Below, one piece after another: positions 1-64,000 of a stretch of 64,000 nucleotides of DNA (its first letter is position 1; the number at the start of each line of letters is the position of its first letter). Made by a program: the position numbers and the translations under genes. Below the pieces are notes generated by a model. It worked only from the letters and a program-made list of their open reading frames with translations. It did no database searches and had not been told where the DNA came from. Source of the stretch: Hydractinia symbiolongicarpus. Taxonomy: Eukaryota > Cnidaria > Hydrozoa > Anthoathecata > Hydractiniidae. The stretch lies in NCBI RefSeq assembly GCF_029227915.1, contig NC_079878.1, forward strand, positions 436,001-500,000, written 5' to 3'.

Positions 1-878
1 ATTTAGGGTATTTTTATCATTGTTTTTCTAGTAATCTTACAATTTGAGAGGCACAGCAAATTGTAAATGACAAATACTTAAAACATGGGCATAAAGCAAA
101 GACGTGATCATGAGTGACAATGGTAAATATATATGAAAAAAGATGACAATTTAACTTTTCAAACATTGTAATTTGCTATGAAAATATTAAAAAAAAAACT
201 CAAAAAGGCTTCTTACAAATATTTTAACATCACGGTATTTTGTAATAAACACTTTCACAGTTAAGAAATTCTAACAAAAGTGTAATTTTGATTTCACTGC
301 AGCATAAAAAGTTTATATAATACCATAACTTTTTGACATTTAACTACAACCAGATTTGTTAAAGTCATGCCAGGCTGATTTTGGCTTAGCCCCAAACAGT
401 TTGAAGACAGATCATTCATCTTAAATTGTTTTAGTACGTAAAAAATTACATTTTTTTTTATCTAAAAAACTTTATTCATATGAAGAATATTCAGTTTAAA
501 TCTTCTGCTTATGATATTACCCTTAAAAATATATTCTGAAGGTCAAATAATTATCTATGGAATGATAATTAACTTCCATGAAAAAAGATCTAAAAATTAT
601 ATACAAAAATTCATTCTCTCTGTCTATCTCCTTGAATGCTTTCTCAGTAATGCTTTCTTTTGTTCGCTAAAAATATATATAATTGTGAGACCCTTACTTA
701 TAGCTGTGTGATATTTGCAAAACAACCTGTTGTTCCAAACATTTAACTTTGTGTCAAAATAGTTCTTTCTCCAGAAACTGAACTATAAAAGCAAAACTTA
801 TAAACCTCACCCTCCTTACAATATAAGTTATATACATTTAAACATAAAAATTTAATGTATATATATAAATAAACCTAC
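1..878. other. Intron of the CEP128-like gene
   Basis: AT-rich sequence after the exon 3 donor, read leftward. The short ORF at 511-711 is low-complexity and not convincing. No further exon was recognised, so exon 4 probably lies outside the window. Confidence 0.5.
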
Positions 879-3800
879 CTCGTTGTCTGAAGATAACGAA
901 TCCCTCTCAAAATGAACTCTTGATGGACTGGATGAATATTTTTTATGGGTTTTAGATGCCATTCTTTTTTGTTGATCATCACTTGATAATTCACTTGATG
1001 TGTCCTGGTTATACAAAATTTATATAGGTGTGATGCACAATATCAAACAAAAAAGGATTCCAAAAAATTAGCCTTTGCAGTTTGAATTGCTGTTAACAAT
1101 TAATTTGTATATACTAGTAAAAGGAGTTTGCACTGGATGTGTAAATTATTTTAGCATTTATGGCATTGTTTCAAAACTATAGAAGCATCTTGCTATAGAT
1201 ACTGTAGAGCAACTGAAAAAATAAACCTGACAAAAATCTTACATGAAATGTTTCTTTTTTGTCTTTACGAAGTGACCTCGAACTTCTAAGCTTTGATTCA
1301 TTGAACCTTTTGTCGCTGGATAACTTATGGAGATCAATATGCAGCTAAATCATAAAAATTGACAGCATAATATTCAAATAAATGCCATGGCTGTTATCAC
1401 ACTTTCTAACTAGACATTCATTTCACAGTGCATTTATTAGATAGTCAATAAGCCTGTATAAAAATCCACTTAGCAGAAAAAAATGAAAAAAGATTTTCTT
1501 TCAAATTTTGATGACATCATCACCCCTCTGTTCTAAGAGGATGACACTGTAGATGTACTGGACACTTTAGATGACACTAGTTATTTCTACCTGTTTCTAA
1601 GTTATTTAGCATCCAACTTAAATTCACTGCAATAGCTTCACAAAGTTTAATAATATTACTCACTAGTCGATAAAGCCTGGTTTTGATAAACAGTTAATGA
1701 GATATAAGAGTTTCAAAATTTTGCTGACATATTAGCAAAGACACAAAAATTTTTTTTGGAAATATATGCATACATGTTGCCTTTATCGTATAGATCTTAA
1801 AACGCTAATCAAGAAAATCCATAGAATTATGTATCATTGACAAACAGTTGCAGAGATATTGAGGCTTAAAGTTTTTGTGATGACGTCATCAGCCTGTTTA
1901 TTCTGAATAGGATTTGGGGTCCCAGGTTTGGGAAACTTACCCAAATTGGTCCCAGGTATTTTCCTAATTACGCACATGGTAGAAAATGACTGACAGCACC
2001 ACCTTGTATTTTAAGATATTTGGCCTCGAAGCTTTAAATGCACTGTAATGGCCTCATTAATTTAATATAAGATATTGACGTTAAATTAACGTTAATCAAC
2101 ATCATTCATCATTCTTGGCTTAACCTCCGTTTTCCATGCTAGCATGGGTTGGACGGGGTATATTAATGAACCTCTTCCAATCTGATCTAGACTGTGTTAG
2201 ATCTAAACTCAACTTCCTCTGTATCAAGTCTGTCCTTATAACCTCCTGCCAAGTCTTTCTCGGTCTGCCTCTGGGCTTTGCCCCAGGAACTATCAAGTCT
2301 CTACCTTTTCTTACCCAATTATCCTCCTCCATTCTTTCCAAGTGCACCAGCCAATTCAATGTTCTTATCTGGATAACATCTTTAATTCTACAGATACTTA
2401 GCCTGCTTCTTAGCTCATCTAAACTCTTTCTGTCTCTCAGACTGGCATTACACATCCACCTAACCATTCTCAATCATTCCTTTCTAAACTGTCAAGGTCT
2501 TCCTGCGTCACTGCCCATGTTTCACTTAACTTGTTCACATAACACTTCTTACACAGGCCTCATACAACCTACCTTTTACCTCAATTGACAGGACTCTGCT
2601 AGTCAACAAAGGAAATAACTCTCTGAACGTTTTCCAAGCAGAACCTATCCTGCAAGTAACATTTCTCCAACACCCCCTTTCACTGCCCAACATATCACTT
2701 AAGTAACAGAAGTTCTCAACTATCTCTAACAAGCCACTCTTGTACATCATTAAAGCTGGAAATACTTCATTCTCTATAATCTCACCTTTGCAACGCTTGC
2801 ATACAAACTGAATGTCAGCTCTTAACTTTCCACTAATATTACCGCACTTCTTGTGTACCCAATGCTTGCAAGTCTGACAAAAAATTGAGTTACTACCAAC
2901 CCCTTTCCTGCAAACTCCACAAGGCCACTTTCCAACTACAAGGTCACACTTGGCTGCAATACTACTAATCATGACTTTAGACTTTGCTGTGTTTACCTTT
3001 AGCCCTTTCTCTTCTAGTCCTTTCTTCCACTTCTCAAACTTTTCAACTAATTCTTCCATCGACTCTGCTATGAGAACCAAATCATCTGCATACAATAACT
3101 CCCATGGACAACCTGTTCTGAACTCCATCAACAGCGCTTCTAAGACTAGAACAAACAACAAAGGACTAAGTACAGAACCCTGATGTACACCAACATTTAC
3201 ACTAAATTCATCACTAAGTGAATCGTTAATACTGACACGACTTCTAGCATTGCTGTACATAGACTGTACACTGTACCATCGTAACTAGCCACTCATCCAC
3301 ACCTAATTTTCTCATAGCCCACCAAATAACTTTACATGGCACTCTATCAAAAGCTTTCTCTAAATCTACAAAGGCAAAATAGAGATTCTTTCTCTTTCCT
3401 AAATAAACAAAACCAAATTGCATCTTATCTATATCAATCCTTTCTCTAAATAACTTACCAATCACTCTTTCAATAACTTTCATTACTTGATCAACCAACT
3501 TCAAACCTCTATAGTTACCCCTTTCTAATGCATCACCTTTGCCCTTGAAACAATTCACTATTACACTCGGAATAGCACCATCCTTTATAATCTGGTTAGC
3601 AAGACTTGTAATATACTAGCCATCCTCAACCTAGTGTTATCTACCTTGTGGTGTGATAGCTGGGTAACGGTCTGACAATGCTCACACCTGACATCTGTCC
3701 TACCATGCGCGATTAATAACGTCGCTTAATAAGTTGATTAGCATTTGGAACATGCATTTTTTAGCAACTTCAAAGAAAAATGAACACATCCACTTTGCCT

Positions 3801-4333
3801 GACACATACAGACGCACTCTCTGTTTATTATATAGAATAAAGAATATTGCAAAAAATATAATCCACTTGCAAAAATCAAAAACAGACACTGTGATTTGTA
3901 TATAGATCATAAAAAATGTATTAGGAAGTACTTCACCAAACACAAAAAATCTATGTACATAATACATTGATTAAAAATAGTTTTCTTCACCTTTCATTCC
4001 TTAAGACTTAAACTAACTGCTGTAAATGTGTTTAATTGATAATAGACATTTGTTTGTTTGGGGGAAGATGCTAAAAAGAAGGGGACTATTTTTTTCACTT
4101 TTTGAGAGATTTAGTATCTGAGTATTTATATAGAAGGATACAAAACGTTAGTAAACAAAATATAAATTCACTAAAAACAGATATACTCTTGCTATTTCAT
4201 GCTCCTGTTCACGATTCAAATCTCTGTAATGATCAATCATCCTATCAGCTGATGATAAAACATCTGTTGTACGGTGTAGTGAAGAAGTAAGGTCATCTAA
4301 CTTGTCAACAATGTAGTTTTCTCGAGCGGCCAT
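879..4333 (-). CDS. CEP128-like centriolar coiled-coil protein, 5' exons (partial gene)
   Basis: Seen: three open exons on the minus strand, each in phase 0 with GT-AG borders. Exon 1 is 4333-4187 (49 codons, begins MAARENYIVDKLDDLTSSLH, ends HEIAR, donor GTATAT). Exon 2 is 1344-1243 (34 codons, begins LHIDLHKLSSDKRF, donor GTAAGA). Exon 3 is 1004-879 (42 codons, contains SRVHFERDSLSSDNE, donor GTAGGT). Known: vertebrate CEP128, a subdistal-appendage protein of the mother centriole, starts with a similar helical stretch (LTSTL, then DQMLGRYRE) followed by a serine-rich linker and a VRF motif, in this order. Inference: this is the CEP128-like N terminus; the remaining exons lie left of the window. 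The start is the first ATG, at 4333. The gene's first intron holds a decayed retrotransposon. Assignment rests on remembered similarity of short segments; another centrosomal coiled-coil protein is possible. Confidence 0.55.
2104..3715 (-). mobile_element. 5'-truncated non-LTR retrotransposon (RTE/CR1-type LINE) remnant
   Basis: Seen: on the minus strand, reverse-transcriptase motifs in the order expected of a LINE, followed downstream by a short hairpin (CCATGCTAGCATGG, 2136-2149) and a degenerate ATG/ATC trinucleotide tail at 2099-2116. Known: many invertebrate LINEs end in a hairpin and a short-repeat tail and are truncated at the 5' end, as here, where no endonuclease domain is found. The element sits in the CEP128-like first intron in the same orientation as the gene. 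Upstream of 3600 coding resemblance fades. I did not find target-site duplications. Confidence 0.8.
2120..3600 (-). pseudogene. Reverse transcriptase with embedded PHD-like zinc finger, frameshifted
   Basis: Seen: three overlapping frames, 3558-3244, 3260-2535 and 2473-2120, together read as one reverse transcriptase. Motif A is FVDLEKAFDRVP, motif B GVHQGSVLSPLLF, motif C YADDLVLIAES, then LKVNTAKSKVM. Next comes a Cys/His cluster (CGVCRKG, FCQTCKHWVHKKC, FVCKRC) resembling a PHD or RING finger. The C-terminal segment has RMVRWMC and GRPRKTW, usual at the end of such ORFs. Breaks: frame changes near 3255 and between 2535 and 2473, where WAVTQEDLDSLE survives in a different frame. Known: the zinc-finger insertion between RT and C terminus occurs in several cnidarian and mollusc LINEs. 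Inference: inactive copy; it would need intact flanks and an endonuclease domain to move. Confidence 0.85.
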
Positions 4334-4754
4334 GTTGTTTCTACAAACAAAAAATTTGTTTTTTATTACTAACGTTTTTATAAGAAAGGGTAAGAGTATA
4401 TAAACGTCAAAAAGCCCAGTGTTTATTTGAAATTTCTAGTCAATACACAAATCATCAACTGTGATGTTTTTCTACAAATCTGTTTCCTGCTTATCTAAAA
4501 GACCTAAGAGAATAGAAAAAGAGAAGAGAGCAATCTATAAGTTGCCTAAATTAACAAAACTACTGTAAGCATCGCACAACCCATTTTTTTTGCATAACAT
4601 GAAATGTAATGCAACTTTCTCTCAACTAAGAATAATTCACACACTGTCACAATATTTAAATTACAGAACTTTATTTAATTATAAAACTGCAAATAAACAA
4701 AAAACACATAGATATGGGTTAAATAAAAAAGAAGTCTGTTGAATACATAAATTT
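4334..4754. other. 5' flank of the CEP128-like gene
   Basis: Presumed promoter and 5' UTR of the minus-strand CEP128-like gene. I see no strong TATA box and no other gene here. Confidence 0.35.
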
Positions 4755-5477
4755 GGACACCTAACATTGTAGTGATGGTCTCAAACAACTTACAGTGATG
4801 TTTTCGTTAACTTGGATTTGTTTGGTGTATGCAAACTTTATTCTTTCATGTTGAATCGTTCTTGTTCTAAAAATTATCTTTTTTTAATTAAGAAAAATAT
4901 TATTTACATAATTGACAAGTGCACATCACAATACAGAATGATTTTTACATTAAATTATGGGATTTTGAGAATCTTTTCTTGTGTCATGAAATTGCTACTA
5001 AATTTTTGTTACTAATGTGTAATCCACCCAAATTAATTATACAAGAATAGTTATGTATCAAGTTTTAATAGAAGACCAGAAGCATAATAAAGCCATTCTT
5101 TTTTTGGACCTTGTGAACTTTAAATTGTAGGTTTTTTAAATAATAAAAATAGAAACAATTCATTTTGTATTTTCATGACATTAATTTTAGAGTCGGAGAA
5201 GTGTTTTTTTTTAAAAACTTTCTTTAAATGTTAGCATTTAAAGTTTTAACAACGCGATGCGGTTGACACACATTCTTTTACAATGAATAATTCATTATTT
5301 GTCTCTTGATGTATTTTGCTATAACTTCTTATGTTTTTATTTAATTTAATAAACATGCAAAATGTAATTAAGATCGTGAAGGTCACAAAGTAAAATCATA
5401 ATGCCACTTTTGTGATTGTGACAGCCTGGTGAATTTTTTGGTTGTGCATGGTACCCTTTCCACAATGTTAGGTGTCC
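4755..5477. mobile_element. Possible MITE with 16-bp perfect terminal inverted repeats
   Basis: GGACACCTAACATTGT at 4755-4770 is the exact reverse complement of 5462-5477. The 723 bp between are AT-rich and noncoding. No convincing target-site duplication is visible, so a chance inverted pair cannot be excluded. Confidence 0.4.
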
Positions 5478-6464
5478 TGATTCAAGTACTGTATGATTAA
5501 CAAATAATCAATTTTTGTTGCCATAGATTTTGTCTTACTATAGGCTATAAGATTCTAAAAACATTTTTTTTGGAAACCTATCTATACCTAAATTTTCTTA
5601 TTACAATGTTCTTACAATCCCTCTCTAAATTTTTACTGCCTAATGATTTTTCATCTAATTTTGTTCTAAAATGAACTTACATTTAATTTTGTGTGTTTTT
5701 TTTTGTTCATACATATTTTTCTAACAATAGGCAGGGTTTTTTTTTAAAAAGATACTTAAAGAGTATTTTGCTGCAACAAATACTTTTAAAAAAGTAATGC
5801 ACACCTTCTCGTAGCTGCATAATTTACCAGACATGTTCAAAAGTTTTAAAAAATACCAAAATACTATCGGTAGTTAGAGCTTGCGCAGTGCAGTACTATG
5901 TCATAAGTTATTAATGTTACGCGCTATCTTTGTTGTTATCAAACTGTTATTAAAGAGAAAGGTTCTCTTTTAATTCTGTGTAAATTTTCAAGCAGGTTGT
6001 AACCAGGCCAAAATTTGGATTTTGTAAGGAGAAGTTTTTTTTCCTAAATAATGCAAAAACTCTAATAAAAAAAGGTTCATTTGTTTATCAATCAATAAAA
6101 CATTACATCACTACAAAGTTCAATAGTATTAGCAAAAGTCAATAAGCTATTGCAGTGCACTTGGAAACAGATTAAAATAGCTGACGTCATCTCCCTGCGC
6201 ACATGAAAAAGTTTACTTCAATGACAGTGTGGAGGAATGCAATCACATAGTCTTATTGAGATTTCTGTCAATGGGTAGCGATCAAGTCACATACAATGAT
6301 ATGAACATTGAGCAAATGTTAAATTATATCCACTAGCCATACACACATTAATTTATTACATTTGTGCGATTACACATAAAAAAATCATAATAATGTGTGC
6401 TTTATAACACACGGCAAGAGCATTATAGCATGTGAAACTCTGCATGCTAGGTCAATTACTCCTG

Positions 6465-7023
6465 TTAAGAGCCAATTTCTGTAAGAACCAGGCAATTTTG
6501 ATAGGAAATATAATGATAGTAAATGATTTTGTTTTCTTTTTTTTAGATGGGTACCATACCCATTGAGTAAAGCAAATTCTTGGAACTTTGTTAAAATCAG
6601 ACCCCTAAGGTAGCTCAACATCTTTGGCTAAGAAAAATGACTCTTAAAATAATCACAGGCTGAGTAAAATAGAGGCCCAAAAACCTAGAAAAATAGGTTT
6701 TGTACCATTTTTAGGCCACCATTATGGAGACCGCAACTAAGGCCACATGGTTTTTTCTATTAATTTTGAAGCTTATAAGAAAGTACTTTAAGATAATAAA
6801 AAGAAACCCACATAATCCAAATTCCAACATGAGATATTATCTTCAAATTTGGAATTTCCCACTTGTCCAAAAACTGCTAAAAACTTCAAATAGCCATAAA
6901 TCCACCATTATGAATTTTTGGATCTTAAAATTTTGGAAATTTGATTTACTTAATACATACCGTATGAAATATCTAAAAATAAAGATAAGGCACCGTCTGG
7001 TTCTTACAAAAATTGGTTCTTAA
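6465..7023. mobile_element. TTAA-flanked MITE (piggyBac-like)
   Basis: Seen: inverted repeats of 23 bp with two mismatches, immediately inside TTAA on both sides (TTAA 6465-6468 and 7020-7023). Left end reads GAGCCAATTTCTGTAAGAAC; the right end in reverse complement reads GAACCAATTTTTGTAAGAAC. Known: piggyBac-superfamily elements duplicate TTAA. The 99-codon ORF at 6724-7023 lies wholly inside and looks like a chance ORF of the repeat. The ends do not start with CCC, which is usual for piggyBac, so the superfamily is tentative. Confidence 0.5.
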
Positions 7024-8440
7024 GGCTAGCTGGAGTTAAGTACTTTTCTCCCTAAAATTTCTATCATGTTGAGACCATGATACACAGTCTCAATGTATTG
7101 TAATATGGTTAAAGATCTTGTTATTATTTTTATAATTTGTAGACAAATGCACTTTTTAGCATTCATGAAATTTGTGAAAGAAAAAGTTCCTATTTTTGTA
7201 AAATTTAATCTTATAACTACTCTTGAAAACTTAATTCTCTATTTCTTGTATATGTTATCAAAAAGGTAGAATTTTTTAATGTGTCATTAAAAAACTTTTG
7301 ACAGCACGCTATTTCACGCCATTTCATATAATTTAAGACAGGTGTGCGGTAGATTGCACGCCTGAAAAATTCTGCGCATGATATCAAAAAAATGTGTTTA
7401 CAAAAACAATTCCTTCACTCTGTACACCGCACAGCTGCTGCTGTTTTGGTGTAAGGAACAAACCAAATGCAAGTTCCAACAATGTACGGCAGGGAATTTC
7501 AACCCATACACAAAGAAGTTGTAAGCAGACTCGTTAATTGAACTTTGTTATTATATACTTTTGGGCCAAACAGCTATTTAAATTAAATTAAATTACGGAA
7601 AGTCGAATGGCCGCTAATAATGATATTTAATAAACCTTATGTTGAATGAACCATAAATATTAAAGTTTTTTTCCCATTAGTTACATTATCTTTTAATTAT
7701 TTAATCTGTAAAATAAACAAAAAAATAAACAAAAAAACAAATAAAAGAAAACGTTGGTTTATTTATGGAAATAGGAAAGCAGAGGTAATTTGGTGATAAC
7801 TTAATTGTCATACTTTGTGAAAATAGAGAAAGGTGAATTTCCTAACAATGTGCATGCGCCTTTTTACACACTGAAAACAAATGCATTTTGTCCTGGACTC
7901 AAGGAAGTTTTTTTTAGATCCTGACACAAAGTAACAACAATATTAGTGCTCATTATCACAAACAAACCTTTATGCAGTATCTCAGGTCTTTTGGGAAAAT
8001 TTTGATACATGTGTGGCAAAAAGCACGCCTCAAGTATTTTAGGTATGCTTTTGGATGTGCTGTTAAATTCTTATAAAATTTGTCATTATGCAGGTGTTTT
8101 GTGTGTGTGGAGGTGTGCGCGTGCTTATTATATCAAGACAGCGTTGCAAACATATGGGTCTCCCTGTACCCCACTCTTGGCCTGGCTTTTGTGGAACACA
8201 ATTTTTCGCCTGCAAATTTTAGCAGAAGGTGGGGGAGGGCAGTTTGTATTCTGCCAGTCTTGAGTAAGGTTCAGATATGGAAACATTTTCCATACATAAC
8301 TATTGATCCTAACTTTAAAAATATAGAGCTATATTTATATACAACACAACGCACCTAAATAATTTCAACTAGCTACATCATAAATGTATCTATAGATCTT
8401 AATTCTATCAAGATGGTTTTGGTACATAGCTAGGCTGGCC
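7024..8440. other. Spacer, nothing recognised
   Basis: AT-rich DNA with scattered short ORFs (for example 8009-8263 and 8080-8358 in overlapping frames) that lack recognisable motifs. No gene is supported. Confidence 0.4.
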
Positions 8441-8449
8441 ATTTTCTTT

Positions 8450-9074
8450 GGAAGATGCTTTATCCAAAATGCGATTCCGTGGTTTTAAATTTAAATTATT
8501 ATTAAAAATTACGTCATTCAAATATGACGTATTGTTGCATAATTCCTAAAATGCATTGGGTGCGCATTTAGCAGGAGTTTGCGGAAAAGCCTGGAGGCAC
8601 ACGCACGTGTTTTGAGATTTTGTATACCGTTGAAGTTTTCAACTAAAATAAACCTTTCGAACTGTAATCCATGTTCAATAATGGAAATAAATAAAACGAA
8701 TAATGAAAATCTAGATGGTAAGTTGTCAAAGTTTTTTTTATTATTCTTGGATATTATAAAGAAAAAATAAAAGCTAGAAATAAATCAAATCGAAAATTTT
8801 TTTCTACCGGATACTTTGTGGAATGCGAATGTCCAAGCTTTGTCACGAAGGAAATGGTTTTGTAAAAAATGTAAATAAATTTCTTCCAAAAAAACACATC
8901 ATCATTCAACATTTCTTTCCTGTTTTACCCAAAAATCTACTTCCGCAATAAAATCTGGGTTAGTCGGGGATCTGGGTAATAATGCGACTAAAGGAAGCCA
9001 TATTTAATGCCGAAGTATTTTAAATAAGAGTTAATTTTGAACCACGGAATGGCATTTTGGATAAAGCATCTTCC
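8450..9074. mobile_element. MITE with about 40-bp TIRs and exact 9-bp target-site duplication (MULE-like)
   Basis: Seen: inverted ends beginning GGAAGATGCTTTATCCAAAA, about 40 bp long with few mismatches (8450-8490 and 9034-9074), flanked on both sides by ATTTTCTTT (8441-8449 and 9075-9083). The 625-bp interior has no credible ORF. Known: 9-bp duplications with long inverted ends are typical of Mutator-like elements. Inference: a nonautonomous MULE relative. An exon-like ATG followed by a strong GTAAGT donor at 8682-8723 lies inside and is likely incidental. Confidence 0.75.
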
Positions 9075-9630
9075 ATTTTCTTTACTGGATTTGAGATTTG
9101 TTTTGCTATTTTCAATGTTTTGATTTTGCCGCCGTGTTTGTTGTATAATAACCGGAACAGTAGCCTAGGGGAACACACAAAATAGTTTGGTTTTATAACA
9201 CTTTATTTAAACTTGATAAAACATAAAACTTGATTTTTTTGTTTTACTTAAAGTATTAATTGTATGTATATTTATAAAAAATGTTGTTTTTAGGATAAAA
9301 GATGCACATACGTTATGGATAAGATCTAATTTGCTTTCCTAATGATGGTTTCCGTTCATAGTATTAAAAGCGTAAACATTGGAATCGAAATTTCATTTGC
9401 GGACGTAGATGTAGCAGGCTACACAACAGAAAAGAACCACTGTGTTAATTTGAAACCGTATCCTTTATTTTTTTTAAAACAGAATTTTACTAAAGTAGAA
9501 TTCCATTAGCCTATAGTAGGGAGAAAAATTATAAATGAATTTTTACTGTAGCATTGGTTCTGGTAGATGAACAACGATTTGACTAAAGATTAATGTAGTT
9601 CTGATGATACTGTTTTTGTGCATATTTACA

Positions 9631-11241
9631 TAGTGGCGGATTTAGGGTATGTCAAGCTAGTCGAGTGGACGTACTTAATTTTCGTCAAAAGCCTTGTTGC
9701 AATTTTAAAAAGTATTTCCCTTAAGTACAAAAATTTTCCAGGGTGGCTTTCGTAATATGTAATATGCTCTGGGTTGAATTTCTACAGCTAAAATTTCTAC
9801 ACATAAAACACACATGCGTGTATTATATAGTTGAGCGTATGTTCATCAATGATATGGCATTATATGTAATTATCTTGGAGTAACTTCACATCTTGTTTTA
9901 TTAGGGACACAAAATTCAGTTATTTGCTTTAATTCACTGTAAAAATTATATATAACCCCTAATTTAATGTCGCTGTACTTTGGCTTACTTGTTGTATTAG
10001 GGGGTTAAAAATATAAATAAGGACAACATGTGACTGTAAAAAGCATAAGCCAACCCCTGTATATTTAACATAAGTAAAGTCGAATAAGGTGAGATTATTT
10101 ATTAAGGGGGAATGGCTTGTGAAATACCGCTAAAAACCGTTAAAACAAAAACAAATGACGCTTTACTTCGTCACACAATAGTTTTTCGCAACAAAAATAA
10201 AATGGTCAACATATTTACTTTTGAAAATTTGTTATCAAAGTCGTAAAACAGCAAAGAATTAAGAACTTGACAAAAATTGTAAATCTACCCCCTGATAGAT
10301 TTATTGCGACTGACTTGTGAAGAGATTTCCATGCTGAACTTAATATGAACTTTAAAGTGGTAGCATGTGTGGTGTTCGTACAAAGTTTGTTTGTCAACTA
10401 CAGCAAGAAAACACATGATGTTTTTATTAAAGCTTTGCTCTTGGCTAAGTTGGATAAAGAAGTTGTTGTGGCCGGCACTATGAATTTTCGAATTAAAAGC
10501 AGAAGTGAAATAAGCTGCTATTTTTAAATCAACGTTTTAGCTTAAAAGAATGGTTTAACAAGACCTCGAAAAATACTATTATTTGGTGAACTTTGTGTGT
10601 CGCTGAATGGTGTTTAGGTGGAAGGAGATTTTGTAAGGTTTTTACTGTGTTTTAAGCTAGCTAGTTAGAATGTAGATAAATTGTGCAGAAAAACTGTCGT
10701 AGTATTTTTAAACTAGTAAGATAAAAAATCACTAAACTAGAAAATTTTTGTTAGTTATAAAAATGAAAAATGCCCTAATCACATAAAAATATGTAATTTA
10801 TATTTTATAAAATATAATTTTAAGTTGTCTTGTATAAATTTTATTCTGCTTTTTTTTCTCACACATGCTTTCATAAAACGGTACTCTTATTCGGCTGGTC
10901 ACCAAAAATATATTAAAATATGCTCCCTAGCTTAGAGGGTATACAAAAATGCGGTATACAAAAATTTGCAGAAATTTTGACCTCAACACGGTGTGTAAAC
11001 GGTCACTTTATGAAACATGTCATTTTAAGTAAACCGACTTAAATCTTAGTATGAAACTTACTAATATATAGACCTGTCACTGCTTTGGTTTTCCTCATTT
11101 TGACTTTAGTGTATTTTTAAAATGGTATTTTATGCGCTAAGTTAAAAATCTCTTAAATGCCTTGCATTCTTTTAACTCCCATTTCTTAGTGATTTTGTAA
11201 AAAATTGAACTAACTTGTTTAAATTCCTGTATCCGCCACTG
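9631..11241. mobile_element. hAT-like nonautonomous element (degenerate)
   Basis: Seen: left end TAGTGGCGGATTTAGGG at 9631; right end in reverse complement CAGTGGCGGATACAGG at 11241. Flanks ATTTACAT and ATTACACAT resemble a decayed 8-bp duplication. Known: hAT ends commonly read CAGTGGCGGA. The 1.6-kb interior is AT-rich with no transposase motif. Only the outer 11-16 bp match, so confidence is moderate. Confidence 0.5.
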
Positions 11242-12656
11242 ATTACACATCTGTTATAAGAACCAGTAAAATATGAGGAGGTTGACTTTCTTATTTTTGG
11301 ACCTTTTCAGCATCATTTGTTCTCAACTTCCGAACCTAATTTCACAGATTCAATATGTAGCCCCATTTTCTTCTCTTTATGAATTTTTCCCCAATTTATC
11401 TGTATGTTTTTCTATGCAAAAAATGGGTGTGTTTGTTGCCAATGAACATTTGTAATTGTGTTCATAAACAATTGAGCTTAGGTTTTCCTTAGTTTTGAAA
11501 ATAGTTATTTGAACCTGAAGCTTATTTTTTGGCTAAATCCGAGGCTTGTGTTCTTATAAATTGTAATTATAAAAAGCATTTAGGTTCCACCAAAAGCAGT
11601 TTTACAAATTCTATGTACTTCCCCATGTCTCTATCTGTATTTTTCACACACTTTCCAATTAAGGGGCTAAAACTATTTTTAATCCACCATGGAATACATC
11701 AATATCTATTATGGTATCTTTGGCCTGTATATAGTCACAGTCTTGTAATTTTCATTTGCTGTTTTTTCATAAAATTATTATTACAAATGCTTTAAATTTT
11801 GTTTCAAGGTTGGTTTGGTAATTTGATACTTTTTTTAATTTAAGAAAATCCATGGCATTTATCTATAGACATTTTCCACACAAAATGATATTCCAGTCAG
11901 TGTGTAGATTCACCCAGAGAAAGTTATCAAGATATAGGTATGTACATGAGATATATCTTACACATCTTTTGTTTGAAAAAAATAGTTGGATAAAAGACTA
12001 TGAAAAATCTACAAGTTTCATGGTTTTTGTTTGCATTGCTATTTCATGTTGTTGTTGTTTTTTTACCCCAAAACACTTGGTGTGAGAAACAGAATACAGC
12101 TATGCTTATAAAGTCTAATCAGTAGCCCATGGATAAATCAACGGGTTTCTTTGTCTTTTATATACCATATTTTCAACTATAAACTTGCACAGACAATCAG
12201 AATATGGGTATCTTACACTTCCAAATAATTGTAACGGATCAACTCTTAAGTATATGTTAAAGATGATAGAAAACAGGATTTTTACAATTTCGATAAGTTT
12301 AAAAAAGAATTTAAGCGTCAGAAGATAACCTTTGTAAAAACACTTGTAACATTTATTGTCTGTTGCCACCTTTGAAATGGACTTTATGAGATATCAAGTC
12401 TTTACCCTTACTGGAATTTTGTTCATAGAAAGGTTTTTAAACATCTAAAATGTAACTTAAAAGTTATAATTAGGATAGGATTACAAGGGTTACGTTTGTG
12501 TAAGCGTTTTAGCTTTACCGCTCTTATTATATGAGCAGTTTTGGCAAGTTTAAATTTTTTGCACATTCTATTCTATTGACTTTTTCTATTTCTAGTAACT
12601 TTATTATAATATCACCTATTTTGAACACCTTAGACTTTGTTTTGCTGCTCTTTTAG
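11242..12656. other. Upstream flank or first intron of the DNAJC4-like gene
   Basis: The J-domain exon at 12657 opens with a phase-2 acceptor and has no in-frame ATG, so an N-terminal exon must lie upstream. I could not identify it here or in 9.1-11.2 kb. The ORFs 11529-11795, 11852-12085 and 12115-12369 show no family motifs. Confidence 0.4.
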
Positions 12657-14535
12657 CTTAGTTAATCAGAAGAATTTATCATGTCACTATGATATCCTTG
12701 GCTTACATAAATCTGCTTCAAAAAAAGATATCCGTGAGGCGTACTTTAAGAAAACCAAGCAGGTAAAATCCTCTTTAAGTTACTTAAAAATACATATAGT
12801 ATATATGGGATACCTATATAGATATAGTCAATACTGAATAAATTTAGTCACTAAGTATTATTTACTTACCCATATTTTTATTTATGTTATTCAAGTACTC
12901 TTTAATATGGTGGAAACACTGCCGAAAGTCTCATAAATAACCTAAAAAATGGTCACCCCTTCTTAGATTTTCTGAATATACTCTAGATTGTCTTATATCA
13001 TCCTTAACAAAATAAATCACTTCTCTGCTATTCAATAAAAAAAGGTTGTATTACCAGTAACACTTCTCTTCTTCCTTCTTTGGCTAAATCTCCTAAGATA
13101 CGGAATATTTATGTGTTCTACTAAAAAATTTTCACCTGACCTCCTAAATTTCCAATATGTGAAAAATGTTGACAACCTGTTTTATATCACCTAATTATTA
13201 TCAATTTATTTCAGTATCATCCTGATAAAGATCCTAGTGATGACAGCCTCCATGAAAAGTTTGTTGAGGTTGTAAATTAAAATTTTGTAGCTGGTCTCTT
13301 GATACCAGATACCATTTCATATCATGAGAATAAGTTTAAGTTTTCATTCTCTGTTGTTATTTTACAGCATTAATATTTAATGGAAGAGACTGAGTAGTAG
13401 ACTGGATAGTTTCTTAGTGAGGACTTTTACTGTTTATATTATACATTTTTATTCTTACAACATGCGGTAAACTATAGTTGTAATGCATCGTGAAATTTTC
13501 TCTTTTTGTTACAGCTTTTGTCATTGTCTTAAGTTTTATATGTACAAAAATTTCATTGACCTGTCACCTTATGTTTTGTTATTTAAACGTATCAATAATG
13601 TGATGTTTTGATTGGCATTGCTAAAATATATAACTCAAACAATTATTACCTATGAAAACTAAATGATACCTAGCACAAATAATTAATAATATATATCGTT
13701 TTTTGCTACGCAGGAATTTAAGGTTGTCATAAAAATAATTAAAGGTTATACGCAACTACTTGAAAAGTCTGAAGACAATTGGGAAACCAGTCATTAAAAA
13801 TTCTTTATTTTACCTTAACTTTGCTAAAACTTTAGAACTTTAAAATTGATTATAAGTATCTTTTTTACTAGGAAAGGTCACGAAGGAAAAATAAATATTT
13901 TAGTGTTAATGCCTCTGTTAAAAGAATAGTGTTTTTTTATTCAGTCTAAGTTTATTTCAACTTTTTGATTTAAATATCAGCTTTAATGTTCCTGGTCCAA
14001 TTTCATTCCAAGACGAAGTCATCATATGTTATGCCAAAACTGAAAAAAGTCTGAAACAGAATTTTTTGAAAAACTGTTTTTATTCTTAGTACAGTCAGAC
14101 AACGGAACATAACTTTAATATTCCTTTGAAGGATATTCTTAAAGGCAATTTCTAACTGAGTGTTGAAACATTTTTATTTAAAGCATCAATTGAAGTAAAA
14201 GACAATTCCAGAAATATAAAAGTCTTGTGCAGTGTCATTGCACTGAAATTAAACATTTAGCTAATAAATTTTGTACTAAAATAAGCTTGGATATTCTTAA
14301 TTGTTGATTCCTTTTTTAATTTCAGTATTTATCTGATAAAGTATATTCTCAAAAAACGGCATACATGAATTCTACCTTCTCTATAGGTAACACAAGCATA
14401 TGAAATCTTAGGAGATCAGCATTTAAAAAATATTTATGATGGCATCAGTCATCCAAATATTGTTTACCAACAAAGAACTCGAAGAAATTCAACAAGCGGT
14501 ACCAATCCCTTTGGTACCTATGAAGACCCTGGGAG
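12657..14535 (+). CDS. DNAJC4-like J-domain protein, J-domain exons
   Basis: Seen: three consecutive exons. 12657-12762 (acceptor CTCTTTTAG, donor GTAAAA) encodes HYDILGLHKSASKKDIREAY. 13215-13268 (18 codons) opens with YHPDKDPSDDSLHEKF and carries the catalytic HPD. 14387-14535 encodes VTQAYEILGDQHLKNIYD and ends in phase 2 (donor GTATAT). The first two junctions are phase 0. Known: J-domains stimulate Hsp70 ATPase through HPD. Vertebrate DNAJC4 has the same 'P-D-R/K-D-P-x-x-x-S-L-H-x-[KR]-F-V-E' run after HPD. Inference: ortholog or close relative of DNAJC4, a membrane-anchored cochaperone; the matching tail exons are 43 kb downstream. Missing: the N-terminal exon. A second reading, as a generic DnaJ fragment, is unlikely given the tail match. 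Confidence 0.75.
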
Positions 14536-14569
14536 GTATATTGAAACTTCGTGCTATAGATTTGAAATA

Positions 14570-14709
14570 CAGTGCCATCCCGTTAACTTAGACCTTTAAA
14601 GGTGAATGTCCGAGTTACCCAGGGTAAAAATTCTGGAGTAACTTGGACATTCGCTAAGTCAGACGCATTTCCTGTCCTCCTTTAGGGTCTGAAATAACGG
14701 AATCTACTG
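14570..14709. mobile_element. 140-bp MITE, TA-flanked (pogo/Tc1-mariner type)
   Basis: Flanked by TA at 14568-14569 and 14710-14711. Ends read CAGTGCCATCCCGTTAACTT and, reversed, CAGTAGATTCCGTTATTTCA. The interior folds further: GAATGTCC at 14602 pairs with GGACATTC near 14654. It lies 34 bp after the J-domain exon 3 donor. Confidence 0.6.
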
Positions 14710-15000
14710 TATCCGTTTTCGTTCTTTTTTTGGTTGGAATGCAAGCAAATTTTTTTTTTCTGACAACGATAATCCTCCCTGGTAGACTTGCCTCTCCCAC
14801 AAACCTTAGATCAATTTCCACCTACTTAATTTTTTTTTATTTTACATATTATTCTTGCAATGATTCTTTTCATTTTTTTGCTTTTGTTGTAGCTAAATTA
14901 GCAGGTATAAAAACCTTATTTTTTCCCTTCTCACTTTTTACTTTTCATGACATTGTAACAAAATTACATCCTTCCGAATCATGCTCATATAGGTTATTAG

Positions 15001-15057
15001 GTCACGTGATATTCAAGTCACGTGAAATTCAAAACATGTGATATTAAAGTCACGTGA
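15001..15057. promoter_or_regulatory. Four E-box-like sites at exact 16-bp spacing
   Basis: GTCACGTGA starts at 15001, 15017 and 15049; the fourth member of the series, AACATGTGA, starts at 15033. Known: GTCACGTGA is the M-box/CLEAR type of CACGTG site bound by MiT/TFE, USF and related bHLH-zip factors. It lies 0.5 kb inside the large DNAJC4-like intron. Function is inferred only. Confidence 0.55.
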
Positions 15058-15134
15058 TAACTGTTTTTTGAGTTGACATTTTAGCGTGTATAATGTTGTT
15101 ACATTGGTTTTTTGTTTCTTATAAATTAGTTATA

Positions 15135-15144
15135 GCGCATGCGC
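15135..15144. promoter_or_regulatory. NRF1-like palindrome GCGCATGCGC
   Basis: A perfect GCGCATGCGC in otherwise AT-rich DNA, 78 bp after the E-box series. It matches the known NRF1 consensus. Together they look like a regulatory module, either an intronic enhancer or an internal promoter, but no first exon is evident after it. Confidence 0.4.
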
Positions 15145-15145
15145 G

Positions 15146-17980
15146 ACAGAAAATATATTTAGAAAGGTAATCGCAGCAACCCTTAATGCTATTTTTGCTT
15201 TGTTTTATTCTCCTTATTATTTCTTTGTTCGTTCATTCATTCATTTGATGAAAAGTCAAGTTAGCGATAAATATAGATTAGCATTTTTTATCGCTATAAA
15301 TCTTTATCGCTAATCAATTTCTATTTAGTGATAACTTTATTTTTTTTATCTAATTATCGTTAAATACCTATCGTTAATCATAGCTTGTTATTAAATTCCC
15401 TGGAATTTGAATTGCCTTAGTAGATAACTGTCATAAATAACAAACAGTAGTTATTTTTGTTTGCCTTTATTTTAATTTTTATCTGAAACACCTTTTTGCT
15501 ACTAGAGCATACGTGTGATTATTAAGACATTTTATTGCAGCAAGCAAGATGTGTAAAAATTATTTCTATCTGGAATTTGCGGGGATGACCTGGAAATTTG
15601 TTCGAGATAGAGATTCTTCGAACGAACGAATGTTACTCAATAAACTATAGCGGACATAAAAAGCCAGCTAAATGTAATGTCTCTTATTAAAAAATCTGGA
15701 TTAGTGTTTTGTAACATAGACAACATCTGTAGTAATGGTACTGTTATTTCTGTGAGTTATAATGGCATTAAGTAGTTAGGTTCTATCAAAAATTCTAGTA
15801 CCATTTTTCGCAGTACCAATCCGTTGTTCGGCTTTCTTCGAAACCACAGTGACTTCCCAAGAACGCCCAATTGTGGCGATGCTACAAAAAAGGCAAACCA
15901 TGCTTGGTGTCTGGCTTGCGGCTCTGATTTTCCTGGTTATTACATATATGTAATATATAAATATTTTCATTGCATGTTGTCTTCTAATACAAGAAGATTG
16001 GCAGATCAAATCTTAACTCCGTCACAAGAGCTAGTAGTGGAATTAAATTAACACACAGCTAGCATAAAATGTCCTGTAGGCTTTCTACTTTATCTGTTGC
16101 AACTACATATCTCTCCAGCACCAACTGTTAGTATATACAGCAAAGCGTAGGCAGGTTCTCCTGTAATATAAAAACAGTTCAAACTTTCACTAGTTATTTC
16201 AATATCTTATTTTTTCGTGAATTGTCATTATGCAAAGACAAACTGATCAGATAACAGTCCTGTGGGAGGTATATTGAATTGTGAATGTAGATGCATCAAT
16301 ATACTCAATTGGATTTTGTTTATAACAATCCAAATGGTTTGAATTTTCATTTTTTTTCTTATGTATGTTTGGCGTTGTGAATGACTGCTTTTGGAATGGT
16401 CTGTATAAATGAACCACTCTTGTTTCTGTTTCTGTGCCTGTATTTTAATTTTTATTCGTTGCAGAGTTTTTTGCACACTTTCTTTTCACAAAAATGTCAA
16501 CGTTTTGACGAGCCTTGATATTTTCGTGTCTTCGTCATTTTTCAGCGTAATTATTTCTAATATCTTTTTAGAGTACTGTGCCTTATACAAAACTTTTCTA
16601 AATTTATGACGTAAACATGGCTTGTAAACATGGTTGCAGAATGTTAAATACTAGCTTCTCTTTCAACCTATCAAAGGTAACGAAGTTTAAAGTTATCTTT
16701 AGTTTTACAATAATTTCCGCTTATCTCTTTCTTCTGTGGTATGCTTTCTGCGAAAAAATTTTTTTTCTAAAATCTAAAAGTATCTGTCTCTATTTAGCAG
16801 AAAAATACATTACTTTCAATTTATGTTCCTTCCTCGAAGACTAATGGTTAATTTGTTGTCTTTAGAGTAGGGTTTAAGGGATTAAAATGGGTATATTTAA
16901 CTTGAGGTCCTGCATAGAAATGTTTTTAAATGGAATGTCCATGTTGATTTTACCGCGTTGAAACATTGAAAGAAAATAAAACAGGATAAAGAAAAACATT
17001 ACAATTTTACGAGCGATGAATTACAAGAACATCTAATTTCTTTACTTTTCGTTAAAGTTTTTGGACGGGAAAATTTATCATTTTTAATATTCGGAAATTC
17101 TTACGTTATCGTTCCACGGTGTGCGTGTTTATGGTGAGTAATTTAACAAAAATGTATTAAATGGGCATTGTACAAATTAAGTCTGCAGACAATAATAATT
17201 CTTGACGTTAATTTCACGGCTCCCCACATGGTGTTTTGTGTTTCTCGCAGTTATCCAAACACTCCAGTCAGTCGCTTTGAAAACATTTCTTTGATTATCA
17301 ACAAAAAGAAGAAATTTCTCAAAAATAATTTATTTATGAAGTGTTTGTATTTAAGATAAAATATGTTTATTTAGATTTAATCGTTTCAACCTCTATAAAA
17401 ACCTAATTTTGCTTCGTAAAATTATTCACAAAAATCTTTCTGTTAAAAGAAATTTGAATTAGTATTTAGCACTGTATAAGTCAATTTACTTCTTTTATTA
17501 TGGAAGAGAAAGAACAAATCTCACACCTTTCGATGTCATCTCAGTGATGTTTAATGTATTTTCACTTTCAAATCTTAGATTTATTACAGCTTTGTTTTGC
17601 ACGGTAATTTTTTTTTCTTATTCACTGCTCAAGTTTATATCTTATACGTTTTTCTCTCATCTTGCCTCCTACTGTCATTATGAAAATTCGTTTATCTATA
17701 TAACATGTTTTGTAATAGCTACGTTCAAGAATCTGCAGTACATAAAGTCGTTCTTTTTACTATAAATCCTCCTTTCTTTTAGCATCTACCTACGTAATTT
17801 CTTTTTGCATATTTTGGATTCTCCACTTCCTTAATGTGTATATCTGTTTGTTTACTTGTTGTTACGCATCGTTAAGAAACATCTAATTAACTTAATAACA
17901 AAATTAATTCCTAAACACTAATTCCATTCCTAAACAAGGTTTTTATCGTTCGACGTGAATATTTAATAAGAGAAAATAAG
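15146..17980. other. Intronic DNA without recognised genes
   Basis: Contains an imperfect foldback of TATCGCTAA motifs at 15259-15385. The overlapping opposite-strand ORFs at 15776-16051 show no family motif. Several phenylalanine- and serine-rich ORFs in 16.4-17.8 kb look like chance reading of T-rich DNA. Confidence 0.35.
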
Positions 17981-17987
17981 AGCGTTC

Positions 17988-17996
17988 TTTATATCA
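17988..17996 (+). promoter_or_regulatory. TATA-like element of the 18.1-kb small gene
   Basis: TTTATATCA, 85-93 bp before the ATG, is followed by ATGTTGTT. The paralog at 25.7 kb has the same TTTATATCA followed by GTTGTT. Shared position and sequence suggest a core promoter. Confidence 0.45.
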
Positions 17997-18080
17997 ATGT
18001 TGTTACAGCCGTTAATAGGTTCAGAATAAATTTACATCACTTCGCAGAAGATTTAAAAGAGGGGTTGTTTTGGAATCAAA

Positions 18081-18425
18081 ATGTCGAAGACTGATTTGAA
18101 AGATATCGATAACGCAATCGAAAATGCCGTTTATGATGTGCAAAAGAAGGAAACGAAGAAGAATAAAAAAATAACTGTGAACGTAAATAAAGCGAAATTT
18201 AAAAATTACAAGATGCTCTCCCCTGATCTTCTTTCACCGGCACAGGTTCAGGATTGCTTAGAAGAAGGGCGAAAGTCGCCGTTAATTAAATCACCGGTTG
18301 CCGATCGGAAGTTTGTTCGTCGTCAGGGTGTATCTGAGAAGAATGAAATAGAACGACATTTAGTTAAAGAGACTGTAAAAAACTGCTTAAAAGCCGAAAA
18401 CGTACTAGAGTATAATTTGTTTTGA
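18081..18425 (+). CDS. Small charged intronless protein, family 1 (114 aa)
   Basis: Function unknown; I do not recognise the family. Seen: one uninterrupted ORF from ATG (context AAAATGTC) to TGA. The N terminus is a likely amphipathic helix (DIDNAIENAVYDVQKKE, residues 8-24), followed by a lysine-rich stretch and an acidic DCLEEGRKS segment (58-66). The conserved C-terminal block has ADRKF (74-78), RRQ (80-82), VSEKNEIERHLVKETVKN (84-101) and ends EYNLF. The ORFs at 25668 and 31328 share all these blocks in order. No signal peptide, membrane segment or cysteine pattern is seen; a soluble intracellular, partly helical protein is inferred. It is nested in, and codirectional with, the DNAJC4-like intron. 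Conservation among diverged paralogs argues that it is a real gene. Confidence 0.7.
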   Translation: MSKTDLKDIDNAIENAVYDVQKKETKKNKKITVNVNKAKFKNYKMLSPDLLSPAQVQDCLEEGRKSPLIKSPVADRKFVRRQGVSEKNEIERHLVKETVKNCLKAENVLEYNLF

Positions 18426-20480
18426 GACTAATTAAGTAGAGTTTTTTAGCGTGGAGTATTTTCAGCCATAAAACGCATTTAGGCTTTAATATTTGCGTCA
18501 AATGAAGTTGAGGAATTCTGGTGCAAAGAAAGAGACAAAAAGAATAAACATAGTTTTGTAGCCACTGGTTCATGAAAGCAATAATTGGATATGGGATGGT
18601 GAACCATTTGAAAACAAAATAATTGAAAAACAGAATCATTATTATTGGTTTCGTGAGTGGCATTCTTGCTGACGTCAGCATGTGTCTTGCTACAGTTTTT
18701 TTTTACTATTTACTATTTTGAATACAATGTAGATGTTTCAGACTTGCAGTTTTTCACGTTAATGTTTGAATATGTGTTTTTGCGTCAAAGTCTCGATAAC
18801 CAAAGTCTCGATAACTTTAATTACTTTTCTTCTAAATGTTTTTATACAACTCTTAACTTTTGCTTACTGAGGTAGAGAAAATGGGTTCTCACCTATCATT
18901 GTGACTTTCAAAGAAAGACAATATACATTCGAATTTTTTAAGAAATTTTTGTTGTAATTTTCTACAGTTTTAATTCAGGGTCAATAATATTTGGACCAAA
19001 AAATTTCGGAAATTTTCGGACTAATTCTTAGAATACATTTCACAGTTTCAGGCAAACTTTTGGATTGAGTTTCAGGCTAATTTAAAATTTTGCATTATTT
19101 TTCAAGCGTTAGAAGAGGAAGTGGCAAAAGAAGAATGGAGATTACATTTTGTCATTTATATTAGGTTTAATTTGAAGTTGAAAACTTGAAAATCTAACTT
19201 GTATAAATACATTCTAAAGAAAATGCAAATATATTTAAACTGAAAGAAAGTCGTTATCGTCGTCGTTGTTATTGTCGTTATTTCTGCCGTTGCCACAACA
19301 ACATAGTATTGACACACTAGAATGCGCCATTATGAAAACGTGAAGACTGACCAGATTACCGAGTAAAAAAAAAAATCTTTGCTTTGAAATATTGGTTTTT
19401 CTATGTCGTTCCTGTAGACAAGTGCCGGTGTTGTAGCTGAAAGTTACAGAGATCAATGTTTTTAAGCGCGTCTGCATTTTTTTTTAACAATCTCATTCCA
19501 ATTTGTTTTTCTTTTTACGATTTTACTAACTGCACTAAAGAGAGCTTAACATCTAGTAGCACACATTTCTGTTATTGGTCAAAATAGGAGTATCATCTTT
19601 TTTAATCTTGGTAATGGAGGCGGTTAATTTGTATTGGAGGTGGCTTGATAACACTAATCACAACAGAAGTACTGGTATAGTTACTAAAAAAGGGGAGGCG
19701 AACTCTGATAAGGCGATGATTTCACATGATTGGTAAATCATGTGAGAGCAGTTGCTAGGAAAGTGAAACACGATCATTGAAATCTCAGTTAACATAGGAT
19801 CAAACAGACTATGAAAATGAAAAGAAATACGGCACTATAGTATAAAATGTGATTACAATAGGGAGGCGTTTAATATTTCGTCAAGTTAAGTAAGATCAAA
19901 CAACGTCTGTTCTTATTTATCTATTGTTGCTTTTAAGTGTTGCAAACAACGGTTATGAAATACTTTATCGGGAATGAACAACTTGCAACAACGGTTCGAT
20001 GTCTTATTTACCTCACCTTGAAAACGAGGCGTAAAAAAGCAAGACCGCAAATTACGGTTTCAGCGATGTCCATAGTACATTTAATTTTTTAGTCATTATT
20101 ATTCGATATTTTTATTCGATATTCTAGGTTATATTAAAACTTTTTGCCCAAATCTTTTTTTTTAAACTAGTCAAGGTGCATCGAAACAAACCTACCCGCA
20201 TACGTAATGTGAGTTAGCACCCTCTACCATTATTCTTTTTAAGTTTCCAGTTAATTTTAGCAAAATAATTTTTTCTGCAATAGAATCTCACGCGAAGACG
20301 TCAGGAAAAATGTTTTGTAAAAAGTGTTAGAAATTTGCACCGTAAGAATTCATTTTACAGCCTGGCGAGTGGACATAGAAAATGTGTATCTGCCCAAGGT
20401 TTAAAAATATCAAAATTACCATAATAAGCACCCTAAAGTAAATGAAATTTAGCTCTGCTCTAACTCAGAAAATATATTTC
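18426..20480. other. Intronic DNA without recognised genes
   Basis: Holds a short tandem duplication of AAAGTCTCGATAAC at 18788-18816 and runs of GTCGTT trinucleotides near 19260. No supported gene. Confidence 0.35.
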
Positions 20481-20929
20481 ACGTCCATCTTAATATAAAC
20501 TGACCAATAACAGGGTACACAGACGAAGAAGACAATCCACCTTAACCCCCCCCCCCTGACGGTTTTTTTTTAATAACTCCTGATTGCTTTCTTATATGGC
20601 TATGATAATTACTGAGTTTCAAAATTTATCTATTAGACACCTGCATGCTAAATTTTTAGGTCCCATACCTTTTAGAGGCTTTGATATTGGCCGTTACTCG
20701 AAACTACCCCTAAAATCTCTATGAAATCCTTATAATGGGGAAAATATAATAACTCCTGTTAGGATTATCCTTAGAACTTAAAACTTGCAACACAAGTGGC
20801 CCCCAGTGGAAACAATCCACTAACTATAGGTTTTTGTGATTTTCTGGGCTAGCCACTTTAAATATTTATTATTATTATTATTATTATTTACAACTTTGTT
20901 TCATCAAGAAGAATCATTTTGAAAAAATT

Positions 20930-21360
20930 TGACACGTGACTAATCCGATTTCCCGATTTTGTCGGATTTTACCCGAAAATCGAAAAAAAACGGATTTTGG
21001 GGCAATTGTTGGTACTTTTTTACTCGATCCATGTAAAAACCGGAAGATATGTTAAAAAATGTTTATTTAGCTTACAGAAACTTCAAACAGAATGTAAAAA
21101 TTCGCTCTAGAACAAAAGTAATTATATTTTAAGCAGATAGTGGCATTTTTAACAATTTTCAAGCTTCTGATGACGTCACAGAAAATGTGCTGACGCAAGC
21201 AAAAATTTATTGCCGCCATTTTGTTCCTTTTATGACGTACTATAAGTGTGCCAAGTTTGATTCAATTTGAACAATCCTAAGAAAAGTTATTGAGGGGAGG
21301 CGGAATCCGCCCCCCCCCCCCCCCCCCCGGTCATAGTATGTTTGAAAAACCCCGGACCGA
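20930..21360 (+). repeat. Dispersed repeat, copy 1 (second copy at 43.9 kb)
   Basis: Shares an ordered set of segments with 43916-44170, including CAAGCTTNTGANGACGTCACAG, then GNGCTNAC, then CNNTTTTGTTC and ACGTACTATNAG. It ends in a C-rich tract (21309-21328) that adjoins the minisatellite. It appears to have inserted into or beside that array, since a stray array-like unit lies at 20488-20546. Confidence 0.6.
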
Positions 21361-21361
21361 A

Positions 21362-22430
21362 TAGGGTTAATATGAATATTCACTATAGGAGGGTGCACAA
21401 ACGAATAAAACCGACATCAACATGAACATTCACTATAGGAGGGTGTACAAACGAAAAAACCCACCTTATTATGAACATTCACTATAGGCGGGTGCACAAA
21501 CGAAGAAACCCACCTTAATATGAACATTCACTATAGGAGGGTGCACAAACGAATAAAACCGACATCAACATGAACATTCACTATAGGAGGGTGTACAAAC
21601 GAAAAAACCCACCTTATTATGAACATTCACTATAGGCGGGTGCACAAACGAAGAAACCCACCTTAATATGAACATTCACTATAGGAGGGTGCACAAACGA
21701 AGAAACCCACCTTATTATGAACATTCACTATAGGAGGGTGCACAAACGAATAAAACCGACATCAATATGAACATTCACTATAGGAGGGTGTACAAACGAA
21801 AAAACCGACATCAACATGAACATTCACTATAGGAGGGTGCACAAACGAAGAAACCCACCTTATTATGAACATTCACTATAGGAGGGTGTACAAACGAAAA
21901 AAACCGACATCAACATGAACATTCACTATAGGAGGGTGCACAAACGAAAAAAACCACCTTATTATGAACATTCACTATAGGAGGGTGCACAAACGAAGAA
22001 ACCCACCTTATTATGAACATTCACTATAGGAGGGTGCACAAACGAAGAAACCCACCTTAATATGAACATTCACTATAGGAGGGTGTACAAACGAAAAAAA
22101 CCGACATCAACATGAACATTCACTATAGGAGGGTGCACAAACGAAAAAAACCACCTTATTATGAACATTCACTATAGAAGGGTGCACAAACGAAGAAACC
22201 CACCTTAATATGAACATTCACTATAGGAGGGTGTACAAACGAAAAAACCCACCTTATTATGAACATTCACTATAGGAGGGTGTACAAACGAAAAAACCCA
22301 CCTTATTATGAACATTCACTATAGAAGGGTGCACAAACGAAGAAACCCACCTTAATATGAACATTCACTATAGGAGGGTGTACAAACGAAAAAACCCACC
22401 TTATTATGAACATTCACTATAAGAGGGTAC
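21362..22430. repeat. 48-bp minisatellite, about 22 copies
   Basis: Core: ATGAACATTCACTATAGGAG, then GGTG(C/T)ACAAACGAA and a variable end, either AACCCACCTTATT or AACCGACATCAAC. I count 22 occurrences of the CACTATA core between 21380 and 22421. Unit variants alternate in recurring order (21380-21525 repeats at 21525-21670), showing higher-order duplication. A degenerate outlier lies at 20488-20546. Noncoding. Confidence 0.95.
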
Positions 22431-23260
22431 ACGCAGTATTCACGTTTTGCACATTCCAGTAGCTAAATTCTCCTGCCTTTATGTTTATGTCTTAAATAAG
22501 AAAAGCGCTTAAAAATCAATGCAGTACTAAATATTTGAGGCTTTGATGCTCGGCGATGAAGAAACAATACAACCTGCAGCTATTACTTTCCTGAAGCTTT
22601 AATGTTATTTAAAGAAATCCTTAAAAGGCATTAAGATTGGGATTTGAGATTGTTGTCCAACTCCTCAGGAACAATAAAAATGCTGCATAACACTGTTCTC
22701 AACTTTGCCAAATAATTCACATTTTTTTAATTGTTAATTACAAAAGTGGTGCCATTTCGTGTATTTTTAATGAGAATCATCAATACCTATAAAGTATTCT
22801 GCCGAACAATTAATGACTAGCTCGTTTAAATTGTAATTCTGCTAATAAGTGACCTGTTGTAATTTTTTACGCAAGTATTTGACCTGTGGCTTAATGTTAT
22901 TATTTCATAGGGGCTCATCACCTGAAGAGCCTAAAGCCCGGTTAGATCGAATAACTCGTTGTAGACTGTGCTTCGCTAGCTTTGTCGTCACTGCGTTATT
23001 TTGTTTTATTGATAAGTCGCATATTTACATTCAGTAAATTAAAATTTTAAAATAACATTCAAAACGCATTCGATTTTTTCATATCACCTACATTATAATA
23101 CCGAAATTTCCGTCTACGAACCAAAGAATAGTGACAGGCGAATTCCAGTGAATGTTCCAGAAGAGTTGCATTGAATTTCCACGGGTTTCGACCAGTATTA
23201 TTTTCTCCCCTCTGTATTAGTAACACCCGTATTTTTTCTGTCTCTACTCAAAATGCTATC
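22431..23260. other. Intronic DNA without recognised genes
   Basis: No supported ORF longer than about 60 codons with plausible composition; no clear repeat beyond the array edge. Confidence 0.35.
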
Positions 23261-23269
23261 AAAGTAGCG

Positions 23270-23475
23270 ATGGCTGTGCTATGGACACGAAATGCGATAT
23301 AAAAAAGACGGGCTACCAATGCCGTATTCTGTATGTTCAAAACGGCTATACGCAGCTTCCATACAGATCTCCCGCAGTTAACGACTAGTCTGTAATAATA
23401 ACCCTCGCATAAATTATGACATGATGACGGGCGAACCCGTGGATTTTTTCACGAGTTAATGACTACTCTATTTAA
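23270..23475 (+). repeat. Dispersed ACTAGT-type repeat, degenerate copies
   Basis: Matches the repeat seen cleanly at 53.5 kb: ACACGAAATGCGATATAAAA and GACGGGC at 23286, ACGACTAGTC near 23383, then GACGGGCGAACCCGTGGATT at 23426. The element's hallmark is a GTGGATTTTTCCAC-type hairpin followed by GGGCTAACGACTAGT. Confidence 0.55.
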
Positions 23476-23817
23476 TAATAATATTGTTTATGTTAGGGGC
23501 CATCTACAAAGGACATCCGCACATTTGCCGATTTTTCATTCCTTTTTCGTGTCCGCATGTCGTTGTGATATTTTCTTAAGGGTAAGTATAGCAACAGCAG
23601 AAAAGTTTCCTAGACAAAACTAACTACGAGTTTTCAATTGAAAATGCTTCTCATGTAAGTGACTAATAAAACGACTTGTATAACCATCTCTCCAAAAAGA
23701 CAACCGGATCAGCAAGAAATACAAAAAAAAATATTCTGTACAGGATTTCCGCGTACGGCTAAACACCCTACCTATGTCCGCTTTTGTCCCCCCCACCCCA
23801 GGTGCTGATGTCTTTTA

Positions 23818-23960
23818 ATGGATAACCCCGAGGAAAGCCGCTCAACTGGTCACCCGCCAAAAGGAATCGATTTATACCTCTATGCCATGCCTCGGTTGGA
23901 GTTTGAACCCACGACCTCCGCATTTAAAGCAAACAAGGTTACCATCGGTGCTAAAATAAT
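23818..23960 (-). repeat. tRNA-related SINE-like element, copy 1
   Basis: On the minus strand, a tRNA-like block (AGCACCGATGGTAACCTTG, then GTGGGTTCAAACTCCAACC) resembles A- and B-box promoter elements for RNA polymerase III. The segment CATGNCTCGGTNNGNGTTTGAACCCA is shared with 36320-36350. It is not a folding tRNA gene. Confidence 0.45.
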
Positions 23961-24579
23961 TTCTTGTTCTTTTCTTTACACATTTAGAACCATACTACAT
24001 GACCACATAGTATAGAAATATCAGGATATCGATAAGGAGCTCTCAGGGAACCTAGCTGGATAGTTCTCCACCGTAAAACTTATTAAAAGAGATTGCAAAA
24101 CGTCTTAAGAGTGATCGCAAAACTTTTCGAAAGGGAGTTTATTATTTCATCGAGATTTTATAACTGTCTTGACGCACTGAAATCAGCTCATTTGGTTCAC
24201 ACCAAATGTTTTTTTCTCTCTGCAGCCGGTCATCGTCTTGTTGATATGATTTCCTTACACTTATCTTGATTATCAGGTCGTTAAGTTCATGCTTTATACA
24301 TTCTAATTTTTAATCGTCAAGTTGAAAACCAAACAAGAAAATCAGAATGTCAAATTAAAACAATTCTTTATCAAAAGACATCAGCTGCAATGTTAAGTTG
24401 TTTTATAGAACAGAAACTCTACGTTCCTATTTCTCAAAGGATATAATCGTTTTTAGCCCAATATTTCGAATTTGTTCTTGCTCTTTGAGAACCTCATATC
24501 AAAGTACTGGAAACTAAGTTAAAATCTGTTTTTGTTGTTATAACAATACTTCATCTAACTTTGTAGAAAAGTCACGTTG

Positions 24580-24599
24580 TTGTTGTTGTTGTTGTTGTT
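24580..24599. repeat. (GTT)n microsatellite
   Basis: Six to seven tandem GTT units in intronic DNA. Confidence 0.8.
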
Positions 24600-25545
24600 C
24601 TTGACAAGTGTTATGTTTTTAACTTTGTGTCTCGCGTTAAGTTGTGGTGGCGAAGTATTCCATATAAAAAAATTCTGACTCACAAATGTGATAGTTTCAA
24701 GATATTATTCTTTAATAATCTTTGGAGCGGTAAATTATCTTATCAGATCTGACCACACACATCTGGAACACCATCCTGTTTGTTATGTCATTCTTCCTTT
24801 TGCAGAAAAAAACATCGGACAAAAGTTTGTTGTACGAAAGTGACGATGATTCGGAAAGATGACGAACTTTTTTTCCGACAAGAAGCTTAGACAAACATTT
24901 GTCAGTCAAAAATTTTGTTTGGTGAGGTTGTTCCCTGTCTTCAGGTGTTTTGAAGCGCTAGCCTCGTCATCTTTATTATTTCCTATCTTCTTCGCACGTT
25001 ATTATTCTGCATTTTATTAGAAACCAGCCGTCACAACAATAATAATGGCGTCCTTCGGAATTTATTCCATTATCGGAGTTTGCATTCCAACCCAGGCTAC
25101 TTGCAGCGATCGTTTGTCTATTAAGGAAACAATTTTAATTCCCGCGCGTCGGCTGTGTACGAAACATAATAGTTGGACATAATTCCTGACAAACAAAAGA
25201 GATACTGCCTAATACAAAAATCCCGCGTTAATGAATTAATCTGAAATTCATAAGAGTATTAGAAAAGTTATGTAAAGCAATTTCAACTGTATGCGTCTCC
25301 TTGGGAATATTTATTATGGTTTCAAATCACCAAGGCTTTTAATTGTGGCAGCTTCTTTTGTTAAAGTTAATCAAGAAATGCTTTTTTAATTACACCACAT
25401 GCCATAGTGCATGTTATTGATGTAATTTTCCTATTGTTAAAACACAATGATGCGGATCAGGAAAGTGTCATAACACGCAGACTAGACGGTCAATGGCTGA
25501 CGTAAACAAAACAAAACATCTTATAAAAGAAGTTGAATGTGGTTT

Positions 25546-25554
25546 TTTATATCA
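25546..25554 (+). promoter_or_regulatory. TATA-like element of the 25.7-kb small gene
   Basis: TTTATATCA 114-122 bp before the ATG, followed by GTTGTT as at the 18.1-kb paralog. An additional TTATAAAAGA lies at 25521 and a TATATATTTATA at 25588-25600. Confidence 0.45.
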
Positions 25555-25667
25555 GTTGTTCGAATACCACACTCACTGAACTTCGTATATATTTATACAG
25601 CTATACTTTCTGCACAGGAGAGGAACTCTTTTAAAACTGCATATATTGTGACTCATTATTTGAAATC

Positions 25668-26006
25668 ATGTTGGCTAAAGATATTGAAATAGCGCTTGAA
25701 GATGCGGTGTATTGCATACAGAAGAAAGAGTTGAAAAAGGAGAAGAGAAGAAATTCAACGGTTAAGAAAATTTTCAACAAACAAAAATACGAACTTATTA
25801 CCGAGCAGACACTAACCCAAGAGGAGTTAAAAGCTCGCCTGGAAGAGGGAAAAAAGTCGTTGTTGATAAGGTCGCCTCAGAATGATCGAAAATACGAACG
25901 GCGGCAAGCTGTGTTTGAAAGGAATGAAACTGAAAGACAGCTGGTGAGGAGTACAGTTAAAAATCACATGATTAACCAACAAATGCAAGAATATTACTTA
26001 AATTGA
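25668..26006 (+). CDS. Small charged intronless protein, family 1 (112 aa)
   Basis: Function unknown. Seen: single-exon ORF. MLAKDIEIALEDAVYCIQKK aligns without gaps to the helical N terminus of the 18.1-kb protein, followed by a basic linker (KKEKRRNS). Then come LEEGKKSLLIRSP (58-70), NDRKYERRQ (72-80), FERNETERQLV (83-93), VKN (97-99) and the end EYYLN. This is the closest paralog of the 18.1-kb gene by these blocks and shares a TATA-like motif. It lies codirectionally in the DNAJC4-like intron, 7.2 kb downstream of that paralog. RRNS (27-30) is a plausible basophilic kinase site. No signal or membrane segment. Tandem duplication with divergence is inferred. Confidence 0.7.
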   Translation: MLAKDIEIALEDAVYCIQKKELKKEKRRNSTVKKIFNKQKYELITEQTLTQEELKARLEEGKKSLLIRSPQNDRKYERRQAVFERNETERQLVRSTVKNHMINQQMQEYYLN

Positions 26007-28870
26007 GACTTTTGCGTCAACAACGTTTTGAGAAGTTTTCGTGTTGTTTATTCGTGATCGGTGCACCAAGAAACGCGTTGATTGATGACAATTACGATGA
26101 ACTTTGTCAGGAAGGAAGTGTTAACGAGAAGTCCGTCAAGTAGACTTTTAAGTAGATTATAAATCATACGGAATGTGATTAATTATATTGCTTCAAAACA
26201 TTGGTGAAGAGGTGGTCAAGTTTTTTCAGGGATTTTTTTTTCTTTCAATTTTTATATATATATGTATTTACTTGTTAATTAATTTTACAGATTATTTATA
26301 GAAATTTTTAATATATTACAGATATATATTTGTAGATAATTCCATATTTTATATGTTGAGCGTTGAAAAAGATTATTACTATTAAATTTAAACAATATTG
26401 TCTTTAATATTTCCATAGTATACGAAAGCGACAAAAAAAATTTCTCCGAGAAAGTACCATAAAGATATCTCTACGGTATCCTCATAAAAATTGAAAGTGA
26501 AAAATTCTTACTAGTGATCTAATATATTCTAAGCATTTTAAAATTGACTTTAAACAACCTAACGCAACCTGTTATTAATTTTTATGGTCTTCCGTTTTTC
26601 TTTGTGAAAACGAGGCCAAACAATCAAAAGCGGCACGATAAGAGGATTTTGATCACCAACGCTCTTTCCCGTAGCGGCTTGGAATTAAGAAACACGCACG
26701 CGCATTAATAGATGGTGCCAAGTATGATTTTTTTAAATAAAAGGTAGGAGAAAGTTTGAAATTTTAAAACTGTTGGAAAATGTCTTGAAAATGTCATATC
26801 CCCCGATTTGGCTATTAAACACTACAAGCTTTTTTATAAAAATATAAAACTTCTAACCAGGTTTCTTTATTATTCTTATTTCTCTATTGTTTTAAACAAT
26901 AGACTTATTGTTTTATGCCCCAAATTATAGCCTGATATTCTTATAAAGCTTATTCTTATAGAAAAAAAGCGTGGATTAGTTCCAGAAGATTTGTTTTTAT
27001 GCGTAATTAGGCGTTTTTGCGTGGAAAGAAATGTGGAAAAATTCTTAGTAAAAACGGGGGTGTTAAATCTAGTTTGCTTTTAGGAAAGTCATTTCCGCGG
27101 GTATTTAAGGTTTCGTACGTACCAAATGCACTTAATTTTTACGGAAGTTTAATTTCGCGAATTTTCAAAGAAACCGTGCAACTTAGTGCCGCAAAAATTT
27201 ATTTCTTAAGTTTGAAGAAATAAAAAATGGACATCTATTGTGGAATTTAAAAAATCTATAAAAATTTCAAAATATTGAGCAGTACTTTAGATAAAATCTT
27301 GTCTGGCGACATTTGGTCACATAAAATCGAGAAAAATCGAAAAAGATTAGTTGGGGGTGGATGAGAAATAGTCAATTTATTATCTTCTGACAAGTTTCTC
27401 AATAACACTTGATAAAATACAATCTAGAACAATTAGATAGCTAAATACAAAATTACTAAGGAGGGAAAGGAGATGGTTATGGAACATATAAAAGGCTTTA
27501 TTGTGGCTGTCATATTTAAACGGTAGCAGAAACCAGTAATTTTGTGGAGAAATTTATTGGTAATCAATACTGATCGATTAATGAGATACGCTGATGTAAG
27601 GTAATATATTGCACAATTATGGTCTCGTTGCAAATCATTATGGTTACAACTCTAATACGAATGAGGTTGAATGCAATTTATTTGAAAGTGATGTTGAAAT
27701 TTGCAGGAAATCCAAAGGTGATGTCATAACGATTTATAACTTGCCTTGGCAATCTTTTATTATCCATGAAACTGTCAAAAAGCAAAAAAATCGACATTTT
27801 ATAATCGATGTTAAAATAACGTACAGGATTATGCCCTGCATTTCGCTCTTTTTTCAACAAGAACGACGAGACGATAAATTTTTTGTTCTTTTAGTCCGTG
27901 CGAAGTTGGTGTCGTCATTTGTGGATTTTAAGCTATCGTATGCAAAACACTTAGTCAGCCTAGGAAGAATATTTCTTTCGCTGACGGCCATTTTTTACCG
28001 TTTTTTTTTTTCTTTTTCTTTTGAAACATCCGTATTCACATGTTATTCTCAACACCGAGTTTTGTGTTTTTTGCTTTAAAGCTCTTCAAAATGATCTATG
28101 TTTTTGGGTGTGGCATTGTATTCCCTCGCAATGTGGCCATACTGAACTGCAGAGAACAAGCATTGTTTCCTTATATAATCACAGCCGCCATCTTGTTTAA
28201 AACGCTGGACCATTTAAGATATTTGTTTATGAATTGTACAAGACGATATTTAACAGGGTTTTTTTTTATTTTTATCAGGTATTTTTTTAATTTTTACTTT
28301 TAATATTTTTCAAATATTTACACATGAAGCCACCTCAGTAGTCATCAATGTGGGTCCTGTGTTCAAGACTAGATTTACGTCAGCATTGTCTAGCAAATTT
28401 TTCTCACATGGTATAAAATGACCCGTAGTTGTGGTAATAGCACTTGTTAAACATGTTTCTATAATAACAACCATAATTTGTGTGTTCAAAATGCCTGCGA
28501 ACCTGCGAATTAGCGATAACCTCGTACTTACAACCAGTATAAACCCAAAGCTGTGCTGTGGACTAAAGAACCGTTCACATGATTACGAAAAGAACTCCTA
28601 ACCACACGGCTACACTTGTGAAGGTCTGGAAAATCAAGAAAATGGACCATCCCGACGTCTATTGTAGAAGGATCAAACTAAAAAACGTAATTTGGTTTGT
28701 GAACATTGACAAATAGTCCGTCTTTCAAATATGGTAAGAGTGTAAATGATTGCTTGTGGGTACGGTCTTCGAAATTTGACTTTTTTTCAATAAAGGCTTG
28801 TTTTGTTTGCTTGTTTTGCTTGTTTGTTTATCTAAAATAGAAAACTTAAGTTATTCAGTGTGTATTATTT
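26007..28870. other. Intronic DNA without recognised genes
   Basis: The 156-codon frame at 27609-28079 begins at TTG rather than ATG and ends in a phenylalanine-rich run read from T tracts; I do not accept it as a gene. Other ORFs lack motifs. Confidence 0.35.
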
Positions 28871-28907
28871 AAGGTGTTATTTCAACTGTCAGTTGAAATA
28901 ACACCTT
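28871..28907. repeat. Perfect 37-bp palindrome (18-bp arms, 1-nt centre)
   Basis: AAGGTGTTATTTCAACTG, a single T, then its exact reverse complement. The loop is too short for a microRNA precursor. It may be a foldback insertion remnant or a cruciform-prone site. Confidence 0.9.
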
Positions 28908-30162
28908 GTATGACTTATTTGCGTCATCCTGTTTCTTTCATGTCAATCTCACTCTTGACACATAACTAATAACTCTCTTATTACTGGCTCCTACTTGATC
29001 GACGTGTAAATATGTTTCCCAGCGCTACAATGTTGAAGTTTTTTGTTTTTGTTTGTCTGTTGTTTTAGGTTTTTGTTGTTGTTATTGTCGTTTGTTTTTG
29101 TTGCCCTTGTTATTGCTGTCTTTATATAGAAGTAAAATAAAAGCGAAAAAATTAGTTATTTTAATGTTAATAAAATGACTTCTGTAACATTAAAATGTAT
29201 CATCATTTGAATGATGTTTTTGGTACACCGCTAATTCGCCAGAAGCGTTTCCTCACATCCTACTATATTGCAATACTGGGTAATATTGCAATCTAGTGGA
29301 ATAGTTATTTCTCAACGTCCTTGACTCATTTATTTTACTCAATTTACGCTTTTGAAATCAGATATCGTTCGGCTAATGTTTCCTGACTGTAGGATCCTTG
29401 CAGAGGAGTTTGGTTTCTGCGCCTCCATATGGTTGCAACAACTTCCTTATAGATCAATTTATGTTTAATTCTATATTCTCTATTAAGAGGTTCAGAAGGT
29501 GATTCAAACACTTGCCAATATGAATTGTGGTTGTGTAATTTTTCATTGTTTTCTTGTGTATGGTGTGGTGGCGAATTTTATTTAGCGGACAGGATGAAAA
29601 AAGATTTGGCAAGGATGGGGAAAGATCAATCTTTTAAATTTTTTTTTCATTAAACTTCTTTCTTATGTTCTTTTTCATTTTTTCATTTTCAATAACTCGT
29701 TTTTACTCGGAAAGAAAGAAATACAATAATGCTACTGCGATTTGATTGTTTGTTTGCTATTTATTCTTTCGTTATGCCAAAAACTTCTCGTTGCAACAGT
29801 AAAGCATTTTTAGCCAAGTCGCGTGTTACCTAGTCAGAAGTCGCGGCCTATGCGTGTTTCTGTATGCACTAAATTTCCTCTAAATTGATAAAAAAGAGTG
29901 CTTAATGGTTGTGTAACAGAAATCCGTAAAATTTTTTGAAATTATCAAATAAATTCTTTGTAACATCGCGTATTCACACTCAATTGTTTTGTGTATGATA
30001 TCTCAAGTAAATAGTTATTCGGTTCAAAAGCAGAAATAAAAATGAGACTTCTCACAAATGAGCATGACCAATTATCTTGAGGAAACACAAAGAAGACCTG
30101 TTAAATATTCGTTATTCCAAGAAATAATATGTTAATTCTCTATAATGATACCCTTCGTCTGT

Positions 30163-30262
30163 CTGTCTTTGGTAACGCAGTAGCTAACCACACGAAATGC
30201 GGTATATAAAGGTCGGGAGAACTCGTGGATTCTACACGGGCTAACGACTAGTCTATTGTAAT
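30163..30262 (+). repeat. Dispersed ACTAGT-type repeat copy
   Basis: Starts with CTGTCTGTCT, then ACACGAAATGCGGTATATAA, CTCGTGGATTCTACACGGG and CTAACGACTAGTC. Same order as the 53.5-kb copy, including the preceding TCTG repeat (here only three units). Confidence 0.7.
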
Positions 30263-30986
30263 AATAGCCGTATTTTGCTTAACTGCTTAAAATGAGCACC
30301 CCGCAGCTTTATTTCGAACCCCGTCTGAATAATTTTAATATGTCAGTGCTTATAAGTGGATTTTTAGGGGCCATATGACTACCGCAGAGTACCATTATAA
30401 CAGTTAGACGAAATGCTGATGTGTGGGAAAATATACGCCCAGTATATCCAATATTACATGTAATAAAGTTGTTTAGCAATCTTGAAAATTTAGTAGAGTT
30501 GGTGGTTGCTTATAAAAAAATACGTGTAAAAATTTTAGTAGAAGATTTTTTAAATCTCTGTTCGTAGAAATGTTGATCATAAGTATCAGAATAAAAATGC
30601 GAGTCTATAGAAAGAAAAAATAAGTTTTACTCTACAATTTGGCGGATTAATGCTACTATGTTTTGGTTGTTGTTTTTTACTCCTTATGAGTAATTCTAGA
30701 AATACGCGGAAGATGTAGTCAGAGTGCTTGTCACTGCGCAGAAGATAGACAATATCTCATATATATCGTATACAAAACATTGTTCCAGGGACAGGAGAGT
30801 TTTATTAAATGAATTGTATTCAAACTGTCTCGAGAAGAAAGAAGTTGGTAAAAACTCAAGTATAATAGGTCTCCTTCATAGAAGTATTTTCGAAGAGTTT
30901 CTTTTAATAAATATACAATAACAATGTTAAAATCATTTATATCCTATCCGACAAAATATGCCGTCGTCGAAACGCGTAGACGTGCG

Positions 30987-31457
30987 TCACATGTTATCAA
31001 AATTATATTCAGTGACATGTTGAGTCCTGATGTAGTTTTTCAACACCTTTTTCACTAATTGTCTCTCGGTTGTGTTTCTTTCAGCTACTGCTTCTCGTCT
31101 CGAAAACTTTCTGTCAACTTTCGGCGTCGTAATAATAGTTGAGTATTTGCCTAGCTGCAAATCTATATTTACATCTTTGCTGGAGTATTCACTAGCTGGT
31201 ATTAGATTGTACTTCCCTCTGAATAATATCTTCCAAGGGAATATCTTCTTAGTTTCCGTTTTGTAACTCTTTGTCTGAAGGTCCTTTACAGCGTCGTCAA
31301 TAGCTTCTTCAATGTTTTTATTCAACATCTTTGTCTTGTCAAGCAAACTACGTGTTTGCTGTTCGTCTGCTCTATTATTTATGCTGTTCACCTTCAGAGG
31401 TCGAACTGTTTTCTGAAAACTCTCGTGTGATTGTCCAGCTTGATACAATAGCGTCAT
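30987..31457 (-). CDS. Small charged intronless protein, family 1, with N-terminal extension (156 aa)
   Basis: Function unknown. Seen: ORF from ATG at 31457; an internal ATG at 31328 (residue 44) aligns with the starts of the two paralogs (MLNKNIEEAIDDAVKDLQ). The 43-residue extension begins MTLLYQAGQSHESFQKTVRP. The conserved C-terminal block has VDRKFSRREAV (114-124), ERNTTERQLV (126-135), LKN (139-141) and EYNF (150-153). A TATATATATATA run lies at 31580-31593, about 125 bp upstream of the outer ATG, which favours the longer form; the shorter form is equally supported by alignment. Opposite strand to the host gene and to its two paralogs, so an inversion or independent insertion separates them. 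Confidence 0.65.
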   Translation of the reverse strand: MTLLYQAGQSHESFQKTVRPLKVNSINNRADEQQTRSLLDKTKMLNKNIEEAIDDAVKDLQTKSYKTETKKIFPWKILFRGKYNLIPASEYSSKDVNIDLQLGKYSTIITTPKVDRKFSRREAVAERNTTERQLVKKVLKNYIRTQHVTEYNFDNM

Positions 31458-32358
31458 TAATTGTGTTGCCTTGGCGACTGAACCATTAATGCTATGACAA
31501 TTAATGAGTTTTCCGAGTTTTTTATTATTTTTTTGATTGAAGTGTTTTTTTTTATTCCCCGACCACGCAATATTTTTGTTATATATATATATATGAGTGT
31601 TTATGACTCATATTGAAGTTAACCAGTAGAAAAAGGTTTTTTGTAACATTTTTTTCAAGAAAATTTTTTCTACAGACATCTTTAAGTAGACTGTGCATTC
31701 CATTCAACGGATTTGTGCACAAGTATTAAGTTTTAGAACTGAATAAATGACCTTCTTATTGCCCAAAAAGGGTCACGTCATAATCTTCCAACATTCATCA
31801 TACACTCTTCAACCGTTTTTTGTCACCGTACAAATCAGAATGTGTCATGAGTTTAATAAATGGAAAGTGAAAGAAGATGAAACAGACTATTGATGACAGC
31901 AAGATTTGTCACTTGCTCATTAAGGAAAAAATAATGTCATTGTAATTTTTGTTACTATTTTGCGTACCTTTTCAGACAAAATTTTTATCACATGGGCAAA
32001 ACTCCTTACCCTTCGCCCTACTTTTTTTTTGCCCAATTACGCAGTTGATAGCTCAACGATTTTTACCATGTATCGACAAAGACAATATTGTTTCACAGAC
32101 CATAAACGTCACGCATGATTATGAATATGCAGTGATAACAGGATGGTTATCTGTTGTGATGGTGTGGTGATGTCCTTATATGCCATAAGATAAAAGACGA
32201 GACGTTTTCCTCGTTGCCTTTGTGTATAAAACTGGTCAGCTGTAGCTAACAACAACGAATAGCAAATCTAAAAGACGCCTGTTTTAATTTTTAAGTTTTG
32301 ATTCGTTATAAAGAAATGGTTGAAATAAATGTACTTGCGAATTAATTTACGAAATATA
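31458..32358. other. Intronic DNA without recognised genes
   Basis: Upstream flank of the 31-kb small gene. No supported coding sequence. Confidence 0.35.
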
Positions 32359-32457
32359 AATACCCGTGGAAATGTGCATTCGCGGAAAATATGTACTCGC
32401 GAAATATGTGTACCCGCGAAAAATATGCACTCGCGGAAAATATGTACTTGCGAAAAT
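32359..32457. repeat. Minisatellite of about 21 bp, roughly five copies
   Basis: Units resemble GCGGAAAATATGTACTC with C/T and length variants. Read in reverse it gives a HIFREC repeat inside the ORF 32268-32483, which is an artefact of the array. Confidence 0.75.
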
Positions 32458-35400
32458 TGCCCTTCTTTTCTCTCTTGTACCATGGAGGTATTGAACCTTT
32501 AAATTTTTAACAAAAAATTTTCAACGAAAATTGTTTTAAAACAAGGGTTAGAATCCTTTTTCTCAGGACCAAAGTGTGATTTACATATGCTTAATTTGAT
32601 CAACAGTCCAAATGTGTTTGCGAAATTTACTGTAATCTTAGCGTAATACCATTTTCCCATATCTCTCTGTATGTCGAAATCATTGCCTTCGTAAAAGAAA
32701 AGAAAAAATGACGTCACCAGAGGTGCTTCATTTCACCTGTGCACATGTCATTTGCGCAACCATCAGGAAACCAATCACAAATGATGATAACATGGCTTAT
32801 TACAACCTAAGCTAATTAATACTAAGGAATTTTGGATAGTTTTGTGAACAAAGAATGACCTTAATTGATGTGCGTCATAAAAAAGTGGGAAATACAAGAA
32901 GAAAATCGGAGGAGATGAAAGAAAATTTTTAAAAATTAATTTATAACGAGCTTCCTACTTCAACTGCGATTTCGCAAAAATGAAGCAAGGAAAGTGTGTT
33001 AGCGCCAGGATTAAGAAAGATTTTGTGGTTGGAATGTCAACTTGAAACTATTTTTATGTTGGTTTATTTAACTGAAAGGATACTGATATTTCTTGTCGAG
33101 AAAAGTGTGTTTGGTGACGATTTCAAAGGTCATGTTATATTCTTTTTTGCACGATTTTTTCTCATTGGAATTCGGGAAACACAGTATAACATCAGAAGAA
33201 ATTCAAAATGAAAATAATAAAAAATGAATCTTGGATGAGGAAGAGAAAGAGAAAAAAATCTAATTTATTTATTTTTTGGTACATTTTCCAATCAGATAAA
33301 TTGAAATAACGAAAAGAAATTATCACATATTTAATCTGTTAAAACGTTGCAACCTGCACAGAGGATGTTGAATTTGAAAATGAGCGAAAATAATTTTCAT
33401 CGCGATATTAAAAAAATGTTATTGGTACCTACGCTAAAATGAAAAAAAGGAGTTGTCACTGTCCCCTCTCTATGAAGATTCCATTAGTCCATTAGATGTC
33501 CTGTATCTGTCTAATTTACCCGTGCTTGGCGATTGTCGATGGAGACAAAGCTATGGTGAATTTATTTAGTTCTGTGACAAATTACTTTATTTCTTTCAGA
33601 AATCAAGTAAATGCAAGCCATGGTTCGTAGCGTACATAAAAAAAACTAGATCCAAATTTAGATATTAGCAAAAACCCTAAAATTTGGACAAAACTTAACG
33701 TTGGTCCAGGGATACAACTAACTACCAGTGTCCATTTAAATTCTTTTCAAATTTCTATTAAAAGCGGTGTTTGTTGAAACATGTGAGATGCAAAGTTCAT
33801 TCATAGATATGTAATAATCTCTATGGTTCATTAGATGTGCATAGATTTGCGGTACACTTGCGTTTGTTTTTTGAAAAGACATTCCAATAAATATTTCCTG
33901 AAGGCTGAGATCTAAGTAACTTTTGAATTTTATTAACCAAAAATCTTTAGAGTATATCATTGAGGTATACCTCTATGAAAAAGTTGGATTCAAACTTTAT
34001 CAAGGTCAGAATGAATCAAAAAGAACAACTAATTAAAAACCTCCATAGCTTTTAAAACGCGCGTAACAGATGCACGAAATTGAACGGCACTACTACGATT
34101 AAATTTCGGACAAATTTTAAAATTCCCGTAATGCATTTAAGTAAAACATTTAAGCGTCTGAACGTTTTTATGGACACTAAATAAAAGATAAAAAGGCGTC
34201 ATTCTTGTATGTTAACGTTTTGTTAACATTTGTACACTTATTACATTCTACTGTTTCATTAGAAGACATAGTCGCGAGCTTGCTTCCAGAGGTTGCATTC
34301 TTCCACGAGAGACCTATTTGAAGCCTGGAAGAAAGTGACTTTTTTATTGTCTGTCAGCCTAATTATAATGTTTTTGTAACTATCTCACAATAAAAAATAC
34401 CTTTTTACCCCTTTTAAAATTATAGGTAGAGACAAAAAATAATAAAAAGCGTGAATAATTTAAGCTTTCCAGAGTAGAGGGACGCAAATATTTTGGTATC
34501 AATTATACGTATTCGCCACAATCCCAACTTGTGTTGGAATGAGGCGAACTTTAATTTTTTGAGACACTAGCTAGCCAGTTATTATATTAATACGACCTTA
34601 GAAACAAGTTTGGTTTGCATGAAATTGCGCTGTAGAGACAAAATTATTGTACAACATGCGTTTCCAATAAAGTCGTAGCGATATTTATTGTACAAATGTT
34701 GATCAACACTTTTTATGCTAATGTAAACCAACCTTAAGAAATAATTATAACTGATGCGTATATGTGTATAATATAACTATCTTCTATTTATATCTATTAG
34801 GTGTAAAGTTATCTCTAATTCCATGTATCTTGACAATAACCCTTTATTAAACCTAAACTATTTCGTATTTAAAGAGAATTGCGAAATCAAAAATTGTTTA
34901 CTATTTTCCTCAAGAACTCTCGAGTGATCTCATTGAATGTTGCTAAATCGCATTAAAACACGACTGTGCAATGCTTTATTTTGGTAATTACGCTTACTGT
35001 AATGCGTGGATAAATCGCTCGCATGCTTATTAAGTGGTTCAATGCTGGGCGTTTATTGAAGCGGGCGCTTATTAGATCAGGGCGGTCATTGATGCTAAGC
35101 GCTTATTAGAGCGAGGCGCTCAATACGAGAAAAAGGAGGTTATGACAAGGGAATATTGATACTTTAAGGAAATACTCAAATCGTTTTTTGTAAGACAAAA
35201 CTGTAGTAATCGTAATTTAAGAAAGAGAGATTGATTATTGCATTGAGCCGTTTCCTGTTAATTGCGTTATTTATAGTTTTGACTCACGTAATCAAAGGAT
35301 CGTTATGTTTAGAGGTTATACCCGGTCATACAAAAAGAATTACCACAGCCATACCAAAGCCATTAAAAGTACAATCTAAATGTTTCAGGTCAAACGTTGT

Positions 35401-36180
35401 AGTTTTCATAAATGTTTTGTTATCGTAGCATTATAGTAGTAGTTAACACCCATCGTTCGTTTACTCAAGTGATGCCCAAATTATGTTCAATTTTTATCCC
35501 ATTTTTTAAGGTTTTCAATTACCGCTCATCTTGATATAAGTTATCAGATGGTAAATTGTAGCATTTAAGAAGGCGGTGGTTTTTGGAAAGTGACATGTAT
35601 ATCATTTTGCGATCATAGCTACGTAATCTAGCAAAGGTCGATGCTAATACGAGGGTGGCGTTTGTAAGAGGGCGGTGTTTGTAAGAGGGCGGTGTTTATA
35701 AAAATGTGAAGAGATTTTTTGGGAGCTGTGCTGATAAAAAGCGCTGGTTGTAGGAGGAAATACGTGACAGATTTAAAAATTACTTCTCAGTTGAAGAACG
35801 TTACTCTTGCTTCACAAAAAGATAGTTATGAATACGTTAAATCCTATTAAAATATCTTTCTTACAAGTTTAAAATATTTCTAAACATTAGCAACCTGCTT
35901 TTAAAATGTTTTTGAAACTTTTAGACACTTAGTCTCCAGGCTAAGTGTTATAATTACAAGAAGGTTTTCGAGGAGGCTGGACACTGTTCTTACCTTTCCA
36001 CAAAATTTCAATTTTCAGCATCTAATGTTGGTTTTTCTGGAAGACTTACCCTCACACCATGTTTCGATTAAGAAAAGAATATTATTAAATTATTAACCTT
36101 TAATTTTTTGTTGACTATGTTTTACATTCTTGCCGGGTTCTTACTTTCTTCTTTTGGCCATCTTGTATTATTATTATTAT
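32458..36180. other. Intronic DNA without recognised genes
   Basis: Short tandem units GAGGGCGGTGTTTGTAA occur at 35650-35700, and AGCGCTTATTAGAGC-type repeats at 35040-35115. ORFs here lack family motifs. Confidence 0.35.
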
Positions 36181-36189
36181 TACTATTAT

Positions 36190-36400
36190 TTACCCAGGAT
36201 AGCCTTTTCAGTTTCTATAGGAACTTTTATCAATGAGGGTCCTGCGAAGGGGGTCCTAATCCTATTCTCATGCTAAACGTCAAGCAGAAAGGATCGAATC
36301 TCACTGTTATAGTCTCTGGCATGACTCGGTCAGGGTTTGAACCCAAGACCCTTTGCACTGAAGGCGAACGCTCGTTGAGCGTTGGTGCTTTAACAGGGTA
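36190..36400 (-). repeat. tRNA-related SINE-like element, copy 2
   Basis: GACTCGGTCAGGGTTTGAAC and CCAAGACC match the tRNA-like block of the 23.8-kb element. GAACGCTCGTTGAGCGTTGG replaces the loop region. A (TTA)n tract at 36165-36190 precedes it. Confidence 0.45.
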
Positions 36401-37490
36401 CAGACATCTTATCGTAAATAAAAATAATAGGATATTGGTTGCTATGCAACGAATAATAATACAATGATAATATTAACATTCAATATATTATGTACAAGCA
36501 GAAATAATTGACCAGTTTCTGTTACGTCAATGTTATTGGGAAAAATTTTTATCGATTTTTTGCATAAACTTAATTGTAAATTTTGTTTTTGGCAGTGAAC
36601 GTTTTATCAAACGATAAAAGAAAACATTTTAGGTTTGTTGAAAATTCTGTCACCAATAACTCCTACAAAAGGGATCTCTCTTGATCAAATATATTTATAA
36701 GAAACCTGACATGCCCATTAGGCTGGAAGCATTAAGAAAACAAGCCATTATTACCAAAGAGTAAGAAGTGTCATTTTTTCCGATATTTATATATTCTTTA
36801 AAAAACAATTCAAATATGTTATTGTCACTTCCAATTGTTAGTTTTATTATCGCCATGAAGGGATATTTAGGGCTCGACTTTAAAAAATATATATAATTTT
36901 CTGATAGCAAAAAATGTGTAACATGAAAAAATATTTTCGCCTTAAGTTTCTTTACCCATATAAACATTTGACTTGGAAGTTGATGAAAAAGTAAAAACAT
37001 TTCAGACATTCTCATAAAAACCAGTTGTATTTCTTCTATAAAAGCATTCTGGTTTTTGATAAACTACGCGGCCCCTCATTAAATAACAAAATTTTCATTT
37101 AGCTGGGCAAAATATTTTTGTATTTATTAATTTGTTTTTACTCGTGTAGAAACAAATAATTAGATAGATGTTTTAGGAGATATAATTTGATTGCAAAATC
37201 CAATAAAATGACTGAAAAAAGCTGAGGACATAAACTGTCTTCATATACAAACATTATCAATAAATTAAACTAATCAAATGAAACGCAGAATTTTTTTTTC
37301 GTTTTAACAACATCTGAACAATTCATTTGGATTATTTCCAAGCTATACCTAAAAGTACAAAACACAGTGTTGCCATTTCTCTCTTCGTCTACTAACACAT
37401 TATCATTTTACCGCTTTAGAAAATATCAAATAAGTAGGGTGCCCAAGCATCATGTGAAAATGCTGACTTTCTTTTTCTTCAATTTAACAC

Positions 37491-37742
37491 CTACTTCATA
37501 CCAAAGCGTTTTAATAATTTCTTTTCGTTTGAAGAAAGCACTTTAGCTTCCCCCTTGATCACTTTCGGAACTTCTTCGGAATATGTCGAAAGGTAAACCG
37601 TATGTTTCCTCTTTTCTATCTGTTTTTCAAACTGCGCTTCTTCTAACAAATCTTGACTCATTCTTCTGTAGGCCATTTTTTGACGAAGAGCTGTGATGCT
37701 TGCTTCAGATTTATTTCTAGTCGCATCTTGCTTCGTGCTCAT
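37491..37742 (-). CDS. Small charged intronless protein, family 2 (83 aa)
   Basis: Function unknown. The reading frame extends upstream only to a TTG, so the first ATG, at 37742, is the start (MSTKQDATRNKS). Seen: a predicted helix MAYRRMSQDLLEEAQFEKQI, then SSNEKKLLKRFGMK at the C terminus. The 46.6-kb ORF is also 83 residues and ends SKNEKMLLRRISRVM, with an [IV]IK motif the same distance before. Upstream, a TATA-like ATTTTATAAT lies about 95 bp before the ATG, and an octamer ATGCAAAT at 37814-37821 between. Opposite strand to the host gene. No signal or membrane segment. Confidence 0.55.
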   Translation of the reverse strand: MSTKQDATRNKSEASITALRQKMAYRRMSQDLLEEAQFEKQIEKRKHTVYLSTYSEEVPKVIKGEAKVLSSNEKKLLKRFGMK

Positions 37743-38963
37743 TTTCAACTTGTAAGAAATGTCTTATTGCGATGGCTAAGAGAACTATTGTTTGCGGAAT
37801 CTTATGGATAATGATTTGCATGTTCATGGAATTATAAAATTAATATTTGAATTAACCGATTCTAATGGTGGCCATAGGTACCGGGTTATCGCGCATTAAG
37901 TTAATTAACCATACATTTGTTTGCTTCCAAAGACATGCTGGGTCACCGATTTCGCATGCAAGGCAAGTTTATCATGTGTTTTTTAATGGAAGCTATAATG
38001 AAGCATAAACCACCAGTTTTTTTTCCTCAATTACAAATACAATTGATTCGTTGATATTTTCAGTTAAAGACTTTTTTTTGAAACACTAAGCCAATATAAT
38101 TGGTTAATATTTATGTTTACTCGTTACCATAGCGACGTTGAATCAAAACAAACCCATAATACTGCTTTAGAGAAACTGATCTTCAAAAGCGTTCAATAAC
38201 GAGAATTTTTCGCGTTTTGGTGAAATTTCCCATTTTTCAACTTTCAAAGTAAAAAATAAAAAGATGAGAAGTATTTTAAAATAGCCTACGTAGAAGATTA
38301 TCTCAGCCTCATCTTTGTATCATTATCACAGTTTTCATTTACGTCCGAATATCTGCTGAAAAAAAATGCACAGGGAGTCGCCAAAATTAGGTCTCCAGGC
38401 GGCTTCTTACAATAGTGCGAATTTAAAATTCTGGGTTCATTCTCTGCGCAGTTACCTTTCCTTAACTTCTTTTCCAGTGTCGTCTTTGTTCAAAACATCC
38501 TTTTCCTTATTTAAGTAACAAATCGGCGATTTTGATAGCCACGAATGACGGTTAAACTGTAACTATGGAGGCTGGTTAACCAACTGTGTTTTCTTACTGA
38601 TTTTGCCAGAGCGCATATATTTAGGTTCGTGTTTTAATATGACGTCCATAATTGACATGAACCGAATTCTTCCTATGTTATCTTATCTTAACCATTTATC
38701 GACCGTCGTACATGTTGCCGCTCGCTATCTCGTGTATCCTTAGTAAAACTACTCTGCGGTGGAGAAATCCCCCATTCTCGACCCCAGAGCTCTTTGAGAT
38801 AAACTGAAGTTTTAATCTTAAAAAGCTCCTGGAACGAGAATGGAAATCCTCTTAATCGCCAATGCATTTATTCTGTTCTTTAGATTTTCTTCCGGACATC
38901 CGCTGTTTCGTGTATTGTAAGCACCTATGGTAGCCATTTATTTGCCATATTGAATAGTTATTT
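37743..38963. other. Intronic DNA without recognised genes
   Basis: Promoter side of the 37.6-kb gene, then anonymous AT-rich DNA. Confidence 0.35.
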
Positions 38964-39029
38964 CAGGTTAACGTTGAAATTTACATAGATCATGTTCAGG
39001 TTAACGTTGAAATTTACATAGATCATGTT
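38964..39029. repeat. Exact 33-bp tandem duplication
   Basis: CAGGTTAACGTTGAAATTTA... occurs twice head to tail (38964-38996 and 38997-39029) with no mismatch, indicating recent slippage or unequal exchange. Confidence 0.95.
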
Positions 39030-39699
39030 GTACATCTGGTTTTGGGGAAGTTCGTACAGGTGTCGTAAATCCAGTGGAATGCTAACAGCAATAAAGTTTT
39101 TTCGGCTGGATGTAGTGTATTTTTCTAAAAACACTTTCACTCCTATGTAGTTAAAATAAAAACACAGGCCTGTCGTTACCCCTTGTAGCTAAAACAGTCC
39201 TTTTTAGCTGGAGATAGCTACAGTTAACCAGAACCCAATAAGATTGATGGTAACACAAAGAGACAAAATCTTGTTGTCTATGATAAACAGCACTTACACC
39301 AAACCGAGTGAAAGCCTCAGAACAGCGTAAATACAGTTAGATCTGCATCTCATGATGAAGCTATCTAAATATTGAAGTTGGTTTGTTTAAGATTTATACA
39401 TGACTAAAATCCGCGATATATCTTAATCCTAACATGTGAATAAATAATAAGGAAATGGTGTAAAGTTGCAACAGGATGAAAAAGAGACCATCAAAATGAG
39501 GGAGCTTTTGCTGCTTCGGTACCATTTTGACGCACTAACAGACAGACAAACTAATCTCTAGGCCGTAAAATAATCCGCAATTTCACATGGCGTACAACTT
39601 CCGGATATCGCTATTTCGTACAAGATACTACAAAGTAGCGTTTCGCCTACCATCAACAAATTATGTACCTGGAATAAAAATGCTTGCAGCTATTTTTAA

Positions 39700-40010
39700 C
39701 ACACAGCTATTAATATAGAGACTAGTCGCTAACCCATAAAAAATCCACAAGGTCGCCAGTCTTTTAAAACGCCAGACGTTTTTTCGCGGACAGACAGGCC
39801 AAATACGGCTGCTATTATTATAGAGAAGAAAAGGAGTTAGAGAATAGAGAAGAAGTACGGTCCTCTGTTGTGGGAATTTACCCGTCCAACATATTTCGTA
39901 CATCCGCAGCACAGTATCCCGTGGACGGCCTTTTGGTCCCTTATCTATCGTATTTTGTGTTTTCGTAGCACAACTTTTTTCTCGCGGTCAGACAGGATGA
40001 TATGGCCAAT
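39700..40010 (-). repeat. Dispersed ACTAGT-type repeat copies, inverted orientation
   Basis: GAGACTAGTCGCTAACCC at 39718, GCGGACAGACAGG near 39787, and TTTTCTCGCGGTCAGACAGG near 39977 match the reverse complement of the 53.5-kb repeat and its TCTG head. Confidence 0.55.
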
Positions 40011-40470
40011 AATAAAGGATTTTAGAATAGATTATCACGTGAAATTGTAAACAGTAACTTTTACGCTAAGCCCTTACGTTAAGTCAGTGAATAAATTGGC
40101 AATTCCTGATATGTTATTGTGTTATTATAGTGTTTTCGATTTGGCACAAAGCGCGTTGACAATTAAACAAATCCTGTATGTACAGAACAAGTGTGAGAAA
40201 AAGCAAACTCGATATAGCTATAACAATATATCAATCATGGTGACAAAATTAAAAAGTTGAGTTAACACATTCTGTAAACACATGAACACTCAACCAAAGA
40301 GATTAAAAATAATAAATTCATTTTCTGATTTCTTCGCATAGATTTCCCCAAATTTGCTTTCAAACCAACGAGATATGCTTCTGCGCTGATTTAGTCGTGA
40401 ACGTTAATTATATAAGCTATGTTAAAGGATGCTTTTGCGTTAAATAAAAGTCGCTGATTAAGGGATCACA

Positions 40471-40899
40471 TCATGGACAGTTTTTGCCTGTGCTTCTTTT
40501 TTCTATGGCTTTGATACTTTTTTTGATTTCAAGAGGCTCGAGAATTGGTCTTTGAAGCCAAATATTCTGTATTTTTCTTTCTCTACTATTTCCCATCTCG
40601 TTACAATTTGCTAGCATCAAAACACTGACAGGTGTGTTGGCAGTTGCTTCTTCTTCGAGAGATTTTGAAAGTCTTTCGTAAGATCGATCAAGCATGTGTT
40701 GATCAAACGAAAGGTTTTTGTTTATTTGCTTTCTTGCAACGGCGTTTAAGAAGCACATCCTTTTCTGGATCTCTTGATCGTCTTCTTTATTTGACAAGCT
40801 ATTTGATAATCTTCTTACTTTTAATTTCGCTTGCTCAGCTTGCGCGTTATTTAAATTCACCTTGTCGTAATTCTTTTTGTGGCCTTTAAAAAACTTCAT
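40471..40899 (-). CDS. Small charged intronless protein, family 2-like (142 aa)
   Basis: Function unknown. Seen: ATG-initiated single-exon ORF, strongly basic N terminus (MKFFKGHKKNYDKVN), then LSNSLSNKEDDQEIQKRM, and a block FLNAVARKQINKNLSFDQ (residues 50-67) followed by RSYERL. The 46.6-kb ORF has the matching MLNNMARKTVIDQMDFE followed by RFHKKL, so the two look paralogous over about 30 residues. The C terminus (LEPLEIKKSIKAIEKR) lacks the SxNEKxLL end of the 83-residue members. A TATATTTTATAAAAA box lies at 41012-41026, about 115 bp upstream. Reads opposite to the host gene. Confidence 0.6.
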   Translation of the reverse strand: MKFFKGHKKNYDKVNLNNAQAEQAKLKVRRLSNSLSNKEDDQEIQKRMCFLNAVARKQINKNLSFDQHMLDRSYERLSKSLEEEATANTPVSVLMLANCNEMGNSRERKIQNIWLQRPILEPLEIKKSIKAIEKRSTGKNCP

Positions 40900-41670
40900 G
40901 TTAGCGCGGATAAATTCGTAACGTGATTTTAAAAATTAAAAACCTTCAGTAAAACAATTCTCTTCAGCTACAATGTTAAAAATTAAAATTTTCGACAAAC
41001 AAAAAGTCGCGTATATTTTATAAAAAATAACACTCCCAGTGGAAATAGAATAATATGTCTATTATTATTGTTAATGACTTTCCTACCTTACGAAACATTT
41101 TGATACAAAAAAGAAGTTTGTTATCGAAACTAATAAACTTTTGAAAAAAATGTTAAATAATGTCATTTACTAAATCTCAGGAGAAATTTATTTTCTATCT
41201 TTGAAATAATTAGAAATAATCTTTTTCTGTTGAAAGCAATAGTCTATTTATTGCAGCATCGCGTTCAAAAGTGTGCTTTTTTCTATAAAAAAATCCGATA
41301 TATTGGTATACACATTAGCAAAGAAGAATTTATTTCTCAAATATCCTAAGGTTTATTTCCTGCGAATAAACAAGTTTAGTTTATACAAACAGTTGTCTAG
41401 AAAGTTGTATATTTTTATTAATTATCTCGATTGGTTCTTAAGAATTTAGACTTAGGGAAAAGTTTTCTTGAGATTTGTCTATTTTTGGATATAGTATAGA
41501 TATATAGTAAAACCTTAATCGATTTATAAGATTTTTTAGGCGTCAACATTCCGCGTATTAGGTGTGAGGTAGCGTATTCTACAGATTACTAAAAAGATGA
41601 GAATTTGCTTCACAAGAATACCAAAATTTTGCATAAATTTTGTTTTTTGTTTAATACATAACATGTCGTT
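40900..41670. other. Intronic DNA without recognised genes
   Basis: Promoter side of the 40.7-kb gene, then AT-rich DNA with no supported feature. Confidence 0.35.
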
Positions 41671-42175
41671 AGCCCGTAAACACCACGGGCTCGCCCATTT
41701 TTTAATCAACGCTATTTATTGGGACCGTTGTACGTTGCTTTTCTTGCGGACAAGCAAACAAAATACGCCTATTATTACAGAGACTAGTCGGTAACCCGTA
41801 GAAATATCCACGTGGTCACCGTCTTTATATAACGCATTGTGTGTTTCCGTAACAGGACGCGGCTTTCGCGAACAGACAGACAAAATACCGCTATTATTGA
41901 AGAGACTAGTCGTTAACCCGTGGAAATATGCCCGGGGTCAGCCGTCTTTTATATATCGCATTTTGTTTCCGTAACACGAATTTTTTCTCGTGCACAAACC
42001 AAGGAGGTTTAAACCTCCTTGCACAAACAGACAGGTGGATGGGATACGGCTATTATTGAAGAGACAAGTCGTTACCCGTGGAAAAATTCACGTCTGTCTT
42101 TAAATTACCCGCTATTTCGTGTGCCCGTTGTACAACACTTTACTTGTGGATAGACAGACAAAATACGACTATTAT
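41670..42175 (-). repeat. Tandem cluster of about four ACTAGT-type repeats
   Basis: GAGACTAGTCG(G/T)TAACCCGTGGAAATAT-like starts recur at about 41780, 41900 and 42060, each followed by GTCTTTTATATA, CGCATT, then CGNACAGACAGACAAAATAC and CTATTATT. Period is roughly 115-145 bp. A palindromic insertion interrupts one unit at 42000. Confidence 0.75.
42000..42020. mobile_element. 21-bp palindromic insertion with 8-bp duplication
   Basis: AAGGAGGTTTAAACCTCCTT (42001-42020) plus one leading C lies between two copies of GCACAAAC (41992-41999 and 42021-42028). Other members of the repeat lack it. It looks like a micro-insertion or a transposon excision footprint. Confidence 0.65.
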
Positions 42176-42240
42176 TAAAGAGGTTGAATTGAACATCAAA
42201 TAGTTTTCATAGTTACTTGATAATACCATAATACTGTTTG

Positions 42241-42312
42241 GCAGCGAGCAGGATTCGATCTGCGGTCCCCAGAACTGGGAGTCACATACGAATCCACTAC
42301 ACTACGTGCGGT
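42241..42312 (-). repeat. tRNA-derived SINE-like element, solo copy
   Basis: On the minus strand: CGCACGTAGTGTAGTGGATT (A-box-like) and CGCAGATCGAATCCTGCTC (B-box GATCGAATC). Closely matches the 54.1-kb element. Mismatched stems make a working tRNA unlikely. Confidence 0.6.
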
Positions 42313-42774
42313 TTTCCTAATTCCACAGTGTTTACAGCCAACAAAGCGTGTTTTTTCTTAGAAGAAGTGATATAATGGTGGCCTAGGTTACGAAACTTTT
42401 TTCTCTCAAGCTGCTTTTAATTAATTTAATCTTGTATGTTGATGTAAATCTTAACATTTATAGATTTTCTTAAAAAACAAATTAACCCCTATATATTTTT
42501 TAAGATATTCGATTCGATTATATTTAAATAAAAACGTATATATTATTATTATATACACATTACAGTAAAATAACTTCTTGGTCTGTTTCTATAGCGCATG
42601 GCTCTACGAAATGAAGCATACCATTCTGGTGATGTCGTTATAAGTATGATGTATAAAGGTAGCGAAACTACACGTCGTTAGTTGTTGACTTAGCAAGTGT
42701 TCGAGGTTTCGGGGTTACGGTCATAAAGAGATTTTTATAAGGAAGCATTGGTGTAGATTCATGGGAAATTCAGA

Positions 42775-42842
42775 AGCAGTTCGAGTTGATGGAAGTTCGA
42801 GTTGATGGAAGTTCGAGTTTTTGGGAGTTCGAGTTATGGAAA
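42775..42842. repeat. Short tandem repeat, 17-bp unit
   Basis: GAAGTTCGAGTTGATG repeated about three and a half times, degenerating to GGGAGTTCGAGTTATGG. Confidence 0.8.
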
Positions 42843-43890
42843 TTATACATATAAACACTGTTTTGAATGTCTGACGTAACAAATTTATAAACAAGTGAAT
42901 ATAATGAAGATGAATAATTAAATGACTGACCAGGAAAAGTTTGTTACTTATTGAGTTTTATATGAAGATCGAGACGGATAGGTATTTCATCGAAATAACA
43001 TGAATACATTATTTACGATATAAAACGAGTGAAGTAAAAAAAAAGATGGCAGAAGTAAATGCACTGTTTATTTTGTATGAATAGTGTTTTTCGTTTCAAC
43101 ATGTATGTTCTTCCAATTGTAGTGAAAATCATCCTTAGCATATTCGTAACAAAGTTAAGTTTATAAGATGTGAGAATACAAACCAGTGTGAAATGACCCT
43201 TTGGCGCTGTTATTTAAGCAGCTAAATTCAATTTACAGACAGACAACTAGGTTTTGGCTTGGACACTTCAAACTAAACTTTGCTTATATTCTATTACCAG
43301 ACTTTGCAAAACACTTCAAATGAATATATTCCATTTAGGATGCAAGCAAAATTTAAAGCATATTCTTAGCATATTTTAAACTTTTTGTCTAATTTCAACT
43401 TGAACATTCTTACATAGCATATTCTTATATAAAAAAAGCGTGCAGCAAGCAAAAAATAACCTAAATCGTTTTTCGTTCAACAAATCACTAGTCACGAACA
43501 CTTATAATGGGTTTCCTTACTGATTTTAAATGTTTTTGTTGTGTAGAGGATAGTAGAAAGTGAGACTATGCAGCGGAAATAAATCCTTTCTTGCATTTAA
43601 TCGCAAAAACAAACCCCATAAAAGATTTACGTGGATTGATTAATCCTCTGAAGTTATTCTCACGGTTTAAAAAAAAGATCGATTGAGACTATATAATTTC
43701 TTTCCTGCATTTTTTTGGCGTTAATCCAGCGTTCAACGTATGAAATCCACTTGCTAAAAAACCTTTGTTAGAATATATGTTATAAGTGATTTATATTTTT
43801 ATCTATGTGACGCGCATGACAAAATGAAAATCGCAAAAAAATAATTTTCGCGTGATTTTTAGCAATTTTTAATGCTATTACTGTGAAAAC
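42843..43890. other. Intronic DNA without recognised genes
   Basis: AT-rich, no supported ORF or repeat noted. Confidence 0.35.
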
Positions 43891-43899
43891 CAGAAAATA

Positions 43900-44270
43900 T
43901 ATATAAAAATAACTATTGCCTATCATAAGAGTACCAAACTAATGAATTTTAAACAGGTAGTGGTATTTGAACAAGTTTCAAGCTTTTGACGACGTCACAG
44001 AAGAAGTGCTAACATATGCAAAAAATTTGGTACCGTTTTGTTCTCTTTATAACGTACTATTAGCATGCCAGGTTTCATTCTATTTGGAAAAGCCTCTCAA
44101 TATTATGAAATGGGAGTGGGAGGGGGACGAACCTAATAGGGTTCACAAAATAACCTGTAAAAATATTTTCTTGCGAGTTAAAGGTAAAATGTCTGTAAAT
44201 TTAAAGGAAAACGGGAAGGGGAGAGGAGGGTGGGGGAGGGGGCGAACCTAAAGGGGTTAACAAAATAATC
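43900..44270 (+). repeat. Dispersed repeat, copy 2 of the 20.9-kb repeat
   Basis: Shares the GACGTCACAG centre and flanks with 21170-21260, including the GTAGTGGTATTT lead-in and the ACGTACTAT segment, followed by G-rich tracts. The ORF 43967-44251 lies entirely within it and is not accepted as a gene. Confidence 0.6.
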
Positions 44271-46512
44271 TCCTGTGATAGGTCTTCCTTCATTAAAACC
44301 CCCTAAGAATATTATCTTTCGAGTTAAAAGGGTAAAAGGTATACAAATTTCAAGCTCTCTTCTTCATCTTTCCAGCCAAATAATGTCTTGTTACTTTTTT
44401 TTTAATAAACGCTGCTTCGGATTTTATTGTTAATTTATATTTCTTTCTGACTGCGTCGTTGTTTAAGGTTGGTTTTTAATGAAAGGCGAGGTTTTTTAAT
44501 AGTGTTTGTACATTAAAAATATGTTTTTAAAACAAAATATTTTTTTTAAGATATTAAAAATAGAAATATAGTAACTTTGTATTGATTATTATCATATTCA
44601 ACCTAAGTTTGAGGAGATCCAATGTTTTTTTTGCTCTATCAATTTTGAGGAATTTTTGTTATTTAGTACTTTATTTCTGTTCTTGAAATGACTTATCCAA
44701 TTTAGAACTAATTATAATGATATAAAATAATGTGATTAATCGACACTTTTCACCGACATTTAAACGACTATTAAGTTGACGTAAATTGGAATTGTCCGAC
44801 TTCTCCTCTCCAGTCCTCTTTTTACATTTTCTTTCTACTCGATTTGAAAAAACATTTGCTTTGCGAAAAGTAGAACGGGACGAGACAATATACTTCATTT
44901 TAAACTTCAGCTCTGCTTATTTTCCTCTATTTTTTCTCATACAGCAGGAAGTGTATTATTTGCTCTGGTTAAGTTATATCATGCAAACTTTTTAAAGGCA
45001 TTTAATAGGTAAAATTAAGAATTAGTCATTTCAAAAAAACATAGCACGAAGTAGTGCATTTCGGTGTAGTTAGCTCTTACTTTTATTAATTAATTTATTT
45101 ATTTATTTTCATTCTTTGATTGCATGCTTTTCACGCATCACTGAGTCAGTTTAACTGTACTAAACTTTGCAAGATTTCTAAGCAGCTTTAAAATTTGACC
45201 TAACTAGCAATTGTTGGTGAATACTATTTGTTTAGCTGGGTGTTTTAAATAGCTTAAACATTTTTCTGCTTCACTTAAGTAGTAGATTAAATTTCAAATT
45301 ACTTATCAAAAAGAAATTGCTCTTTTAAGCAATCTTTGAAGAGTCCGATCAGCAAAATAGAGTTCATGTATTTCTTAACATAAAGCTCCCTTACTAAAAT
45401 ATAGTGTTGTGATGACGTAAACGATCTTTTGAAATGTTTAAAAATTTAGAAACAAACAATTTAATTTGGTTAGTTTAATCTGTCTAAGTAGCAAATCAAA
45501 TAAAAGAAAACTTTTCTCCCTGTCATATTGCTCTATTTGCCCACTCTCGAATAAATGGTCGAGAAAACTTTTGTTTTCGGTTTTAGCTAGTGACTTAAAT
45601 CATCTTAATGTCACATGGACCATCCCAAAATTAACAGAAAATGAAAAAAAAAAACTGAAAAAAGATTCAATTCCATATTTAGTGTTGTAGGAAAAGAAAG
45701 AGTGCTTCTTTGTTTCACATTTATTTACCCGTTTTCTTTGTTTTCATACTTTGTGCAGGGTAGGAGGACAGATAACAGATTTATCTATACCCCTAGAGGT
45801 GCAGGCCACGCTTTGTGCTTGGACTTCCAGAAGACTTGCGATCAAAGCTCTTTTAAGTTCAGATTAATGAAGCTCTTATGGTACACAAAAGTAAAAAACA
45901 GTCATATCTTCTTTGCTTTTTTGCATTCATTCTATAATTAGTATTGTTAATTTTTTTCACGTAAAAGAATTCAAAAATAACGTCTTGGTAAATTCTCATT
46001 AATTCTCATCAATTCTCGCTTAAGTTTGGAATTAACCTATTGTGGCAATCGTAAGCCTGTAAAAATATCTGCACGAAATAACTGTCGCTACTCGAATCTA
46101 AGCGAGCCTTACAATATAGACTAATCGTTATTCCGTAGAAGAATCCACCAGCAAACCGTTCTTAGGATTTCGCCTGTCGCAGTATTGTTATTTCCTGTGG
46201 TTTTAAAACGGCATCACGCGGCGCGACAGACAGAATGCGCCTATTGCAATAAAGATTTTTGCGTGGCTTTGTCTTAGAAAGAAGGTCATTTTTACTGTAC
46301 CAATATATTCGTGGCATGTTTTAGTAAATAATTATACATGTCAGCAAAATAAATAAAATATACAATATATTTCATTCGCTTATAGATTACTTTAAAAAGT
46401 AATATGTCAAAATTAGCAAAATATTCGTATTTCTTGTCGTTCAATTCTTCTTTCTTCTTTGAGGAGTCTTTAATTTACTTTTGTTAGCAAATTTGTCATA
46501 GTCAATCTTTAA
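44271..46512. other. Intronic DNA; one degenerate ACTAGT-type repeat
   Basis: 46125-46260 contains GACTAATCG, CGTAGAAGAATCCACC and a GCGCGACAGACAGAATG end typical of the dispersed repeat in reverse orientation. ORFs 44671-44898 (minus) and 45466-45690 (plus) show no shared motifs. Confidence 0.35.
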
Positions 46513-46764
46513 TTACATCACTCGACTTATCCGTCTCAACAACATCTTCTCGTTCTTACTAACAAAATTGGAGGATTTGATGATCGGTTGTAACTTTTTA
46601 TGAAACCTTGAATTCACATCAATTTCAAAATCCATTTGATCAATAACTGTTTTTCGTGCCATGTTATTCAGCATTACAACTGTTTTAGCTTCATCCGTCA
46701 TATCTATTTGTGTTTTTCTTGATGTGTTGCAGGCTCTGTTAGTTTTACTTTTTAATCCAGTCAT
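46513..46764 (-). CDS. Small charged intronless protein, family 2 (83 aa)
   Basis: Function unknown. The frame is open upstream to 46803 but without an ATG there; the first ATG is 46764 (MTGLKSKTNRAC). This gives 83 residues, the same length as the 37.6-kb protein. Seen: AKTVVMLNNMARKTVIDQMD (shared with the 40.7-kb protein), RFHKKL, PIIKSSNFVSKNEKMLLRRI at the end (shared with the 37.6-kb protein). It therefore bridges the other two members. TATATAAAAA in reverse at 46855-46867 is about 92 bp upstream. Minus strand, nested in the host intron. Confidence 0.6.
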   Translation of the reverse strand: MTGLKSKTNRACNTSRKTQIDMTDEAKTVVMLNNMARKTVIDQMDFEIDVNSRFHKKLQPIIKSSNFVSKNEKMLLRRISRVM

Positions 46765-48830
46765 GTTTTTTATTTTAACTTTATCCTTTAAAGCTTTCGT
46801 CACCTTAGCGTTCCTTTGCTCTCGATATTTACTAAGAGATTAGAAAAGCCATTGGTATATAAAAACAATGTTTAATGACCCAAAACCATCTCGTGGTTAC
46901 GCATATTAACTTTCTTTGTTCTGTCCTCACTACAAAAGAGTATTGGATTTAATCTTTCTGAATAGTGTTAATACAATGGTTGCCTACGTTACTATAATAA
47001 ATTGTATACCAAATTTGGTATTTTTCTTTCTTAACCCATTTTACCTCGATATGTTATAAAAATTCAATAACATTTTAGTTTGAAATTGCAAGATTATATA
47101 ACAAAGTATTTTCAAACACCTGGAAAGAGATAATTGGTGTATTCTTTGCACTTCTAAATCTTTCTTCATTTACTGCTAATATTATTATAACAGAAGACTG
47201 TGCTACAACACAAGGGTCTTAAATACGTCCGATTTGCCAAGAAATTGAATCAATAAACATCGCAATAGGACTCTGCAGACATCTTTCCAAATTTAAACAA
47301 CAAATTACACGCCAACAACAATCTAATGAAAAATTCTGATCGTGTGAACACAGCCATATTCAGCACATACGATTTTTATTATACCTCTAATAATTTATTT
47401 AATTAAAAAGAAAAAAATCATGAGTACACGTGATCCATGCTAATTTTCCATGTGACCAACCTGTAATGTACTTACAAGAAATCTGGATCCTTGAAACTCG
47501 TATTGGGTCAAACAAATTCTCTTTTTCATTTTAGTGTATTTTTATATATTTCATTTCAGGTAGAGCCACATTTTTGTCATAGCTGCACAACAAATTGCAG
47601 AACTGTAATATCTAATGTCAACATAAACATCGTTTATAAATTCGTCAGGAAATATTCTATTTAATAAACAATTCATTCTTACAATGTCAGAAGGTTGTAG
47701 GCATAGCGATAAATCAAGCTATTAGCGCGACAATAAAGCTAGATTTACACTAAAAATTTCCCAATGAATGGACATTATCCCATTAGGGCTATGCCTTCTA
47801 CGGGCTTCTCAGCTACCTCCCTATCCATCTCCCTAACTTAATGATTTAGACATGATAATTTATATGCACATAACCCTTGATAAAATAACTAATATGACAA
47901 AAGGATTGATGACGTAATTGCATTTTTTAAGGTCATTAGCTATTTTTCAAAATGCGCGATTTTTACATTCTCGTCTTTTGCAGTTCGTTTTAAGACAAAA
48001 CGAGTTCACTTCGGAGGGTGCGTCGTTAAGAAAGCTTTCTGGATGTTTGTGGAACACCACATTTAATATTCTGAACTGCCAGATATTGTCTTAGGAGGCC
48101 TTAAAGTATCATCGAGCTATTGCAAAGGATTTAACATCGAAGGAGGGGCAAGAAAGCTCTCAAAAATACGAAAATGTTTGCTATGGGCGTTGCTATGCAC
48201 ATATTTGCGGTAGGTTGGAAAAAGTGGCAGGATGCGCAATAAAAACCTAAATTTGTCATATGCACTACCTGCCATGGTATTCTAAGATGAATTTGTTGTC
48301 AGAAAACAGCTAAATAACAATTCTTAAAATTTAGAATTTTTTTAGGGGAACCGCCTTAATGAAGGGCAGGGTTTTGGTGCTTCATTTACAGAGGAAAAAT
48401 TCCACAGGCTGGCAATATTGTAGAACCACTCCTGCAAGCTCAATAACTTAATAATAACATTCGTATATATCTTTTGTTCAAACTGGTAGCTCAATTTCCA
48501 TTTCGTTGCAAGGACGCTCCAGAAAGGTGATGACAAGGAGATAAATCATGGGGGAAAATGTGAGAATATCTGTCATGCACAACTCTTATCTTTTTCGCGG
48601 GCTGAAGACTAGTTTAGAAAAATAGCTCCAGACATTTATTTGGACATATTAATAACATCAACCAGAACGCCTTTTTAGACATGGTCAGCAGAAAATTTTT
48701 ACCAATCAGAGTGGTGTTGTATATTTTCCCCAGACCTTTTACACAAATCGACTGGCAAAATAATGCCTATGGTAGGTAATAAAAATACACCATACTAAAT
48801 AGAAAACTTGGGAAAAAAGCACAAAATAGC
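46765..48830. other. Intronic DNA without recognised genes
   Basis: Left flank of the composite mobile element. No supported ORF. Confidence 0.35.
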
Positions 48831-48832
48831 TA

Positions 48833-49036
48833 CAATCCCGGTCAAAATATATTGGCAGTAAGCTACAAAAAGTGCAGTATAATCCTTTCTTACCCCCCCC
48901 CCCCCATTATCAAGGTTTGGAAACGCGTTAGCACAACTTTTTAACATTGATACTGGGGGAAAGGGGGCTTTGTACTTATCAAGCTCTTGCTACACATGAA
49001 AAAAGGGTTTACTGCCATTATTTTTGACCGGGATTG
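48833..49036 (+). repeat. Left end unit of the composite element
   Basis: 204 bp, closely matching 52503-52700 in the same orientation. It has its own inverted ends (CAATCCCGGTCAAAATATAT and, reversed, CAATCCCGGTCAAAAATAAT, both leading to TGGCAGTA), a C-run near 48892 and an inner inverted pair (TTATCAAGGTT and AACATTGATA). TA precedes it; TCTGAA follows. Confidence 0.9.
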
Positions 49037-49308
49037 TCTGAATTTCAAGAAAAAATTTGACAAGAGTTGTGGCCTTTTTCTTCCTAGAGAAAGTCAAAAA
49101 GGCCTCTGTAACTCGAATTTACACGTGGACTTGACCCTAGTTTCTATGAGACTACTATTCTGTAACGAATCCAGTGAAATGATAAGCAAAATTAGGCGCC
49201 AAAATTCGAAGAAAACGAAAGTGAAATCAAATATTATTCAACACAAGAAATAGGTTCTCATCCTAACCTAAAATAACGTATAAAATAAAGTATAAAACCT
49301 AATATAGA

Positions 49309-50394
49309 ATGGCAAACAATATAAATAGCGATGAGGAGCTTGAGAACAAAGACAGTTGCAGAACGTATATGTTAACGTACTCCAAAGCAGATCTAAGTGT
49401 TGTTCCAAATCAAAAGGCGTTCACTGACATCGTATTAGAGGCATTTTCCATAGGGACGCCTAAGGCTAATGTCGAACACTGGGCTACTTGTACAGAGGTT
49501 CATGCAGATGGTGAGCATCAACACCACATGGCATTGAAACTGAGTGGAACCCGTCGTTGGCGCCCCATTCATCAGCACATTTACAAGACACGTAAGATTT
49601 CTGTGAACTTCTCATCCAAAAACTATGGGTACTTGGCTGCATACCGTTATGTTTGCAAAGATAAACTGTTTGAGTCAGTTTTGCACAGCAAAAATCACCC
49701 AAACTTAAAGAATGCCAAATCACCAGTGTCAAAGAGGGGTTTCACTCGTTTTTCCCAAAATTCAAAGGCACTCTCAGAACTCATTTTTGTAACTTGGAAA
49801 ATGCACAGTGCCCCTAAAGCGATCGAGCGACAGCAAAAATGTAGACTTGACGTTGTGGTAGAAAAATCAAACACAGCCTGCGTAGACGGATGCAACGGCA
49901 CTTGGTTGGTGTGTGCAAGGCAAGTGTTGCGAAACAATAGCATCAATATATACGTTTTTGCTGATGCTCTGCGAGAATGTCTGAAGCGTGGTCGCAAGAA
50001 AAATAACAATATCCTGTTAACAGGACCAACAAATTGTGGAAAATCATTCTTGTTGAACCCTGTAGAACTAATTTTCTATTGTTTTGTTAATCCTGCAAGC
50101 AGCAAGTACGCATGGGTTGGCCTCGATGAATGTGAACTCGCCTACCTTAATGATTTTAGGTGGTCAGCGGAATTATTCGCATGGAACAAATTTCTCCTTC
50201 TGTTGGAAGGTCAGACTGTTCACCTGCCAAGGCCTAAAAACCAGTTTGCCACTGACATGGTTATAGGCAGGGACAATTCTATGCCAATTTTGGCTACAAG
50301 CAAAGGTTCAATTGAACATGTTGGAAAATATAACCAGAGATCAACGCGAAACAGATATGATGAGTTCAAGGTGGCGAGAATTCAAATTCATTGA
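49309..50394 (+). CDS. Rep-like protein: HUH endonuclease plus superfamily 3 helicase, C terminus frameshifted
   Basis: Predicted role: nicks one strand at an origin and unwinds DNA for rolling-circle replication. Seen in 361 codons: motif I YMLTYSKAD (20-28), HUH-like EHQHH (69-73), motif III YVCK (114-117, Tyr114 the candidate nucleophile), Walker A GPTNCGKS (239-246), Walker B WVGLDE (269-274), motif C PILATS (326-331). This order is that of CRESS-DNA virus and plasmid Reps; related copies are known in animal genomes. Odd: after about 50345 the annotated frame loses character, while another frame keeps a coding-like segment with a CPHC motif to a stop at 50477-50479. One frame change has therefore replaced the last part of the protein. 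It converges on the transposase remnant. It could be an endogenised viral gene or a transposon gene; no capsid gene was seen. Confidence 0.8.
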   Translation: MANNINSDEELENKDSCRTYMLTYSKADLSVVPNQKAFTDIVLEAFSIGTPKANVEHWATCTEVHADGEHQHHMALKLSGTRRWRPIHQHIYKTRKISVNFSSKNYGYLAAYRYVCKDKLFESVLHSKNHPNLKNAKSPVSKRGFTRFSQNSKALSELIFVTWKMHSAPKAIERQQKCRLDVVVEKSNTACVDGCNGTWLVCARQVLRNNSINIYVFADALRECLKRGRKKNNNILLTGPTNCGKSFLLNPVELIFYCFVNPASSKYAWVGLDECELAYLNDFRWSAELFAWNKFLLLLEGQTVHLPRPKNQFATDMVIGRDNSMPILATSKGSIEHVGKYNQRSTRNRYDEFKVARIQIH

Positions 50395-50531
50395 AGAAAT
50401 CCCAAAGGAATCGATGAAAGACTTAGAACCTTGTCCGCACTGTTTTTGCACCCTGGTTATTCAAGGCATGGATGCGTAAAATGTATAATATATAAAAACT
50501 ATGTTCGTATTTAAAAGTTATTATATTCCAT

Positions 50532-50737
50532 GCGTCACAAGTGCGTCACATATGCGTCACAAGCTATATAGTACTATGCTGTAAAAGAATTTAATGCGTC
50601 ACATGCGTCACATCCAAAGTTTTAAAAGAATAGTATATATATATTAAAAAAAAATGTTGTGACGCATGTGACGCATACATTTAACAGTTAAACACATGCA
50701 AAAAACCGAGTGACGCATTAGTGACGCACTGTGACGC
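50532..50737. promoter_or_regulatory. Ten-site mirror array (iterons), candidate replication origin
   Basis: Seen: GCGTCAC starts at 50532, 50543, 50554, 50596 and 50605; its complement GTGACGC starts at 50659, 50668, 50710, 50721 and 50731. Spacings (11, 11, 42, 9 against 9, 42, 11, 10) mirror around about 50635, an AT-rich core containing TATATATATATT. Spacer sequences between sites differ on the two sides while the sites are kept. Known: Rep proteins bind iterated short motifs near their origin. TGACGCA also resembles bZIP (CRE/AP-1) half sites, the main alternative. No canonical CRESS nonanucleotide was seen in the core. Confidence 0.75.
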
Positions 50738-50768
50738 ATAGAATTTACAGCTAAATATCTTTAAAAAC

Positions 50769-51881
50769 TTAATATTTTGTTCTGGCACCTTTGTGCTTTT
50801 GCACAAGTGCCAACCTTTTTGGCATTGATGATATCAGGTTGTCAATAGTTTGTTTTGGAATACCTGTCAACATGGTTTGCTTGATTCTGTTCACAAACTG
50901 TTCATATGTTTCTGCTGTGATGTTCTGTTTCATTGCGTTTCTTTTAATTTTGTCCTAACCAGGTGGAAAAAATTTTCTATTGGGTTTAGATCCGGGGAGC
51001 GTGCCGGTATTTTGACCATGACATAACCTTTGCGCTCCCAGGCCACCCTCGCTGCTTTTGAATTTTGTTTAGGACATCCATCCTGAAGAAACTTGTACGG
51101 TAGCGCAGACTCGCTCTTCGCGAAGGCAGTGGGGAATTGTTCATCAATAACATACCTGGCAAAATTGTCGCCAGTGATTTTCCAGTCATGATGGTGACAC
51201 ATGACAACCCCATTACCAAAACTAATCGCAACGAAAAAATTTGCCATCTTACCCCCACTGCCTTCTTTTCGTCCTTTTGTTGTGATAGAAAGACCTTCGT
51301 TGGGCCTACGCCAGGTCATACTTGATACTGTTCTCGCATCTCCAGCCAGGTTGGGCTTAAATGCAAATCCAATCCCATCCAAATAAAACCCAATCTCCTT
51401 AGTCCAGTACTCGGCCGGGAGATTTAACTGTTGCCTAGCAAACTTCGTGCGAATGGATTTGTCTTTCACGCTCAAAAGTCCTTTTTTCCTTGATTGACAA
51501 TACTTGTAACCATGTTTCTGCAAACAACGTCGTATGTCTGTTACTTATCTTCCAGCCGAGTCCTGCTGTCTCTTGAACTTTCTTCGAGGAGAACTGTACC
51601 CCATTCCGTCGCAATTGTGCCACAGTCCTGACAATAATTCGTTCCATACGGATAGACAACTTTCGAGGGCGACCTTGGTTTTCTTTCCATGGATCGAACG
51701 GGGCAGCGGCATCCATAGGTTTTTTTGCATGCCTGTAAATGGTCCGCTTTGCAAACAGTTTTCCATAACGCTTGACAAGCTCATAACAACTCAGACCGTT
51801 CTCCTGATGCAATATCCTCAACTTCATGGAAGTTTGTAGGTCTATTTTTTGATACTTACCCCAACTGTTTTTTGGAGACAT
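50769..51881 (-). pseudogene. Tc1-like DD34E transposase, two frameshifts
   Basis: Known role: cut-and-paste transposition at TA. Seen: ATG at 51881 (MSPKNSWGKYQK); helix-turn-helix region around LVKRYGKLFAKRTIYRH; GRPRKLS linker; catalytic residues in YLDGIGF, FLQDGCPKQ and PDLNPIENF, with 34 residues between the last two. Frame changes near 51535 and near 50953 split it. The final segment (MLTGIPKQTIDNLISSMPKR) continues in a third frame to a stop at 50769-50771. All domains and catalytic residues remain, so decay is slight and recent. It is transcribed toward the Rep-like gene with the motif array between their 3' ends. Confidence 0.9.
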
Positions 51882-52120
51882 TTTGATTTTGCGCTGGTTT
51901 TATGTTTATATATATCTTTCTAGAAAGACGAAAATAAACATGTTGTTGTTATCATTGTTTCTGTTGGCAGTTATGTACATGCAAAACAAACATAAACAAG
52001 GTCCTTTTTTCAGTTCGATCTTCCCTTACAGAGCTTAGCACTACCTTATTGGTACTAATTTTCTGAATTTTTGACTCAATATACATGTACCCTTTCATTC
52101 TTGAAAAGGTATATATATAT

Positions 52121-52185
52121 ATTTTGCGCGTAGTACTTTTCACCCAAAACATTTTGCGCGTTGCTTCTGTACTAAATTTTGCGCG
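52121..52185. repeat. Three ATTTTGCGCG motifs
   Basis: ATTTTGCGCG at 52121, 52151 and 52176 in the right subterminal part of the composite element, next to a TA run. Such subterminal repeats can be transposase-binding sites; function here is unknown. Confidence 0.5.
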
Positions 52186-52502
52186 CAAATAATTTTTTTT
52201 CGCACAACTGCGTCAAAATTAATACCCACAAAAATTAGTAACAATAACGTATTCATCTAACTACAATTTTTCACGGAATATTATAATGTCTCGCGATTAT
52301 CGAAAAATGCCCCATTCGCCTCGTCATCTATTGTTTTAGCATTTCTATTGTTTCCAATTTTAGCATGGCACAAAAAAAACAATGCTGTTACATACTTCAA
52401 AACATATATATAGTATCCACCTTTAGAATTAATTTAAAAATTAAGTCAAAAAAATTACTGCAAAAAATTGCCGAAAAAATTCTAAGTCTAAAATTTCAGA
52501 GA

Positions 52503-52700
52503 CAATCCCGGTCAAAATATATTGGCAGTAAGCTACAAAAAGTGCAGTATAATCCTTTCTTACCCCCTCTCCCCCATTATCAATGTTTGGAAACGCGTTA
52601 GCACAACTTTTGAACATTGATACTGGGGGAAAGGGGGCTTTGTACTTATCAAGCTCTTGCTACACACTCTTGCTACTGCCATTATTTTTGACCGGGATTG
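52503..52700 (+). repeat. Right end unit of the composite element
   Basis: 198 bp, direct copy of 48833-49036 with small indels (the C-run is interrupted as CCCCCTCTCCCCC, and the TACACATGAAAAAAGGG stretch is changed). TA follows at 52701-52702; the base pairs before it read GA. Confidence 0.9.
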
Positions 52701-52799
52701 TAGCAAGCTAGCCTGCTATACGTCAGATTTTTCTAAGATTTACATTCGACGTCTTTTCCAAACCTGAGCTACAGTATATGCAACTTGTAAAATGGAATA

Positions 52800-53340
52800 T
52801 TAACCGTTGCTTTTACTAACGGCGTCCGAGACACACATATCTTCAATTAAATGCCAAAAGATCAGGATTTTGTTCGACCTTTCAGCCGAAACTAGAAACT
52901 GTATTCCGTTGTTGATAATGGACTCTCGTAAACTTCGATTCGTGAATCTTGAAAATTTCTCTGATGTCTTTAATGAATATTTCGTACATTTTAATACAGA
53001 TAATTTTAGAATTTTTTTTCTCATTTCTTCCCTTAGTTTGATGCTTGGTTAGTTGATATTTCTTTAGTTGACCGTCAGGATTTCGAAAGCAGACAATAGG
53101 GTTTTCAGGCACTTTGATTGGCTTAGCGCTCTTGACGACAGGAAGATATGGAGCGGTATTGCCCGTCGTCAAAGAAAATGGTAGCTTAAAATGTTAACGA
53201 GCACGAAAAACTTTATTGAAAACCATTGTAGTGTATTTGACGGCTTTTTTACTGGTGCTAGTGAGAGGTTAGCAGGCATAAATGTCATCATTGCCTGATA
53301 CTGCCTTATACGGAAGCTGCATGTGCCAATAGGAATTTTG
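52800..53340 (-). pseudogene. Possible decayed coding fragment, unidentified
   Basis: Three consecutive minus-strand frames with plausible amino-acid composition: TQYKIPIGTCSFRIRQYQ (about 53340-53230), then KSAKPIKVPENPIVCFRNPD (about 53130-53070), then NNGIQFLVSAERSNKILIFW (about 52910-52850). No ATG starts any of them, and frames change in between. I do not recognise the product. It could be a broken small gene of the kind seen elsewhere in this intron, or chance. Confidence 0.25.
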
Positions 53341-53367
53341 TATTGTGTCCGAGTCTCAAAATTTATA

Positions 53368-53592
<225 letters not shown>

Positions 53593-54068
53593 GATTAAAA
53601 TAGCTGAAGTATTTATTTCTTCAGCTTGGCGATTAGGGCAAGGTTGAAGGAAGCAAAATTAAATGTTGGAGTGACATTGAGCGTGTACCTTTTTATTTGT
53701 ATGTCATCTGTAAATGACACATCTGTAAATAGTAGGTCATAGATAAGAAAAATTGAGTTATTATATTCTTCCCCTAATCATTGCTTTGTATACCCTAACT
53801 CTTTACTAAACAAGAATTTCAAAAAAGATTTAATTGATTTTGTTTCCCAGCAGGACATTTGCAGATATGTGCAAAGGCGTTTTCAAGTACAAACAATATC
53901 CAGTAGAAAAAATTCAACCTTTTCAATCAACTCAAATTTATGTCATAGGAATAAAATTATACATAGGTGAATATTTATCATATCACATTCGTATTTCATT
54001 CTCAACAGAGAATGCTTCACCCCGATCAGACCTCTGATCATGACGGGCGAGTATAATGCGTGTAAGTC

Positions 54069-54262
54069 ATACTGAAAGAGAACTACTTTGTTCATCACTA
54101 ACATACTGCCTGGCAGTGAGCGGGATTCGATCCGCGGTGCCCATAACTGGGAGCCGCAGGCGAACCCACTACACTACGTGCGGCAAAATGTTAGTGATAA
54201 ACTAATCCCGCTCACTGCCAGGCAGTATGTTAGTGATGAACAAAGTAGTTCTCTTTCAGTAT
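54069..54262. repeat. tRNA-derived SINE in a 59-bp perfect inverted repeat
   Basis: Seen: 54069-54127 is the exact reverse complement of 54204-54262. The 76-bp loop carries a minus-strand tRNA-like body: CGCACGTAGTGTAGTGGGTT and GCGGATCGAATCCCGCTC (B-box GATCGAATC). The solo relative at 42.24 kb lacks the second arm. It is a strong hairpin if transcribed. Confidence 0.85.
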
Positions 54263-54827
54263 AATAAAATTATAGTTTGAGATAACAAATTAGTATCTCT
54301 TTGTTTAGGATAATGAAAAATTTACTTGTTGCGGTGGATAGATTACTGTGTTAATTATTATTCTCAGTTACGTGACTTCGAAACTAAATATCATACTGCG
54401 GACACATCAATGCTTTTTTAATGATTTTATTATCTGCAAGATACTTCTAATTAATTCGAGCCTTAACTACGAATAAGTAAGACATTTAAATGCGAAACAT
54501 ATTCAAATATAAGAATGTGCAATTGTTTCAAACATTTCTCTTTGCGGATGAGAAATTGAGCATCGGTTATATTGAGAAAGACTACAGATATACGTTAATA
54601 GTTAGGTCTGTGTAATTGATTGTCATGATGAATTAATTATTAAATAACATGTAGAATTGATTGTAATTATGTTGTAAAGAAAAGAAACTTGTTTTCGGAT
54701 TATCTGTCACAATAAGAAATGAAACAGCTTGTAAGTTTGATATGACATTCATAACACCATCTTATATGTTGTGCAATTAGTTATAACGATAAGTTCATGC
54801 ATGTGTTTTGGTAACTCGTGAACCGGC

Positions 54828-54840
54828 ATTTTATAAAAAA
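54828..54840 (+). promoter_or_regulatory. TATA-like box of the 55-kb small gene
   Basis: ATTTTATAAAAAA, 73-85 bp before the ATG at 54913. Confidence 0.45.
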
Positions 54841-54912
54841 TTAAACACGAACGATAACAGAAGATAAAACGTTGACTTTACAAGAAACTAACGTGTTTTA
54901 AACCATTTAAGT

Positions 54913-55242
54913 ATGGAGAATAAAACAACGCCGAAAATTGTTCCTACAGTGCACAATCAAACTAACAATTCTTGTAGGATAACGAGAAGAAACTCTGAAC
55001 ATACGATATTAAAAAGCTATGAAAATGAATCATATCTTAGCTCAAAAACGAAGGCCAAACTTACGCAGAAGCTTAGTGATGGAGAGCAAAGACAGAGAGC
55101 GAAATCTGCGCATGATTTTTTTATGGATAGAAGAAGCAACGAAATTTTAGTCAAACTTTTAGATTCTGAGTTGGATTGTACGCCAAACAAATATGCATTT
55201 AACAAACGACCAAAAGATAAAAAGACGAATGTATCAAAATGA
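54913..55242 (+). CDS. Small charged intronless protein (109 aa), possibly family 2
   Basis: Function unknown. Seen: ATG-initiated single exon, with a TATA-like box just upstream. Features: an RRNS kinase-like site (25-28), KLTQKLSDGEQ followed by FFMDRRSNEILVKLLDSEL, and a basic tail. KLxxxLSDGEQ-x-FFMDRR loosely parallels LSNSLSNKEDD-x-FLNAVARK of the 40.7-kb protein, too weakly to call paralogy. Hydrophilic, no cysteine pattern, no signal or membrane segment. It is codirectional with the DNAJC4-like host gene, 2.4 kb before its transmembrane exon. Confidence 0.5.
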   Translation: MENKTTPKIVPTVHNQTNNSCRITRRNSEHTILKSYENESYLSSKTKAKLTQKLSDGEQRQRAKSAHDFFMDRRSNEILVKLLDSELDCTPNKYAFNKRPKDKKTNVSK

Positions 55243-57603
55243 CAGTTGCTAATTAAATTAATGTTTTTAAAAATATATATATACGCTTTAAATATGATAT
55301 CAAATACTATCTAATGTAGCAAAAACATTCAAAATGGCTGCTCATACATGGTTTCAACTGTGGAACTAGCGTTTTATCTACTTTGTTTTAAAATAAAGAA
55401 TTACTTTACTATATTAATTAATAAGTTTAGTGTTATCAATTTACTGATTGTTGTTATACCTTCTGTTAACGTGTAGTAAGTCACTGGGACGCAAATATGA
55501 TCGTAGCCTGGTGAACTCCTCATCACATACAATACATGCTATTCCGTTTCATTTATGCGTTCACTAAAATCTTTTGCAGAGTATGCCTATAGTGTATCAT
55601 TTACTTTTCACATAACTAGTATACACTACACCCAGTCTTCTCATATTATTGCGATCTCTATTTTACCTTAATACTTTTATTTTTGTACCGACGGGGGTGC
55701 ATAAGTTATCCTAAAATCATTAAACTTGGCACAGTTGTAAAATATCTTGGTACAGACTCCTTTTGGGCAAATAATATATTTGATGACGTCACTAGGATCA
55801 GATATGACGCCACATATATCAATCAATGACGGCTCATATTTCAACCAATGGATCTTTTTGCCCATGTCACAATTATGTAATGCAGTGAAAATTGTTTTTC
55901 ACAAGAAAAGTAATTTAATGACGTCATAGGACCAAAAATGACGCTGTATGTGCAAAAAGGTTTCTTATTTTACAGCTAATATTTATGCCTGTGTCATCCA
56001 ACTGGACGGAAGTAAAAACTTAATATAATATCATATCTGTAATTTCTGTATTTTATTTCTAATCTTCTTAACAAACCTTAAGTGACCACCTTGTAACCAA
56101 CATACAGTTTTTATATATGAGCTGTTGTCAAAAAAATTTAGAAATTTGAAACGTGACCCGTTGAGAAAAATGTACAAAATTTCCCACTATCTTCTCGCTC
56201 CATTTGCTTGCCCCATATATGACTATATCCTTTAACAGCTTTACAGCTGTTGAAATTAATTCTATTAATCAGTTTTGGCTATAAATGGATTATTTTCTTT
56301 CATTGTATCACAATTATAAATATTCTTTACATTTGTATAATATCCTCGGTTTATATTTTTCGCTAATATATAAGCTTACAAGTTACTTTAAATAGCATTT
56401 TAATTGTGTATCGCTTGTTTGAAGTAACTATAGAAATATAAAGGTGAATCTGGTTTCCTGAAATTTTCTTTTTTTCCGGAAAAGCGTGTTAAAATATCGT
56501 ATAACCATCTCAGTATATAACATGTATTAAGTATACTGACACTTTTTCAGATATAGTGATATAACTTGGCACGAAAACTATTATTTTACGTTACTGTGGT
56601 GAGAGATAATGGGGGAAAATATGGCATCACAAACCTTTCGTGACCGAGTTAAAACCAAAGTAGTTGTATAAAACCCCTCCCCCACCCCAAAACAAAAATA
56701 AATAAATAAATAAATTAACAAATAAAAATTAGCTATTACAGCCATTAATTATATTTTATAATACTTAAAAAAATCATTGTCTTCAAAATATTTATTAAAC
56801 TAAAATATTAGTTGTTGTCTCCCAAAGTTAATTTTAAGATTGATCTTCATCCAATATAAAATGATGACCCCATTGACTATGCAGGACCTACATACGGGCA
56901 AACTATAATTTTCTTGCTTCACTACGGCCATTATAATATAAGTTTTGTATTTTACATAGTGAGTGGCACTGGGATGAAGGGACACGAAGAAAAGCATACG
57001 ATGAATTCTATAAAACATACAAAGATTACCACAAAGATTTGTAAGTACTTTGTGTTGTCAAAACGCTTTGCAGGAAGAAAACTTTGCGATTCAAAAAAAA
57101 CCACGCGAAATTTTTGTATTAATGCGGAATTAATTTATGCTGATAAAAATTAGTGGATTTCGCAGGAATTTATTTTCGCGGATACTGCAAATTTACATTA
57201 AAATTTAAGTATTTAATGGAAATATAATCAGCAGAAACTAGAAATTAAATCCATGATCTAAGAATGTCGCGAAAAAAAATTCGTTGTTAAGGTTTTCAAA
57301 AGTTTTGCATATTTTCGCGGTTTTCCATCCTGATATTTTGCGGGATTTTAATATCGGTAATATTTAAAAAAATCGCGAAAAAATAATGTTATTACTTTCA
57401 GTCATATCGGAGATCGTACAGCCATTATGAATTAATTTTTTTGTCTTTTTTGCGTGAAAGGCGCTAATAATGCAAGGTAGACATTAAACCCAAAGTACCA
57501 TAGTGAAAGCCGAAGAAAATGATTTTAGCTGTTGTTTCATATGTAAGTTTTCGCGTTTTTCTGAATATAAATTAGTTGTGTTGCTGAAATGATTTTCTTT
57601 CAG
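55243..57603. other. Intronic DNA with a noncoding repeat block
   Basis: At 55740-55940 two similar units contain TTTGATGACGTCACTAGGA and TTTAATGACGTCATAGGA, each followed by ATGACGC; likely an old noncoding repeat. A (AAAT)n tract lies at 56695-56720. No supported gene. Confidence 0.4.
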
Positions 57604-58310
57604 ACAAAAGAATTATGAAGAACGGCGATCTAAGAATATACTTTTGCTGTCTTTTCTATTTCTTCTTATGGTGGCAATTGGTGCCTTTAACTTCGCACGA
57701 ATAATGTAAGTCGTATTTTCCTGTTTCTTGTTTGTTTTCATTGTTTTTTTTGTTCGACTTGATTTGTAATTCATTCAAAGTAAGTTGTTTTACGATTATG
57801 CATTGATTAAGCGCCCCAAATTCCTTAAATTAACGCACTTGTCAACTGAAGAAATCTCAGTAAGCGTTAAAGTCACAATGTCAAAATATATACGGCTCTA
57901 GTGTAAGTTTTAAAAAACTTATAAAAACTTATAAAAATTTCATATTAGAAGCTTAAATATATTTTTTTAAATTCTCAAACACTACATCCGCATTGTATTT
58001 TTTAGCCTATCCCCCGACTACACTTTTTATAAGAACTGTGAGATGAACTCTTACAAAATAAGACCAAAATAGCAACAACTACAGTGGTAAAAATTGATTG
58101 GTTTTCTTCTTTTTTTTTTCTGAAAACTTTCTATTTTACTGCCAATTAAATTAAAGCTTAAGCTTTAAAAATAAGATAAAAATGTTTAAATTAAAAACTG
58201 AAAAAAATAAGATAAAGGCAAAGCCAAATTTCTTGAATTTAATAATCCAAGTGTCAGAGATAACAAATTCCATATGTTATTACTTATTTGTTTTTGTTTC
58301 TCGTTGTTCC

Positions 58311-58396
<86 letters not shown>

Positions 58397-59066
58397 GTTG
58401 TTTGTTGGTTTTGTCATTGCTTTTAGTTAATTCTAAAAATGTTCAGGTTGTATCACAACGAATTTCAAAAGCACATGGATAAAAGAACAGCGGAAAATGC
58501 AGCCTTTCTCAAGGATAGGTATGTAGTTGTTACAGCAATCTTGTTTTGGAAAGTGATTAAACAGAGTCTCCGTGATTTTTCAAATTTCTAAAAACAAAAA
58601 CCTATTTATGACACCTTAAATTTCAGAAATTGTCCACTATATATTGTTTTCCATTTCATTTGGCATATTTTTTTTAAATAAAAAGTATTCACTGTGTAAA
58701 ATTGCTGCCTTTTTTGAGTTGAGAAAAGTTTTTTTGCTTTTTGCGGGGTTTTTTTGTCTATGAAAATACGAAAGGACATTTCCTTACTACTTATTTTTAA
58801 TGATGAAGTAGGAACACTGATGAAAACTCGCTCTAGGTAATTCTTTTCTTCCAATATATCCTTCAGTTACACTTCTAACAAACACACACACTTAGTTTTC
58901 ACTGAAATGTCTCAACAACAATATTGTATCTTGTCATCTCGGACAGTAAGCACAACTACAAAGGAATAGTATCTATGATTTTGATTTTATTTATAGCCGG
59001 ACAGGATATAAATCTTTTGTTGCAAAAGTGACGTCTGAAAAATCGAGTGAAGACAGTCCTTCGTGA
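57604..59066 (+). CDS. DNAJC4-like J-domain protein, transmembrane and C-terminal exons
   Basis: Seen: three exons joined in phase 2. 57604-57705 encodes QKNYEERRSKN and a single membrane segment ILLLSFLFLLMVAIGAF (donor GTAAGT). 58447-58518 encodes LYHNEFQKHMDKRTAENAAF (donor GTATGT). 58997-59066 encodes RTGYKSFVAKV and a serine-rich end, stop TGA 59064-59066. Known: vertebrate DNAJC4 has one C-terminal membrane segment, then a short helix with MDEK...AFYNEAR; here MDKR...AAFLKDSR sits at the same place. Inference: a membrane-anchored Hsp70 cochaperone; which membrane is not shown. No AATAAA was seen in the 250 bp after the stop. The antisense ORF 58991-59182 is a shadow of the last exon. 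Confidence 0.7.
58313..58408. repeat. (TTG)n microsatellite beside a splice acceptor
   Basis: About 28 uninterrupted GTT units, then degenerate ones, ending roughly 40 bp before the acceptor of the 58447 exon. It gives artificial polycysteine and polyvaline frames. Confidence 0.97.
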
Positions 59067-60300
59067 GATCTCTTGGATAGATGATAAACACTATCCACAT
59101 TGAAGGCTGTGCGCATAGACCTCGCGATGGTGAATCGATATGGGACAAGTGATAAAACGATGTGACGAATATCAAGTCTCAACTAGGAGGTCTTCTGTTT
59201 CATAAAATTTTTCTACATATGACTTTAACCCAGCGATGAAACAACGGGGATAGTTAGCGTTACCTCTGAATAATATATTGTTTCTTTCTTGCCTTATACT
59301 ATGTTATAATTATTATTTCTATATAATAATTCATACTAAATGCTTTAATTTCTATGAAAAAAATATACAAACATTTTTTTCTTCACAAAAAAGTGTTAAA
59401 AATGTTGTCTAATAAGACTATTTATGTGCAATAAGATATGGTACTGCACATGCGTCAATTTTTTTTAAAAAAGTTTTTTTGTTTGGACTGAAGTTTGTAA
59501 AATATTTATTTAACAGCACGCATATCTCAAGGATAGAAATATTTACTGGAAATTTTGATCCCTGTTCGCAAAATTAAGCTCCGCAAAATCACACTTTTCT
59601 TGACCCCATTGCAAGAATAAGTCCTCCAATTGTTTTTTAAAAAACTTTTCAATTGAAACAACACTGGAAGACAATGAGTAAGCCGATAATCTTTTAACAA
59701 TGTATTGCAACTGACATTTGGTCTTTGTATTATGTTGCGCAGAACCAATCACTTCCCTAGGGAAATATTCAGAAAACAAAATAAACGTTCTTATCTTTTA
59801 CAAAAAACCTTCAAATCGCAAACATTAGTTTCGCATTTTGTAATGAGAGCAACTAAGCGTAAAAATTTTTATTTTTGTGCCTTTCAATCGCATAAATAAT
59901 ATTCGCAAAAATTTGTCTCCTTGAGGACTTTAAATGTATTATTGTAGTTTAACTTATATTTTCAATTCTTGTAAATACATTTAAATGCAGTTCACTTTTG
60001 TTAATGATACATTTAACCGTGGTAATTCTCTCAAAAATTACTCAAAATTTAATTGTGTGACAAGCCACAAAGTTTGCCAGCTGAAAAGCTTAAAATTGTC
60101 AATAGTTTTTAACGTGTGTGACTTTGAAATAGCTACGAACATCATGCACTATTTTTACAAAACATCTACATATTCCAAAATTTAAAACAAAAAAGCTAAT
60201 TTTTTCCTTGTGGAGAAAAAGGTATAGTCCTTTCCATAAATTTGTAATGACGTAATTGCGTTAACACGAAAACGAGGCAACTGTTGTGTACTTTCTTCAT
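59067..60300. other. 3' flank of the DNAJC4-like gene
   Basis: AT-rich; ORFs such as 59527-59748 and 59543-59779 overlap in two frames and show no motifs. Confidence 0.35.
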
Positions 60301-60307
60301 AAATGAA

Positions 60308-60700
60308 ATGGCGGACGGTGTGTCAAAAAACATAAACAAAGAAAGAAAAAGTCTTTGAAAGCAACGTACAGCTTGGGGCTGTGACAATACTAGCTTAGTA
60401 AAGTTTAAACTTGGACATTTTCAACACCAACAAATCTTTCACGATTTCAAAAGATGTTGGTGAGACAAAAGTGTGGTGCAGTCAAACCAAACTTGTGGAT
60501 TGAAAGGACAACTTTCGTGTTACTAACTACACCATTCTGTATGAACAGACATTATTAGACTTCTGGGTGGTACTTTAAGGCGTTTAAAGAAAGGTGCAAG
60601 ACTTGTAACTTTTGTGATTATGGTTGAAGATAATTTAGGTAGGAGAAAGACACCAGTGGACCGACCATCTCCACGAAAAAAAGTTCAGAAATTCAGTGTC
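60308..60700 (+). pseudogene. THAP-domain gene fossil
   Basis: Seen: ATGGCGGACGG start at 60308 (MADGVSKNINKERK), then in shifting frames WGCDNTSLV, NFRVTNYTILYEQ, and near 60580-60690 RRLKKGARL and GRRKTPVDRPSPRKK. Known: THAP zinc fingers have a CxxC-type start, a later C-x2-H pair and often a basic tail like these; THAP genes and P-element-like transposons are frequent in cnidarians. Frames are broken and the zinc ligands only partly retained. Assignment is from pattern, not alignment. Confidence 0.4.
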
Positions 60701-61375
60701 AAATATGGAATAATCTGAACCTGAAATGAGAGTATTCGATGACCCCAAAGAAATTTTTTTTACAATATAGATTCTTCTACTTAAACTTAAGATTTAGAGG
60801 ATTTACAAAGAAAAATGTCCATGTTGATAAAGAAAATAAAACCTTAAAAGCGAATACTGGTACTAGTTAGGGTCACTATGTAATTCTGGTGCACATGTGT
60901 GTTAAAAGTGATTTTTTGATTTAAAGTTGTTCCTTAGGTCCCAAATTACAAAAAAAAAATGGTGGCAAAAATTTTTGTCCCATGGGACCAAATTAGCTAA
61001 CGTCATCACTTTCACGGTCAGCAAAAAAATAATTTCACATTTATATGTCATATTATATATGGTTGGAAAGAGGAGATCGAGTGGATCAAAAAAATTTAAG
61101 AACTATGTCTTCAAAACGTAACTTTCGAAAGATATTAATCTTCAAACTTTGTACAAATTACAGACTGGTAATTTACTGACCCAGCACAAAAATGACTATA
61201 ACCTGCTCAATAGCAAAGTTTTTTTGTTGAATTTTGGTATGGTATTGGGTCACCCTAATGTCTTTCTCATCGATCAAAATTTATTCGTTTAAATCACTTC
61301 AAGGGATAATCTACAGACCAGTAATTTACAGACCGAAGCACTTTTTAGTTGTTTACTTCTTTCTTTCAAGCAATT
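60701..61375. other. Spacer, nothing recognised
   Basis: AT-rich DNA between the THAP fossil and the 3' end of the multicopy pseudogene. Confidence 0.35.
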
Positions 61376-63903
61376 TCACAAAGTTAAAAAATTGCTAAAA
61401 ATAATCACAGAAACAACTTCAGCAATGCTTGTACAATGTTTCATTCGCTCAACATCACTAGAACTATATTCATCTGAATCGGATTCATCGCTTGCACCAC
61501 CACTGTTTTCACACGTCGTACATTTACACATGTCAGTGCACGAAAAACCATTTCTACGGCGTTTCCATCGGTTGGATATGCAACTTGTTTTCCAATTACA
61601 AGAACTTAGCTCGATGAGTGCCAACGGTGTAGGAGGTTCATCAGTCATTATGGGGGATAAGGTACCGACTTCATCTGTTTCCTAACCATAATTGCCTGCA
61701 TTCGGAAGTTGTTGAATGAGGATATGCGGTCTTCGTAAAACCATTGAAATGAAGGGACACCTGAATATTTTGTACTTCAATGCAGCTAATGTTGGCGGCA
61801 ACATATCAGCATCACACTGGAATTTAAAGAATAAATGCCAACGCAATTGAGATAGTGATACCACGTCTGCAGAAGGACATTTATTCCCCTCAAACATTGA
61901 AACCACGAAACGTTCTAAGCTTTCTAGTGTTTCCAGATTAGGAAGTTCGATAGTACTTCCAAGTGTTTATAATGTTAGAACAACCACATTATTCGCCTGT
62001 AAAAAAATCTTTAGCTAAGCAGATTTCGATTTTTTGTTGAAACGCCCAGTTTGGTCACACCCTGTGAACGTCTGAAAACCAAGAATAGCTTTCGCGTGTA
62101 CTGCACTAAGGGCTTCAAAGTAATTACGAATATCAATATCACATAGAGTAGAACCTCGTCCTGTTCCAAAAACGGTATTCATTGGCAACATCTCATAGCA
62201 GTAAATTAGCAGTAGAAACACGTCAGTATCCGGAGAGTAAACAATACAACTGGTGAAAGGAGATTGTTGTGCAACATCCATAGCATTATATATAAGTGAT
62301 GTGTCAGCTTCTTCGTGGTCGTGTATTCTGCAATCAACAAAATTTCATTTCATTTTAGTATCATAAGTCACTATATATCGAATATGCAATGATGAAAGAG
62401 CCTCCATCAGTTTCTTTGCCAGGTAGATGGTTAAAGCTTGCTTTGTATCAATGTGGGAAAGAAATTGCTTGAGACTAATGGAGGAAATATTGGTGTTGTC
62501 TGATAATTTGTATCGAACTTCATTACTAGATGTACGATGCTTTCTTGTTCGTGTTTTCAAGGCGTTTTCTATATGGTGATCAAATACCAATCCTATTTCA
62601 TCACACCCTCTTGAAATTTGTAGTACACGTTCTGTGAATACTGATGCCAAATCCTATAAACTTACCAGAGTATTTCACAAGTGCGTCAGAAAATTGAGTA
62701 AGAGAGTGATAAATTGAATACATACCTTGCATGTTTTAACTGCCGTTGTTTTCGGAGTTTGATTCACAACAGCCATTCCAACTATAATGATTACTTTGTT
62801 TGTTTCGACTTCTCCAGAAAAGAATTGGTCGTTTGTCCATTGCTGGCTAATTTCTCTATACCATGAAGCAATTTTGGTTTGTCTAAACAAGTCAATGGAA
62901 TTCTATCAGCACTGAACAAGGCCTTATGTACAACAGAAAACTCAAAGTTGCCAATACAGTGCTCCAAATCCAACTTAGGACGTTTCCGTCCGGTGTTTAA
63001 AAATCTTGATAGTATTGTTTTTTCCTCTTTGAGTTGTATAACTGTATAACAAGATCTTTGAAAGCTACTATTTTCACTTTTTTTAACGGTACCCATATCG
63101 ATTTTTTTCCTTTTATCCTCTCCGTGACAAATTCTTCATAACATTTTGAGCCAATATCAGCATGTTGAAGTATTTGTGAATTGTGAAGAACAGCTTTTAA
63201 AACAACATTAAATACACAATCGGATTGTCGGAAGTTGACATTGAAGTCATACATGGTACAAAGCAATTTATTGACGTTAGAAGCTATCCTGCTACATGTT
63301 GAGCCACTCAATTCGTAGTGTTTCTTTCTTTGATCAACATTGACATTTTGTATATCACAAAACTCTTTCGATAATGATGCAAGTATAGGAGAAACAAGGC
63401 AAACTCTGTTCAATGTATATGGTTGTTGTAACAGTCTTTTGATGCCTCCAGCGACCTTCATTACCTTATTCTCCTGGTCCATTGCATAACCGGACCCAAT
63501 GGCAGTGAATGGTATATTGGTTTTGGCAATAGCGAAATTCTTTTTCAAGTAGCCAGGTCTTCATGTCTGTTTCTTCTAAATTCTTCATGTCTGCCAGATA
63601 CAAAGGTGTTAATCGGGCGTAATTAATTTGATTGTGGGCGAAAAAATATTTTACTAAATCACTCAAAGAGACAAGATGTAATTTACAAAGTCCTTGTCGC
63701 ATAGCACGAACGAAAAGTAAAAGTGATTCATACATTTTCATGAAATTTCGCAAAAACAGAGATTGATGATCCATAGCCTTGTCTAATTGAGAAAACTTTT
63801 CAAAAATCCCAATTCTTTCACAAAGTTCAATCAATTGTTTGTGTTGCTCCTCACATTCAACTTTATCAAAACATTTTATGTTTAAGAATTCTTCCCTTGC
63901 AAC
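61376..63903 (-). pseudogene. Multicopy invertebrate gene with HEEADT/SPDTDV/GCDxTG motifs, broken
   Basis: Seen, reading from 63903 leftward: RAMRQGLCKLH, KYFFAHNQINYARLTPLYLA, IAKTNIPFTAIGSGYAMDQE, MKVAGGI, ERIKGKKSIW, LSRFLNTGRKRPKLDLEHCI, then DHEEADTSLIYNAMDV, SPDTDVFLLLIY, GFQTFTGCDQTGRF, and a cysteine-rich tail (SCTDMCKCTTCEN). Known: this motif series belongs to a multicopy family frequent in cnidarian genomes, often transposon-like in copy number; I know no verified function. The SPDTDV and GCDxTG acidic motifs suggest a PIN-like nuclease fold (inference). Breaks: frame changes near 63545, 63040 and 62800, and TAG at 61682-61684 where the frame otherwise continues (ETDEVGTLSPIM). 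A 72-bp GT-AG intron (62725-62654) survives, so this is not a processed copy. The 5' end may extend beyond the window. Confidence 0.75.
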
Positions 63904-64000
63904 TCAAACATCACACATAAAATTACACATCTTCAAGTCAAAGTATCAAACAAAAATCTTTCTCTTAAAACTCTTAGAACTCAGAACAGGAATGGGAAAA

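What the first reader, a model, noticed from the sequence alone, without database searches (positions are those of the whole stretch)
48833..52700. Tc1-type transposon that carries a CRESS-type Rep gene
A replication initiator (HUH plus SF3 helicase) and a DD34E transposase sit convergently inside one TA-flanked, repeat-bounded 3.9-kb unit. Mariner transposition combined with rolling-circle replication in one element would resemble the known fusion of piggyBac with herpesvirus (Teratorn), but with a single-stranded-DNA replicon. I do not know of a described family of this kind.
Basis: partly seen in the sequence, partly recalled or inferred. Interest (0 to 1): 0.87.

Follow-up and report, generated by a model that had tools for sequence, protein, structure and literature searches.

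The report
Jumping gene carrying a virus-like replication starter
In what looks like an animal genome sits a damaged copy of a mobile element that pairs a cut-and-paste transposase with a virus-type DNA replication starter; other sequences seem to carry the same pair intact, which suggests an element that can both jump and copy itself as a circle.

Summary
Positions 48833-52700 form a TA-flanked unit with perfect 15-bp outer inverted ends, a Rep gene (+) and a DD34E Tc1-type transposase gene (-), convergent. Corrections: the ends are about 200-bp DIRECT repeats, each with its own inverted ends, as in KolobokP; the Rep joins a geminivirus/CRESS-like HUH nuclease to a parvovirus/papillomavirus-type SF3 helicase; both genes are broken here. 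Between them lies a 226-bp palindrome with ten copies of one octamer, 5+5, like a replication origin. The pairing recurs: 15 exact contig lengths are shared between 120 listed Rep hits and 120 listed transposase hits (shifted-length null for contigs >=3.5 kb: mean 1.2, maximum 5), distances of the two proteins correlate over 16 inferred pairs (Mantel r 0.74), and catalytic residues are kept in nearly all listed full-length relatives. Closest print: Liu et al. 2011 (truffle Rep-plus-transposase transposon; Hydra DENSOV_HM). I judge it a new lineage of Rep-carrying Tc1-type transposons, moved by transposase and possibly amplified as a circle; replication is inferred only. The host genome search did not complete, so ends of other copies and empty sites were not seen.

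The parts
48833..52700 (.). whole element, TA on both sides
48833..49036 (+). left long terminal direct repeat (204 bp) with its own 15-bp inverted ends
52503..52700 (+). right long terminal direct repeat (198 bp), same orientation, own 15-bp inverted ends
48833..48847 (+). outer terminal inverted repeat, left
52686..52700 (-). outer terminal inverted repeat, right
49037..52502 (.). internal region with both genes
49309..50394 (+). Rep gene (HUH nuclease + SF3 helicase), 361 codons open; internally deleted and broken near its C-terminal end (rest out of frame to about 50479)
50522..50747 (.). imperfect palindrome with 5+5 copies of TGCGTCAC/GTGACGCA; candidate replication origin
50769..51881 (-). 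Tc1-type DD34E transposase gene with two frame breaks; core with the DDE residues in the frame 50930-51544

Best explanation
A decayed copy of a composite-ended Tc1-type transposon: long direct repeat - internal region - long direct repeat. The internal region encodes a DD34E transposase and a replication initiator with an HUH nuclease and an AAV/papillomavirus-type helicase. Shown here: the anatomy, the homologies, the recurrence of the gene pair in other contigs (by exact contig length), and conserved catalytic residues in relatives. Inferred: the transposase moves the whole unit at TA sites by the outer inverted repeats; recombination between the direct repeats, or excision, gives a circle of about 3.67 kb (internal region plus one repeat); Rep binds the octamers, nicks in or near the AT-rich centre of the palindrome and amplifies the circle with host polymerases; circles return to the genome by transposase or by recombination with solo repeats. 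The gain would be copy number, which cut-and-paste alone does not give.
Against: No DNA of any second copy was seen; contig identity rests on equal lengths and source tags, not names, and about one of the 15 matches is expected by chance. For length 3874 two transposases match one Rep; I used one (P0344). No circle, nick site or replication was observed. The palindrome could be a foldback insertion. This copy is inactive. No CRESS nonanucleotide was shown. Of the 76 distinct Rep contig lengths of >=3.5 kb, 61 have no exact partner among the 120 shown of 869 transposase hits. The two gene trees agree only in part.
Confidence: 0.7

Rival explanations
1. An integrated episome: a circular Rep replicon carrying one MITE-like repeat recombined with a chromosomal copy of that repeat, so the TA flanks belong to the old repeat insertion and the transposase is a passenger or the mover of the repeat only.
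For: Direct repeats at both ends, outer flanks TA but inner flanks TC/GA are what such an integration would leave; the KolobokP authors draw the same route.
Against: The transposase recurs beside Rep in about 16 contigs of diverged sequence (inferred from lengths), four of them 15-29 kb, and both genes keep catalytic residues in the listed relatives, so it is hardly a passenger. Not exclusive of the best explanation, which contains this route as one way back into the genome.
Confidence: 0.15
2. An accidental composite: two copies of an unrelated MITE happen to flank an old virus-derived Rep and a Tc1 pseudogene.
For: Each end repeat looks like a complete MITE with its own inverted ends; this copy is decayed.
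Against: Inner flanks are not TA on either side; no other copy of the repeat in 64 kb; Rep and transposase appear paired elsewhere.
Confidence: 0.07
3. A virus (CRESS- or parvo-like) that integrates with a captured Tc1 transposase, this being a provirus.
For: Virus-type Rep fold; the first row over the whole length is AAV2 Rep68.
Against: No obvious capsid gene: besides the two genes the element's ORFs are 104 aa or shorter, most overlapping Rep or transposase (intron-split genes not excluded). Pattern-based scans found no relatives in IMG/VR and tblastn none in the phage records.
Confidence: 0.05

Closest known systems
Geminivirus-like transposon of Tuber melanosporum (Liu et al. 2011, PMC3198968; passages and section 8 read)
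   Same: Rep gene plus transposase ORFs between inverted ends in a eukaryotic genome
   Different: fungal; 37-bp TIRs, no obvious TSD; Rep reported as geminivirus-like; superfamily of its transposase not stated in what I read; here TA flanks, direct-repeat ends, and a papillomavirus/parvovirus-type helicase
DENSOV_HM of Hydra (Repbase, discussed in PMC3198968)
   Same: [quoted passage not shown] the legend of the figure that shows it lists PPV_E1_C and TIRs, but I could not see which element bears which
   Different: annotated as an integrated virus-like element; I saw no mention of a transposase; its sequence was not at hand, so it may be the same family
KolobokP (Kojima and Bao 2022, PMC9587614; abstract and passages seen)
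   Same: long terminal direct repeats with their own short TIRs around an internal region with a transposase plus a second nuclease
   Different: Kolobok transposase (TTAA duplications), repeats of about 450 or 660 bp, His-Me finger nuclease instead of an HUH-helicase
Tc1/mariner elements such as Sleeping Beauty
   Same: DD34E transposase, TA flanks; profile matches SB100X at 1.8e-14
   Different: usual Tc1 elements carry the transposase alone (recalled)
Teratorn (only the listing and abstract start of PMC10175614 seen)
   Same: piggyBac-like transposon fused with another mobile genome (herpesvirus: recalled)
   Different: 180 kb long, many genes (recalled)
Terminons of rotifers (passage in PMC5718144)
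   Same: Rep-like ORFs in a transposable element
   Different: retroelements; Rep association there is discordant and transient, here largely concordant

Membership tests
Tc1/mariner (IS630-Tc1-mariner) transposon | DDE transposase of the superfamily with DD34E/D spacing | tested here: met
   PF13358 6.3e-7; the window core has D and E 34 apart by direct count on the translation; 107 of 110 full-length listed relatives have spacing 34; SB100X 1.8e-14
Tc1/mariner (IS630-Tc1-mariner) transposon | terminal inverted repeats flanked by a TA duplication | tested here: met
   perfect 15-bp outer TIRs, TA on both sides; that TA is a duplication needs an empty site, not available
CRESS-DNA virus (Rep and capsid) | HUH nuclease with motifs I-III of the geminivirus/CRESS kind | tested here: met
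   family; in the window copy motif II is altered
CRESS-DNA virus (Rep and capsid) | CRESS-type SF3 helicase | tested here: inconclusive
   helicase half ranks AAV Rep, E1 and NS1 first; a CRESS Rep (Vientovirus 9pqq) also matches, lower
CRESS-DNA virus (Rep and capsid) | capsid gene | tested here: not met
   no further single-exon ORF over 104 aa inside the element; intron-split genes not examined
KolobokP | long terminal direct repeats with own TIRs | tested here: met
KolobokP | Kolobok transposase and TTAA target | tested here: not met
   transposase is Tc1-type, flank is TA
Helitron | Rep fused to a Pif1-type helicase, no TIRs, no target duplication | tested here: not met
   SF3 helicase and TIRs with TA flanks; the Helitron definition is recalled
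DENSOV_HM-type element | sequence relationship to DENSOV_HM Rep | not tested
   its sequence was not at hand

The most novel reading that the evidence does not exclude
A widespread lineage of 'transposing replicons' in animals: Tc1-type elements that insert by transposase but multiply as extrachromosomal circles with their own HUH-SF3 initiator and a palindromic iteron origin, the long direct repeats serving to close the circle. Their Rep, an apparently active geminivirus-like nuclease on an AAV/papillomavirus-type helicase, would be a living intermediate between CRESS, parvovirus and papillomavirus initiators.
Probability: 0.4. Interest if true: 0.92.

Novelty: new variant of a known kind. 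Interest (0 to 1): 0.8.

Why it matters
Tc1/mariner elements gain copies only indirectly; an element with its own initiator and origin could decouple copy number from host replication. It also ties ssDNA-type replicons to DNA transposons in what seem to be animal genomes, offers a relative of parvovirus and papillomavirus initiators with an apparently active nuclease and no capsid gene seen, and makes a fusion of transposition and episomal replication testable in a 4-kb system.

Tried and rejected
Rep relatives in IMG/VR contigs, by pattern scans confirmed with tblastn: none with the window's Rep or the alignment; none in GTDB genome contigs; none in phage records by tblastn of P0002. A pattern for a solo end repeat gave 0 exact matches in GTDB contigs and IMG/VR. 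Other copies of the ends in the window: none. No tRNA gene in the window. The contig-length test with the first transposase list (118 of 120 listed hits had a length) gave 3 shared lengths against a null mean of 1.2, reached by 14 of 120 shifts, so too weak alone; above 4500 bp it was 2 against 0.11, maximum 1. One of the three, 2766, has differing source tags (jgi and ena) and was dropped; 4582 recurs in the second list and 24186 was kept. The full-length transposase list gave 15. A regular-expression count of motifs misparsed some spacings and was replaced by an alignment count. Ten paper searches showed no described Tc1-plus-Rep family in the rows listed; several matched far more papers than were listed (63,932 papers, 15 listed; 3,856, 15 listed), and subscription papers and Repbase itself were not searchable. 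Absence of a family from the fold lists is not used as evidence.

Full report
WHAT IS THERE. The unit at 48833-52700 starts and ends with perfect 15-bp inverted repeats and has TA directly outside both ends. The ends are two direct repeats: 48833-49036 (204 bp) and 52503-52700 (198 bp), 98% identical over 165 bp without gaps and 91.8% over 207 gapped columns. Each repeat has the same 15-bp inverted repeat at its own two ends, so each looks like a small non-autonomous element. The inner flanks are TC and GA, not TA. BLAST shows no other copy of the repeat in the 64-kb window. GC of the element is 39.1% against 33.1% in 20 kb of flanks.

GENES. On the + strand, 49309-50394 encodes 361 codons of a Rep; Pfam finds a papillomavirus-type helicase (6.8e-7). 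Compared with relatives this copy lacks about 65 residues in the middle, has an altered motif II, and its C-terminal part is out of frame. On the - strand a Tc1-type transposase runs from 51881 to about 50769 with two frame breaks, the middle part in a second frame; its DDE core (DDE_3, 6.3e-7) has the second D and the E 34 residues apart by direct count. Both genes look dead here. No other ORF of the element exceeds 104 aa, and most of the smaller ones overlap Rep or transposase, so no capsid gene is seen; intron-split genes were not examined.

CANDIDATE ORIGIN. Between the two 3' ends lies a 226-bp imperfect palindrome (50522-50747) with ten copies of TGCGTCAC/GTGACGCA, five in each orientation around an AT-rich centre; the rest of the window holds only two more. 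As DNA it folds at -57.3 kcal/mol against -23.5 +/- 3.2 for 200 shuffles. Among octamers with at least three different letters, outside the TGTC microsatellite, it is the only one with ten copies in 230 bp of the window. Its place between convergent 3' ends argues against a promoter; a foldback insertion cannot be excluded.

IS THE PAIRING REAL. The Rep search gave 464 hits, 120 listed. Two transposase searches gave 199 hits and, with a full-length profile, 869 hits, 120 listed each. The tables give the longest contig of each hit. Between the Rep list and the second transposase list 15 exact lengths are shared, all 3874 bp or longer; with the lengths shifted by 1 to 200 either way the mean was 2.2 and the maximum 6 for all lengths, 1.2 and 5 for lengths of at least 3500. 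So about one match may be chance. By my reading of the two tables the source tags overlap in all 15; as few tags exist this is a weak check. At length 3874 two transposases match one Rep, and I used P0344. The first transposase list shared 3 of 118 usable lengths (2766, 4582, 24186; null mean 1.2); 2766 was dropped because its source tags differ, 24186 was kept as a sixteenth pair. Four of the 16 contigs are 15-29 kb, the others 3.9-5.3 kb, about element size. As a rough guide, if every Rep contig held a transposase, 76 x 120/869, about 10, matches would be expected, and if every transposase contig held a Rep, 70 x 120/464, about 18; 15 were seen. The lists are ranked, not random, so this only says that frequent pairing fits. 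Contig identity is inferred, not seen by name.

CO-EVOLUTION AND CONSTRAINT. Across the 16 inferred pairs the distance matrices of the two proteins correlate (Mantel Pearson r 0.738, Spearman 0.662, p 0.0001 each by 9999 permutations). This can reflect co-transmission or shared host descent. In the two trees of that call one six-contig group (4582, 3874, 3914, 3895, 4422, 15303) and the pairs 16501+24186 and 3874+3914 appear in both, but the trees differ elsewhere, for example in the place of 15303 within that group. The 3906-bp pair is the closest of the 16 to the window for both genes, and ranks correlate (rho 0.74). Of 109 Reps of at least 430 aa (of 120 listed), motif II His are kept in 109 and 108, motif III Tyr and Lys in 109, Walker A Lys in 108; of 110 transposases of at least 340 aa (of 120), D, D, E are kept in 108, 110, 108 and the spacing is 34 in 107. 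A database of predicted ORFs favours intact copies, so this shows that many intact copies exist, not a rate.

WHERE IT LIVES. Pattern-based scans found no relative in IMG/VR or GTDB genomes, and tblastn none in phage records. The few listed hits that name an organism are cnidarian: Paramuricea clavata for one Rep hit (P0019) and one transposase hit (P0202), Clytia hemisphaerica for two transposase hits. Five transposase relatives (P0154, P0158, P0170, P0187, P0191) stop at about the same place, which suggests an intron (inference). The window has a LINE-type reverse transcriptase remnant and a long microsatellite. I take the host to be an invertebrate, perhaps a cnidarian; not shown.

COMPARISON WITH PRINT. 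Liu et al. 2011 (PMC3198968; [quoted passage not shown] the legend of the figure that shows it lists PPV_E1_C and TIRs. DENSOV_HM may belong to the present family. KolobokP (PMC9587614; abstract and passages) has long terminal direct repeats with own TIRs, solo repeats and multimers; its authors propose circles of one repeat plus internal region. The present element has that kind of ends on a different transposase superfamily and with a different second enzyme. Rotifer Terminons carry Rep-like ORFs in discordant, transient association (passage in PMC5718144). Ten searches of the open library showed no described Tc1/mariner-plus-Rep family in the rows listed.

MECHANISM. Likely: insertion at TA by the transposase acting on the outer inverted repeats; circle formation across the direct repeats; amplification from the palindrome by Rep. 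I put the family claim (Rep and Tc1 transposase as one lineage of mobile element) at about 0.85, circle replication at about 0.4.

LIMIT. The one search that would settle most of this, of the window's own genome, was requested 20 times and never answered (calls listed in Tried and rejected).

Noticed in passing
window 54069-54262: Foldback with 59-nt perfect inverted arms around a core that, on the - strand, resembles a tRNA-derived SINE head (A- and B-box-like stretches, judged from memory); ARAGORN calls no tRNA.
   Followed up: partly
window 2535-3284 (-): LINE-type remnant: reverse transcriptase (RVT_1 1.4e-15) followed by a PHD finger (4.2e-7) in one frame.
   Followed up: partly
window 53368-53493: Long (TGTC)n microsatellite less than 1 kb from the element's right end.
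   Followed up: no
P0154, P0158, P0170, P0187, P0191: Five transposase relatives stop at about the same residue, which suggests a conserved intron inside the transposase gene.
   Followed up: no
window 48829-48832 and 52701-52711: The target looks palindromic around the TA (AGC-TA-GC), with a further GCTAGC just downstream.
   Followed up: no
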